From Trichosporon coremiiforme (taxonomy: Eukaryota; Basidiomycota; Tremellomycetes; Trichosporonales; Trichosporonaceae): DNA of 64,000 bases. Below, piece after piece: positions 1 through 64,000 of the stretch; position 1 is the first letter of the stretch, and every line of letters begins with the position of its first letter. Below the pieces are notes generated by a model that saw only the letters and a program-made list of their open reading frames with translations, did no database searches and was not told the DNA's origin. The stretch covers positions 62,001-126,000 of the forward strand of contig BCJJ01000027.1 of NCBI GenBank assembly GCA_039545355.1. Reading direction: 5' to 3'. The translations under genes were made by a program, and so were the position numbers.

Positions 1-635
1 CCCCGCCGATGCTGGACCGGACTGGGGCAAGAACCCTCCCCAGGCCCCCAACGGCATCGGACACTACGTCCGCTTCGGTTGGGCCCCCGAGATCAAGGCT
101 ATCGCTGTTATGCCCCGCTTCGAGCTTGCCACCGCCAAGTCGCGTAACGTCCTCCCGGACACCTACTCTCGCAAGGACCTGGTGAGTCTGCGAACAAGAG
201 GAATCAGCTGACGTCAGGTGTTCAACCTCCAGCGCATGGCTGTACTCACCACCGCGCTTGCACGCTCGCCCCCTGACGCTGAGCTCATTTACGAAGCTAT
301 GAAGGACCGCGTCCACCAGCCTTACCGTGTCCCTCTCGTGAGTTTCGTCGGCGCCATGCCGAGGCTCCTTGTATTCTTGTGGGGTATGCAAGCTGACGAA
401 GTAGATTCCTGGACTGCAGAAGATCCTCTCCGAGCTAACTTACACCTCCCACCCTGGCCTGTGCGGTATCTGTCTGTCAGGAGCTGGCCCCACGATCCTT
501 GCGCTGGCCACGGGCAACTTTGAGGGTATCGCCAAGGAGATCGAGAGGATATTTGCCGAGGAGGGAGTGCAGGTGGACTGGAAGGTCCTGGACGTCGACA
601 CCAAGGGCAGCACCTGCGAGGAGATCAAGGCATAA
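1..635 (+). CDS. THR1: Homoserine kinase, 3' part (5' end outside window)
   Basis: Homoserine kinase of the GHMP family phosphorylates homoserine with ATP in the cytosol, the committed step towards threonine. Visible exons are <2-181, 218-337 and 405-635, with introns 182-217 (36 nt) and 338-404. The spliced product reads ...RFELATAKSR..., VFNLQR, PPDAELIYEAMKDRVHQPYR, then a Gly-rich LCGICLSGAGPT motif. These match the C-terminal half of fungal Thr1, including the GHMP C-terminal motif before a final amphipathic segment. The N-terminal ATP-binding part lies upstream of the window. The start is missing only because of the window edge; nothing suggests damage. The identification comes from remembered family motifs and is strong. 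Confidence 0.93.
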
Positions 636-1065
636 GCCACGGCCGCTGCTTGCGCGCACCACGATAAAAACGGCATAGACCACCACTGTTATGCATAGGC
701 ACATTTGGAACAAGGTATGTGGGGTGAGCCGGGGTGATTGCATGAGTGAGTGGGTATGTGGGGGCGCAGGGTTATCTGCGACAAGTCGCAGCGCACGCGG
801 CGTAGCCAAGCTGGATGGCCCCAAGTGTTGGCGCTTGGGCTTGGATTGGCGACTCGGCCGCCGTGAGGGATCCAACAGGCGGTCGGTGCGCAACTGATAA
901 TGTTATAAACTCATCGGCTCCAGACCGAGCAACAACTGATCTGACCTCCTTTTCAAGACTCCGTTCCTTGCTTGCCCTTTCTTTTCTCCTCTGACTACGT
1001 CTTGACGTTTCACAGTCTACACTCACCGTTCCGCCTTGACCAAAAGTTCAACCGACGCTGGCACC
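636..1065. other. Intergenic region between THR1 and the next gene
   Basis: This 430-bp stretch holds the 3' flank of THR1 and the promoter and leader of the gene at 1066. It includes a CT-rich tract at about 940-1010. I see no RNA gene or repeat. Confidence 0.6.
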
Positions 1066-2162
1066 ATGTCGTCCGCCAGTCTGCGAGCGTCGCTCGACAA
1101 GCTCATCGACCAGGTTCGTAATCTCATCCGTGCACCGGCGCCATAACTTACGAACAGTACGGTTGGGAGCAAGTGTGCGATACATGGAATGAGATCGTGA
1201 AGGAGGGGCGACCGAAGCACCTCTCCTCGACGTCACGGCCGGTAACCCCCTCGATGTCGAACAGCGGACCGCGGCGCACACCGTCGTACTTGCGCATGAC
1301 ACACCTGCTCGGCAACCCTCCATCAACGACGCTCCCATCGCTCCCGGACCCGCTCGACAATCGAATCTCGAGCCACTCGGCGTCCTCGCTCGACGTGTCG
1401 AAGTTGACGCCCCCGGTGTCAGAGAAGCGGTTCGACTTCGGCAAGACCGGTGACGAGGGCGACGACCTGATTGCCTCGCTCGAGTTCCTTCGTGCTGCAC
1501 CCAGTGCTCCTCCCCCTCCTCCGCCGGGCCCGGCTCCGCCGACACCCGCTGCTCAGACGCCGAAACACAAGCCGGCCGATTATGCTTCGTTCATGGACCG
1601 GCCGATGCCGAAGCGGCCGCCCCGGCCGGAGAGCGGGATCCTGAGCGCGGCGGACCTCATCGCTGCCGGTGTCGGCAGCAGCGTCACGCGGAAAGATAAC
1701 CGCAGCTCGGACGAGAGCAACAGCGGCAAGCTCCATCTTCCGTACGAGTTCGCCGACGACGACGTGATCCCCCATCGCAGCCCCAGCCAGAGCCATCCCA
1801 GCTCTCTCCCGACTCTGCCGAACCTGCCCAGCTTGCCGGCGCCCCCGCACCACCACGACAGACACCACCATCCCCGTCGGAAACACACGAAGAGCCCGAA
1901 GCCCTCGCCGCGTCCGTCGCCCTCCGGCAGCCCGCCGAAACTACCCCCGCCGAGCCCGATCGACCCGCTCCCTGCCGTGCCGAGTCGGAGCAGCAGCCGG
2001 GCGCACCTGAAGAGTCCCGGTCCCGGAACAAAAATCGCACACACGCCCACGACGTTGCCGTACACGTTCGCAGACGACGAGCCCGAGGACGCGCCCAGCA
2101 CTGCCCGCGTGCGCGCCGACGTGCAGCAATGGCAGTGGGAGGAGACGAACGACAGTAACTGA
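1066..2162 (+). CDS. Uncharacterised proline-rich, largely disordered protein
   Basis: Two exons (1066-1113 and 1158-2162) with a 44-nt intron encode about 350 residues. The start has a good context (CACCATGTC), and the first exon adds a short helical N terminus (SLRASLDKLIDQ) that continues as YGWEQVCDTWNEIV. The rest is Ser/Pro-rich with a poly-Pro tract near residue 135 and a His-rich tract near residue 250. Two near-identical short motifs, LPYEFADDD at about residue 210 and LPYTFADDE at about residue 316, sit in otherwise low-complexity sequence and may be linear docking motifs. I do not recognise the family. The open frame, sensible splice sites and GC-rich third positions support a real gene. 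Confidence 0.7.
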
Positions 2163-3058
2163 GCCCCTGACGACTGGAGGCGATAACGGTGTACCCAGCG
2201 CCGCGCTTGCGCTTGGCGTAAGCCGCTGCACGGGCTCAAGGCACAAGGGTGAGCCAGGGGCGAGTCGAAAGTCGGCACGCGACCAAGCAGAGATGACAGA
2301 GAAAGCAGAGGAGGAGGCATGTGCCAGGGACCCGGGCAGGGGCGCATAGCGCGATTGCACGATTGCACGACAGGACACGGTCACAGACATATCTTACACA
2401 CAGACGCGCACGGGCACGCATGGATACATGGCATAGCAGGACGCAGGAGAGCACAGGAGAACACATTACAGGACATGGACAGGGATCGCAAGCACGAATT
2501 GGATTCGGTGCTTAGCGCGCGCACGGGCCGCCAGTGACGCGGCCGTGGTACGCTGCACGGGTCGTGTGCAGGAGCGGCCAGGACCGTCCGGGAGCGCGAG
2601 CAGGGGCCAGGGCCAAGCATGAAAGCAATCCGGCTCGTGATTGCATCAGCATCAATAATGACGGTGGAGTTGAGCGGTGCGGCGGCCGCCTGCGGTCGAT
2701 GCGCTGTGGTGCGGTGACAGCCACTGTGAGGTAGGGCGTTGATTGCCGACCTCGGCATCGGTCTTCAGTCAGACGTCTTTTCCTAACCACACTCAAAGGT
2801 AGGCGGTGAGCACACTGGAGCTTGACAATTGTCACCTTGCATTGCCTGGTGCATGCAGAGCAGAAACCTGCCGCAGCCTGCCTCTGACTTAGACACCGAG
2901 TCGTACACGACGGCGGACGATGGCCCCCACCGTGCCTCCGCATGGTCCGTTACCCACACCTTGACCTCCGTCCTTCGCACCATTGTCCGCCAATCACTTC
3001 ACACTTTCAACCACCAAAACATTCAAAAGAGTCGCCTCCTTTGCGGGAGACAAGCTGC
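2163..3058. other. Intergenic region upstream of tRNA-Asn
   Basis: About 900 bp without a supportable gene. Open frames here are short, overlapping on both strands and resemble no family. The stretch contains the 3' flank of the upstream gene and GC-rich, repeat-poor sequence. Confidence 0.5.
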
Positions 3059-3141
3059 TGCCCCACACGGGCTCGAACCGTGGACCTCGGAGTATGTTAA
3101 GAATAACAGCTCCACGCGCTAGCCAACTGAGCCATAGGGCA
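3059..3141 (-). tRNA. tRNA-Asn (GTT) with a 10-nt intron
   Basis: Read on the minus strand, the acceptor stem TGCCCTA pairs with TGGGGCA. The D-arm has the GG of the D-loop. The anticodon stem TGGAG/CTCCG closes a loop reading CTGTTA, giving anticodon GTT. About 10 nt of intron follow the base 3' of the anticodon, the canonical intron position. The T-arm CACGG-TTCGAGC-CCGTG is perfect. The exon total is about 73 nt. A T-run lies about 25 nt beyond the 3' end. Confidence is high that this is a tRNA and good that it is Asn. Confidence 0.9.
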
Positions 3142-3682
3142 GATGGTCTTGAAGACACGGGAGTCATCGTGCGCGCCTGCTTTTCTTTCTTCAGCAGTTG
3201 TTACAGTGGCGACAAGGCAGGGAGTAGCCTTCCTCTGTGCCATCGACGGTACAGTTGCGCCATTGTGCGCTCTGCCTTGTCGCATTCTATCCGGAAGGCA
3301 CGCTGCTCGGTCTCGTCAGCACTTGGCACGTATAGCAGTCGCCCCTCTCACAGCTCACCTATGTGCCCTCTCGCCCTCTCACCACAGTCTGAACGGTTCA
3401 AACTTTCACTGCTTCAGGCTCCCTCACGCCCGTTCCCGGCTTCTAGTTCTGAGGAGGGCGCCACGAACCACAATGACGCCTGTCGATCCCAGTCGTCGAT
3501 GGTCGTCGATCACATGCGTCCATTATGCGTGTCCGCATTGTCACTGCACTGCACCACCGTACCATCGCACACCACTGTCCTGCACAGCATATGTGTCTGT
3601 CGCCGCCGACGCCGTCGTCAGCGTTGTATAAGTATGCTCATCCGGTCTCTTTGGACACTATCCACTGACCACCCCATTCACC
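3142..3682. other. Intergenic region
   Basis: This 541-bp stretch holds the 5' flank of tRNA-Asn and the promoter of the gene at 3683, with CCACTGACCACC just before the start codon. No further gene is seen. Confidence 0.5.
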
Positions 3683-4681
3683 ATGTCCCGCGAAACGGAA
3701 ACTCGCAGTTTCTACATGCCAGAAGAGTACGCCCTCCTGCCCAATTTTGAGCGGTTGTGTACCGCACTATCCCTTGTCGAGGAGGTGAATTAATTCCAGA
3801 GCAAGAGCTGACAAAAGCTCGGAGTACATAGAGCTTATGCCTCCCTACTCTCGCTCGGCGAGGACATTCGCCCTCCCGCACTCGATCCGGAGGAGGCACA
3901 GCGCTACGCCCTCCTGAGCCATGTTGGCCGGCTCGTCATTGAATGCCAAGTCGGTTTCGATGCTATAGATCAGCTCGGCATCGCAGACGGCACGTCGACG
4001 CCTAGAACTGCCACGCAATGCCTGACGTCTGATGAGCGACCTCGTCCGCGTTTTTCCGACGCCTTGTCTAGTGTCCATCGCTCCCCCAGGTCCCTCCGTC
4101 CACGAGGCTCTCCGAGCGCGCACACCCCGCAAGGCTCGTCCAGCTCTCCCCACCTCCGAGGCTCATCCGGAAGCCCACCTCCAAGCCGACCAGGTCACTC
4201 GAGCCAGCTGAGCCACTCCCGCCCTTCTATCGAGAGTCTGCGCCCGCCTCCCTGCTGGACAACCTTCGGGGAAATCCGTCCCCTGCGCCTTAGTGCCTCC
4301 GCCGAACCTCTCCGGCGGCGACGGCCCTCATTTGCCCTGTCGCGCTCCGATCTGAGGATCTCCACCGATACACAGCGCGAGTCGCCTCGTCCCCCGCCGC
4401 CGCGCTCGTTCCACGTTAACTGCTCGCATACCGTGCTTGCCACATACGCTGAGCGACCGCGCTCGCTGAACTCGGAGAACTCGATCGCGCCGAGCAGTAT
4501 TAGTGCAAGAAGGAACATATCACACCCGTTCCCGCTTAGGCCAATGCCCCTGCCGTCCGGGCTGGAGCCGCCGTCTCCGACTGATCTCGAGATTCCCAAA
4601 GTCAACTCGTACCTCAAGCGAGGCTTTGGACGGAAGATCAAGCGCATAGCGAGTGAACTGTTCTTGCGTTCTGTAAAATAG
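3683..4681 (+). CDS. Uncharacterised Ser/Pro/Arg-rich protein
   Basis: The best model has exons 3683-3784 and 3818-4681, joined in phase by a 33-nt intron (GTGAAT donor, GCTGAC branch site, AAG acceptor), giving about 321 residues. This acceptor was chosen because it alone restores the long frame; using the more obvious TAG at 3829-3831 breaks it. The N-terminal 100 residues look globular and helical (LCTALSLVEE, AYASLLSLGEDIRPP, LLSHVGRLVIECQVGFDAI). The middle is disordered and rich in Ser, Pro and Arg. The C terminus is basic (KRGFGRKIKRIASELF). I recognise no family. The non-YAG acceptor leaves the N-terminal join uncertain. Confidence 0.6.
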
Positions 4682-4773
4682 AAGTGTATAACTGCATTAA
4701 AGCTAGAGATACAATGTTGAGACTATCCTTGGATTTGTATGTACTGTAAATGGGCAAGAGTTGAGGCACTGCT

Positions 4774-5900
4774 CTAAGCGTCACCGCCGTCCTTGACTTC
4801 CTCTAAGTGCACGAGAGGCGGCAGAACGGCACTCATGTCAGGACAGATGTAGCGCTTGAAGCAGTAGGGAAGGAACACGTTGAGCTGGCACGCGGCAAAC
4901 TTGCTTGTGGGGATGGAAAACACGCTATCGATCTCCGCGAGCGTGAGGCGCTTCGTCTCCGGCACACAGAAGAAGATCATGACGAACGCGACGAGGTTGA
5001 GCCCCCCGTAGAAGAGGAACGCACCGAGGGGTGTGAACTCGCGCAGCAGGCGGGGGAACGTGAGTGACAGCACCGAGCCCCAGAAGAAGTTGAGTGCGAC
5101 ACACCACGCCATACCCTGATGCCCTGCTCGCGCTGGGCGAGGGGGAAGATCTCGGCGCAGTACATGAACGGCACGGGGCCCTCGCCGAGTGAGTACGCGA
5201 TCGTCAACAGGTAGACGAAGCACGCCACCACGCCAGTGCGGACCGTGCTGTCCGGGTCGTAGGGCTCGATGAGAAGCACAGACCGCTGACTAGGAGAGTC
5301 CAGACCATGTTTGGGAATGTCGAGGAGGAGCGAGCGGCGGCCATACCAGTCGATGAAGTAGAGCGAGGGGAGGGCGAAGGCAAAGTTGAGCACGCCAAAG
5401 CCAATTGACGCGTAGAGCGACTGCGTGTCGGTGTAGCCGCCCTCCTTGAAGATGGTGGACGGGTACTGCAGTGTCAGCTGACTGCCGCGGCCCCAGTAGC
5501 ATCAGCACTCACAAATGCCATGATGTTGATGACGCACATCTGCTGGGCGATCATGGCGACAGCGGGGAATCGTGATGGTTCTGTTCAAAGGTGAGATCAC
5601 CGAGAGCTCGGGAATGTCGGCGAACTCCTTTGGGCGCTGGGCCACGAGCGCGCCGCGGCGGAACACGTCGCGGTGCCCTGTGAGCCCGAATTTGTCAACG
5701 AACTCGTCTGCTTCGGCAAGCAGCGCGGGCTTGTTTAGGCGACGCAGAGGGCTGTAGGCGTCTTCGGATGTGACACCCACCGAGACGCAGCGCTCGGCGG
5801 TCTTGTGATACTCAAAGTCAAGGTCATCAACGGCGACATTCTCGATCTGGCGATCGGACGCCTTGTCAGGGGTACTCTTCTCGCTGGGAGCGTGGGACAT
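4774..5900 (-). pseudogene. Decayed MFS sugar-transporter (hexose-type) pseudogene
   Basis: From the ATG at 5900 the minus strand encodes the cytosolic N terminus of a fungal sugar porter (...FGLTGHRDVFRRGALVAQRP, FADIPEL). It then jumps directly to the region just before transmembrane helix 7 (MIAQQMCVINIMAF); the segment for roughly six N-terminal helices is absent. A normal phase-0 intron (5467-5511) follows, then YPSTIFKEGGYTDTQSLYASIGFG. A pair of compensating frameshifts puts FPNMVWTLLVSGLCF in another frame near 5280-5330. A further shift near 5125 separates PFMYCAEIFPLAQREQG from MAWCVALNFFWGSVLSLTFPR. The C terminus (CVPETKRLTLAEIDSVF) ends at 4774. A large deletion plus at least three frame changes make a functional transporter implausible. 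Isolated shifts could be assembly errors, but the missing helices could not. Confidence 0.88.
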
Positions 5901-8900
5901 GATGGAGAACTCGATGAGAGAGGGTGAGAACAACCAAACAGACTGTCGCCTCCGGAACTGTTATGTATGCGCCCTTGCTGGCAAGGTGAGAGTCGCGCGA
6001 GCATCCTGCCGGAGTCCGGGCCGGTCGCGCCTGTTGATATAATCTCGCTACGCACAGCTGTAGCCGCCATCTACGCCCTCGCTGGACCATTTGGCGTGCT
6101 GCTAATCATGGCGCCTCAGAGGAAGCCGAAGAGCTAGGCGCACTAGCGTCGGGGCAGGTTAATTCTGCTGCACGGTGATTGCCCAGCACAGCACCCCAAG
6201 CGAGTAGGCGGTGAGCTTGTGGACGACATTGCCCGGCCGCTGGACGGCTAAGATCGTTAAGAGGCCAGAAGATTGAGTAGAACATGAGGATGCGAATAAA
6301 GGCTGGGAGTAAAGCGTTGTAACGCGATGATTTGGTACTAATCTTGTATGTGAGCCGCTGGGAGCGGTTGATGGGTGTAAAAGTTCCTGGAGAAGGCAGG
6401 TGGCTACCACTGGAAGGCTGGGGTATAGTTCAAGGAGGAGCTTGTGTCAGCAAGCTGGCCCTTGCTCTTCTTTCCAGACGAGTCGTGCAATGGAAGTCGT
6501 CGTCGTTGCAAGCGTGGTTCTCGATGTTCTGCCGTATCAGGGACACCTACCGCTAATCTTGTGCCTTAGCCCCGGTTGCACGTGGTATCCCACCACGCGG
6601 CGCCCCTTCTGGCCCCCTTTCCAGAAAGGCACAGCGCTTCAGTTCCCTCTGACAGTCACGAGACCGCTTTGAAGTAGCTTACCTGTATTGTACGACTCAG
6701 AGCCGATAAGCCGATCCCCCACTCCCCCGCTTTCCCCCGCGCGACTTTCGGCATGGCGCAATCCTCACTCCTCTTGCTCACAGCACAGCTGATGCGTTGT
6801 TACTCGCCGTCGCAACCTCCGCTTTGGAAGCGAGTGGGGACCTCACGGGGCTCGGCGGAGCGAGCGGCCGCTTCGCCTCTTTCGACCACTGCCGCAGGCG
6901 AGTCCTATCTTTTCCGTAGTCTGCCTGGAATGGAGCCGGTTTTGGAATTTGGAAGGCAGACCTACCTGCGGCTCGCAGCGGTAACAATACACGAGCAGTG
7001 ACGTGCAGCTAGCTCGCAAGAAGTTCAGCCGGTCGGCCACTAGCGCTTGTGTACCTTGCAGCACCCGCACTACTTCGTGGGTATTTGGGAATCCGCCAAC
7101 GCGCCCGAGTTGGAGTGCCAAGCCGCTCCGAATCAAAAGCCGACTCAGCCGAGGACCCGTGGAGCATTCATTCCCAAGGCCCAAGGAACCCGGACCGGGA
7201 GCACCGGAGCACGGCGCAGCTCGGTGCACTCAGCGTGCTGTGTAGTCACTCTGTGCACGCCAGGCTCACTCCAAAACGAAAGTGATTGCTTGCAGCCTCT
7301 CCCGGGCTGAAGAGTATTCGTGACGCGGGGCCACGAGTGATAAGTCGACATCTCCGGAAGCATTGGCGCGGAGCGGCGATGTGCTGAGTTCCCAGTGCGA
7401 TCTATTCCAGGCATTGTGATCATGTTATCGACTGCCAAGTCCACAATGTGCTCCGCACGATTCGCATACTTGCGCAGGCAGGGGATTCGGGTGCTCTTGA
7501 GGGACCTGTCGGTGGCATTTCGTACTGCGACACTGCGATGTTCCCGGAGTTCGATTGAAAAAGGCGGGTTGCAGCTGCAGGGGGCATCGTGTGGTCAGTC
7601 GCAAATCCTCGCCACTCTCCCTTTGCCTGGGCAAGACTAGTGGCGAGTCCAAGAGCAGTCAATGTCATGCCCCCCTGTTTCATTAGTGTTCCCATCCCTT
7701 GTAACGGAGGGCGTTCAGCGTCAAGGGGGCGTTCCTTGCTGTTGTTAGCTGCGCTGTGCTGTTGTTAGCTGCGCTGTGCAGCTGTTTGCCGCTGCGGTTG
7801 AAAGCTCGGATGGGTGGCGACTGCGGCACCCTGCGGCTCTCCCGCAGGGACCTGCACGTCCGTCTTGTCTCGCGTATTTCGCAGCTTGGAATGGACACGG
7901 ACGTGGCGGGGACTTTGGGACGTCATTTAGCGATGAAGGCCGTGATTGTATGGCGTCACGGCGGGCCCGTTCTCAAGAGGCTTACCCCACTCCGCAATGT
8001 CTTTGCGGAGTCTAGAAGCTTGCAAGGCGAGGAAGAGAGATCTTGCCGAGTTAGACAGACATATGGTCTTCCCAGTAGCGACGCATGGATCGTTCATCGG
8101 GCCTGTGGATTGCGGTTGAGCACGATGCAGGATATGCAGGAGGGGGAACACATCAACGAAGGAAGGCTCACAGATGACTGACCGGCAAGTAGAGCAAGGT
8201 CGTTTTGAGCCGTTCACGTGACTCGGGCTAGCGAGGCACGACCTGTTCAGCCAGGCCAGCCAGTCGGCAAAGGAGCTCAGCGGTGTGGCATACGGTGAGG
8301 CTCCGGAGAATCTCAGAAATTCACCCATCCACCGTGCCCTACGGAGACTTCGCGGCTTCGGGTTCGATCTCGCCTATCTGCGCGCTCTTGGCGAGGGGAG
8401 CGATCACGAGCTGTAAACGAGTCGTTGGAGCCCTTGCAGCGGCATGCAGCTCTGATTGGCCTGGCATCACAATGTTACGCTCACAAGGCGGCACTGGGCG
8501 GAGCCAGCCGCGAGTGACAGATTCCAGACGACTGCGAGTGGCACGTCTGACTGGAGGGTGACGGCCATTGACGATCTCGATGGATGACCCATCGAGCGTA
8601 CCTGAATTGTCGTTCTTGACACCTATGGTTGAGTATTCCGAACAGTGACCCGACGATGGTGCCATTCCGTTCTCAAGTTGTTCTTGGGTCGCGGGCACGA
8701 GCCTAATGTCCCTCTGACAATTGAAAAACGGACCAGAAGGTACGACTGGGCGGCATGGGCGGCTTCTCTGTGTAGGGAGAGTGGAAGAAAGTACCGACGG
8801 AAAGCATGCCGATCTTTAGACTGATTGTGTCGGATCGGGAGTCACCAAAACCGACAAAGCTTGCACAGCTGTCGTAACCCCTGAGCCTGAATACACGAGG

Positions 8901-10695
8901 GCCAAAGGCTCAGAGGGCAGTGAGGACTCTCAGAGCAGAACCAATCGTCATGTCACGTAAGCCGCACTCCGCGCAGGCTCGTGGTCGATGGTGAATTTGC
9001 GGGCAACGCGGGTGCAACTGGTCTAACTCTTGGGACATAGGGGACAGTCCTGACGGGTCTTGGCTGATGGCCTGCAGCAGCAGCATTGGATTTGCAAGCG
9101 ATCAGAAGACACCGCAAATCAGAATCAAGTAAACAACAATCAAGGCACAAATCATCCCTTGCTAGCGTCCCGCAAACGGCAGCGATCGTGCCAATGGGCG
9201 GCCTGCGATGTCTTCACCAGGAACGCTGGGGCTCAGCGTTGAGCCAAATCTGCGCCAAACTGCTGCATCTGGTTTCATATTCGCAAGTTTTACAAGTCGC
9301 CAGCGTTGCAGAGGAGTGGCACTGCAAAAGTTTTCTCGGATTATGTCGGTAGCAACCGGCTCTTGGCAGGGGAGGTGCCGCGTCGATCCCCCTACGCCAC
9401 ACGGAGCGAGACCTCTTGGATTGCTTGGGAGGTAGGGGAAAAGTCATGGTCGGTCCAGATCACAGTTGAGCGCCGAGCGGAGCCAGCGGCTGAATCGGTC
9501 CGCTGGGTCTCGAACGACATGAAGCGTTTTATATCAGCCACGGCACCTGTCCACATGATGCTGCAGACTTTGCGCGTTCTGGACCCGCAGCAGCATTGGG
9601 GAGAGTAGGAATGGCTTGCTAATGATTGGGTATGCGCCTGACATTCGTGCGGCTGCGACTCTCGGCCCCGCCCTCGCTTGCAGCTTGCCAGCGATCGGAG
9701 GGCTCCGGTTTATCGGTCTGACACATGTGATACTGGATGAGTCGGCAGCGGTGGGTCGGGGGGCGGGGCAGCATGGGCGACACGGCGACACGGCGAGGGA
9801 GCTTTCCCGATCACGATAGTGGATATACGGAAGAACAGCTAGACAGCTGCGAATCGGCGTCGTAGGCACCTTTGTGGTCGCGGGGTGAGGGGTGAGGAAC
9901 GGGGGCGGGGAAACTGGCGGATCGATGGATCACGAGGTGCAGCCTGCGATTAATGTGATTAGCTTGTGCCGCAGTGCCGACTGTGCCGTACATATGCCGG
10001 ACGCCGGTGGTGCCGATGTTGCTGGGTGTGCTCTCGGCCGTGGCAGGTTACGTCACCCTGGAAAGCATGGACGAGCAAGCAGGGGGAGAGCACGAGAGTC
10101 AGGCGTGGGCTGCCTGGGCTGCCTGGGCCAGGCGGCAGATGCGGCAGCCAAACAGAGGAGGAGGAAAGCGAGCTTTAAACGAGCCATTCCGAGACTAATC
10201 CGCTGCAAACGAGTCAGGCATCTGGTTAAGGAATCGACGCTGGATCCTAAAGGTAATAGCGGAAGCAAAGTGGATCGGAATGGGGTGGGGGCAGAGGGGC
10301 GTTTAGGTGGGGCGGGGCACCTGGACGCAACGGACCGTTCCTTCTTCCTTCCCTTTCTTACCTGGCCGTCCCTGCTTGACTTGTCTTGCGCTCCCTGCTC
10401 CCTGCTCCTCCCTCTCGCTCCTGCGCCTGCTCCTGCTTCCTACTCGTACCCCGCCTACTCAGCACTCCGCTCACCACCACATCTCCTACTCGACACAACA
10501 CCATCTCATCATCCTTTGTCGCGTACCGCGCTCATCTTGGTTGTCACCCCACACACAGCAGAGCATCGACTTTCATAAGCCCCTGCCTGCGCCCGGTCAT
10601 CTTCACCGCACGACGTTTCGGCCCCTCTTTTCACCCGCGCCGTTGCCGTCGACCTGACCCCTTCCTCGTCGACTACCTCCCCAGCCTCGCTCAAG
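5901..10695. other. Long region without a supportable gene; far end is the promoter of the Zn-cluster gene
   Basis: In 4.8 kb no open frame shows family motifs, Kozak context with splice logic, or consistent codon bias; frames overlap on all strands at similar lengths. A perfect 20-bp tandem duplication occurs at 7738-7757 and 7758-7777. The last 370 bp before 10696 are strongly CT-rich on the plus strand, typical of a highly expressed fungal promoter and leader. The part next to 5900 is the former promoter of the transporter pseudogene. Confidence 0.5.
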
Positions 10696-13427
10696 ATGGC
10701 CGATAAGAGCTTGGCTGCTCCTGCCTCGCAAGAGCCATCCAGTGGCAAGGCTCCCCGATCTTGGGTTCCCCGTGCTTGTGACAGATGTAGGTGGCCATTT
10801 TTCCGACTTGGCAGTGGGGAACAGGTAGCTGACATCCGCAGGTCGCAAACGTAAAGCTCGCTGTGGTACGCCGATAACTGTCCTTGAACAGCACTGACAT
10901 TCGCAGATCAGCAAGTCCCTTGCCGCAACTGTGCCGAAGCCGGTGTCACCTGCACTCACGATGCGCCGGTTTTGAAGCGTGGCCCCCGTCCCAAGTGAGT
11001 CTGCTGGAGGAAAAAAACGATGGGAGAAGACCGAGGTTATTAACGCACACAGGCCTCGAAACCGTGATGTCGAGAGCAGGCTGCGCAATCTCGAGAGCCT
11101 GTTGGCAAGCATCTCGTCCGGTTCGGCCTCGGCGGCGTCTGTCTCGCTGTCGCGGAGGGAACTGGACCAGATTCGTGTGGCTGCTCACATTGCGCCCGCC
11201 TCTGATACGTCGCCGCCCTCCGACATGGGGGACGTCAAACCCAACGTGAACGCGACGCCTGCCCCGGATGCTGCCATGGGAACTCCTGGCTCTGTTAATA
11301 ATGCGCCTACGCCCGTGAACGGTATGGCCACCACGGCCAACCCGACGCTTAGCAACTACGTGCCGCCCATGTCGTTCGACTCGTTTGGCGTTCCGACGCC
11401 CGGTCAGGGCATGCCTGACCAGCAGATGATGTCAGGCGTCAACGCTACGCTTCAGCCGTCAATGTACGACCCCAGTGTCGTGGGTGCCGTCAGCCCTACT
11501 GCAACCAAGACGGGCGGCATTACGAGCAACACTAAGGGTCAAGATCTGCTTTACCGGTAAGTCGTGTGTGCGTGACTAACGGCTAATTTACAGTGACTCT
11601 GAAGGTCAGACGAAGTGGCTTGGCCCTTCGAGTGGTATGCCTCTCTTGGAGCGCCTCAAGGTCAATGGCCATCAGTGGAACTCGCCTCTAGACGACGGCA
11701 ACGTCACCGATCAGTGGATGTCTCTTTCGAGCGCCATTGGTGTCGACGTCGAGGGCACCAATGCCCTGGAGACGATTACTCCGCAGGACCCCACTAGTGC
11801 GCTTTCGCCGTCCAGCTCGCACGACGAGTACATCTGGGAGCGTGTGACCAATGTGATTCCGAGCGACCTCGTTGACAACTTGGTTCGCTCGTACTTCACA
11901 ATCTCGCACCTGCTTTGGCCGATTCTGCACGCGCCCACGTTCATGCAGCACTACGTTGACCCGGAGTACCGCAAGAACCCGTCGTTCGTCGCCCTCGTTC
12001 TTTCGATCTGCGCTCTGTCGTCGCGCTACACGCCCGACCAGAGGCTGCGAGTCACCAACTCAAAGGGTACTACCCTTGCGATTGAGGTTGTGTCGCTCGC
12101 CAAGGACATCATCGCTCAGACTGCCTCGGAACGCTCGGATCTCGCAATTGTACAGGCCCTGTTCAACTTCTCGGTCGTCCAGGAGGGTATCGCGCGTACC
12201 AACCAGGTTTGGTCGTTCCTCAGCCAGGCTGTCAGTGTCGCGATGGACATGGGTCTGCACCGTCGCAAGGACGAGTACAACTTCTCTGCCGTCGACCTCG
12301 AGGAGCAGAAGCGTACCCTGTGGGCCCTGTACTGCCAGACGGTCCAGGCGAGTTGCACGTACGGCCGCCCTCTTATGCTCCGCCTCCGAGACATCGGTGA
12401 GTTCAAACACTTTTACTGAAACTAACAGCCAGAACTCGACGAGCCTGCGCCCGTTGACGATGTGTACATCTCGGCTGAGCGCGGCATCGGCACTCAACCT
12501 GCCGACCGGCCATCCGTCATGGCCGGATTTGTTGCCGGCATTCGCCTGCACATGATCCTGGAGCGAACTGTTCGCCGGGTGAACCGGATCGTCCTGCAGA
12601 CGGACGAGACCAACATGAACTTCATCGACCTCGTGTCGGCTACCGGTCCTCGCAAGTACCGGATCGAAGACGAGCTCGAGCTGCTATCCCATGTGACGGA
12701 CGGCCTCGTGGGCGATTGGTCGTTCTCGCCCACGACGGTCGCCGACTCTGACAGCGTCCGATTCTTCCAGCGTACCCGAGTGTTCACGCTGCAGCAGTTC
12801 ATCCGGCTGCTGTCTGCCCGCCACCGTCTCACTGAGATCATGGGCTCCGAAGTTGGCACACTAGGCGGAACCGCCGAGGAGCAGGCTGTTCTGCAACAGA
12901 TCACGCAGTCGGCTCTTGGTATTATCGGGACCTACTCGATCATCGACGGCCAGGGCCGTCTCGACTTCTTCGGCGCGCACGCAATCTCGCAGCTGACGCA
13001 GGCGGGTGCGGGCCTCATCGGTGTGGTGCTGCATGTGCGCTCGAACGCGATTGCGGGCAGCGACAATGTCCTCCAGATCGCGTTGCAGGGCCTCTGCGCG
13101 TCCATCCTCGTCCTCCGGAAGCTCGGCACGCGACGACCAGCCGGCAACCGCTCTGCCGAGCTGCTTATCGAGTTCTCGCGTGCTTGTCGCATCTCGATCC
13201 CGGGTCTGCCCGAAAGCGAGCCGGCACCGTCCTCGAACGGGCCGGTCGACGTGCCGATGCTGCGCGCTCTGCCGCGGCGAAGGAACTCGAGCAAGGGCGG
13301 CCTCAAGCCGGGCGGCATGAGCCAGGCACAATTCGACGAGTGGCTCGGCATCGCGCTGCAGGGCACTGGCGACTGGATGGGGCCCGAAGGCGTCATGGCC
13401 CCGGGTCAGGAGGGTTTCGCCATGTAA
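10696..13427 (+). CDS. Zn(2)-Cys(6) fungal transcription factor
   Basis: Six exons (10696-10786, 10842-10865, 10907-10994, 11053-11556, 11594-12396, 12433-13427) join in frame to about 834 residues. The binuclear zinc cluster spans residues 28-54 with six Cys at 28, 31, 38, 44, 47 and 54 and the basic CRKRKARC loop. It is interrupted by two introns and followed by a KRGPRPK basic linker. A Gly/Pro/Asn-rich linker precedes KWLGPSSGMPLLERL and a fungal_trans-type middle homology region (LVRSYFTISHLLWPILHAPTF, ALSSRY, FLSQAVSVAMDMGLHRR, RTLWALYC, YGRPLMLRLRDI). It should be a nuclear DNA-binding regulator. Overall architecture resembles XlnR/Rgt1-class factors, but I cannot assign a target pathway. 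In the last intron, the second of two candidate AGs (ending 12432) is required to keep frame. Confidence 0.9.
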
Positions 13428-16400
13428 GCGTCGCGTGAGGGTTGTTTGGACGATCTTAGTTTCTCATTATCTTGTAACATGTACTTTATGATGATCTGCA
13501 TATCCACAAGAACATGAACTGACCCCACGGCGATCTGAAGTATGCGGAGGTGGAGGCCCAACCCGCGGCGCAGTCTCGTGTCGCCAACGTGTAGGATTGA
13601 AGCTCGGGGCCATGTGGTTGCCCGCATGCGGAGCCATTAACACCTGTAATCTCGGAGGGCACCTCCGCGTCGTCCGCGTCCGTCCGTGGCGCGAGTAGGC
13701 GCTCGGTGAATGCTCGGTCGTTCCAATTGCGTCAGTCTGACTGGCGCGCATGCATGACGACTAATCGGGTGCGAGGGCGAGCGATCGACGCTCCCGCATA
13801 CGTATGGGTGATCAACGGCCGTGACGGCCGAGAAGTCAGCGAGAATGTAGAAGCGGAGTTAATTTCTCCGAGAACTCTGCGCTAATCGCTAGGTGCCTTT
13901 GGCTGGCACAGCTGGCACCTCTAGATGGCACGGGATAACGGGTGCCGCACTGCATGTTAGATTGCACATGTGCGGAGTGCGGGCTACATGTCGGCGGGCT
14001 TGGCCCTCCTTTCGTCAGGAAATTGCTGAGAAACCAAGGCCAGATGGCACAGTTGGCCGCGGTGGAGGCGGACGAGGACGAAACGCAGGGAGCGGGCAAG
14101 TCAGTCCCGTCGTAGCCAAGCATAGCCAAGCGTCATGAAAACTTTCACACCACGCGCCATCGTCGCTCCGCCTTGGCCAATCCTGCTCTCCGCGGGCCGC
14201 TCGACTATACCCCGCTCGCCGCTCGGCGCTGCCGCTGCCTTCTTCGGATGGGGAAATCGGGGCGAAAGACGATGACGCTGGGTTGTGATGTGGTGGCGTC
14301 CAAGCCTCTCGGAGCCTTGGAAGGCGTGGACACAGTCTTGGCGAGTCTGGCGGCTTGCGTATGATGAATCCCGCAACCCCCGCACCAGTGTCCATGCCTC
14401 CGTCGTCGGGAGTTGGATTCCAGCGAGCAGCTCTGGTACAGAAATTTCGACAAAGTCCGAGATTTCTCGGCCTCTCGGCCCAGATGTCTCTTTGCTTGAT
14501 GCTCGCATATCCCGAGACTTCCGTGCACGACTAGGCGCGATTCGCCGCTCATGGGTGCCACCGCAGTGCGGCGAGCCGTGTACCGAGGCAGCAGGCTGGA
14601 CGGGGACATCGCCGTATCTCGGGCCGGCGTGTCATCACTCTCTCGTCCAACATCTTCCAGCATGCTTCCCTTCCAGCACAGCATGGCCACCTTCAGGAGT
14701 CAGCAGTGGCGATGGCTGAGCCATGCAGAAGGTTTATCCGCAACGAGCAAGTGCACACGACCATACTCCGACAGCGGAGCAGCCTTGCACGCCTTGCACG
14801 CCATGCCTTTGAATCGTTGCGAGATCCGCGGGGCTGGCATGCCAGATGTGCCAGGCACGGCAGGCGACAGCTGGCTGGTGGCATGGTGGATCTGGCCATT
14901 CGCATTGTCTCAGCCTCTAATCTCTCCTCCCTTCTGCGTTCGCCATCTCCCCATGCTCCCCACCTTGGCCACTTGCGATCTAAACAGTGCGGTACGCCCC
15001 GAGCCTTCCCCGATTGACAGACATGAACCAAGGCTAGGAGGCGTCGAGGCGTTTCTGGGCACTGAAAGGGCCAGGAAACGAGGCGCTCGAGCACTCGACT
15101 CAATCGCGACGGACGCGGACCCCCGCCTCTCAGAAGCCTTGCCGGCGGACTGGCGTGGGGTTGACGGCTGGCTATCTCGCTTATCCTTATCCTCCACTCT
15201 GCGCTAGGTCGTCTCCCCACTATCTTCAGCTATCCTCAGCTTGGACCGTGGTTAGGTCGCTCTGGGTCTTGGGTCGCCGGGACACGAACTAAGTGCTAGG
15301 ACGCCAGGACGCCAGGACGCTGCCCACGCCCACGCCCACGGCTAGTGCTGGCCCCACATCCACGCGTTCATAATGCCCCTAGCGCGTAGCGCATGATAGG
15401 TGATACGCGATACCCCACCCCGCAGTGTCAGTACACCGCACAGGTCGCCGTCCACATGGGTCCTCGGTTCTGTCAGATCCATTGATGGCCTCGGCCACCC
15501 CGGTAAGCCGGCAGAGCAGGGCACCTGGTCCAGAATCTTCGACGCAATCCCTCCGCACACAAACCCCGCAATCCCGCTGATCGTCCTCGTTGAGGGCGGA
15601 GGAGTTCGGCATATTCGGCTACAAGACCCCGGAGACTGAGAGGAAGGACCTCCCCGCGTTCCCCGGGTTGAGTCCTAGTCTTTCCTAGCTTCAGTAGTGC
15701 GTAATGCATGGTGCACAGTACGTGGTTACGTGGTGTGTGGTGCGAGATCGATCCCCGAGTCCCAGAGGGCCAAGATGAACGCCGATGTGCGCCGATCACG
15801 ACTAATGGCGTATCGTCTGGGCATGCCAGAACGCGGGGCACAGTGCGCGTGCTTATCACACCTTCATTAAGTCTAGGCTTCCAGCACGACGAGTTCATAG
15901 CGTGTTTCCCCACCTCATGCCACTCCGTGAGTTGCGCCGCGTCAGCTGCGGTTCTGCCGTACTCCAGTTCTGCCTGCCATCTATGCACCCAGATCTGCCA
16001 TTCCCTGCATAGGGCGAGCCGAGCAGGACTCACAGGGCGAGCAATGCAGGGCGCAAACGGCCCCCACCCACCTGACAGAACGGCGACTACCAATGTCATT
16101 TTGAGCGGAACATGCCGATGTTGGATCTACTTTTGGCACACATCGGTACGGCACGGCACCCCTCAGCGCTAACTTACGCATCAGCAGTAGGTAGCTGGCA
16201 CACAACGAGCACGACGCCATGTACACAAAGCCAGATCCAGATGCCTTCCGTCCCTGTTCTCGACCTTCCACGCCTTCTGCAGCTCTTGTCCAGCACCTTT
16301 GGCGCGCTGTCGTTCGCATCTATTCATGACCAGAGTACCGCAGAGTACCAATCACAAGTCTATTTATCAAAGAGGATGTTTGTATCAAGTGGGAAAAAGG

Positions 16401-16495
16401 GAAAAGCGTCCATACACACATCATCGTATTCTATGCAGATCGTCGCACAACACTGGGTTTCAGGTAGCAGTTTGTCGGAATAGTCTAGCTCGGTC
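13428..16495. other. Intergenic region between two transcription-factor genes
   Basis: About 3.1 kb with no convincing gene between the convergently arranged Zn-cluster factor and the MIG1 homologue. It contains short direct repeats near 15299-15340 (GGACGCCA repeats, then CCCACG repeats). A weak coding-like fragment near 15590-15675 (EFGIFGYKTPETERKDLPAFP) could be a relic but lacks any start or splice context. Confidence 0.45.
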
Positions 16496-18823
16496 TTACG
16501 CCTGTCCGTCCAGCTCCATAAGGTGCACGGGGCTCGGGCCGCGCGAGAAACTCGGGAGCGACGGCTTGACGTCCGACTGGTGGGCGCCGCCGCTCAGCGG
16601 GGCGAGCTTCGGGGGCGGCGACGAGTGGCCGATGACGCTCTTGGGCGACGGGTTGGTCGTCACCGTCGACGGTGTTTCGGATCCCCGGAACATGGGAGTC
16701 ATGCCAAACGCAGCGCGGACTGAGTGAGCAAGCTGCGAGTGCTGGGAGGATGATGACGTCGTGTGCACAGGAGACGACGCACGCGATCCCACAGGACTAC
16801 CGTGCGCCGATCCAACCGACAGTGAATAGCTCACCGAGGGAACGGACGAAAATGACGCCGATGTATGGGGAGGGGGAAGAGTGCGATCAGACGGAGGTGG
16901 AGGAGGAGGGATCGCACTCGAGTTCAGAATCTCTTCGACAGACTTGTGAGGCTCGGGCAACTTGGGAGGCGACATGCGTGATTTCGTCGCGCTCACGAGC
17001 GGAGAGTTCGGGACCGATCCGTGCGAGCTGTGCGGATGCGAGTGGTGGTGATGGTGATGGTGGTGGTGAGACGGGTGGCCGTAAGGGTGCGAGCGGTTCT
17101 TCGCATCACGCGCAGTGTGCGACCCGTGTCCATGCTTGCCGCTCGACGCGCTGTGGCCCTCGATCGGACTTGGCGCACGAGATGTCACCGGGCTCGCGTT
17201 CATCGACACGGGCGCGGTCGCAGCGTTACGTGCACCGAATAATGTCATGCCCCGCATCCCCGCGAGCACGGGGCTGCCGTGGGGAAGTTCCACAGAGCGG
17301 TGTCCCGGGTGCATCTCGTCATCAGACGAGTCGTCCGATTCGGGACTGGCGGCTCTAGAAACATCAGCAGAGGGCGCAAGAGAAGCATGGGTCGAGCGGT
17401 GACTGTGCATGTTGACCGGGTAGGGGTTGATGTGGTGGTGAGGCTTCGAGTGGTGCGAAGACCGGCTGCTGCTGCCGCTTCCCTTCTGCAGCGACATCGT
17501 GTGCTGCTGTTGCAAACGGGCGAGCTGCTGCTGCAGGTTGGCGTGGTGCAGGTGGTAGTTGTTGCCCGAGGGGCCGTTGCCGCCGAGCTTGGTCAGATCT
17601 TCCGACGATCCCAGGTTGGAACGTTCCTTGGGCGTGCTCGAGTTGCTCGAATGGTCGTTGCCACCGCCCGAAGCAGGGCCGTGTCCGGCGCCACCCGTGC
17701 CGTGTCCACCGTGACCGCCGGCGTGGTGCGCCGGCGTCAAGCAGTTGGGGCACGCGGCTGTCTGGCGCGCGACCTTGAGGCGCTTGCGGTAGCTCTTGTG
17801 GCAGTCCTCATGGCAGCATGAAGGGGGGAGCAGATACGTAGGATCCGCCAGAGTGCCTGCGGGAACAGCAGGATGGTTCGCAGTGGGCGGCTGCGGGGCA
17901 GACACCGGGAAGACGACCTGACCGCCGTTAGGAGTCGACGGCGCGGCTTGCGTGAAGCGATCCCGCTCGTTGGAGAAGCCGTAAGCGCCAGACGCGCCAG
18001 GACTGCCGCCGTTGCTCTTGGTGCGACCCGCACCTGCGGCGATCTGGCGGTGGCGAAGCTCATACTCAGCACGGCGGAACGCCTCGTGACGCTCAAGCTC
18101 GTAAAGCTGGTCCGAAGCGGCGGCGGCAAGGGCCGAAATGTCGTTCATTCCAGAGCCGCCACCACCGTTGTTCATCGGCAACGGAGGAAGGTACGGGTTC
18201 GCGTAGTCGTGGCGATCAAAGTCCATGCCGTAGGAAGGTCCGAGGTGCGGGAGGTGCCCTCGACGGTCGTCGGCCTCGCGGTGCTGCTGTGACTGGTCAG
18301 TTCTGAAATAAAGTTCGCTATTGTTTCCACGTACGTCGTCTTCTTCGTGGCGAGCAGCCTTCTTCGAGCCATTTTCGGTAGCAGGGGGCAGGTGAATTCG
18401 CGCATGGCGAGTAAGCTCGTCGCTACGGGAGAAGCGCTTGTCACATCCGGGATGGGTACAAGCGTGAGGCTTTTCGCCGGTGTGAGTTCGGATGTGACGA
18501 GTCTGGGGTAATGTCAGTTATCCGTCGGAAACATTTGGGGGCCCAATCTAAGCCGCGCATGCAGCCCAAAATCAGCTCACCTGGTGCTCGAGACGGTAGA
18601 ACGCGCGGTCACAAAGGGGACACTTGTAAGGCCTGGGGATCTTGCTCTTGTCCATGTTGAGAGCAGCGTCGGTGAGCGCCTTGACCGCTGGGTCATTGGG
18701 GTCGAGACGGCCCGTGATTGGGTCTGGAACGGGAGTAGGAAGCGAGGCGAGAGGATTTTCACCGCTGTTGTTCGAGTTGGAGGATGCTTCTGCCGATGCC
18801 ATGGTAGCTGGTTGCTGCGACAT
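16496..18823 (-). CDS. MIG1: C2H2 zinc-finger carbon catabolite repressor, Mig1/CreA type
   Basis: Exon 1 (18823-18581) and exon 2 (18502-16496) are joined across a 78-nt intron that splits the first finger. The product is about 749 residues. Residues about 69-125 form two classical C2H2 fingers: [16 protein letters not shown] joined to [15 protein letters not shown], then [21 protein letters not shown]. The RLEHQ and RSDELTR recognition helices are those of Mig1/CreA, which bind GC-rich SYGGRG sites to silence genes for alternative carbon sources. The remainder is low complexity: Gln-, Ser-, Gly- and His-rich tracts including a nine-His run. A second Cys cluster lies at residues 310-335 (CCHEDC then CPNC with a basic [11 protein letters not shown] between). 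An optional in-frame 42-nt intron starting with GTACGT near 18340 cannot be excluded. Confidence 0.93.
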
Positions 18824-21747
18824 GGCAGGGGTGGTGGATGTATCAAGATCGATAGGACGGTTGGGTGGATGGATGCTAAACGAGTGGATGGATGAATAAG
18901 AGCGAAAGGAAACTTGTTTAGTTAACAGTGTGGGGCCAATATGCAAGTTTTGGTAGAGCAAGGTGGAGTGGGTGGGAGGGCCGGCGGGCGTAAGGGGCGC
19001 CAACGGGTCTTGCTTAGTTGATAAGGAAAAACGGAGGCGGCCAAGCGATGGCGGCGATTCTGATTGCTCGATTCGTGCCTTCGGCTCGAGAGGAACAGAT
19101 CCAGCGGGCGAGTGTGAGAACGGACCGACGACGCCGGGTTGCAACGTGCGCAGCTGGGCTGGGAGGGTGTAGGCGAGAGTGTTGCTAGCGATGCGATGGG
19201 AAGCGACAGCAATAAAGAGATGTTGGGAAAAGTGAAAACCAAGGAAAACGGTTGCGGCAGTGGAATCGGTGATGGCAACTCAGCGCGGGGCGCGAACCTG
19301 ATGGACCTGGGGTGCGGTGGGGGATAGGGGCTTGCCAACGAGCGGTAGGTCAGGAGACCCGAGGGCCCGCTGACCTGTGCGACCCAGGCCGCCCAGGCAG
19401 CCCAGGCAGCGCACCGCCCAGGCACCCTGCCAACGTGCAACGTGTGTCGTGGACGCAGACGTAGAGGCGACACTGCGCTCGCGGGGGATCGGGGCAGACT
19501 TGGCCCTGGCAGCCTCGTGGCCTCGTGGCCTCTTGGCCTATGAGGCTCCGCGCCCGCGCCCCGCCTTCCCTGTTCTGCCTGTCCTGCTTGCCCCTCTTTG
19601 CGCCCCTGACCCTGGAGGAAGGCCGCGAGGCCCACTTGGCCACTGCCGTCCTGGGCCGCTTGCCGCCTGGCTCCTACCACCTGGCTCCTACCGCCTGATT
19701 GAGCACCTGGCATCTGGCACCTGCCTGGCATGCCTCCGATACCTGACCCGATGCCTGACCTCGTCGCTCGCCATCCTTGGCTGCCATGGCTGCATCACCA
19801 GGTGGGCGGTTGGGTCATTGGGTGGTGGTGGTTGGTCTGCATCGATGACTAACGGAGCTGCTCGGCCGTCGCACCATCGGAGCCGCGAGCCGCCGGAACA
19901 TAAATCCTAAACTCATCATTACATCGTGGGATCACTGGAATCTGTCCAATACTAGCCCGCATCTGCTGCATACACTGCGCACACTGGGCACACTCGTGCA
20001 CAACGATCGATCCAGTTGACGACCGTCCGTCCCTGTCCCCTGCCCGCATCGGGGCACGAGCAATCAGCAGTCAGCCTGCATCGCTGCGAGCGTTATGGCC
20101 GCCGCAGCCTCACCGACGTTGCGATACGTGACCGCAGCACACCCCCTCATCCCCGGGATCGAGATGTCTGCCGACACTCGTGCGGACGCCATACTCGAGT
20201 CCGCTCTGAACGTGGGATGCGAGTAGCGCCCGGTCATCGGTGTGGGCACGCTGGCTATAGCTGGACAAGCACGACCGCGTAGTGCCCGAGTGCACGATGG
20301 AGGGCCAATGGGCTGGGGCAGAAGCGGAGAGCGCGGGGCCCACCTCGATAACGATTCACGCGCTATCTGCCGCAGCAGTCCACGGGCCACGGACGGCCCG
20401 GAGTGGCCCCATGCACACCTGCTCAGCTAAAATAAACTCGTCTAGTGCCGCTTCTAGCGCAGCCCCCGGACCTGACCTCAAAGTCTGAGGGATCGAGGGA
20501 TCGAGGGAGCGAGCCGTAGCCACCTCGCGCGCACCAGGAGCCAAACGAATCCGGCAGCGGAGACACACTGCCCGGCATGCCCTGTCTGCGAGCTGGCACA
20601 GGCAGAGTTTCATGCATCGCCGGTCAGATTTCTTCTTCAGGCGAAAGACGGCATGAGCTCGGCAGGCCACGGTGGTACGACGGTGTACGGTGACCAGGTT
20701 GCCATTCAGAATTCATTGGCGTCGCTTAGAGGGATGTACGGGGCAGCAATGGCCGCAGCCGCATTAAGCGCTGTTGTTATTCGGCGATCAACAAAAATTC
20801 AATAATTTCACGCTTGTTGCCGCTGTTGTGCTTCGGCTTGGTTCGGCGTAAATCGTCTAATGAGCCGATGATCGTTCAAGCATATGGCGAGGCGACCGAT
20901 GGCCGCCCAGACTTAGACATGCCCAGACGTGCGGCAATGACGTTGCGGGATCGCTCGTGGCATGATCGTTGCATGCCAGACTGACTCGACTCCTGCAGGT
21001 CGCTGACATGCTGCGGAGGAACGTCGACAGGGAAGACGGTGCGGGGTAGCACGGCGGTGATGGACGGAATGTCGTGGTCTGGACTCGGGTCCTAGAGCGC
21101 CATCGTGCCCTTCGTGCCATTCCAGTGCACCAACGGGGACCCAGGGCTGCAGCGGGAAGCTGAGCGGACAACGGCGTGCATTCTCCGGCGCCGCATGCTC
21201 TATGCACCAGGCGCAGCGCCCGAAACAAGGAGTGTCCTTACGTGGTAGGGGCCCGATGAGCGCATGCAAGCCCGCCCTATGGTAATGAGATCTGGCCCCT
21301 CGATGACATGTGTCAGCAGTAAATTTTCCCCGTACCCCGGTGTCCCGTTGGTGGCCCGTCACTGTCTCGTACGCGGGATGCGGCAACGGCGACCACTGAG
21401 CGTCCGGGGCCGACGCAGGCCACGAACATGTGATGAAGTCCCCGCAGTGGCCTCCAGCTTGCCAACCCGACGGTAGTCGCCGCCCTCCACAACGACAAAT
21501 CTTGGCGAGCTGCAGCACTCGTGGGAGTCCTGATAGTTTGTCACCTCCACGTGCCCTCATCTATTGACGCCCCCTCCTTAATTTTCCAAGCTTTGTGATG
21601 CACTTTATCCAAGCCCCCTGTTGCCACGTGGGAGCGTCCACCTGAAGGGACGAGCATCCACCACATCAACAGGCTGCAACAAAGTTCATGTCCCTTCCCC
21701 AGTCTATCTTGTCCTTCACCTTGCTGCCACAACTTGCAGCCAACGGC
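18824..21747. other. Divergent intergenic region between MIG1 homologue and MTR10
   Basis: About 2.9 kb between divergently transcribed genes. The MIG1-proximal part contains a cluster of SYGGRG matches (19285-19290, 19307-19312, 19317-19322, 19481-19486). At 19370-19760 there is a zone of degenerate short repeats (CCAGGC, GGCCTCGT, CCTGGC). A CACGTG lies at 21625-21630 near the MTR10 start. No gene is supportable. Confidence 0.5.
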
Positions 21748-24700
21748 ATGGCCACACCCCAGCAGGACCAGGCGACTGCGACCGTCCTCCAAGCGCTCCA
21801 GGCGCTGTATCACGACCCAGACTCGAACGCGAAGAAGAGGGCGAACGAATGGCTCGAAGAGTTTCAGCACAGCGTGAGTGCTCCGATTGCCAGTGACGTC
21901 TTCGGCAGCCAAATAAATGGAGATTGGGCGTCACCATGCCAACCCCCTTTCGGAACCCGGACGTCGCTGCCACAAACCCATTCGCAGCGCGAACTTGCGA
22001 CAAGGAAGGAAGGCGCTAACGTCAACAGACTGAAGCATGGCAGACATGCCACACGATCCTTGTGTCCCCAGACGCGCCGCTCGAGGGTCGTCTGTTCTCG
22101 GCACAGACGCTGAGGTCAAAGGTAAGCTAGAATTTCCTGCGATGCTGCGTAAAGCTAACTGCCGCAGATTCTCTATGACCTTCCCCAGCTTCCCCGCGAC
22201 TCGCTGCCATCGCTTAGGGACTCGTTACTTAATGCTCTCGGACCGCTCGCGCTTCCCACAGCACCGGCGGGGTCAAAAGCAGTTCTCACCCAGCTCTGCC
22301 TGGCCCTCGCCGACCTCGCGCTGCAGATGCCGGAATGGACCAACGTCGTGCAGGGGATGATCGAGCGCTTCGGCAAGGAGCCGGCGACCGTCGTGGTCCT
22401 CCTGCGTTTCTTGGGTTCGCTGGCTGAGGAGTCGCTGAACACGCGACTTCCGAGACTGGTAAGTCGCGGCTAGGGAGAGGGACATTGCTAACCCGTTCTC
22501 AGCCTGAGGGCACCGACGTCTATGGCGAACTGGTTTCGGGCTCCGCCGAGGCGGTCATCAACGTTCTCTCGATGTACATCCAAGCTGAAGGTGAGTGCTT
22601 CCCCGACGATCGATCGGCTAATTTCTCTCAGGCCTTACTACTCAGATTCAGTCATCGATCTTCGAGACAATGCGAAGCTGGCTCCGCGCTGGCGAATTCC
22701 CCGTCAGCGCCGTCGCGCAGAGCCCGCTGTATCCGGCCATGTTTGCGGCGCTCGAATCCGGCGAACTGTTCGACGCTGCGGTGGACGTCATCTGTGACTT
22801 GATCCATGAAACGCAGGAGATCCACGACAACATGCCGCTCGTCCAGGAGATCATCCCGCGTCTCATCGCGCTTGGACCGAAGCTGGACCAGTACCACGAG
22901 GACGCCGACAGGATACGAGGATACTGTCGCATGCTCTGTGAGGCGGGCGAGTGCTACCAGGACGTCATCAAGACTCACCCGAGAGAATCTCTTCCTCTAG
23001 TGGAGGCGATTCTGAAGTGTACGGCTTACGAGGACCTGGACATTGTCCCGATTACCTTCCAGTTCTGGTGGATCTTGTCTGGCATGGTCGACAAGAGTTC
23101 GGATGAGACTTGGGGTCCGTATTACGAGATCTTCGCAAAGCTTCAGACGATCATCATCGGACACCTTCACTTTCCGGGAGACAGCGAGCAGCAGACGGCG
23201 CAGGAGCGCGATGAGTTCCGCTCGTTCCGACACCGGATGGGTGACACGCTCAAGGACTGCTGCAAGGTTCTCGGTGCGCCGACATGCTTACGTCGGTCAT
23301 ACGACATGGTTGTAGAGGCTATGGCGAAGCCGAACCCGTCATGGCAGGAGATCGAGGCCCCGCTGTTCTCCATGCGGTCAATGGGCGCCGAGGTCGACCC
23401 GGACGACGACGAGGTCGTTCCCCACATCATGGAGATGCTGCCGAAGCTTCCCGACCACCCGCGCATTCGCTACGCCGCCATCCTCGTCATCTCGCGCTAC
23501 ACGCAGTGGATCGACCGCCATCCGCAGAACTTAGAGTTCCAGCTGCAGTACATCAGTGCGGGCTTCGACATGGCCGACGACGAGGTCTCAGCTGCTGCTG
23601 CTCAAGCCATGAAGTTCATGTGCCAGGACTGCAACCAGCACTTAGTCCCGTACTTACCGCAGCTGCACCAGTTCGTCACGACGGTCGCCGACAAGCTCGA
23701 CCAGGCAGACATTCTCGAAGTCTGTGAGGCGATTGCCTACGTCGTGTCGTCGCTGCCCTCGAACGAGGCGGCGCAGGCTCTCCAGCAGTTCACCCAGCCT
23801 CTCATCGAGAAAGTCCAGACTGTTGCGAACGCTCCTGGTGAGGCCAGCAAGCAGGACCTGCAGAAGACGGCGGACACTCTGGAGCAGCTGGACGCTTACC
23901 TGCAGGTGGTCAGGACGCTAGACCCTGTTCCGGAGTCCTGCTACCCGACTGCTGCGACCCTGTACACCGTGTTCGACGCCCTCCTTGCCCGGTACGCTAA
24001 GCTGTACTACATCAGCGAGCGTGTTGGCTCAATCCTCCGACGTGGTCTCGCGTTCTTCCCGGTTGCTGCGCTGCAGCCCGTCGTCCAACCCGTCCTCGAC
24101 CGCATGGCGAGTTCGTTCGCGGAGACGGGGTACGCCTCGTACATCTGGATCACGGGCAAGGTCGCGCAGAAGTTTGGCGATGTCGTCCGTAGCCCCGGAA
24201 ACGAGACGCTGGCGGCTCTCCTCATCGCCGCGTTCGAGAACGTCACGGCATCCCTGACAAAGCTGTTGCAGGTTAAGGACGCTGCGATCATCGCTGATGG
24301 TGAGTTTCCGAGGACGACGTCTCAACTGACATTCAGTCATGGACGACTATGTGCACTGCTTCATGGCGTACCTGGCGTCAATGCCTGAGCAGACGCTGGC
24401 CAGCCCTGCTCTGCCGCAGGCCGTGTCGCACACGCTGGCCGCTCTGCAGTGTCCGGCGCCGGAGACGGTGCTCGTGTGCCTCGACACGCTGGCGATGCTG
24501 GCGCAGGACATGAGCCAGTCACAGTACGCCGCGCGCGTACAGCCTGTATTCGCGCAGTTTGCCAAGCCCATCTTCACGCAGATGCTGAGCGGTGTAGTGA
24601 GCGGGTTCAGGGAAGATGGCATTGAGCAGGTGCCGGTTATCATCCAGGCAGTGCTCTCGAGCGTCCCTCCGGCTGAGAGCATGCAGTACGCCGGCGAGGC

Positions 24701-24893
24701 GCTGAACCTGATCCCAGGGCACAACCTGCCGCAGCAGGAGAAGGCGAAGTACTTGGAGGAGCTGAACGGGTACCTGGCGCAGGGCTCTCCGTCGCTGGAG
24801 AAGGTCAAGCAGATCACGGTGAACCTGCTGCGCGCCGCGCGGCGTGCGCGCGAGCGGGCGAGGCAGTCGCGGAAGAGTCTCGGCGGCGTATAA
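21748..24893 (+). CDS. MTR10: Nuclear import receptor of the transportin-3/Mtr10 family
   Basis: Six exons (21748-21873, 22029-22121, 22168-22458, 22503-22590, 22632-24299, 24337-24893) give about 940 residues, close to yeast Mtr10 (about 970). The N terminus (VLQALQALYHDPDSNAKKRA, NEWLEEFQHS) is the importin-beta N-terminal Ran-binding repeat. It is followed by AWQTCHTILVSPDAPLEGRLFSAQTLRSKI across the next exon. The rest is HEAT-like helical repeats ending in a basic tail. The family carries SR-type mRNA-binding proteins into the nucleus and releases them on RanGTP. An in-frame ATG at 21688 would add 20 residues, but the ATG at 21748 (GGCATGG) has the better context and aligns with the family start. 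All introns are 37-155 nt with canonical ends. Confidence 0.93.
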
Positions 24894-26030
24894 TCACAGG
24901 GTGTTTGTATCAACTGTCCACAACGTAGCATACGGTTGCTTTTATCGTCACGGCGGTTAACAGAAGACGACGGAGGGATACCCAAAAAGCACTACGGAAC
25001 CAGTGTCATATTAGTCATGAGAAGAAGGAAAGGGGGGTTTGGACGACCACGACGCACGCACAACGAAGCATCAATCGTTCCTTGGCCTACGAGGCCTCTA
25101 GCATGCTAGCACAACAACGGCATATTTCTAGAAATAGAAGTAGAGACACCATATATAACCACATTGACACGCGATGCATGTGTGAGACGCGACGCGCTGT
25201 CGCGCGTCAGCGCTTCCTTGACCTGTATTGTTGCATTTCGCTGTGATCGCTCGATGCCCAGCTCCTCGTTGCTCTCGATCTGGCTGATTGGCGGCTGATC
25301 GATCTCAGCCAACGGCCTTTGCGGGCTGTTTTGCTTGCCGGTGTACACAAGACAGTCATTCCGCATGCGTCCCAGCCGGGCGTCGTGATGCTCGATCCCT
25401 TTCCCTTACTTGCGCCCTCGTCAGCTTGCAAACGTCACGACCGAGAGCTTGACTGACGTTCGAGGACACGGGTCCCCGCAGTACGCTGGTCTGTCGCTCT
25501 GTTCTCGGCGTTCTCCGGGATCCGGCAACTAATGCACTCGGCCATCCGGCCGGCATCTTTTGAGTGGACGACGTCTCCGCCCAACTCGGTGCGCGTACGA
25601 AGTGTCGGCAGGTAGGGTTGATTGAATGCCGGACCTTGCGCGTGCGAGGAATGCAGTGTGCGCGGGTCTGTGAACACCCGACCTCACATACCTCTCGTTG
25701 GACACCGTGCCAGCGTGCGACTACAGGATACAGGATGTGACTTTCTGACTGCTCATCACACACGCTCAAGCCTCTGACTCCCCTTCGGGTGCAGCGATCT
25801 CAGCGAACCAGCGTCGCCACTGGACGCCGAGACTCAATTACCTGGCGTCCTTCCCTCGATCCTCGTGTCCCTTCCTTGCCCTCCGGCCTCCGACCACACA
25901 GTCCAACCACCCGACCGAGTCTTGTGACCAGCACGGACTAGCCTAATAGCTGACATCTTTATCACCTTTCGCACGTCAAGCACGCTTGCCCATCATATCC
26001 TCTTCTTCCCCTCAATCCAAGCGACGCAGG
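24894..26030. other. Intergenic region MTR10 to dehydrogenase gene
   Basis: About 1.1 kb holding the 3' flank of MTR10 and the CT-rich promoter of the gene at 26031. No gene, RNA or repeat is seen. Confidence 0.5.
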
Positions 26031-27301
26031 ATGTCGGCAACGACCAGCGCGGACCCTCCCGCTCCGGCGGCCACTGTCTCTGCGACTCCTGCGAACGGCG
26101 CCGACAACAAGCGCGTCGCAGTCATCACCGGTGCTGGCCAGGGTATTGGCGCGGGCATCGCCGTTCGGCTTGCAAAGGACGGGCTCAACCTTGTCCTGTC
26201 TGACCTGCCCAACAACCGCGAGAACCTCGAGCACGTCGCTGAGGAGTGCCGTGCGAAGGGGGCCAAGGTCGTGGTCAAGGACTGCGATGTCGCCGATGAG
26301 GCGCAGGTCAAGGACCTCGTTGAGGCGACGAAGGAGCTGGGCGGCATCGATGGTGAGTAACCCCCTTTCCCGGTTCGTCTTCCCCGCAATCGCTTGGACG
26401 CTGGCCATTGCGGCAGAGCGTTGCGACAAACTCCGCAGTCGAGTTGGCTGAGAACGCACGGCCGTGAGCCCTGTACCCTGCGAAGGCGACTCACCGCTCC
26501 CTCTTCTTTCCTCTCTCGGCTTTCCCACCCTGCACGACGGAGACCCCGCTCGTGGCCTGCTACGAGGATCTTTTCGGAGCTGACAACAGTCATGGTCGCC
26601 AATGCCGGCATCGCGCCCATCTACCGCTTCGTCGACACGCCCATCAGCGCCCTCGACCAGGTGTACAACGTCAACGTGCGCGGCGTGTACCTGTGCTACC
26701 AGGCTGCTGCGCGCGCCATGATCGAACAGGGCCGCGGTGGCAAGCTCATCGGTGCGGCGTCGACTGCGGGCCTGCGCGGCGCGCCCAACTTCAGCGCCTA
26801 CTGTGCTTCGTGAGTCTTCATCTCTGCGGCCCGCTGCAGACGTACAGCTGGCAAGCCCGTGACCCCAGCTGACGCCAGGAAACACGCCGTCGCTGGCATC
26901 AACGCGGCCGTCGCGGAGGAGCTCGCGCCTCACGGCATTACGGCCAACTGCTACGCGCCGACGATCTGCGAGACTGACATGCTGACCCGCATCGACAAGG
27001 ACCTGTCCGCGATCGCGGGCGCGGAGGCTGGCGCCTTCATCGCCATGGTGAGTAATCCCATCCCCTCATTTCCTCTTCCTCGCCCTAGTCACCAGCTTCG
27101 ACCGCCATGGATGATTAGCTGACCCCCAGCGCAAGGCCGCCCACCCCATGGGCCGCAACGTCAAGGTGTCCGACGTCACTGACACTGTGTCGTGGCTCGC
27201 GTCCGAGGGCTGCAAATTCGTTACTGGCGTGCTTGTGCCCATCACTGTGAGTTAGACTTGTCGTCGCGCCAACTGACAAGCAGGGTGGCGTCATGCCTTA
27301 A
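26031..27301 (+). CDS. Short-chain dehydrogenase/reductase (acetoin/diacetyl reductase-like)
   Basis: Five exons (26031-26352, 26590-26809, 26879-27047, 27130-27246, 27284-27301) encode about 281 residues. The first intron is unusually long here (237 nt). The Rossmann nucleotide-binding motif TGAGQGIG is at about residue 44, the NAG motif follows, and the catalytic Ser (AASTAG), Tyr and Lys (YCASK) are all present, as is the substrate-loop region (YAPTICETDML). The closest remembered relatives are NAD(H)-dependent acetoin/diacetyl (butanediol) reductases, so a cytosolic carbonyl reductase is likely; substrate is inferred only. The last exon is an 18-bp microexon encoding GGVMP plus stop. A second copy of the last intron and microexon follows (separate entry), and splicing to it would give the same protein. 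Confidence 0.9.
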
Positions 27302-27304
27302 TCT

Positions 27305-27390
27305 GGAGACCAGCCTGCTGGTCCCCGGCGTCGTGAGTTGTCTGCCGTAGACGCCTAACTGACGACCAGGGCGGCGTCATGCCTTAATCT
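27305..27390 (+). repeat. Tandem 86-bp duplication of the dehydrogenase terminal intron and microexon
   Basis: The segment repeats the preceding 86 bp (about 27219-27304). Both copies contain a 37-nt intron-like unit beginning GTGAGTT (27247 and 27333) and ending in CTGAC plus AG (27283 and 27369). Each is followed by an 18-bp microexon differing at one silent position (GGT versus GGC) and the same ATCT tail. The region before the donor is also related but more diverged (about half identical). The second acceptor could be used from the first donor without changing the protein. Confidence 0.88.
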
Positions 27391-27621
27391 AAGTGTCGTT
27401 CTGTTAGGCTGTTCTTGTGCCCGTTCGTTTTGAAGTCGATGTGGTGGGATCGCGGTCAGAAGTAAGGCGATAATCTGAGACCGAAGTTTAGTAGTAACAA
27501 GTTCATGCCAATGCTGCGTCCTGCTTGTGGCACACTACTGAACCCTTTACATTCCCGCTGGACTTCCGGCCATTTCAACAACTGAACTCCGCAACTGCTC
27601 CTTCACAGTTATTCTTCTGCA

Positions 27622-29139
27622 CTAGCACTGCTTGCACGCACACGCGATACCGCGGGATTTGAGCTGCTCGTCCTCCTCAGTCTCCTGGCTGCCAAAGTAC
27701 TCCTCGAGCGAATCCAATGACACATTCTTGTTCGGGCGCATGGCTGTCTTGATCTCAGCGGCGGTCGGGTCCCTTCTGCCGGGGTGCCACAGCTGACGTC
27801 TGAATCCCGTCGCGATGTCGCAGCGGAGAGCCTCCATGATGAAGGTGGTGAACGCCTCATCCCCGAGTCCAAGCGGCCCGAGCTCAGTGTCTCCAGTGAG
27901 GCTGGAGACGACTGTCGCGGTGCTGGGCCCGGGCATGGAGAAAGCGGGGTCGATCGTTGTCGTGTCCATGAGTGTGTCGGCGCACTGCGATGAACGGGCC
28001 GATCAGATCCAGCGCAATCTTCTCGATGCCGTAGATTTTGACCTTAGTGTTGGCGCTGCGGCCGGGAATCGTGAGCGCGTGCAGGAGCTCAAGCAGCGCA
28101 TCGGGGAAGTGCGGGTTCTTGGTCGGGAAGAGGACGTCGACGACTCGCGCGCCGCCCCAGGCGTGGAACACGATATTGATTTCCTTGACTCCGGGGAACT
28201 GGCCCTTCAAGCTGGGAGGCGGGATCATAGCGCACTCCGCCCCGTCGAGTGGCAGGTACAGCGAGATGCGCTCCAGGTTCGGCGCGCTCCAGGAGAGATG
28301 ACCGGGGATCGGCGGCCCGCGCGCGTCCAGGTTGCGCAAGTCGAGCTTCTGGGCATCGACTTGGAGGAACGGACACGGAACCACATCGGCGCCGTCGCAA
28401 GCGGGAATAAGCGTGCCCTCCGCTGAGACGCTGGGGATGACCCGAAGCACCTCAATGTTCGGGAAGAAAGCCGCCACATGCTTATCCCACTTGGCGCACC
28501 GGCAGCGGTGGTGCGAAGTGACGGTCAGGACGCGGACGTAGCGAAGCAGCGCCAGCTTGAAGTTGCGTGTTTTGCACTTACGCTCGGTTCCGGAGTGCAG
28601 CGCTCCGATGTCGGAATCGACAAGATGGGCAATGAACGACTTGATCTCCTTCGCAGGCAGGGTTGGCAAGCGGGCCGAGGTGAGCGCCGCCTTCATCGCG
28701 GCGAGGGCGGGTGAGCCCGCCCCTCCAGCCTTGCGACCAGGCTTGCCTTTGCCTGTGATGGGGCGCTTCGGAGAAGTCGCCATCGTTGACAGCTTCCACA
28801 GACAGAACACCTCGTCCCAGGTCACACCCTCGCAGGGGTAGTAGGCGTCGAACATCGCGCGGCGCGCAGTGTCGTTTCCGACCAGGGCGCCGGACAGCGG
28901 CGCACCGCATCCCAGGTACAGGTGGCGGTAGAGCGATTTGCCTGCAGAGTGGAAGAAGAAATAGTTCACACGAAGGGCCGAGAGAAGTGCCGATGTGTCG
29001 AGGGCAGCGCAAATGAGGTCGGTGATGTGGTCGATGGCAAGTGCGCGCGACGCTGCGCTGGGTGTGGCACCGGTCTTGCCATTTGCTTTCAGCGCCAGTG
29101 ACTTCTGCGGCCATGTAGGGCTGGTTACGGGGGTCCCAT
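27622..29139 (-). CDS. F-box-like/LRR-type protein, frame change near the 3' end
   Basis: The most coherent start is a tiny exon at 29139-29129 (MGPP) spliced over a 71-nt intron to 29057. This gives AASRALAIDHITDLICAALDTSALLSALRVNYFFFHSAGKSLYRHLYLG, which has the spacing of an F-box-like N terminus. The body has leucine-rich strands (VRVLTVTSHH, NIEVLRVIPSV, KLDLRNLDARGPPIPGHLSWSAPNLERI) and ends its first frame with KIYGIEKIALDLIGPF. Near 27965-27990 the open frame must shift to reach a further coding-like block (SLEEYFGSQETEEDEQL, then CACKQC) ending at 27622. Either a noncanonical intron or a one-base frameshift lies there. F-box-like families of this build are expanded in Trichosporonales and often degenerate. 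Function, probably protein-protein interaction, is inferred. Confidence 0.62.
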
Positions 29140-29525
29140 TGTGCTGAAAGATGCGAAGGAGAGGGGTGGGCGAGTGGGTGTTGTCGTGAGGATGTGGGCT
29201 TTAAGACTCGGGCATGCCAGACTGTTTGGATCTGGAGGAAGACGCACAACAGGGGGCAGAAGGATGGCGCCTGTCAAGCTGACGACCGCTGCGCGCGACC
29301 GCGCTGTCGCTGGACGCACCGGACGCGAGCACTGTCTAACGCGAAATCACCGCAGATCCCCCCGCCCTCACCCGCTGGCTCATCCTGTCTCGCCTGACCT
29401 CACACGATAGCACGATCGGGAGCGACGATCCTGCCGATCGCAATAAGTGCACGGTGACGAATCTAAATGCAATAACATGATGGAAACACTACCAAACCGA
29501 AATCTATACACCTCGTCGTAGCAGA
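29140..29525. other. Short intergenic region
   Basis: 386 bp between RRP12 (ending 29526) and the start of the F-box-like gene, both on the minus strand. It should contain the RRP12 terminator and the downstream promoter. Nothing else is seen. Confidence 0.5.
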
Positions 29526-32500
29526 TTAGGACCTCATGCCCTTCTTTTTGTTGGTCAAGCTGACGCGGCCACCGTTCTTGCCGGCGCGCTTCGCGGCCTG
29601 GCCGATAGGAACGTACGCATAAGGGTCGACGCCGTCCTTCTTGACGTCTCCCTTTCCGCGCTTGCTGCGGAACTCCTCTCCGAGGCGGCCGATCGCCTTC
29701 TTCGTCTTCTTCTTGGCGATCTTGTCGTCGTCGACGTCCATGAGACCCTCCTCGCGCTCCTCCTCGCGGGCGCGCTTCGTGTTCTTGTTGAACTTCAGGC
29801 CGCGGTTCGTGCGGGCCGCACCTTCGATGCCGCGCATCGCCTGCAGGTAGGCGTTGCCCTCGTCCGCGCCGTCGTCCATCTGGGCATCCGAGTCGGAACC
29901 GTCGTCCTCGATGACGAGCCTGCCGCTCTTGTCCGTCTTGAAGTGCGCGGCGTCCTGGCCAGGCTTGCGCTTGCGCTGCTCCGCCTTCGGGTCGCGAGTG
30001 ACACCACCGGCGATGCTGCGAGAGAGCAGGTCCATCGGCTCGTCACCCTCATCACGGATGTACTCCGCCTCGGCAGCGGCAGCAGCTCGTCGCTGCGCAC
30101 GCTTGCCCAGGGGCTTGAGAGGGCGCTCGTCCTCGTCACCCTGCTCCTCCTCGTCGTCAGAGTCGCTGTTGTAGAGGATGTCGTCGAAGGCGTTGCCAGA
30201 AGTCGTCTTGGGCGCCTTGCTCTCCTCCTCGGCGGTCGCTTTTTTGCGCTTCGCACGGTCCTTACGCTTCTTCAGGTTCTCGATGACCTTGCGCTCGCCA
30301 CCCTCAGGGGCGAAGGAATGGACGTTCTCGTAGCCAAACTTGCGGAACATGCGCTCGAAGATATGAATCGTCTTGAGCTTGAAGTGGTTCTTCTGGTCGT
30401 GGACCCAGCCGAGGAGAGCGGGGACGAGCGCCTCGAGGTGTGGCTCGACTGTCTCCGTGGGGAGAGCGACGACAGCAACCTTGACGAAGCCGAGAGCCGA
30501 CTTGACGATCTCACGGTTCTTCGAGCCGACGAAGACAATAACGGTGGCGACGAGCTCGGAAATGAGCTCGTTCGAGATGTCGTCCCTGAACTCGAAGAGG
30601 AGGCGGGAGAGAGCGTTAATCGAGGCGGAGATCATGTGAGGGGTCGTACCAGTGAGACCGGCGGCCACCATGGTGATGTACTCCTGAGCGTTGGCGTCCA
30701 CTGTACGCTCGACGAGCTCATCGCTGTCCTCATTGACCGGGACGGCCTGCTTGACCTCTCCTCCCTCGGCCATCTTGTGGCCCATGACAACGAGGAGGTC
30801 GAAACCGGCGTCGCGAGCCTTCTCGTTGACCTCCTTGGTGCCGAGGACAGCCTCGGACAGGAGCTCCGGGATGAGATGCAGCTTGTCCTTGGGAAGCTCC
30901 TGAACGAGCGTCGAGAGAAGCTGAAGGCGGTCACGCTGGGCACCAGGGCCAACCTGAGTGGCGACCTCGTTCAGGCGCTCGACGAACTCCTGCAGCTTGT
31001 CGCCAGATCCAGCCTCGCCGAGCTTGCCAGCCTCGAGCAGGCGCTTGAGGAGACGGTAAGCCTTCTTCTGAACAGTGGCATCCTCGTGCTCGAGAAGGTC
31101 CTTGGTCGAGGTCGCAGTGAAGAGCGAGGCGCTCTGAGCCGGGGGAAGGTGGGGAACGAAGACGATCAGCAGGTCGAGCATGGTGTGGCTGATGGGAGAG
31201 GCGCCAGGGGCGGGAGCCTGCGTGTTGTCAAGGTTCTGCGAAAGGTGGGAGGCGACGGTGTTGTAGGTCTCGATGATGTCCTTCTCGTCCATGATACCGA
31301 CCCAAGCGGCGATGACGTCTCCGACCATTCCACGCTGCTCACGAGGAAGCTTAGAGAAGACGTTCAGCAGGACGGAAACCATGTCCTTGGCAAGAGACTT
31401 AAGCTTGCCGAGGTTTGCCTTGGCAGCCTCCTGGTCGATACCGAATTGCTTGCGAAGCTCAATGGGGTCAGTCGAGGAGTTCAACAGGGTCTGCGTCGAA
31501 TTGACGAGCTGCAGAAGCGAGCGGAGCAGCGGCGAGAGAAGCAGAGGCTGGGTGTAGAGAAGGTTGGTGATGAGGGAGAGGAAAGGCGTGGTGAGACCCT
31601 CCTGCATGTCGCGAGGCATCTCACAAAAGCCAGGGAGACAGTCCCAGATCTGGCCAACGAGGACCTCCCAGACCTTGGCAACGGCGACGTTTCCGGCGTC
31701 CTCAGCAGCGACCTTGCGCTCGAACAGGCGCTCAGACAGGGGTCGGAAGTAGTTGGCGAAGAACGCGAGCGAATCGTTCGTCGTCTTGTGACGGATAATG
31801 GGGAGGAGGTGAGCACGACCAGGCTGAGGAGTCTTTCCGCTCGCATCAGGCTCGATGTTGAGGGGCAGCGCACGGAGGACACCCTCGACACCGATGACCT
31901 CGACAGCGGCACCAATAACCTCGTCAACCTTGTCCTTCGCGTCGAAGCCCTTCTGCGTTCGAAGGTCTCCGACTTCAGTGATGAGAGGAAGGAGAAGCTC
32001 CTCGGCCGCGGTGGGGGCGGTTCCACTGGGGTCAACCGCGGGCTCGTCCGGCAGCAGACGGAGGCGGAGGCGGGAAATGAGGGCGGAGAGGATAGTGAAG
32101 AGGTAGCCCATGCGGAGAGCGTTCGAGTCAAGAGCCTCAGTGACGGCACCAAGAACCTTAGTAAGGAAGGGCGTCTTCTGCTTCTTCCTCGCGCCGGGGA
32201 GGTGGCTGCCGGACCGGAGATACTGGACCGCGCCGATGATCATCTCGTCGGTGACGCAGTAGCGGACAATGCCGTCGGCGATCGCTTCAGTCGCCGCCTT
32301 GCAGACCGCCGGGCTCGTCGAAGCACCGAGAAGAACATCGTTGAAGATGTAGTTGAACGCCTTCGGAAGATAAGCCGGGAGGTTCGCGGGGTCCTGCAGC
32401 GAGAGCTTGATCAGGGCGCTAGACAGAGCAGAAAGGTACGCCGGCATGTCGCCAGACTCGGGCGGCGAAGCGAGGAGCGAGTCGATGACCTTCGTAAGGT

Positions 32501-33457
32501 TTCCGATAACGTGAGGAGTCGGCGAAACCGAATCAACCGGCGGAGGGGAGAGAAGGTGCGACAGCAGAGAGTACACCTGGTTGGTGAGATGCGGGTGAGG
32601 CGGCAGAGCCATGAGGAGCTGGCAGAGCTGAGCAAGTTGCTGGGTCGTTAGTGAAGGCTCATTCGATTCTAGCTCACCTCAGTTCCCCATACAGCAACCC
32701 ATCCCCTCAGTCCCTGAACAACGTGGATAGCCTTCTTGCCTTCGTCCTCATCGTTGCCGGCGAACCTGGCCTTCTTCTTGCTGCTCTTCCCCTTGACCTC
32801 CTCCTCAAGTGCCGACGTGACCCACTCGCGAGCACGGGGAAGGTACGGGTGCGCTCCCGGAACCACGCGAGGGGGAACAGGGGTGCACAGAACCTTCCGG
32901 ACGCCCTCCTGCGCGAGGTGACGGACCTTGGGTCGCGGATCCAGACACAGCTCGAGAACGTAGTTCCAAGCCTTCTTGAGGAGGGGGCTGGAAAGCGACG
33001 TCGGCGTGGCGAAGAGAAAAAGGGAGGTGGCGATTTGGAGAAGACTTCGGAGTGCAGGGGGGTGAGCAAGAGCGGTGCTGAAGAGGGGGAGGAGACATCC
33101 AAGGAGCGGGCTGAGCTTGGCGAGAACGACGCTGGGCGGTGTCTCGGGTACGACGATCGCAAGGAGGTAGAGCGTGGCGGGGATGAGGTCGCCGCCGTCC
33201 ATCTTCTCGGTCTCAGAGATCTCCTCTCCCGTCTCTCCCGGAGCAATCTCATCAGAGCAGGCCTTCTCGAGGCACTGGAGCAGCGCGGTGAAGTATGCGG
33301 TCGAAGTATGCGGAAGGGTCGACTTGGGCAGAGTCGAAGAGATAGTTGATTCGATGGCCATCAAAAGCTGAGCAGGCTTCGCCTGGTGCGCCTGCCCAGA
33401 CGCAGAGAGGCGTCGCACATTGGCGAGCTGCGTTCCGAAGGACGCTGGTGTCGCCAT
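29526..33457 (-). CDS. RRP12: Ribosome-biogenesis factor Rrp12 (HEAT-repeat/NUC173 protein)
   Basis: Two exons (33457-32678 and 32639-29526) joined by a 38-nt intron give about 1297 residues, the size expected for Rrp12. The N-terminal half is a helical HEAT-repeat array (LSASGQAHQAKPAQLLMAIE, SSPLLKKAWNYVLELCLDPR, VRHLAQEGVRKVL). The middle contains NUC173-like sequence (RPLSERLFERKVAAEDAGNV, VGQIWDCLPGFCEMP). The C-terminal 250 residues are highly charged and Lys/Arg-rich (LKKRKDRAKRKKATAEEESK, acidic DSDDEEEQGDEDE, final LTNKKKGMRS), matching the nucleolar tail. Rrp12 works with Ran in export and maturation of both ribosomal subunits. The opposite strand is also open for 902 codons, an artefact of GC-rich third positions. 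Confidence 0.93.
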
Positions 33458-33767
33458 GGTGTCGTTTAGATGCTGTTGTCAACGCTGCGAGCTGCGATCG
33501 CCGCACTGAAACCTTGGTGGTCATGACGAACTTCAAAATCTCGGTGACTCACGTGACCGTACCTCCACTCCACGCGACAAAGAGTCCGCGCCACCGGGTG
33601 GCAAACGGTGCCTGGAATGAGTCGCGGCGGAACTAAATCGAAAACCGCGTCGGTCTCTACGCGATGTGAATAACAACAAACCTTCGCACCCCGCGAAGCC
33701 AACATCCTTTGAATCTCGATTTCTCGTGCAGAAGAGCTCCCCGAGCTCCGAAAATCCAAAAATAAGT
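33458..33767. other. Promoter region of RRP12
   Basis: 310 bp upstream of RRP12 up to the 3' end of tRNA-Gly. It holds an 8-bp palindrome TCACGTGA at 33549-33556, a Cbf1-type E-box. The T-run that should terminate the tRNA lies at about 33757-33763. Confidence 0.55.
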
Positions 33768-33844
33768 ACATCCAGGGGGAATCGAACCCCCACCGCATCG
33801 AGACTGCGTGGCAACGATGCATGATACCATTTCACCATAGATGT
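33768..33844 (-). tRNA. tRNA-Gly (GCC) with a 7-nt intron
   Basis: On the minus strand the acceptor stem ACATCTA pairs with TGGATGT. The D-arm GTGA/TCAT pairs and contains GG. The anticodon stem CATCG/CGATG encloses TTGCCA, a roughly 7-nt intron and the last loop base, giving anticodon GCC. The variable loop is CGGT. The T-arm GGGGG-TTCGATT-CCCCC is perfect, and a T5 terminator follows. The first pair is A1-T72 rather than the usual G1-C72 of glycine tRNAs, which is odd. All arms pair, so a functional gene is likely. Confidence 0.88.
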
Positions 33845-33943
33845 GAGGACGATTGTGAACCACTTCACCATCGCTGCCGCGCTGGCCGGTTCTTCCTTGA
33901 CAGCCGGGTGTCAGCTTTTGAGGCTGGCTGATATCGAGCGATC

Positions 33944-34112
33944 TGTTGAAGTCTGGGTCGCTTGATGCGCGAGTAACGAGGTTACTGGCAGCACGACCTA
34001 GACGGGACTGATCAATTGGTTGGGAGGTGAATGCATAAAATGGCCAGGAGGCCGTCTATATACAATAAGGCGGTGACGACGTGGCAGGCAAGAAATCACG
34101 TGATTTCCAACA
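33944..34112. mobile_element. Solo LTR (short copy) near tRNA-Gly
   Basis: This 169-bp element starts TGTTG and ends CAACA (inverted LTR termini) and is flanked on both sides by the 6-bp duplication GCGATC (33938-33943 and 34113-34118). Its sequence aligns along most of its length with the element at 35336-35618, sharing blocks such as ACTGATC-ATTG, TGGCCAGG, GGCCGT-TATATA and AATCACGTG. A TATATA may be the LTR promoter. It lies 99 bp upstream of the tRNA-Gly 5' end. No internal retrotransposon coding sequence remains. Compared with the other copy it lacks about 110 bp in the middle. Confidence 0.88.
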
Positions 34113-34118
34113 GCGATC

Positions 34119-35189
34119 GTAGGGCAGCGCGATAGCTGCGACCGGGTGGCAATATGATAATTGCCACCGGTGGGATGATGATATTATGAGAGGTGAATGG
34201 TGTGGATGCATAGAGCTCATACTGATGTATATATGTCACAAGAACAGCATGAGAACAGCGTGTAGGCTGCCTGACGCTCGGGCCACACTACAAACAATGG
34301 AACAATAGAACAATGGAGGGTGAACCTCCACTCGAGCATGTCGTTTTCCAACATCCGGGCGTGAGTGCCCCGATAAACCTACGTTTCTTCCGACTGAAGT
34401 CGCTCTCCTGCATGCCAGCTGCGCCAGGTATGTATCATGGGGTTCACAGAAGACACCCGAGACTGGTTTTACTTGTTCCAATGCCCATCATCGCTTGAGG
34501 AGCTCGCACCATTGTGCGTGTCACAATGGACGGCCGGCTCGCTGTCCCTCGGGCGGTTCACTTCGCCGACACGGGGATGGCTTCGCGGTATGACTTTGTC
34601 TTCAGTGACCGCTCTGACTTACCCTTGGAGACTCAACAGTGACGAATGTTTATAATCGGGCATCTTGGCAGCCGGCTATGATGTCCGAACGTGTAAACGT
34701 CTCGACTGCCTGCTACGTGTGGTCTCGCGGCTGTGGGCCAATCGACCTGGGAATCCTCTCGAGATATCGCTGTCGGGTATCCCTTGGCTATATCTACATG
34801 ATGTCTCGGGTGAGAGATAGGGTTCGAGTTCCGGGCAGCTAGGCATGCTTTCCCGGATCGCGACGAGCCACCTCCACCTTCAGAAGGGGTTTAAGAAGCC
34901 GAGTGTACGTAGTCAATCATTCCGGTGCTGCCCTGCCAGTCACTGCTCCTGCCATTGAGCTCATTCGGAAATGCGGAACTGTTAGCTTACTAACAACTCT
35001 GAAGTTACTCTGCGCACGTCGCACGCTGGGCGCGAAGTGCCACATTCCTGGGAGCTGTCCAACAGACCGACGATCAGACATGCAAACCCTCATCTCATCC
35101 GCAAGCGCCACTACCTACTTCCAGCAGCAAAAGAGAACGTTCCTACCTCGCTAACAGCTCAGAGAATCGCGAAAAAGGTAACGCTAGAT
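34119..35189. other. Non-coding region between tRNA-Gly/LTR and tRNA-Thr
   Basis: About 1.1 kb with no supportable gene. It contains a strong hairpin around 34142-34169 (GGTGGCAAT then ATTGCCACC with a 6-nt loop) and several near-palindromic AT-richer stretches. A lone TTCGAGT near 34824 resembles a tRNA T-loop, but no tRNA folds around it. Confidence 0.5.
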
Positions 35190-35279
35190 GCCTTCTACCC
35201 GAATCGAACGGGTGACCGTTCCATAGTCCGATGATACATCGCTACTAGTGGAAAATTCTAGCCACTGAACTAAGAAGGC
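35190..35279 (-). tRNA. tRNA-Thr (AGT) with an 18-nt intron
   Basis: On the minus strand the acceptor stem GCCTTCT pairs with AGAAGGC. The D-arm GTTC/GAAT encloses GTGGCTA. The anticodon stem TTCCA/TGGAA closes the loop CTAGTA plus intron plus A, giving anticodon AGT. The intron is 18 nt and sits directly 3' of position 37. The T-arm ACCCG-TTCGATT-CGGGT is perfect. A T5 run follows the 3' end. Confidence 0.9.
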
Positions 35280-35335
35280 GAAGCTGTCTACCAACCCTCT
35301 CCGACGGTGACGTCAGGCTGCCTCCCTGGGCTCGC

Positions 35336-35618
35336 TGTTGGAACCTAAGTCGCTGGATGCATGAGTAAAGATGTGACTCGCAGCGCGACTAGACAGAACT
35401 GATCGATTGAGTTGGGGTTGCATAGGGTGGCCAGGCGGCCGTTTATATATTTGCAGGCAGCTAGAGAACAAAAGGGCCAGCTTCAGGCTGTCGGAAAGCG
35501 CCAGGGACACCGAGAATGTGTGTAAGAAGCATGTCTCCAACGACAACAACAGAACGTCAAAACGGGGGGTGCTGCCGAGCATCGGGGTGACAGGCAAGGA
35601 ATCACGTGGATTCCAACA
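35336..35618. mobile_element. Solo LTR (long copy) near tRNA-Thr
   Basis: This 283-bp element begins TGTTG and ends CAACA, and is flanked by perfect 6-bp duplications GCTCGC (35330-35335 and 35619-35624). It begins 56 bp upstream of the tRNA-Thr 5' end. It aligns with the 169-bp element near tRNA-Gly at both ends and has extra internal sequence after TATATA. Intact termini and target duplication show a genuine retroelement insertion reduced to a solo LTR by recombination. Integration upstream of a Pol III gene is the habit of Ty1- and Ty3-like elements; which superfamily cannot be told without internal sequence. Confidence 0.9.
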
Positions 35619-35624
35619 GCTCGC

Positions 35625-38600
35625 TTGGATCTCCCGGTCCTGCGCTTTGTTCTGGACCGTCAGGCGATCAGACATGGTGTTCACCTGAATACAGAAGCGA
35701 TGAAGGTTGATGCAGAAGATGTATGTGCACCCATGGGTTCAGAACTGACGGCTCCATTCCGTCCGCGCAGTCGTCCCCACAAGCAGGTGACCACAGGCCA
35801 GAGGCGGACGCGATGCTGTCTCCGCCAAGAAACGCCGTACCGGCGGCGACACGGCGACGCGATCATGCGACAGTGCAAGGTATAGACTCGAGCACCGTCT
35901 GCGGCAGGCAAACCTAGTTGAGCCCACTTATACGGCGATCTTTCGTACTTTCTCTGTACTTCTTCTTGTTTCCGAAGCTTCGGGCAGCGCGCGGCCGAAG
36001 CACTTCATCCTCGCAGAAGTGGTAACTATGAGCGCCGTGAACGGTCGCAAGAAACCTAAAGCGCTGGTGCATCAGCTGACACACTCACTACGACCCGTCC
36101 GGTGAGAAAGTCGAGGTCGAGCCGTGAGAGGCCGAAGGGGTGTTTCATGGATGCATTGTTATCTGGCGTGCTGTCATCTCCGTCTGTAACCACTCCGTGT
36201 ATCACGTCCCAGTCGTGTGCCTAGCGGCCTGATGGAGTTTGCGCGAAGCTTGCGAACGTCGTTAAGTGTGTGCCTCGCAGAAACTGGCTTAAGCTCGACT
36301 CCGTTTCAGAACTAGGCCTAAAGCATCGAAAAACTCCGTCAGCTGGGCGTAAGCGTCAGGAGACATAACAACCACGGCAGCAGACAAGAGTCCAAACGCA
36401 TAGTGCCCAGTTGAAACTGCACCAGCCCGGTACGTAAAGATGAGGCGATCTGGTAATGTTCTGCGACTGGTCGGTTTCGAGGCATTCAAGAGTACTCCTG
36501 ACCCTGTCTGCGAGTGCGGCGAAACTGGCATCGCCCTACTGACAGTCCTGCAGAGCGGAGATTTCACTAGCCATCATTTTTCGGTGCAACAGGTCGACGT
36601 CGTCGTCCACCCACTGATGCACAGAAGGGCCCCAACTGGAACTTTTGCTAGGGATAGAGCTATGCGAAGGGAGCTTGCATCCTCCACGCGAGCTAGAGCA
36701 TTCCCACTGACGTGCACACAAGGGGATTCCGGCCCTGGTAAGCTGTGCGCCGAAGCTGTGTTTGCGGTTCCATTGCCTCAGCCTTGGGCGTGCGTACTCC
36801 TCGCTCCAGTCCCACCTGCAATCGCAATCAGCCGATGACGAACGAGATGTACGAGAGTTTCTGCAGCGCTGCAGGCACGAGGAAAGCAGCGGTGTGCTCT
36901 CTTTGGAGCGCTCTGCTCGGTTCCATCGTAAGGATAACCAGGGAGCGCCTCTGCACATCGTAACAGGCACTATGGACTTCATATGGCTCATATGCTTCTG
37001 CGAGCAGTGGCATGATCAGCGATGCCTCTCAACGGTGCATCATCAGCCCCGATCGAGATCACGATCGGGCACTTCTGACAATTGCATGAGGTGGGTCCGG
37101 CTACTTTTTTGCACTAGTTGTGGTGGTAGTCACTAAGCTAAGCTGGCCAGCTGCCCGGCCAGCCAGATTGCAGCCGGCATTCGCCATTTGGCTGCATGAA
37201 AGTGGTCAAGTGCAGGGCTTCGGGGCGTTGTATATCCTCCACTCTGCACATGGGCTATCCACTCCCGAGCCATGCCGGGCTATGCTATGTGGATACCTGC
37301 TTACTGTCTTTCGGGGTACTTATTCCGCTATATTCGTAGTCTGGAAGCATCCTGCATGCAGGAGTCATATGCAGGACAACACAGCGCCACACTCCGGTTC
37401 CGACACTCCGACACACATTCATCAAAGCAAGCTAGCGGCGCGGGTTCCGCCACTCTGGGCTATCCCCATGGCTCGGTACAGTCTCAAACGCATGCAGATG
37501 AGCACAGCAGTAGGGTGTACAATATAGGGTTGCATGCGGCAGAGATCGCTAGCGCACAAGTGCAGGAGTGCCCCATACACGACTACGAAGATGTCTTTTA
37601 ATTTACCTGTTTATTGCGGTTGTCTGGTAACTCGGACGTCAGCATTATTCCTAGCAACTATAGTAGTCAGCTCTGGTCAGAATCAGCTCTCGTCAGAGGC
37701 AGACGGTGTGTAGTTACGCATGCCGACTTTTCGGTCACACCAAGACCATCCAGTGACAGCGGCTGCAGTGATAACGGCAGTTCCACCGAGCCCGGCAACG
37801 GCAGTCCCCACCAAAGTGAATACAGCGTCACCCGCCGAGCTCCGGCTGCCAAGACTAACGAGACCGTGCCGCCTCCCACTGAGCTCGGCAGCGAGCATGG
37901 ACGTTGTTGATCATTGTCGCGCTCGTGCTTAAGTGTCTTTGGCAGTGAGCGTGCCGTGCTAAGCGTCTGGAAGCTTTTAGCGTGATGACTATACTTTTGT
38001 GTGGTCTCAGCCTCAACTCGCGTCAATTCGTCTCGGCCTGACATGGGCCTCGTACCATGCATACCTCACCCACTTCTGCGTGCTCCAAAGCTTCGATGGA
38101 TGCACTCTAACACTCCAGAGAAAGAGGAGTCGAAATTCACCCCGTGCATGACGTTCAGGCATTACGAGAGGTCGAGGACTTCACCAGGAGTCGACCACGA
38201 GAGTGGAACAGGGTGGTGTTTCAGACTACGAAACGTCGGCATTGCCGCTCTCAACCCTTATGCAGTCAGTCGACTCTGCGATCGCGTAGCTGCAGTCGCG
38301 GAGCGAGCACAGACTGAGCAGATCTTCATATAGCAGTGCTGGGAGCTCCCGGCGGCCAGTGGAAAGCGAGCGGCTCGCTGCCCGCTGCCCGCTCCCTCGC
38401 TCCCTGTGACGACACCGGGTACGCACTCCCCCTTCTGCAGTTCGCAATGTTTGTCCGCTGTCTAGCTCCAACAGAGAAGCACACAAACACGACCCAGAAA
38501 TCTGTTACCGCCAATGATGTGTCTGACCCACTGCTGGGGAAAAGTACGCACGATGGAGGACCTGGAAAGCGTGGCGGTTGCGAGCCGCGGAACCGAGCTT

Positions 38601-40887
38601 CGATGAGCTTGTTCTCTCCTCGCGGAGGGAGCGCGCCAGAGCCAGACGCTGAGGCCACAGACGTACGCACGAGAGCACGTACGCTTTGCGTCCCAGTTAT
38701 GGCTCCAACGGAGCATGCAGACACAGCAGAGGAAGCGGACGAGTAACCCCTTATGCATCATTTCGGTCCAACCTTGTTACGCTGGATCGTTGTTTTGACT
38801 CCCTCATTTGCGATTTGGAGTGTCCGTTGCCGCCTTCCCTGTTGCTTGGCCAGCTCGGTCGCCGTCAGGCTAGGACATGATCAGGACAACGTGTTTCGGA
38901 TGCTCGCGTGCAATGCTGCTGCAGACAAGCGCCGCTGACGAGGAAGAACAGCCCGATGTCCTGGTACGCGCTCTCCCGGTACCTGGTCTGAGCCGCCCCA
39001 AAAAGGTTCACCGATTCAATGCATCAAATGCGGCCGGCCGCGTCTGGTCGTTTGCGGGAGCCTTCACCGCGAGGAGAGAACGCACCGAATTTTCGAAGAC
39101 GAAACCGACAGGAGCTTCGCGAGGACGGACGGGCACTGGCGAGCTGACAGGCTGGCGGACAGAACTGGGGAGCCTGGCTGTTGAAGAGAGGGAAGGCGCT
39201 CGGCGGCGCCTCCAGCCAAGGAACGCGGTCACATAGAGTTAGCAGTTACAGCATTATTAAGAAGCTTGTTCGCCCCCTACGGTTGTTGCCTGGGTGCGTA
39301 TCGAGGACGCTGGTCGGGTATTGATATCATGTATCATGCATGCTGAGCTGTGTGCAACATGCTGTGGGCGTACCGGGGGTGAAGACTTTCGGGCTCCGGC
39401 CGGTTGACGTTGACGTCGTCGCAACAACACGAACGAGGCACAGCGAGCGATGCGATAGCCGGACGATGGTCAAACCTGTCTGAAAATATAATGAAATCCT
39501 GTCTCCTGCATTACTCCTGGACGATAGCCCTCCCCCCTTGCGTATCTGGGTCCGCGCTTGTCGCGCTTGCGTCGCATAAACATGGACGCTACGAGGAGTA
39601 CGCATGGAGTATGCAGCGCTGCGCCTGGTTTCCGAAGAGGTGGCAATGTCTCAACTGGACGGACCGAGGGTATGCGATGAGCCCGAGACGAATGCAGGAT
39701 GCAGTGCAATTGCAGCAGCGATCGACTATGGGCATGTCCCGTCATGTACTTCTCCCTTAACGGTGGCCGCGGTAGACGCGTGCGCGCGTAGCATGCCTGG
39801 ATGTCTGACCACTGTAACACTTGAGTGATTGACTGAATCATGACTAGCAGTTCGTATGGGATGGATCGAAACCTGCCTGCAGGGTCCCCGGCGTCGCGGC
39901 AGGGTGAGGTCTGCTTCCTTGACTGGTGCGTGCCTCTTGTTGGGTTGGATCGCTAGTGTCGGTGGACGATGGGCTGGACTTAGAACTGCAGGGGCGTGAG
40001 GCGCTAGCGACATGGGGCCAGGAGGGCCGAGAGCGACAGGATAGGTACCGCACCCAGGCGCCTGGCAGCATTAAGGCGGCAACGGGGCGCAGGATGCTCA
40101 CCACGCCGCCTGGGACCAAAGACCAGCGGACTCAGGCACGCCTCGTTACAGGCTGCAGCGCGTGTTTCGGGCTGGGGCCGACGCCTCGTTCGCGCAGGAC
40201 GCCGCATGCCAGCAGACAGCAGGGAAGGGCGACTCACTGGGCACCGACCCCTGTTGTTTACGCTGGGCTGGTTCAGACACCGCTGCAGCGCACCCCGGAC
40301 CGGGGTGCGTGTAATTGGCTCTGGTGCCGTCATGGCCAGGGCACACCCAGGGAGGCACGCATTTGCCCCTGTCAAAGGTACAAGCCATGCCGTTGATGAA
40401 CTTTGAGCCGTGATCCAGTCGCGAGGTATGTCATCGAAGCATGCAGACTCAGACCCAGGTACACCGGTACACCCACCACTGCCCTGCGTACAGACGAAAC
40501 CTCTGCAGCCTCTGCAGCCCCTGCCCAGCCAGCAGAACTACCGCTCTACCGGCACCCAGGTCCTAGACCTAGGTCCTGGCGCATCACCTGGCCACCTCCT
40601 GGCCTGCGTCGCGAGTGTCGACACTGGAGACATCTCGCCGCAGACCACTACTCAGGCGTAAAGTGGGTCCCATTTCGGCGCCCAAGCATCCCAGAACACC
40701 CAGCTTGCAGCACACAAGCGATCCGACATTGCTCTCGTCACCCACACCACTTTCTTTTCCATCTCAACTCATCTCCCTACCATTTGCCTCCTTGCACAAT
40801 CCAGAGCCCAGCATCGCGCCTCCCGACATCGACAGTTCTCGACGCCACCCCACCCTCTCTATCTGACGACTCTCGGCCACTACTACC
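35625..40887. other. 5.3-kb gene-poor region
   Basis: No open frame in this stretch combines family motifs, a start context and splice signals. Frames of 90-135 codons occur on both strands, consistent with GC-rich non-coding DNA. A possible degenerate third LTR start lies at about 36045-36080 (AAACCTAAAGCGCTGG-TGCATCAG). Just before 40888 the sequence becomes CT/AC-rich, as for a promoter. A weakly coding-like minus-strand frame at 36289-36567 (92 codons) resembles no family known to me. Confidence 0.45.
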
Positions 40888-43347
40888 ATGGCCGAGGGCG
40901 GCACTTCAGCACACCATTGGAGCTCGGAGAGCAACGGTTCCGTGGCGCTAGACCCAGCCATGATTGAGCTGGTCGAGAAACTTAGCGTCACGCCCAAGCC
41001 ATTGACACCATTGACTGATTGCCAACTGGCAGACAGTTATGCGTCAAAGCGCCGCTCGTCCGTACCCCCCTTTCCTCCGCAACTCGAACTGCAGCACCTG
41101 TCCAGCACGTCTTCTTCGACCGCCTCCAGCCAAGGCGAACTCACCACTCCCGTCACCATGTTGTTCCCCCTCCCGCCAACGACCGCCGCCGGCGCCGCCG
41201 GACGACCACCGCCCTTGAACCTGTCCCATGGAAGTTCCAAGGAGACCCAGCCCGCCGCTTCGGGTGATATGGGGGCGTTCGAGGGCTCAAACGGCGGTGG
41301 TGGCTTGCTGACCCTGGAGATAGTCGATCATTTCCTATCACCCACAGCGCATTCCTTCGACTACGATCGTCTAACTCCTCCCTCCACCTCATCGCCGACC
41401 GTGCCCTCGCTCGACAAGCTTACGGTGCGCCAACAAAAGAGCAGCAGCTCTTTGAGTGCCTTCAGCGCCCAGTCGTGTTCGAACGGCCTCCTCAGCCCGA
41501 TCTGCGTTGACACAACCGCGACAGCGCAACAGAGCGAGTGGTCTGCCTCGGCACACTCGTCAGCTGGAGATCACACTACTGTTGGAGACTGCACGACTTC
41601 TTCCTTCGGACACTCTCCAACATCTCCCCTCTCACCGCTTTCACCTCCGCCCCTGCCAGAGAAGGACAGCAAATATAGGAGCATGGTCATGTTTGGACGA
41701 GTCCACGCCGGCAAGGAGCAGGAGCAGGTCGTTGCGTCGATGCTGGACGACTTAGCGGAGGAGGAGACCAACGAGTCGGACCCGGAATCGTCACTGGCGA
41801 CTCACTTTCCAGAGAAGCGGCGATCGATCAAGGACGTCGAGGAGATCATGGCAGACGACTTGAACGATCTGCGCGACGCGTTCCTTCCCCCGGAAACGCG
41901 CTCTCGGTCGCGCACGGTCACGTCCAGATCTGCGACGCAAACGAAATCGGTTGGAACGTTCAAACTTCTTGGAACGAACAAGCCCGTTCCAGGACACGGC
42001 ACTCCTTCGAGGTATACGGTCAAGAGCGGATGGAAGGTGGGACGGCGATCGTCCAGCATCCACGGAACCGACCAGAAGCTGCTCGAGATCTGGTCCGCAC
42101 CGCCACTGCTCGCCGTGGTGGAGGCGGAGACTTCGGTCGTGCGCGACGAGAACGGACGGGCCGTGCATTTTGGTGACTTGCTGCCGAAAGGCGTCGCTGC
42201 GAAGCAAGGTGCCGGCTCGACCGATTCGCCCAAGGTCGTCGTCATCTTCATGCGGCACTTCTGGTGCCCGCTCGGGCAGGATTACATTGTACGCTCGATC
42301 TCGCAGCTCGATTCCAGCACGCTGCGGTCACACAACACGCAGGTCGTCCTGATCGCTCCCGGATCCTGGAAGCTCATCAAGAAGTACCGTAAGCTATGCC
42401 AGTGCCCGTACCCGATCTACTCGGACAGCACACGACACCTGTACAAGCTTATGGGTCTGACCGACTTCCTCGGCGACGACAAGCGGTACCACCAGCAGCG
42501 ACAGAACTCATCGTCGCAGACGCTGAAGAGCCTACGTAACGGATTTCTGAAGCTTCCGGGCGACCCGGGGAGCGCGCGCCAGCTCGGTGGCGAGTTCATC
42601 TTCGGAGCCGACAACGTTTGCGAGTTCGCGCACCGCATGACGACACCGAGCGACCACCTGGAGGCATCGGCTGTGCTGCGGACGGCGGGTGTCGAGATGT
42701 CCTCGCAGCTGTTTCGCTCCGGCTCTACCCTTTCTTCGATTGGCAACGGCATAGTGTGCATTGACAAGGAACGAAAGGGGTCGTGGGAGACGTCGCGTAT
42801 GTCGGACGTCGGTAGCGCGTCGGACATGAAGCGTTCGACCAAGCTCGAGCGCGAGAGCGCGACCTGGGACGAGGACACGGAGGAGTACGTTGAGTCTCTG
42901 TGGCCGATGTCGAGTACGTCTTCGTCGCACCAGCACTCGACCTCGGCACATGGACACCAGCACCATGCGCCGCGGCGCTCGGTCGACTCGTCCAGCCCCG
43001 TGCAGGAAGTGCAGATGGAGCCGAACTCACCGACACGACCCGTCAAGTCACCCCTTCGTGCGAGGATGTACCAGCAGCAGCTCCAACAGCAGCAGACGCA
43101 GAACGTGCAGACGATCAACAACCACTACAACTCGTTCGCGGAGAAGCGAGAGCGCGACAAGCCGATGTCAAGCTGGTCGTCCTCCAGCTCCTCCGAGACG
43201 GGTATCGTCACGACGCCGCAGCAGCAGAACCTGCCCCCTATACATGCCCTCGATGCCACGAGCTGCGAGCAGAAGGACAAGGAGTACGAGGAGCTCGTGC
43301 GCCGGTACCGCGTTCAGAAGTGGGGACTCGCGTACGAGATGGATTAG
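40888..43347 (+). CDS. AhpC/TSA_2-type thioredoxin-fold protein with long disordered arms
   Basis: A single exon of 819 codons with a good start (ACCATGGCC). Residues about 400-605 form a peroxiredoxin-like-2 (AhpC-TSA_2) thioredoxin fold: VVVIFMRHFWCPLGQDY, VLIAPGSWKLIKKYRKLCQC, PYPIYSDSTRHLYKLMGL, GGEFIFGADNVCEFAHRM. The fold carries a Cys at about residue 460, but the second Cys of the usual CxxC-type site is Gly (CPLG). Other family members act as thiol-dependent antioxidant or redox proteins; here a one-Cys mechanism or a binding-only role would have to be assumed. The N-terminal 400 residues and C-terminal 200 are Ser/Thr/Gln-rich and disordered, which is far longer than the roughly 200-residue stand-alone family and suggests a signalling scaffold. 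Confidence 0.85.
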   Translation: MAEGGTSAHHWSSESNGSVALDPAMIELVEKLSVTPKPLTPLTDCQLADSYASKRRSSVPPFPPQLELQHLSSTSSSTASSQGELTTPVTMLFPLPPTTAAGAAGRPPPLNLSHGSSKETQPAASGDMGAFEGSNGGGGLLTLEIVDHFLSPTAHSFDYDRLTPPSTSSPTVPSLDKLTVRQQKSSSSLSAFSAQSCSNGLLSPICVDTTATAQQSEWSASAHSSAGDHTTVGDCTTSSFGHSPTSPLSPLSPPPLPEKDSKYRSMVMFGRVHAGKEQEQVVASMLDDLAEEETNESDPESSLATHFPEKRRSIKDVEEIMADDLNDLRDAFLPPETRSRSRTVTSRSATQTKSVGTFKLLGTNKPVPGHGTPSRYTVKSGWKVGRRSSSIHGTDQKLLEIWSAPPLLAVVEAETSVVRDENGRAVHFGDLLPKGVAAKQGAGSTDSPKVVVIFMRHFWCPLGQDYIVRSISQLDSSTLRSHNTQVVLIAPGSWKLIKKYRKLCQCPYPIYSDSTRHLYKLMGLTDFLGDDKRYHQQRQNSSSQTLKSLRNGFLKLPGDPGSARQLGGEFIFGADNVCEFAHRMTTPSDHLEASAVLRTAGVEMSSQLFRSGSTLSSIGNGIVCIDKERKGSWETSRMSDVGSASDMKRSTKLERESATWDEDTEEYVESLWPMSSTSSSHQHSTSAHGHQHHAPRRSVDSSSPVQEVQMEPNSPTRPVKSPLRARMYQQQLQQQQTQNVQTINNHYNSFAEKRERDKPMSSWSSSSSSETGIVTTPQQQNLPPIHALDATSCEQKDKEYEELVRRYRVQKWGLAYEMD

Positions 43348-44527
43348 ACACACACTGCATACGGACCTTTACCGCAAGGACACTCATTCATTACAACTAT
43401 TCTTTTATATTACGTTCCCTCCGAGGGTGCGCCAGCGCCTCGGACCGCAATTCACGATCGTCGACGGCGATCACGATGGCGACGAAACCTATTCTCAACC
43501 AAGCCTTCCTGTATTTTGATGTCTGTCATGTACGTCGATTGTAGCTGCGGCGAGCAAGCACGGGCAATAGTGCGACCGAGGTGGAAGTCAGTATGAGTGT
43601 GAGAGTCAGTCAGCCATCTGCCTCTGCTAAGACTGCTGAGGGTGGCATTATGGTAGTGGTGAGAGGCAGGATGGTGGAGATCGAAGACCGCATGTTCGGA
43701 CATGCGTACGACTTCTCCGCGTCTCCTTATCCTCCGGTGAACTCGGCGCGTGCCTCCTCCGTTCCTCTGTTCCTCCGTACCTGCCAATTTTCAATCCCGA
43801 GCGGACACCTTGTCGCTCGCAACTCCCGCCTGTGATCCCACAGCCACCGGCTCTTCCCTGCTTCGGTGAGGGAGACCGATAGGGAGCGACGGGGTCGTCT
43901 GACTGATGACTGACGTAGAAGGGCAAGGTACTCAGGTCCGCATTCCATCCAGTCTCAGAGCCTAGACGAGAGAAGTAAGGCCAGGAAAGGAGGTAACTTT
44001 GGTCGACAGCAGACGCGCAGAGACAGAGCAGGCAGAGTACAAGGGGGACGTAAGGAACGTCGCACTAACTTTCTGTCAGGGACAGCTTTCGCGCGCTTCT
44101 GAAACAGACGGGTCTGGGGCCAGACTCCCAGTGTGTTCTTGGCGAGATCGCGAGAGAGACACACGTTGAAGTCGCGTGGGGAATTTCACGTGATCTGGCG
44201 ATGGCCGAAAGCTAAAGGGGAGAGCAGATAAAGTGTGGCAGTGGAGAGAAGCTCAGAAGCGACGTCATAGCTTCATACCCCGCCGCTGCCCTACGCTCCC
44301 TACCTGCACGTTGAGCCTGGCCAGCCTGGCCAGCCTGAAGGTGCCCCAATGTCGTCGCGCGCGCAGTCACGATTGAAATCGAGAAGCACGCGGTGGTGGG
44401 ACCACCGAGGGACCCGAGAGGGGCGAGCTAAATGCGGCCATGCGGCTGTACGGTCATGATATGACGGGGACTGTGACCGCAATGTGATATTTGCATCGCA
44501 CACTCCACGACAACTAACGCGAACAAC
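43348..44527. other. Intergenic region
   Basis: About 1.2 kb containing the 3' flank of the AhpC/TSA gene and the promoter of the small Cys-rich gene. A short direct repeat of AGCCTGGCC occurs near 44315-44333. No further gene is seen. Confidence 0.5.
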
Positions 44528-45162
44528 ATGCTCAACGACAGCGACAAGGTCGAGCTCAAGAACGTCCAGACCCAGCCGGTCGCCGCCCCGACCATGGCGG
44601 TCGCGCCTGTCACGGAGCAGCCAAAGGCTAACATGAGTGCGTACACAACCTCTTTGGGCTTTAACTACGGCCCTGGTGTCCAGTCCCTCTCGAGTCCTTC
44701 GCGCCCCAGATTCCTGCGTAACTGCTTCTATCAGTCCTTGGACTATCTGGAAGAAGTTCTTTGATTCTCGACTTCTTCTGAAGTTCGGGGTCTGGCCAAC
44801 CGAGATAAGCATTGCGTAGCCTGGGTGTTGGCATCCGAGATAAGACCTCAGACGCGCGGCAGAGGTGTCGAAGGGCCATTCGAGACGGAACGAGGGCCAT
44901 CGCTACTTACCTGCGACTCTCCAGCTGACATCCAGTGTCGACCCAGCTCGAGGAGGACGACGTGCAGCGCCTCCGCGGCGGATGCCCTGGGAAGCTCTGC
45001 GGTCTCCCCATTCTTCCCTGCCGGTAAGTCAAAGTTAGGCGTCGCCCTCTACCCTCTCACTTGGAGGAAAGGAGGCACGCCCTTCATAAGCTGGGGCACG
45101 ATTGAAAGCTGACGTCCAGTGGATGGGACTGCTGGGTGTTCCCGATCCCCCTGTGCTGCTAA
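44528..45162 (+). CDS. Small cysteine-rich LRGG-motif protein (79 residues, three exons)
   Basis: Exons 44528-44636, 44936-45023 and 45120-45162 join in frame to 79 residues. The N-terminal half is hydrophilic (LNDSDKVELKNVQTQ, PVAAPTMAVAPVTEQPKANM). The C terminus is EEDDVQRLRGG followed by a Cys/Trp/Pro-rich tail with six Cys ending LCC. Small fungal proteins with an RLRGG stretch and a terminal Cys-rich block are known, and the Cys are probably palmitoylated to hold the protein at a membrane; that role is inference. Both introns end in CTGAC plus AG, as elsewhere here, and both are needed to reach the Cys tail. The 299-nt first intron is long for this genome, leaving the first exon slightly uncertain. 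Confidence 0.72.
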
Positions 45163-45860
45163 ATCTTTTGTATCGTATACACGCTGTCATATGTAGTCTT
45201 TCTTGTCCCAAGTTTGGCCCTGTTGGCTGATCTGTCCTCCAACCGATGTGCGAAGTCCAAAGTACCGAGACGGTAAAGCGGTGCTGGAGGATATCAGATC
45301 AGAGCAGCAACTGATCGCCTGCAACGACTCGCAAGCGCCAGAGTCACAGAAGCAACTACTCCGCCCCGCAACGCTGAGAAAAGAGCACCATGTTGTGGGT
45401 TCACGTACGACTCCAAAGTCTCTCCTACGAAATCGTGAAGTCTGTAAATGAATTCCGACTTGGATCAATCCTCTGGCCGATCACAATTGACGCCTTCCTC
45501 TTATGACAGCATAGTCAAACAGCCGGGTTCATGTGCGCCCGACCTGCGCGTCACGTCCCCCTCTCAACTACTCCATGAACGTTCACAGATGGTATTTAGG
45601 TGTCCAAAGATCTTGACGAGCCTAAGTGCGCCTATAGGCTCGGGTCACGTCGGCGCACACCGGTCACCGACCCCGATGCCTGCTGATAGTGACGTCCGAA
45701 TCTCGGCAGGCACGGCCGGCATTCTGCGGTTGCCATATAACCAGTCGACCATTCCATCTCCCACCGATCCCACCTGACCATACCGCGCACTACGGTCTAC
45801 GGCTCCGACCTTCTCACTAATCTCACGCATATCGGATCGATAGCTCCGCCCGCTCACACA
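45163..45860. other. Intergenic region
   Basis: 698 bp between the small Cys-rich gene and the DUF423 gene. It carries the CT/AC-rich promoter just upstream of 45861. No gene is seen. Confidence 0.5.
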
Positions 45861-46301
45861 ATGTCTGCCTCCACCCTCTTCCGCACCGGTGCCGCCTTCA
45901 CGGCCACTGGCATGTCGCTCGGCGCCTTTGGCGCGCACGCCCTCAAATCGCGCTACCCCGACATGGCTGAGTGGACGCGGCAGTCGTGGATGACCGGCTC
46001 GAGCTACCTGATCTACAACGGCATTGCGCTCATGGCCATCTCGGCGCACCCTGGGCTCGCCTTTGGTAGCCGCAAGATCAAGTGGGCCACTGGCGGCATC
46101 ATCGGCGGCGCTCTTGTCTTCACTGGGTCTATTGTCGGTCTGGTTCTGAACCGCGAGCAGCTCGGCAAGATCCTCGGACCGATGACGCCCATGGGCGGCG
46201 TCGCTATGATTGCTGGGTGAGTACTTCCCACATCAGTGGACGAACGAGAGAGTGATGGGTGCATTGAACTGACGGGAAGCTACATTGCCCTCGCGCTTTA
46301 A
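45861..46301 (+). CDS. DUF423/TMEM256 family small membrane protein
   Basis: Exons 45861-46216 and 46280-46301 give 125 residues. The N terminus (TGAAFTATGMSLGAFGAHALK) is the hallmark glycine-rich helix of the DUF423 (YgdD/TMEM256) family. Three further hydrophobic helices follow (SSYLIYNGIALMAISAH, GGIIGGALVFTGSIVGLVL, GGVAMIAGYIALAL). The protein should sit in an internal membrane, probably mitochondrial in eukaryotes. Its biochemical role is unknown in all organisms. The small last exon supplies only YIALAL, completing the fourth helix, which supports the intron call. Confidence 0.9.
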
Positions 46302-46727
46302 GGGGCAGGATACGTGGCGGGGAAGGGTATGGAAGCGACGATGTACTACACAATGGACTGCACAACGGACGGAAGGAGAGGGAGGAAGAGGAGAGGGAGA
46401 GCCCAAAAGGATTGATTCGAGTGATGGCTTGAGACTTTGGCTTGAGGCTTGGTATTGACTTCTGACTGACTTGGACTTAACTTCGGACCGGAGCTTGACA
46501 TGGCACAGACACGATAAGAACATGCGGGGTGAGACAACGTGAGAACTGGGAAGCGTCGGCGGATGCTCGGCGAGCGCAGCGAGGTATTTCGGCGGCAGAG
46601 GGTGCCGGAATCGCGGGTATTGATGCAGTGGGTGAACCTGTGGACGATCGATGAATCACTGGTTACGGAGAGTTCGATGCTTCTTCACCCTGGTTAAACA
46701 GTTAACCCGGACCTATTCGTTGCTGGT
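46302..46727. other. Convergent intergenic region
   Basis: 426 bp between the ends of the DUF423 gene and the minus-strand orphan gene. It probably holds both 3' ends. Nothing else is recognisable. Confidence 0.5.
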
Positions 46728-47195
46728 TCATACGAGCACGGGGGCGACTGCGGGGTGGTGCGAGCGCGGTGCACGGACCGAGTCGACGTCATGGCGGCGG
46801 TGCTCGCCGGTGCGGTGCTCATTGGTAGCAAGGCCGATGCCATGGGCGGCGGCGAGAGTCGCGAGCTCGCGCTCGCTGACGTGGTCATGGCCCTCGAAGA
46901 AGGTGCCGAGCGCGCGCGCAAACGTCTTCGCACGGCAGATCTCCTCCCACACCAGTACCTCGGCCGCCTGAACGAGAGCGCGCGTCTCGGCGGAGCGCTC
47001 GAGCGAAGCGTATGTCAGGCGCTTGGTTCCGGCGACCTCCATGATGCGGTCGAGGAGAAAGAACGCGCAGAACGTGTCATCCCTGATAAGAGCGAGGAGC
47101 GACATAGTGACTGGACCGAGCCCGGGTGGCAAGGTTGGCGAGGGGCCTACGAACAGCTCGACGCGCAGAGTTGAGAGGACCGTCAGGTAGTCCAT
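46728..47195 (-). CDS. Uncharacterised 155-residue protein
   Basis: A single-exon frame starts with ATG after a CT-rich leader and an ideal CCACCACC context on the minus strand. The product begins MDYLTVLSTLRVELFVG and contains helical, amphipathic stretches (LLALIRDDTFCAFFLLDRIM, TYASLERSAETRALVQAAEV, LVWEEICRAKTFARAL). The last 40 residues are polar and His/Arg-rich. No family is recognised. Third codon positions are GC-rich as in neighbouring genes. An overlapping antisense frame exists but lacks a leader of this quality. It may be a lineage-specific protein; an unseen C-terminal intron could alter its end. Confidence 0.6.
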   Translation of the reverse strand: MDYLTVLSTLRVELFVGPSPTLPPGLGPVTMSLLALIRDDTFCAFFLLDRIMEVAGTKRLTYASLERSAETRALVQAAEVLVWEEICRAKTFARALGTFFEGHDHVSERELATLAAAHGIGLATNEHRTGEHRRHDVDSVRAPRSHHPAVAPVLV

Positions 47196-48990
47196 GGTGG
47201 TGGTTGAGAGAAGCGAGACAGAAAGATAAGAAACTGGAGCACGGTGTCAGTGATGGTTGTGCAGTGCTGGGAGACTGAGCGGGGAAGAATGGGGGAATGT
47301 GAACACGTGAACGGTGGACGAGTGCCGAGTGATGGTGAAGTTGATAAAGTGACAATGGCAGACACGTCGCCGTTGTCTGCCTTTGAGTACCTTCGGGTTG
47401 ATGGGTGTGCATGTGTCCAAAACGATGCGAAAGGAGGTCACAAGACCCACACAACTGCGTACCTCAATGTTGCCAAAACGCCCGCTAGCCGTACCGGCGG
47501 CTACGGCGGCCTGCTAGGCTGATAGCTGTGAATGAGCCAGGGACAGCACCTGTTGCGGGTGGCGGGGAGGGGGCGGGGTGGAATGTCTGGGGAAAATGTC
47601 ACCTCACCTGTGGGGTTGTGATTGGAGCTGGTCACGACGATGGGTAAGGAGTGACTGATGGGAATGGTGAGGTCGAGGATGACAAAGATGATGGGGACGG
47701 TGGTGCGTGAGGCTTGCAGACGGAGGGATCGGGCAGATCGAGATCGAGGGTGGGTATGTGTATCGATGAAACAGAGACAGTAACGAGAGTAGTGGTAGTG
47801 AGGCTGGGGGAGTGAGATCGCAATCGTAAGTCGTGTAAGGCAAGTAGCCACCAGTTGCCACCACGACACCGTTGAGGGGGGAGAGGGCCGTGCGTGTGCC
47901 GTGCCGTGTTGCCATACGAGTGTACAGATCACCTGCATAGAGGCACAGATTGCGTCGTCCGGCATCGCAACGATAGCGTCGTCCCGGTTTGCTCTTTTAC
48001 CTTTATCGTCAGTGCCGAGAGAAGCAGATACCTGCAGAACCCTAGATCCGAGGGTCCGTCAGTCAAAGCGCAGTCCGTGAGTGAGTGCACAGAGAGTCAC
48101 AAGGTCGCAAGGACCGGGAACTGAGCTGCTTTCGCCACTCGTCTTTCCAGCTCCCGGACCAAAAGGTTTGCCGAGCCGAGAGAGATGGCCCCAACGTTAG
48201 GGCTGGTGCACTTGGGTCTTGCACATACTGCATGTTGGTGGGAGGTTCAGGATGCTCCTGGAAAGGTCCTGGAGGTGAGGGCTGTGGTGCTGCCGTGGGA
48301 CCGCGACATCTACGGACGTTGAGACGGTAGGATGATGCGGTCGTGACCGGGACTAGACTGTCGGAGAAGCTTGAGTCACAGAATGAGATCACAAGATGAA
48401 GAATCAGGCATCAGACGGCCGATTTGAAGCCCATCATAGCTGCTCTCCTGCGCGCCATGTCATCAAAGGCGCACGCTAGGTGGAACGGTGGGTGGTATGT
48501 TGGGAGCTCCGACTGGTCAAGTGGTCAACAAGTAGGTCTTTCTCGCCTTATTCAGGGGACCAGTGGGCCAGTGACTCGAACCATGGAAAGTAGCAGGCGG
48601 CGACAGAGTCGCCGTTGCCCTTAGCAGTGGGCGCTTGGACCACGCCCGTTGCTGTCTCGTGACGAGCTGAGAGATCGTAACCGTCACACTTGGCAAGATG
48701 CGTCAAGCGTCCACTGGCTGCCATCACCTCGTCACTCACATCCATTCAAGTTCAATGCAGCGCCTCTGTTGACGCTTCCGTCCACGCCGTGGCGCAAACA
48801 AACTACAGCGGGGCGCTCCAGAAGATCCCTCGCACAAACAATCGATGTTGACTGCCCAGGACGTCGTTGACCACCCTGTTGAGTAGCTGCGTGGACAGGA
48901 CAAGAGGAGCACGGACCTGAGTAAGTTGGCCGTTAGGATCTATGAACTGGCAGCCAGCGTCGCATGAAATCCGCACCCCGTGTCCGCCAT
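47196..48990. other. Intergenic region upstream of orphan gene and histidine-kinase relic
   Basis: About 1.8 kb containing the divergent promoter of the orphan gene at its left end. No gene is supportable. Sequence just left of 48991 is where the missing sensor and phospho-acceptor region of the kinase relic would be expected, but no such motifs are readable. Confidence 0.45.
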
Positions 48991-50505
48991 ACTGCAGTGC
49001 GCTGGTCTCGTCGAGGAGAACCTGCGAGCGAGGCGCGACCGCCTGATGAACATTGGTCCTGGGGGCCTGCACCCCGAACCCTCGATGCTTGAGGAGATTG
49101 AGGAGGACAGTAAGGCTCTCGAGAGTGAGTCATCTGCTATTAGGAGCAGTAGCTGACGCGCAGACATCTACCACTGCGGCGTGACGCAGGAGCGCATCGC
49201 ATCGGATATTCTCAGCCTAACGCGGCTGCAGCTCTGCATGCTGTGCGTTCACCACATTCCAACCGACATCCGGCACGGGCCGGAGAAGAGATTGCGCGCC
49301 TTCCACTCGGAGTGCAAGATGTCGCAGATCGAACTGGGGCTCGAGTTGGGCCCCGGCTGCGACTTCTTCGGGAATGTCATGATCTCGACCGACCCCGTGC
49401 GGTTCGGCCAGATCGTGATGAACCTTGTGAACAACGCCGTGCCCGAGCGACGCATCGTCGTGCGCTACGATGTGTCCCTCATCGGCGCTCTTGAAGGGGA
49501 CACCGTTCCTTCCTCCGCCACGTTGACCCCGAACGGCACGCTTGGCCACGACACCCCCGTCGGGGTCTATGGCAGCGTCGGGGACACGGGTCCAGGCATG
49601 ACGGAGGCAGAGCAGAACGGCATCTCTGAGTGTTTCCAGCAGGGCTCAAAGTATCCACACCAAGTACGGCGGCACAGGTTTAGGACTGTTCATCTACAAG
49701 AAGATCGTTGGCCCGCTCGGCGTGAGACATCGACACGGTTTCAGCACCAGGACAGGGAAGCGCTTTCCACTTCTTTATCCAGTCGGTCGTCGTGCCACCG
49801 GGGTACTCGCTTCGCCCGCCTCTGCCCGAGCAGCTGTCCGGAGAGCAGATTGTGTCTCCCCTTGGATCGCCAAGCGAGGGGCGCTGAGACACTGGTCAGC
49901 AGTCCCCCTGTTGGAGGGCTGGCCTGCACTATCTTTGCCGGGCGCCGCATCGAGGACGAGCGTCAGCTCCGCTCGGCGGGCTAGTGTCTCCTCCGCAGAG
50001 CCAGCGAGCAGCAGCTTCGTCGCACCAGTCCGGCGGCCGAACACACCAGCGTCTCGTCGACGTCCAGCTTGGCATCGCTAACCGCCATGGCGTACTCCAT
50101 TCTAGTGGTAGAGGTCAACCTCGTCTCGCAGCACGTGCTGCAGCGCCAGTTGACCAAGCTCGGCAACGCAGTCAATGTTGCGAGCAATGGACAGGAGGCG
50201 CTCGAAGCGCTCGCCTCTCAGTACGGCTCGGTCGACATGGTGCTCATGGACCTCGAGATGCCGATCATGGGCGGTCTGGAAGCCGCGCAGGCTGTCCGCC
50301 GTCTCGAATCGGAAGGGGCCCTCCCGCCGCAGCGCATCATCGCGCTCACAGGCAATGTCCCAGAGGAGAAAGCCCAACAGCCCTCGACCCCGGCATCAAC
50401 AACGCCATGATCAAGCCGTACCGCCTTCCGAAGCTTGTGAGCATGATCCCGGCCACGATCGACTCGACACCGGGCCACACCGAGGATTACCACCTCACCC
50501 CCTAA
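48991..50505 (+). pseudogene. Decayed hybrid histidine kinase with receiver domain
   Basis: The relic starts mid-protein (SMLEEIEEDSKALE), crosses a normal intron (49125-49163) and continues NIYHCGVTQERIASDILSLTR and STDPVRFGQIVMNLVNNAV. This is the ATP-binding N-box, lacking the following residues normally found before ERRIVVRYDVSL. The G1 box DTGPGMT is readable, then two frame changes separate FQQGSKYPH, YGGTGLGLFIYKKI and FHFFIQSVVVPPG. An in-frame stop follows near 49885. The receiver domain starts ILVVEVNLVSQ, where family members have an acidic pair, so one acid is replaced by Val. It keeps the phospho-acceptor Asp (MVLMDLEMP) and then shifts frame again before NNAMIKPYRLPK. With no sensor or phosphorylatable His region and several shifts it cannot make a working kinase. 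Confidence 0.85.
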
Positions 50506-50714
50506 ACGTTGGCGTGCGCGCTAGGGCGCCGTCATGTCAAGTTATATCCATCAGTTACTATGTATATCAGCACCATTTGCATTGCACTTCCTCAGCTGCA
50601 CTACTAATCGCCCCTGCCCTCTCACAGACGCACGCCCGCTGACTTTCCCCCTGACATCCCTGAAGCGAAAGAACATGCTTGGGCTGCAGGAGAGGGGCCA
50701 AAGAAGCCAAAAAG

Positions 50715-50822
50715 TCTCACCACTGTGAGTCGAACACAGGACCTGCGGATGAACTCGCCTGTTCAGGCGGCTTTGGAGTTACCAATTACAGTCCGACGCT
50801 CTACCAACTGAGCTATGGTGAG
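50715..50822 (-). tRNA. tRNA-Tyr (GTA) with a ~35-nt intron, copy 1
   Basis: On the minus strand the acceptor stem CTCACCA pairs with TGGTGAG, with the C1-G72 pair characteristic of eukaryotic tRNA-Tyr. The D-arm GCTC/GAGC contains GGTA. The anticodon loop reads CTGTAA followed by an intron that includes a short hairpin (CGCCTG/CAGGCG). The T-arm CTGTG-TTCGACT-CACAG is perfect. A T5 terminator directly follows the 3' end. Confidence 0.92.
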
Positions 50823-51137
50823 GAAGCTGTTGTTGACGAGAGCTCTCCGCCCCCGCTCGGCCCCGAGCGGCCGCGGGCCAACGTCTGCATGGAAGATCGT
50901 GTCTTCAGCGGTTCCCAAGCGCAGTGAGCACCTTCGGAGCTTTCTGTAGACGAAGAGAAGGCAAAGCGTAGATTGTGGCAGGATCAGCGCTTGTGAGGGG
51001 AGAAGGGTGTTGCGTGCATTGGCGCACGGGAGCAAAAAATCGGCCCACCCTTCTCCAACGGCCTCCAACAGCTCCACTCAAATGGCTAGAGCAGACCAAA
51101 AGAAAGAGCCTGCACAGGGTAGATGAAAAAAGGATTG
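50823..51137. other. Spacer between the two tRNA-Tyr genes
   Basis: 315 bp holding the 5' flank of the first tRNA-Tyr and the terminator (A6 on the plus strand at about 51126-51131) of the second. No LTR or gene is seen. Confidence 0.55.
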
Positions 51138-51247
51138 TCTCTCCACTGTGAGTCGAACACAGGACCTGCGGATTTCTCACTCTATCGAGTGGGAGGATTT
51201 GGATAACCAATTACAGTCCGACGCTCTACCAACTGAGCTATAGAGAG
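51138..51247 (-). tRNA. tRNA-Tyr (GTA) with a ~37-nt intron, copy 2
   Basis: Same architecture as copy 1: acceptor stem CTCTCTA with TGGAGAG, identical D-arm, anticodon stem and T-arm, anticodon GTA. Its intron is different in sequence from copy 1 but also forms a small hairpin (CACTC/GAGTG). The fourth acceptor pair is changed in both strands (T-A instead of A-T), so pairing is preserved. A run of Ts follows within 12 nt. Confidence 0.92.
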
Positions 51248-51541
51248 GAGATATTGGCTGGTTGCTGTGGGCAGCGGGGAGGTCATGTACCACACGCTGA
51301 CCCATGATCGAAAATTCTGAAGCAGTATGCAACGCACTGCTGTGCATGCAAATGGAAGCTCTCCGAAAACGCCAGAGACGAGGAAGATGCTACAAGAGTG
51401 TGCCGGAGGATGTGAGGTGGTGAAGATCGGACGGGAGGGCCAGATAGGCGATTTGCTGCTGCACGCCCCGTACATGAGTCAGGATGTTTGCCACCTAGCA
51501 CCTCGAATTGTGTTTTGAAATCACTCCATCGACCATCCACC

Positions 51542-52591
51542 ATGGCGACCCCTCTGCATGTGCACCCGCACTTTGCGCCTGAGGAGGCTGCAGCGGTCGC
51601 AGCAGAGTTTGTCTCCAGTGAGCCTTCAATGCTTTATTCAGCTGACGACAGGCCTCGACAATCTGCCTGGTGAGGTGACCTTTCTGCTCAGGGAGATCCA
51701 GGACAAGGACCAGCGCATTGCTGGTAAGCTTCCAAAGGCACTTGTCCTAGCTGACAGACAGGTCTGTTGAACCGGATCAATAGCCGGCACTACAGTCTGA
51801 CGAAGCCGATCAAGAATCTTGGCTCGGCGCAGCCGTCGAACCCGAATCCGTCATTCATTCTTCCGATCGCGGCAGGCCAGCCGATCCCGACAGCACACAT
51901 GAGCACGAAGGACCAGCAGACCATCACGAAGATCCAGGGAGAGTGGGCCAAGATTGAGGCACTGCAGGACGAGAAGGTCAAGCTCGCTGAGCGGTTGGAG
52001 CGGATCGTGAACCGCGCACGCGAGCGTGGACGACATGAATGGAAGAAAGTCGGTGGCATCGACATTGACGAGCTCGAGACGGATGTCAAGCTCGGCGACC
52101 TCGGCGGTGCAGACCTTGTTCTTCCTCCGCAAGGGCTCGGCAGTGGGCACGATGGACGAAAAGACAAGCGCAAGGGGAAGGGCAGCGTTCCGCTCGCGAT
52201 CCAGATCAGTTCGGCAGGCAGCTCTCTCGGCATTCCTTCTCCGGCAGGCACACCAGGCGGAAGCCGCAGCGGCAGTGTTGGACGCGGTGGTGGGCGGAGG
52301 AAGGAACAGCAGCAGCAGCAGGAGGTCGAGGTGCCTGCGACAGACGACATGGAAGTCGAGGGCGAGGTCGAGCCTGACGACGCGCTGTACTGCTTCTGCC
52401 AGCAGAAGAGTTACGGCGAGATGATCGGCTGCGACAACAGTAAGTGCCCGTATGAGTGGTTCCACGTCAAGTGTGTCAACATGTCTGGACCCCTCCCCGA
52501 CACCTGGTACTGCCCCGAGTGTGTTACTAAGTTGGGCCTCGCCAGCAGTGACGGCAAGGTCCAGAAGGACCGCAAAGGACGGAAAAAGTAG
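51542..52591 (+). CDS. ING-family chromatin reader with C-terminal PHD finger
   Basis: Exons 51542-51617, 51652-51723 and 51762-52591 give about 325 residues. The N-terminal ING domain (LDNLPGEVTFLLREIQDKDQ, IAGLLNRINSRHYSL) is followed by a coiled segment (EWAKIEALQDEKVKLAERLE) and a Gly/Ser/Gln-rich linker. The C terminus is a PHD finger of Cys4-His-Cys3 type: YCFCQQKSYGEMIGCDN, CPYEWFHVKC, WYCPEC, with the aromatic cage Tyr and Trp expected for H3K4me3 recognition. Such proteins are subunits of NuA4, NuA3 or Rpd3L-type complexes; which one cannot be decided from this sequence. All three exons and their 34- and 38-nt introns are required to build the ING domain. Confidence 0.93.
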
Positions 52592-52976
52592 GCCCTCCAT
52601 GAGGGTGACCAGTTGTGCTCCATCTGTACCATCTTATCATGTATTGTATTTTGCCAGCTTGGCGACTGCGCACTTAACCGGGCGTGGATCTCTCAGCATG
52701 GAAAGATATGCTGGTTGGTCATGGCCATGTGTGATCATGACCATCTAACCTGTCCCCCTGACCAGAGTGCCCATGCACAGCCTAAATCCAATCGTGTATC
52801 CATGCATTCTCGCAACAGAGCTATAACAAGGGAAAGAGGCAAAAAGTTGGATCAAACTCCCTAACAACGAATTGCATTACATAATCTAAATCACCACCGA
52901 AATCACCGCCAACGAAGTCGTCCACACCATCGCCGAAGTCGTCAACATCACTGCCGAAGTCGTTGTCTCTGTATGC
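52592..52976. other. Convergent region; in-frame extension of the WW-domain gene
   Basis: 385 bp between convergent genes. Beyond the stop of the WW-domain gene, the minus-strand frame stays open for 51 codons down to a TAG at 52821-52823. The first 30 of these codons continue the same Asp/Phe/Gly repeat theme (see findings). Confidence 0.6.
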
Positions 52977-53924
52977 TTAGAAATCACCACCGAAATCACC
53001 ACCGAAATCACCAGAATCACCGAAATCATTGTCCTGGCCATCCATATATCCGTCCATATAAGCGTCGTGCTGGCCCTGTGCATTGTTAGCAGACGTCTTT
53101 CATGGACAGTTGCGCTCTACTCACATCGGCGATCATGTTACCGATCATCATACCTCCGAGAAGGCCACCACCGGCACCGAGCATGGCAGCACCACCGGGA
53201 CCCATACCACCACCCATGCGCTGCGGCCGGCCCATCATCATGGGCTGCTGCTGGTACATCATCGGCTGCTGGCCGTAGCCGCCGCCATAGCCCTGCTGAG
53301 CGTAGACCGGAGGAGGGGGCGCACCGCTGTAGCCTTGGTGGCCATAGCCCTGCTGTCCGTATCCCTGCTGTCCGTATCCCTGCTGTCCGCCGTGGTGGTT
53401 GTTCAGCTTCGAGGAGAGCTTGGAGAAGAGCCCACCGCGGTGTGACGATTGGCCCTGGTTGCTCTGCTGCACCGGTGTGTTGTTCTGAGGAGGAGGCGTA
53501 GAGTACTTCTCGTTGTTGTTGTACGAAGACTTCTCGTTATTCGAGGGAGGCGGGCCAGACGGCGCAGCGTACTGGTTGCTCTCGGACTGAGGGGGGTCGT
53601 CGGCAGGGCTGACGTTAGTGTCTTGAGTGTCGATTCGGTGGCGTCCGCACGCGCAACCTACTCACTGCGTCCACTGCGACTTGGGACCGCCCGGAGCCTT
53701 AGTGTTCACTGCATGTCAGATCGCACCCAAGGTGATGTCAACAGCACGCGTCAAGCTTACCGTAGAAATACTGGTTGTAGTTGCTGTCGAACCTGAGGTG
53801 TCAGATCATTCATTCCTTTCATGAGACAAATAGGTGGCGGGAATTCGAAGAAAGGTCGGCCATACTGCACTCACTGGGAGACCCATCCGTCGGGAAGAGG
53901 TCGGGGATCGGGTTGGGGAGCCAT
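52977..53924 (-). CDS. WW-domain protein with QQGYG and DFGGDF repeats
   Basis: Five exons (53924-53875, 53792-53761, 53708-53666, 53608-53125, 53075-52977) join in frame to 235 residues. The first three small exons build a WW domain ([20 protein letters not shown], then [13 protein letters not shown]) with both signature Trp residues. WW domains bind Pro-rich ligands such as PPxY. Next comes an Asn/Ser/Pro-rich linker, a block of QQGYG repeats, a Met/Gly-rich hydrophobic segment ([17 protein letters not shown]), and a C terminus of [12 protein letters not shown] and DFGGDF repeats. Start ATG at 53924 is the first in frame. The repeats may mediate self-assembly or membrane association, but that is inference. 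Confidence 0.85.
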
Positions 53925-54189
53925 TGTTGATGTTTGACCAAGAAACCAAGAAACAACAGCAGAGGGAAAGGATGAAGTTGAGAAAAGAGAAGGTCGAAGA
54001 AGCGGTGGGTAGAGACCTCAGTCCGCCAAGAGTCCCGCTCCTTGGTGGGGTAGGGCGACGGGCGCAGCTGGCGCAACAGAGCAACTCTGGTGAAGCCCTG
54101 GACCGGACGTCTCACCGATGACGAAAGTCACGTGCAACACTTCCCTGAAACGTTCCTCGTCCTATTTGCCACTCAAATAACGCTCAATA

Positions 54190-54859
54190 ATGGAGGACCC
54201 GCAAAGGGGTCGGGCCACGAACGATGACGCATCGTTACCCTCACGCGTCGTGACTGACAAGACCTTTCGGTTTCGGCAACCGGCGCCAGCTATGGCTGAG
54301 CAACTCAAGGAACGACCAGCAGCGATGCACCACCCCGACTCTCCGCCGCCGGACAACATTCTCGAGGACCCTCTGGGCGAGCTCGACACTGCGCTAAAGT
54401 CGCACGGCTTCGGCTTGGCATCGTACCAGCTGCGACCAGAGGTTTCTTATCCACGCACGGACGATGAGAAGGCGAAAGTGCGAGACGAGGCTAAGGCAGA
54501 GGGTCACACGCCAGAGGGTGTCGCTGGCCGTGCGCACATAGTTCTGCTGAAGGACGAGGGAGAGGCAGACATTCTCCTCGATCAGCGAGGCTATACTGTG
54601 AGTCACCCGGAGCACATGTCTCGAACGTTCTGAAGCTACTCGATTATCATGGCTAATCGTTCAGATTGAGAAGTCAACATCTCAGCAACCGCTGCTAACG
54701 TCAACCTTTGAGTCGCTCGACGCCCTACTCATTGCTCTGAGCCCCGCTTACCAGGAAGCCATGCAAGACGAGCTGCTGAAGCGTTTCGAGGGCGGGGTCA
54801 GCAGCCGCTTCAACTACGATAACGAGGAAGAAGTCGAGGAACCGAAGTGGATCGACTAG
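54190..54859 (+). CDS. GSKIP-domain protein
   Basis: Exons 54190-54597 and 54665-54859 give 200 residues. The C-terminal half (AHIVLLKDEGEADILLDQRG, then TSTFESLDALLIALSPAYQE, ELLKRF) fits the GSKIP domain, a fold found in GSK3-beta-interaction protein and at the N terminus of Clu proteins. In GSKIP the C-terminal helix binds GSK3; here that helix is followed by an acidic tail (YDNEEEVEEPKWID). The first 60 residues are disordered. A second in-frame ATG 34 residues downstream (MAEQLKERP) is a possible alternative start. The partner protein in this organism is inferred, not shown. Confidence 0.8.
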
Positions 54860-55304
54860 TCACTCCGCTCATGCTGTCTGTGACAAGGGACGGAGCACTT
54901 TCTTCACGTCAAACTCGCAGCAGAACACTGCGCGCTGCGGCTCGCGCAGTTGTTAGTATCAGTAGTCTTGTAGAAAGCTACGAAGGAGCAAAGGAAGATG
55001 GCAACCAGTCTTATACGCGGTGCCCTGCTCACCATGGCCGCTGGGTCTCCTCGCTCAGATAGCAGCAATTGCACGAGTTTTCACGGCAATAGATCACGAG
55101 TTATCCATGTATCGTTTGAACATATTGAAGGTGCTATGCATGACCTTGGGCACGTTTCCGGCGCTCGTGCTCTTCTATAGATCGGACTGTCCTCCGTGCC
55201 ACCGTCCCGCATTAGCATCCGCACCTCCACCGCCTTACGCGGTCGTCAGCGCCCAGCAACATCGTGGTTCTGAACTTCACTGATTGTACACAAACACATA
55301 CGCC
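54860..55304. other. Intergenic region
   Basis: 445 bp between two plus-strand genes. It contains the terminator of the GSKIP-domain gene and the promoter of the Dsc3-like gene. No additional gene is seen. Confidence 0.5.
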
Positions 55305-56635
55305 ATGTCGTCCCCGGACGAGAATCACCCCCTGCTGCCACCAGGGGCTCACCCGACCCCGTCCCGAAAACTTGGTGCGCGTCGATATGTGCCCAGCGAG
55401 AAGGCGAAGGGTAAGCAGCGTGCCGACCCCGACGCCGTCATGTCGGACGATGAGCCTTCCTCGCCGCTCGACAAGGGGAAGGGGAAGGCGCCACCTGAAA
55501 CCGACGCAGTCGGAAGACCAGTCACCATCATCTTCTCGAACGACGACTCGCACCTCCAGGTCTGGGTGGAGGAAGGCGAGAACGTGCGGCATGTGAAGGA
55601 CAAGGTGAGCCAGCCTAGTGACCCCCCTCAGAGCTGACCGCAGATCCGCACTCTCCGGCCTAGCGTCGCCGGACTGCAGTTGAAGATTATTCATGCGGGA
55701 CGCCTACTGACAGACGGTATCCTGCTGCTCCCATGGCTGCGCTCGCTCGAGGAGCGGGTGAAGCGACACGCGTCAGGCGTCTCGGGGGCGATCAGGGACG
55801 TCGTCGACCTGGCGGGCACGTCAGCCCCGGGACCTGCCCCGGAACAGGAACCGGCGAAGATCAACCTGCATTGCAACGTCGGTGGGCCGTTCGAGCCGAA
55901 CAGTGGGGGAGATGAGGAGGACACGTCTGACGCAGAGATGCGCCCACAGCGCCGAGGCTTCGACGCCCTCCTCGACGCTGGTCTCAGCCCGGAGGACGTG
56001 GCCGCCATGCGTCGTCAGTTCTACGAGAGTCGTGGCGAGGAAGTACCCGACGGCCTCGACGGCGATGTCAGCGATGAACACGCGCGAGCGTTGGAGGAGC
56101 AGTGGATTGAGGGTGACCTGACGCCAGCGACGGCGACAAGTGAGTTCTCCCTGTTGTCCCGGCGATGCACGCAACTGACAACCAGCGACACAGGAGGGCA
56201 TGTTCGCGTCGATACTGCACGGCTTCCTTGTCGGCTTCCTGTTCCCGCTCTTGCCGTGGTTCTTCTTTAAGGACCAGCCGCTGCCCAATTTCTTCGACGC
56301 GGAGGCGGAGGCTGACCAGCGCGCCCGGCGAGAGGAGGCGGCGCTGCGCGCGGAAGAAGAGCGTCGCGCGGCGATCCACGCTACGGCCATGGGACTTGCA
56401 CCCCCACCAGCCGTACCCGACGTACCTCCTGTCGACGATAACGAGGAGACAATGAGCGTATCGGCGCGTGTGTCCAACTCGCCGCTCGTGGGCGGGGAGG
56501 TCGTCTCGAGCGTTGCGTTTGGGAAAAGGACACAGGTAAGCTACATTGCCACGGTTCCCGAGCTGACCTCAGATTGGCATCATTCTTGGCACGCTCATCA
56601 ACATCGTGTTTGGATCACTCAACTACCTTGGATAG
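55305..56635 (+). CDS. DSC ubiquitin-ligase complex subunit 3-like protein
   Basis: Exons 55305-55604, 55644-56139, 56186-56535 and 56573-56635 give about 402 residues. Residues about 75-130 form a ubiquitin-like domain (VTIIFSNDDSHLQVWVEEGE, IRTLRPSVAGLQLKIIHAGR, LLTDG). A DUF2407-type C-terminal domain follows (GFDALLDAGLSPEDVAAMRR). Then come hydrophobic segments FASILHGFLVGFLFPLLPWF and IGIILGTLINIVFGSLNYLG, the second supplied entirely by the last exon. Dsc3 belongs to the Golgi/endosomal Dsc E3 complex that cleaves SREBP in fungi, relevant to sterol and hypoxia responses. The third exon uses the AG at 56185 rather than the more obvious one ten bases later, because only that keeps frame. 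Confidence 0.85.
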
Positions 56636-57221
56636 ACGCTTCGCTATGTATATACCGTTGTATCATTGGCTTTCTCCCGCGCTCTCAGCACGCGCTATCA
56701 GCTTCAGCGCTCGCGCCCTCGCCAAGAAGCTGCTTCCCTGCATCTCTTGTGCGACAGCCTCAGCTCGCTCGACAGGCCGCCAAGAACCAAGAGCAAGCCA
56801 CTCCGCATACCACAGCACAGGCCACGGCATCCCTGGTCACCACACCGAACAGAAGCCGTTTATGGAAGCCTGCCTGTGTTCTGTGCGCTTTCGTGCCCGA
56901 AAGCTCGGGGGCCGGTCAGAACTGTTCAGAACTGTTACAACTCGGTTGCATCTAGAACCTAGGAAAAAGGAGCATTTGGGGTGGCCGTCAAGGCGCGTGG
57001 CATGCGAAGGTATAGCTGGACTGGGGAGGCATGCGCGATGCTCAGCTCAAGATCCAAAAGTCGTGAGAATAAAGTGAAAAATCCCAAGAACCAAGAGGAG
57101 GAGAAGACACGGGACCGGCAGGTCCGGCAGTGGCGGGAGGGGGAGGGAGGTGGTGAGCGAACTCAACGCCGAGCTCTCAGCATCGAGCGTCAAGCCCGAA
57201 GGTGGCGGGGCGTCCGAGCGC
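56636..57221. other. Convergent intergenic region
   Basis: 586 bp between the 3' ends of the Dsc3-like and GPI-protein genes. It contains only short overlapping frames and no recognisable element. Confidence 0.5.
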
Positions 57222-57992
57222 TTAGACGGCGATGTAGGCGGCAAGACAGGCGGCGAAGGTGAAGAAGCCGGGGGCGGCGAACTTGGTCACTCCCGAATCG
57301 GCAGACGGCGAGGGCGAGGTCGACGCCGAGGCGCGCGACGCTGTCGTTGAAGTCCGGGTGGAGGTCGAGGAAGAATTGGCAGCGGTGTCGGCGACAGCCT
57401 TGCCGGAGCCAGACGGGATGGCGGAACCCGACGCGGCCGCAGAGCCCGCATCAGCACCGGAAGGGCCGGCAGAGGCAGATGCGCCGGTCGCAGCGGGATC
57501 CGTTGTTCCAGCGGCGGAGCCAGAGGGCGCGGCGTTGGCGCCGGTACCAGTGGCCGAAATGGAGTCGTCCGTACTGCTGGTAGCAAGCTGCTTGACGACG
57601 TCGTCAAAGTTTCCCTCCATCGAGTTCAGGTAGAAGCGGGCCGAGTACTGCTGATACGGGTACTCGCCCTCCTTGAGGTTGAGGGAGCGGTAGCGGATGA
57701 AGTAGTACTTTCCATTCTCGCCGACGCTGGGGTCGATGGTGGTGCTGATGCTCGACGCGGCCGAGACATCGACGCTCTCGCCGAGATTCTGGACGCAGCG
57801 CTGGTCAGTCTGAGAGCCGATGCAGAGATCGATGCTGCACGGCCCAATGTCCGGGAGGTTCGGCGCCTCGCCGTCGTCGACCCAGTCGACGCGCAGCACT
57901 TGCCCGCCGTATGCTTGCGTGTGGGCGACGGGGTTCGTCGTATAGATCGTCGCAAGCGCCGGGGCGGCGAGAGCAAGCAGAGCGGCGAACAT
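57222..57992 (-). CDS. Secreted GPI-anchored Ser/Thr-rich cell-wall protein (Kre9/Knh1-like N terminus)
   Basis: A single 256-codon exon. The first 14 residues (MFAALLALAAPALA) are a signal peptide. Residues about 18-130 form the Ser-Thr-rich GPI-anchored membrane family domain (TNPVAHTQAYGGQVLRVDWV, with Cys pairs in GPCSIDLCIG and DQRC; then FIRYRSLNLKEGEYPYQQYS). From about residue 145 the chain is a Ser/Thr/Ala/Gly-rich stalk, likely O-mannosylated. It ends in a hydrophobic tail (FFTFAACLAAYIAV) after small residues suitable as a GPI attachment site. Proteins of this class sit at the plasma membrane or wall and may help beta-1,6-glucan assembly, but a specific activity is not assignable. 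Confidence 0.88.
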   Translation of the reverse strand: MFAALLALAAPALATIYTTNPVAHTQAYGGQVLRVDWVDDGEAPNLPDIGPCSIDLCIGSQTDQRCVQNLGESVDVSAASSISTTIDPSVGENGKYYFIRYRSLNLKEGEYPYQQYSARFYLNSMEGNFDDVVKQLATSSTDDSISATGTGANAAPSGSAAGTTDPAATGASASAGPSGADAGSAAASGSAIPSGSGKAVADTAANSSSTSTRTSTTASRASASTSPSPSADSGVTKFAAPGFFTFAACLAAYIAV

Positions 57993-59371
57993 GGCGAGTG
58001 GAGTGGTGGCGAGTGAAGAGAAGAAGAAGTGGTGATGGAGATGGCCGTACGGAGTACGACGCGGGAAGGAGGACGATAAAGTTTGAAACGAGTGTCGGGG
58101 GACTGGCTAGCAATCGTGAGGCGGAGGAGGGTTGCCGGTCGTAGAGATGGGGAGAGCGCCGGATGTCGTCTCGCGAGCCCCGTATTATAGAGACGAAGGA
58201 CAAGGAAGGAGGGAGGGGGGCTTGGCGGGGCCGACTGGCAGTCGGACGGTCAGGTCAGGCGCGCGATATCTCGTTGAATCAAGGCCAAGATTGGATGCCG
58301 AATGATCCGGTTGCAGGAAGCAATCAATGATGGATGCACGGTAGTGCACGGTATGCAGGTATCAGGAACCGTGCGCATGGCGTCTGCGCCGTTTTGGGCG
58401 ATTGTTTGCGTCCACCACTGCGATCCCAGGTGTGTGGTGGAGTGCCCTTAGTCGTGCCCCTGCGCCCCGACCCTGCGCGCAATGCAGTCCAAGCAGGCTG
58501 AGACGTCCTGAGGAACGTAGAGCCATGGATCCAGCAGTGTGGCGCAGCCGGTGATGAGGACACCCCTTCTCCTCACCGCCCAAGCCGTAAGCCGATCCCC
58601 CATCGGACAGGGACAGGGGGAACTCTCATGGTCTGCCTCCCATGCCTGCCAAGTAACATTGCTCTCCTGTGCGACTGGGTGGTGGCCCGGGCGTCGCCAT
58701 TATTGTGCGTCTTCAGCGTTAAGATGCATCGACTCACGACCAGCTGCGGTGCACCCGCGCACGACTGCGTCGGACGCCGAGCAATGCTGAGCAACAACAA
58801 CAAAGGACCCGATCCGGTACAAGGACTCCTGACTGCAGTGCCAGGCGCCGGACGCGTCTCGCAAATCAACAGGCTGAACGGGCGTCCCTGGTGCCGGGCC
58901 CTGGATCCAGCCGACTTCAGCCTGATACAACCTGCCCAGCCGGCCCCAACCGTGTAGCCCAGCGTTAGGCCCCAGTCAGACGACTGCGTCCGGGTAGTAG
59001 CTCAGGAGGACCAGATCTGTAGAGCTGGAAAGGGAGGATCGTTTAAGTTTCAAAGCATCTCAGCAACACGCGACATTCACGCGAGATGCAGATGGAAGTT
59101 ATTCACGTGACGCTGTCCATCGTTCGGCAAAACTTTGCCTCCGTCGATAATCTTTGGAAGGGCAGTGGTCGATTGTTGCCGGTGTCGAGTCAAGAACGGG
59201 CGGGCGCCCAGCGCTTCAGGTAATCGAGTAAACGAGTTCTGGGCCGGTCGGAAGAGCTCACCCGCGTTTTCCGCCTAGCCAGCCAGCCGTTCCAACCGTC
59301 GACCGGCCTCAAGTGATTGAAATCTATCTCGATTTCACCACCACATTCGCCCTCCCCACCACTCTTCCAGC
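57993..59371. other. Divergent intergenic region
   Basis: About 1.4 kb between the divergently transcribed GPI-protein gene and ILV6. Both promoters lie here. No gene or recognisable repeat is seen. Short frames of 60-110 codons overlap on both strands and show no family features. Confidence 0.5.
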
Positions 59372-60492
59372 ATGCTTTCCTTGAGGACGGCAATGAGCCG
59401 CGCCGCCGGCGTGCGTGCCCTCAGCACCTCTGCCGCGCGCATGGGCGCCCCCAAGCCCATCGACGACAGCACCAGCGCTCTCGACTGTGAGTGAACAAGG
59501 CGGAAGGAACGATCTGCGATAGTAACCTTTCGGCGAAGAAAGCGCTTGGTCCGCCAGCAAAGACTAACGTTATCAGACAAGATGCACCGTCCCTCCGCGC
59601 GCCTGCCGCACCTTGTCCGCGCTCACCCTCGCGCTCCTAGCGCTGAGGAGGCCGTCACCAACATCCTCTACAACACACCGCCCCCTTCGCTTGAGCCGTT
59701 TAAGCGTCATCTCCTCAACTGTCTCGTCCAGAACGAGCCCGGTGTCCTGTCGCGTGTGTCCGGTATCCTTGCCGGCCGTGGCTTCAACATTGGTGCGTTG
59801 CAAAGCTACCTGTGTGCGTGGCCTTCAGCTGACGTGCAGACTCGCTTGTCGTCTGTCAGACCGAGATCCGTGACCTCTCGCGTATGTCGATCGTTCTCCG
59901 TGGACAGGACGCCGTCATCGAGCAGGCGCGCAGGCAGCTCGAGGACCTCGTCCCCGTCTGGGCCGTGCTCGACTACACGAACACGCCCGTTGTTGAGCGT
60001 GAGCTTGTTCTCGCGAAGATCTCGATTCTCGGCCCCGAGTTTGCCGACGCTCAGCTGAACCCGTCGGCTGGTGAGGAGCTCGCCGTCCGTGAGGAGAACC
60101 TCGTCCGCCACTTCGAGGCCAAGGGCTCCAACCCGTCCGGCCTGCCCGAGGGCGTCAAGGAACCGGAGCTCTACCCGTCGCGCCGCCGCGAGGTGACCGC
60201 TTCCGAGGCCCTGATCGCCAAGAACCTGCACCTTTCGGCCATCAAGACGCTTGCGGACCAGTTCGGTGGCCGCGTTGTCGACGTCGCTGAAGAGAGCTGT
60301 ATCGTCGAGCTCACCGCCAAGAGCTCCCGTGTCGAGTCCTTCCTCGGTCTCATGCGCCCCTTCGGCGTCCTCGAGGCCTCTCGCTCCGGCGTCATGGTTC
60401 TCCCCCGCACTCCCGTCGCCCGCCTCACCGAGGACGAGGAGGTCGTCGTCCAGAACGACTCCCCCGACATGTCCTCCCTCCCCCCCGGCTAA
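59372..60492 (+). CDS. ILV6: Acetolactate synthase regulatory (small) subunit, mitochondrial
   Basis: Exons 59372-59486, 59577-59792 and 59840-60492 give 327 residues. The first 25 residues are Arg/Ser/Ala-rich without acids (LSLRTAMSRAAGVRALSTSA), a mitochondrial targeting sequence. An ACT domain follows (HLLNCLVQNEPGVLSRVSGI, LAGRGFNI then DSLVVCQTEIRDLSRMSIV). The C-terminal half has the second regulatory region (LHLSAIKTLADQFGGRVVDV, FLGLMRPFGVLEASRSGVMV). The protein binds the catalytic Ilv2 subunit, stimulates it and confers valine feedback inhibition in branched-chain amino-acid synthesis. The second intron ends in CTGACGTGCAG, the typical compact branch/acceptor of this genome. Confidence 0.94.
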
Positions 60493-60793
60493 GCGCCCGA
60501 TGAGGACAGCATAAAATGTCAAATAGGTTTATTTTACTATCTCATGTACAATTGAAAAAGCGTACGTTTAGCATGCATCTGGAATTTGGTTAGCCTCGCG
60601 ATCCCCCGCGAGGAGTGTTGCTCACACGAGCACTCTGACCGTGCACCAAAACGTTCCGACGATCAAGGCGTCTGTACCTGAGTACTTTCCGAACAAACAG
60701 ATTGTGTGTCTAGAATTGCAATACATAGCTATAAACCTCGCTCCGGCGCGGCCCACACGATTCTATATGATGTGTTATCTACAAAAAACGCGC
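60493..60793. other. Convergent intergenic region
   Basis: 301 bp holding the 3' ends of ILV6 and CTP1. AT-richer stretches near 60520-60560 and 60720-60785 are plausible polyadenylation regions. Confidence 0.5.
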
Positions 60794-61807
60794 CTACGGC
60801 ACGATCTTGGCGGCAATTGGGTAGATCTGCTCGTAGACGGAGAAGACGATACCGCCGGACATGACGAGACGTCCGAGACGGGGGACCGTACCTTTCCAGA
60901 ACTTGAGGATACCCTCCTCGGTCAGGATACGGTACGCGCAGTGAAGCGCGTTGCGGTACTGCGTGCGCGCCTCGAGGGACTGCATGCGGGTCTTGACGAC
61001 GCTGTGGGGTCAGCTCACTCGATCGACTGTAGAGCTGGACCAGCTTGGGCACTTACTCGAAAGGCATCGTCGTGTAGACGGTGATGACACCAGCAGTCGA
61101 ACCGATACCGAACGTCATCCATCCGGGCATCTTCTCGCCGGCCGGCATGGATCCCTGGGCGAGCTGCTTCAGCGTCGAGTACGAAGAGAAGCGGACGGCC
61201 GAGTTGGCTCCCTGGCGGAGCATGACGGGTCCGACACCGCGGTAGATGCCGCGCCACCCCTCCTCGGCGACGATCTTCTTGACACCGTCGAGCATGCCGT
61301 TGAAGCGCGGCTGGGCGCGCTGCGCGTCCTCGATCATCTTGGTCTTGATCGTCTCACTCGGCGTGACCGCGATGATTGCCTCCATCATACCGGCTCCAAG
61401 ACCGGCGAGCATGCTCCGTGGCGCGGTCAGCTTGCCCTCGTCGTCCTTCAGCAGTCCCTTGAACTGGTCGTACGTCGTGAAGCGCACACCGGCCTTGGCC
61501 GCGTTACCGATGACCACGGCGGGCACACCGGCGTACAGACCCCGCAGGCCGTGATTCTTCAGCGTGTCGCGCAGGAGACCGATCAAGCTGACCTTCTGGC
61601 ATTGTCAGTGACGCTCCTCGGGGAGGAAAGGAGGGGCGAGCACTATAGCTCACACGACTCCCGACTCACCGCTCCATTCGGCGCACCGAACTGCAACTGC
61701 GTCTTGAGGTTCTCGAGCGGGTACGTGATGAATGCCTCGACACCGCCGGCGGTCGCACCGGCGATGAGCGACGCGATGGGCTTCTCCTTGGCCTTGGCGT
61801 CTGCCAT
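60794..61807 (-). CDS. CTP1: Mitochondrial citrate (tricarboxylate) carrier
   Basis: Exons 61807-61670, 61595-61057 and 61001-60794 give 294 residues, the usual mitochondrial-carrier length. Three repeats are visible, each starting with a Px(D/E)xx(K/R) motif: YPLENLKTQLQ near the N terminus, TPSETIKTKM in the middle, and MPFDVVKTRM, whose Asp codon spans the last intron. Distinctive citrate-carrier sequences include FGAPNGA, AAKAGVRFTTYDQFKG, GLGAGMMEAIIAVTPSETIK and GGIVFSVYEQIYP. It exchanges citrate for malate or other tricarboxylates across the inner membrane, supplying cytosolic acetyl-CoA for lipid synthesis. It is transcribed divergently from the TFIIIC gene. Confidence 0.93.
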
Positions 61808-62134
61808 TTTTGTTTGGAATGGGTGGTGAGTGAGGTAGGTGCAAGTTGCGAAACTCGACGAGTCCCAGAACGCCCAGTTATCGCGCAATCTTTCGGATTT
61901 CAGTGAGTCGGACCCAGGGTAAACCGCACCCACAGGGATTACGAGGGGCCGGCTAAGCGGTCGACTTCGAAGGCTCCGACTACCCGATAATCAACGGGGG
62001 CATTTGCCTCCGCACTCAACCGCTCACTCAGTGCTGACCACGTGAGCGAGTCCTGACCCCGCCCCCACATGCGGCACTCAAGGCACTTCACAACAAATCT
62101 CGCCTTCCCTCCACCTTCCCTCCGCATCCACACT
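61808..62134. promoter_or_regulatory. Divergent promoter CTP1 / TFIIIC subunit
   Basis: 327 bp separate the two divergent start codons, so the promoters must overlap. A CACGTG E-box lies at 62039-62044. No other element is claimed. Confidence 0.55.
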
Positions 62135-63518
62135 ATGATCGAAGCAGGGCAGACATTACTCGGTCTGGGCTGGACGGCCGTGGAGCACTTCGACGACATC
62201 GACGACGACGAGTACGAGGAGGAGGAAGAGGCAAGCTTGCCATGGTCTCACAAGCTGACATACAGGAATATGTTGTGCTCGACCTCGGCACGTCGATGGA
62301 TGCGCGGACGCTGCAGACCGAGGCGACGTATCAACTTGTCGTAAGCGTCTTCCTTCCCTTCCATCCAGCTAACTGTAGGGCTTGGATACCCCGCAACCCT
62401 TCCTGAAGATCGGCGACCACATCTTCGTCGGCACGGTCACGCCGCTGATCGGCGATGAGGTCGTGTTCGACGTGATCCGGCGTGAGCTCGCTGCTTTCTC
62501 TGTTAGCTGACGAGACAGAGGAAGACGATCCCCAGAAGCCGCAGCACCGGCCGATTCTGACGACACACTCGCGCGTCAGCATGCGCGAGGTCACGCTAAT
62601 TCCCAAGGTCGCGCCGGCCGAGCAGTCTCTCCCCGAACTGAACCACGGCATGTTCCCGCAGCGCATGCCGGGCGAGGAGGGCCCGCCGGCCCGTACCCCG
62701 AAGAAGAAGGCCGAGAAAGAGGCTCCCTCCAGGCGCAAGTCGACCCGCGTCGCTGCGACTCCGGCCATGGCGACACCGGTCGCTGCCGGGAGTACGGCTG
62801 CCTCAACGCCTGCTGCCTCTGGATCTGGCACTCCTGCGACGGAGGCGAAGAAGGGCCGTCCTCGAGGCCGCCCCACGCGCGTCAGCTTGCCGATCTCGAC
62901 GATGGAGGACCTGATGAACATCCAGCTGGCTGGTGGACTGGGCGATGTGCGGCGTGAGTGCTCCTCTGAGCGGGGCTCAGCTTACTGGGCGCAAGTGTCA
63001 GCTAACCCGCAGTCGAGATCGCACCCGACGCGACCACCGAGCTGCTCGCGCAGATCTCTGCCATCCGCGCCAAACCGACACGGCCAGGAGACAAGCTCAC
63101 CAAGCCGCAGGAGGACCGCCTCATCCGTGGTCTGCCTGCTACTGGACCCGGAAGTCGCGGTGGACGCGGATCGCGTGGGAGACGAGGAACGCGGGGCCGA
63201 CGGGATACACTGTTCGCGGAGGTTGAGGACGAAGGCGAAGATGACGGCGATAAGGAGGAGGGTAACGAAGCCGATGTGGCAGGGTCATCGACGCCGGCCG
63301 AGTGGCCCGCTTCCTCTTCTGCTGGGCCATCTACTCGGCAGACCAGGGCGTCTAGACAGGCGGAGGGTGAGGGCGAGGGCGAGGGCGAGGGCGCGGAGAA
63401 GAGCTCAGAGGCTGTCGACAACGAAGGCGACGTCACAATGGCCGAAGGCGGCGCTGAGTCAGAAGATGAACTCCGCGAGATTGACGACGACGACATGCAG
63501 GCGCTCCGGAAAGACTAA
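62135..63518 (+). CDS. TFIIIC small subunit homologue (TFIIIC_sub6 domain) with AT-hook and acidic tail
   Basis: Five exons (62135-62230, 62266-62340, 62379-62481, 62519-62953, 63013-63518) give 404 residues. The N-terminal 130 residues carry the TFIIIC_sub6 domain (EYVVLDLGTSMDARTLQTEA, GLDTPQPFLKIGDHIFVGTV, PLIGDEVVFDVIR). This domain is in human GTF3C6 and yeast Tfc7 and takes part in Pol III promoter recognition with the largest TFIIIC subunits. The remainder is Ala/Thr-rich with an AT-hook-like KKGRPRGRPTR, an Arg/Gly-rich block, a GEGEGEGEG run and an acidic C terminus. The first intron (62231-62265, 35 nt) begins GCAAGC: a GC-AG intron is needed because the 35-nt insert would otherwise break the frame. 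Confidence 0.85.
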
Positions 63519-63736
63519 GTAGAAGTGAATTACATCTGTTACACTACTTGTTGCTGTATGTATTTGTGTCCATGTCAGAGTCACTCCTAGCCATCTGCTG
63601 GGACACAAAAGACGTTCGCTTGATTGCCTGGGCTCAAGTCTGCCCCGCCTTCTCCACGGTCGCGTATCAAGAGAAGAGGAACCGCAAAACCACAAAACCA
63701 AAAGCTATTTGAGAAAGTATAAATTGAAGGAGAGGA

Positions 63737-64000
63737 CTAGCTCCACAGGGGGTAGTCGGCTGGCACGTCGAGCGCATTCCAGTTCGTCGTGAGCTGGCCG
63801 AGGGCCGAGTCCTCGTCCATGAGGAAGGAGAAGATGTCGAACGCGGCCTGATCCTGGCCCTGCTGCGGCTGTTGCTGAGGCTGTTGCTGGGTCGAGTCCG
63901 CACCATTGCCGTTCGGCGCGGCCTGACCGTTCTGCTGCTGCTCGTGCCCGACGCCATTGATGATCATCTCGTCCAGGATTGCGCCAGCATGTCCGGACGG
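63737..64000 (-). CDS. C-terminal part of an unrecognised protein, 5' end beyond window
   Basis: The minus-strand frame is open from the window edge (64000) to the stop at 63737, giving 87 codons. The visible sequence is Gln-rich in the middle (runs of QQQPQQ) and ends FDIFSFLMDEDSALGQLTTN and WNALDVPADYPLWS. The acidic, Gln-rich, aromatic tail looks like a transactivation region of a fungal transcription factor, but no DNA-binding domain is in view, so this is only a guess. Confidence 0.6.
   Translation of the reverse strand, partial: PSGHAGAILDEMIINGVGHEQQQNGQAAPNGNGADSTQQQPQQQPQQGQDQAAFDIFSFLMDEDSALGQLTTNWNALDVPADYPLWS

Follow-up and report, generated by a model that had tools for sequence, protein, structure and literature searches.

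The copia-type retrotransposons Ty1, Ty2, and Ty4 of Saccharomyces lie upstream of tRNA genes, are represented by many solo LTRs, and have LTRs starting with TGTTGGAA, and the same holds for the LTR family of Trichosporon coremiiforme described here. The two differ in target site duplications (TSDs), which are 5 bp in Ty1 and 6 bp in the Trichosporon family, and in the primer-binding site (PBS), which matches the 3ʹ end of tRNA-iMet in Ty1/Ty2/Ty4 and a half-tRNA-Lys in Trichosporon. Ty1/Ty2/Ty4 also use a broad window, tabulated as ~1 kb (PMC5911963) and, for resident Ty1–Ty4 copies, given as about 750 bp (PMC7175516), whereas the Trichosporon family uses two positions, each with a standard deviation of 2–3 bp. 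Narrow, position-specific insertion 5ʹ of tRNA genes is likewise seen in the gypsy-type elements Ty3, Tj1, Tyl3/6, Ylt1, DGLT-A, and beta/Tca8, which are tabulated at the start site, no more than 10 bp from it, or 6–33 bp from the gene, with DGLT-A in either orientation (PMC5911963); the Trichosporon family, in contrast, is copia-type and has its main slot about 48–66 bp away. Among the L1-type elements TRE5 and NLTR-B of dictyostelids, which are non-LTR elements and, unlike the Trichosporon family, carry neither LTRs nor a PBS, TRE5 inserts at 40–54 bp and has a listed ORF1-TFIIIB interaction (PMC5911963). In the accessible part of that table, copia-type targeting of tRNA genes goes with ~1-kb windows, narrow targeting with Ty3-type or L1-type elements, and no basidiomycete appears (PMC5911963).

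TRIM elements, which are non-autonomous and ordered as LTR, PBS, short noncoding internal part, PPT, and LTR, can share LTRs in tandem; Drosophila copia, like yeast Ty5, has tRNA-iMet as its primer. Half-tRNA priming is described for Drosophila copia and an internally cut tRNA-iMet primer for Ty5 (PMC5371799); priming by a tRNA half would be alike in the Trichosporon family, whose PBS matches tRNA-Lys(CUU) and pairs across its splice junction. Fungal TRIMs have been reported, tRNA targeting being unmentioned in the accessible part of PMC5689174; the Trichosporon TRIM differs in its 70-bp LTRs, its 326-bp length, and its location beside tRNA genes. In the basidiomycete Cryptococcus neoformans, over 95% of Tcn1–6 copies are at centromeres (PMC7175516). 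The Trichosporonales species studied in PMC12820176 have 51–1455 tRNA genes, with tRNA content correlated with TE content; neither "retrotransposon" nor "LTR" occurs in its main text as accessible. Within the accessible parts of the open-licence literature (including PMC5911963, PMC5689174, PMC7175516, PMC9713403, PMC5371799, and PMC12820176), no account of an element of this kind in basidiomycetes, Trichosporonales included, was found.

Three LTRs and two tRNA genes in the window

The window is the whole stretch of 64,000 nucleotides that was analysed, C27:62001-126000 of a 42.0-Mb genome in 134 contigs, where Cn:position denotes a position on contig n. Its LTRs and tRNA genes are as follows.

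33766..33844, minus strand: tRNA-Gly(GCC) gene with a 7-nt intron, a target gene (intron-aware ARAGORN; Rfam RF00005, 53 bits at 33767-33844)
33909..33943, minus strand: older LTR L, true 3ʹ part, ending ..AAAAGCTGACA and containing the left TSD copy of E1
33938..33943, no strand: E1 TSD GCGATC, copy 1, inside L
33944..34112, minus strand: E1, a 169-bp LTR nested in L, with ends TGTTG...CAACA
34113..34118, no strand: E1 TSD GCGATC, copy 2
34119..34353, minus strand: older LTR L, remainder, with its true 5ʹ end TGTTGGAAAACG at 34353
35189..35279, minus strand: tRNA-Thr(AGT) gene with an 18-nt intron, a target gene (ARAGORN with introns)
35330..35335, no strand: E2 TSD GCTCGC, copy 1
35336..35618, minus strand: E2, a 283-bp solo LTR with ends TGTTG...CAACA
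35619..35624, no strand: E2 TSD GCTCGC, copy 2

The initial annotation had described E1 and E2 as two solo LTRs with TGTTG...CAACA ends and perfect GCGATC and GCTCGC flanks, 99 bp from tRNA-Gly and 56 bp from tRNA-Thr, respectively, and these coordinates, ends, flanks, and gaps to the tRNA 5ʹ ends all held. The tRNA-Thr(AGT) gene, seen by ARAGORN with introns, was missed by one ARAGORN run and by Rfam, in the latter case presumably because of its intron. E1 and E2 are 77% identical over the first 120 aligned columns and 87.5% identical over the last 32 bases. From the PBS and PPT of related copies, we judged that their true 5ʹ to 3ʹ orientation is probably that of the minus strand.

E1 interrupts L (33909-33943 and 34119-34353), which comes to within 64 bp of tRNA-Gly. 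The 99-bp distance of E1, odd for the family, is thus explained by its nesting in this older LTR, which the initial annotation had overlooked. With E1 and one of its TSD copies removed, L measures 270 bp. A 268-base version matched two other copies end to end at 97–98%, and the 235-base part had four full genome matches at 97–100%, three of which, at other places, were at 97%. A related L-type end at C28:240300-242111 is directly followed by a PBS. The outer flanks of L, GCCGGG and TCCGGG, agree at five of six bases. For L, a TSD of 5 bp is also possible: of four copies, one agrees with 5 bp, two with 6 bp when one mismatch is allowed, and the fourth, a diverged copy, with neither length. E1 and E2 are confirmed as solo LTRs 5ʹ of tRNA genes, with E1 classed as a probable LTR through its homology. 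Elsewhere in the window, an RRP12-like protein is encoded at 29529-32612 on the minus strand, with 93% identity to an unnamed protein and 72–74% to proteins of Vanrija, Cutaneotrichosporon, and Apiotrichum, all genera of Trichosporonales.

A copia-type family with paired-LTR copies

The genome was queried with E1, E2, subfamilies C and D, the internal region, and L. The related LTR types measure 169 bp (E1), ~283 bp (E2), ~345 bp (C), ~390 bp (D), and 70 bp (M). E1 gave 29 matches, 21 with E below 1e-7 and seven (E1 included) at 95–100% identity; E2 gave at least 58, at least 48 of them with E ≤5e-10, some being two pieces of one copy. At least 22 copies of subfamily C (345 bp), query included, were found at 95–100% over 343–345 bases, along with at least five near-full-length copies of subfamily D (390 bp) at 92–100%. 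These counts are lower bounds, with 40 of 71 (E2), 40 of 72 (C), and 40 of 60 (D) candidates scored.

Of 111 candidate boundary pairs, 50 were flanked by identical 6-mers and a further 12 by 6-mers with one mismatch. As a control, the right-hand 6-mer was moved by 1–10 bases, and identity was then seen in 1 of 1110 cases; the 6-bp duplications at LTR boundaries are not chance. Among the other 49 pairs, which had no duplication within one mismatch, some have boundaries that are wrong, overlapping, or old. The TSDs represent 44 distinct target sites, among which no strong sequence preference was found, the commonest base being G at position 5 (23/44). Two apparent features were rejected: repeats of the target TTAATC proved to be PBS, and an LTR pair at C21:332506/334074 was an assembly duplication around a 100-N gap.

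Paired-LTR copies were found on several contigs. C6:430723-431048 is a 326-bp element with 70-bp LTRs (one mismatch), the TSD GCCCCG, and a 186-bp internal part that begins with a PBS and ends with the purine tract GAGGGGAG; it sits 61 bp from a tRNA-Ala gene. Short and noncoding, with LTRs, PBS, and PPT, it is a TRIM, and on C13 two such units stand in tandem with common LTRs and the outer TSD ACTGCC. A further M-type copy lies at C3:41234-41633, its outer flanks agreeing by eye over 5 bp only. The largest of these copies, at C5:480856-484654 (3.8 kb), has identical 70-bp outer LTRs, the TSD GGGCCG, and an unbroken 867-amino-acid ORF, and lies 55 bp from a tRNA gene labeled Ala. Their paired LTRs with TSD, PBS, and PPT make the C6 and C5 copies LTR retrotransposons. 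A PBS directly follows the LTR in types C, D, and M, and the purine tract directly precedes it in C and M; because C and D abut the PBS and C and M abut the purine tract, the longer types are LTRs too.

The PBS of the TRIM, D, and C copies (GATTAAGAGTCACACTATCT) is complementary over 20 nt to nucleotides 21–40 of spliced tRNA-Lys(CTT). As exon 1 of this tRNA ends at nucleotide 37, the pairing spans the splice junction. The match is shorter, 14 nt covering tRNA-Lys nucleotides 27–40, in the C5 element (5ʹ PBS) and on C25 and C28.

When 775 of the 867 residues of the C5 ORF were scanned, Pfam Retrotran_gag_2 (43.9 bits) and Pol_BBD (33.5 bits) scored above cut-off, and the end of the ORF (C5:481573-482364) is 38% identical to residues 1087–1339, the RNase H part, of the copia polyprotein P0001. 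A second, diverged gag-protease ORF of 643 amino acids, at C25:81751-83679, also has Retrotran_gag_2 and Pol_BBD, together with the 14-nt PBS and an M-like 3ʹ LTR. The copia-type Gag, protease region, and C-terminal RNase H point to Ty1-copia affinity. These domains, together with main positions at ~54 and 66 bp, set the family apart from the Ty3-type targeters.

The initial annotation expected full-length members elsewhere in the genome. Copies with paired LTRs and such ends do exist, but those found are non-autonomous, being either a Gag-PR-RNase H element or a TRIM, with no integrase or linked reverse transcriptase (RT). The C5 ORF gave neither an integrase nor an RT match, and genome protein searches, in which this ORF led to 10 places and the full copia polyprotein to 11, found no copia integrase and no RT linked to family LTRs. 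RT-region matches at C10:821299, C7, C20, and C134 showed no link to a family LTR in the stretches read; the integrase region matched at two places, the beginning of C2, where it is Ty3-type, and C3:519154, where the match is weak (E 0.046). Genome scans gave four places with PF07727 and nothing with PF00078 or PF00665, the latter being a weak negative, as it missed the Ty3-type integrase on C2, itself only 16.6 bits. Large copia-like ORFs on C20 and C7 were considered as the source element and rejected, since the 9.9 kb around each held no self-repeat, tRNA gene, or match to E1, E2, C, D, or M. At the end of contig C5, internal-type sequence follows an M LTR and PBS, and the assembly may hide an autonomous copy. 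As E1 and C copies are up to 99–100% alike, we infer that the driver was probably active recently.

Two spacings upstream of tRNA genes

Positions were tabulated over 259,908 bases of sequence, 24 of the stretches extending ~300 bp past the match on each side. Family matches scoring 34 bits or more were merged, and the distance from each merged piece to the closest tRNA 5ʹ end was measured on the upstream side of that gene. L matches at C30:144900, C10:271080, C1:1042859, and C3:241 and protein matches at C21:238328, C5:240024, and C3:519154 stand outside all position counts. Of 93 merged pieces, 75 lay 5ʹ of a tRNA gene and no more than 100 bp from it, with 62 at 40–72 bp, eight at 13–39 bp, and five at 81–98 bp. 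The remaining 18 were sorted by judgment into eight distal parts of composites, one assembly duplicate, one 24-bp match, and eight exceptions, so that after curation 75 of 83 loci lay within 100 bp 5ʹ of a tRNA gene. The exceptions, around which the stretch read showed no tRNA gene up to 100 bp away, are C5:292160, C10:356993, C5:1886345, C10:830017, C21:550010, C28:184695, C2:67336, and C2:71310, the last counted from one flank, as its far flank is outside that stretch. No B-box-like site was found within 500 bp of five loci that have no near tRNA call.

Insertions thus cluster at a defined distance from Pol III genes, and the tRNA-upstream-targeting family that the initial annotation had proposed is borne out by copies that do not scatter. 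With all 1238 tRNA candidates taken as real, ~0.09 of 82 random insertions would be expected at 40–75 bp by chance. Seen from the other side, a family array lay at most 110 bp upstream of 7 of 63 scored tRNA genes picked regardless of LTRs. Relative to the tRNA gene, 35 candidates at 45–72 bp were in the same orientation and 30 in the opposite one, a few of these candidates overlapping. The 75 near pieces carry 34 ARAGORN tRNA labels, among which SeC, ‘???’, and Met are unreliable.

Measured from the mature tRNA 5ʹ end, the 62 spacings were bimodal, with modes at 54.2 bp (SD 2.8, weight 0.67) and 66.2 bp (SD 2.4, weight 0.33), that is, 12 bp or about one helical turn apart. The BIC fell from 410.7 for one position to 392.5 for two, with no real gain from three (392.3), and 7 of 61 spacings lay at 58–63 bp (binomial P = 0.012 against a uniform spread). 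Of the Ty1-, Ty3-, and TRE-type elements named in the initial annotation, Ty1 shares the copia affinity of the family, and the spacing is closer to the precision of Ty3 and TRE5 than to the broad window of Ty1. Spacing also differed by tRNA type, with Gly(GCC) at 64–67 bp and Ile(AAT) and Arg(ACG) at 48–56 bp; 296 of 10,000 isotype permutations had a within-isotype spread at or below that observed, so a link between spacing and isotype is suggestive only. The split between 54 and 66 bp might partly reflect the type of tRNA gene.

The 40–72-bp slot is not the only one used, given the eight nearer and five farther arrays. L matches are present in six of the eight close arrays, and L-type copies or remnants may lie nearer to the gene. 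Successive insertions reuse the slot, sometimes the very same 6 bp, producing stacked LTRs. At C5:293987-294506, three identical TSDs occur in the order TSD-E1-TSD-C-TSD (ATAACT each time), and three identical TSDs are also found at C3:1027698-1028218 (GATGGT) and C19:268155-268560 (CCTTTA).

Mechanism, alternatives, and significance

Taken as a whole, E1, E2, and L are very probably solo LTRs of a copia-type lineage whose insertions keep a fixed spacing upstream of tRNA genes. In the mechanism we propose, reverse transcription of element RNA would be primed by half-tRNA-Lys, and integrase would be supplied in trans by an autonomous relative. This putative integrase would be the targeting protein. 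Pol III initiation factors, of which TFIIIB is the most likely, would tether it, and it would cut just upstream of the TFIIIB footprint; in the main slot, the target 6-mer is about 49–54 bp upstream of the tRNA gene. LTR-LTR recombination would afterwards leave solo LTRs, and later insertions into the same slot would stack them. We favor TFIIIB as the tether, a predicted contact to which we give about an even chance. Lying 12 bp apart, the two positions suggest access from one face of the helix, and a TFIIIB model must also account for some tRNA types favoring one position.

Several other explanations were weighed. The short elements might be MITE-like DNA transposons rather than LTRs, with 6-bp duplications and a preference for tRNA genes, of which Dada-type elements offer an example. 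Their shortness, TG..CA ends with a few base pairs of inverted similarity, 6-bp TSDs, and mostly solitary copies would suit this origin; it is nevertheless very improbable, as C, D, and M stand directly before a tRNA-Lys PBS, C and M directly after the purine tract, and direct repeats of M enclose an internal region and are flanked by TSDs on the outside. One paired element, moreover, encodes copia-type Gag and an RNase H end, although for E1 the argument would run through homology only. PBS, PPT, and paired LTRs thus largely refute a MITE origin. We consider it just as improbable that insertion is untargeted and that only harmless copies upstream of tRNA genes survive. Such selection is plausible in principle, and nearly all copies are solo LTRs, but it would give neither two sharp positions with standard deviations of 2–3 bp nor stacks of copies at a repeatedly used 6-bp site, where three identical TSDs are found. 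That tRNA genes were duplicated along with an LTR already beside them might be imagined from their often clustered, multi-copy arrangement here; this is already contradicted by the 44 distinct target sites, 34 tRNA labels, different LTR subfamilies, and both orientations, and is barely credible.

A further alternative is that a positioned nucleosome or its edge upstream of the gene, and not Pol III factors, sets the spacing. The two positions 12 bp apart and the five further arrays at 81–98 bp would accord with this, and Ty1 enters nucleosomes upstream of tRNA genes (PMC5911963). Against it stand the spread of only 2–3 bp per position, main positions within ~70 bp of the gene and so nearer than the Ty1 window, and a spacing like that of TRE5, with its listed TFIIIB interaction (PMC5911963). 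We therefore regard nucleosome-set spacing as possible but rather unlikely, and integration directed by Pol III factors as the preferred reading.

On balance, we think it somewhat probable that this is a basidiomycete copia-type lineage with narrow, two-position targeting one helical turn apart that is independent of Ty1 and Ty3. Its primer would be the 5ʹ half of spliced tRNA-Lys(CUU). A 326-bp TRIM with 70-bp LTRs and an element coding for Gag-PR-RNase H would both be moved by it in trans to the same slot, and serial reuse of a 6-bp site would build tandem, unequal-LTR arrays upstream of tRNA genes.

The data suggest that the family targets a spot upstream of tRNA genes with unusual precision. 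Targeting of tRNA genes arose repeatedly, and this is a copia-type case fixed within 2–3 bp, in a phylum absent from the accessible part of the PMC5911963 table. The Trichosporon family offers a way to test independently what determines the insertion point, and its natural copies are numerous enough to show the geometry of insertion without experiment. It is also a candidate link for the correlation between TE and tRNA content in Trichosporonales (PMC12820176).

LTR units with unequal or internal LTRs

The copia-type family includes units that depart from a simple pair of matching LTRs (Cn denotes genome contig n; L plus three digits, a genome stretch that was read). In one such unit, the two LTRs are of different types:

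C3:293033-293595 (stretch L048, C3:292514-295749), unequal-LTR unit with a D-type 5′ LTR and an M-type 3′ LTR

The 5′ LTR of this unit is 312 bp, the internal part 184 bp, and the 3′ LTR ~70 bp, and the same 6 bp, CGCATC, flank it on the left and the right. Unequal LTRs were also observed in the C25 and C28 elements, where the 5′ LTR is L-like and the 3′ LTR is short and M-like. Recombination of stacked elements through their common internal part could have given rise to such units and is a candidate origin. The paired-LTR element at C5:480856-484654 (L063/L086) has an internal C-type LTR with a purine tract on one side and a PBS on the other, an arrangement that looks like one LTR common to two elements; judged by its outer LTRs and target site duplication, the element looks like a single insertion.

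D-type LTRs vary in length from 312 to 561 bp, and a short tandem repeat was seen within them (L020 and L043), in L020 around GAAGGTGTCGGAGACACTGA.

At C21:332200-334700 (L060), two copies of one stretch lie on either side of a 100-N gap at an offset of 1.46 kb. The duplication covers at least ~0.6 kb, comprising flank and part of a C-type LTR. We rejected this LTR-pair look-alike as an assembly artefact. The end of a ribosomal-protein-like gene (uL2-like, by eye) lies between the copies.

tRNA-like and snRNA genes

Two tRNA-like genes in the window are 84% alike and were labeled by ARAGORN as follows:

window 50714-50822, tRNA-like gene, Tyr(gta)
window 51137-51247, tRNA-like gene, Gly(ccc)

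Both labels are doubtful, as ARAGORN drew each gene with a long variable arm. Elsewhere, a U2 snRNA gene (C5:294892-295078; L002 2055-2241) lies ~220 bp downstream of a tRNA-Pro gene, upstream of which LTRs are stacked.

Host-like sequence and other retrotransposon-like ORFs

From C3:354129 onward (L042), internal-like sequence adjoining an E2-like LTR contains a disrupted stretch that resembles the host gene ANAPC5 (Pfam PF12862, 26.4 bits) and is either captured host sequence or a neighboring pseudogene. Three further coding regions were recorded:

C2:37-1380 (L093), Ty3-type integrase at the start of contig C2
C20:413373-417035 (L053), copia-like ORF, 1111 aa
C7:1242460-1245870 (L054), copia-like ORF, 1108 aa

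The integrase region also has zinc-binding, Tf2-1-like SH3, and chromo domains, and was absent from the matches of a PF00665 profile scan of the genome. The two copia-like ORFs are highly alike; they show knuckle-like motifs (by eye) and match RVT_2 weakly. No match to an integrase was reported, and LTRs were not seen; a domain scan of the C20 copy identified a copia-type Gag. Both ORFs are possible domesticated genes.
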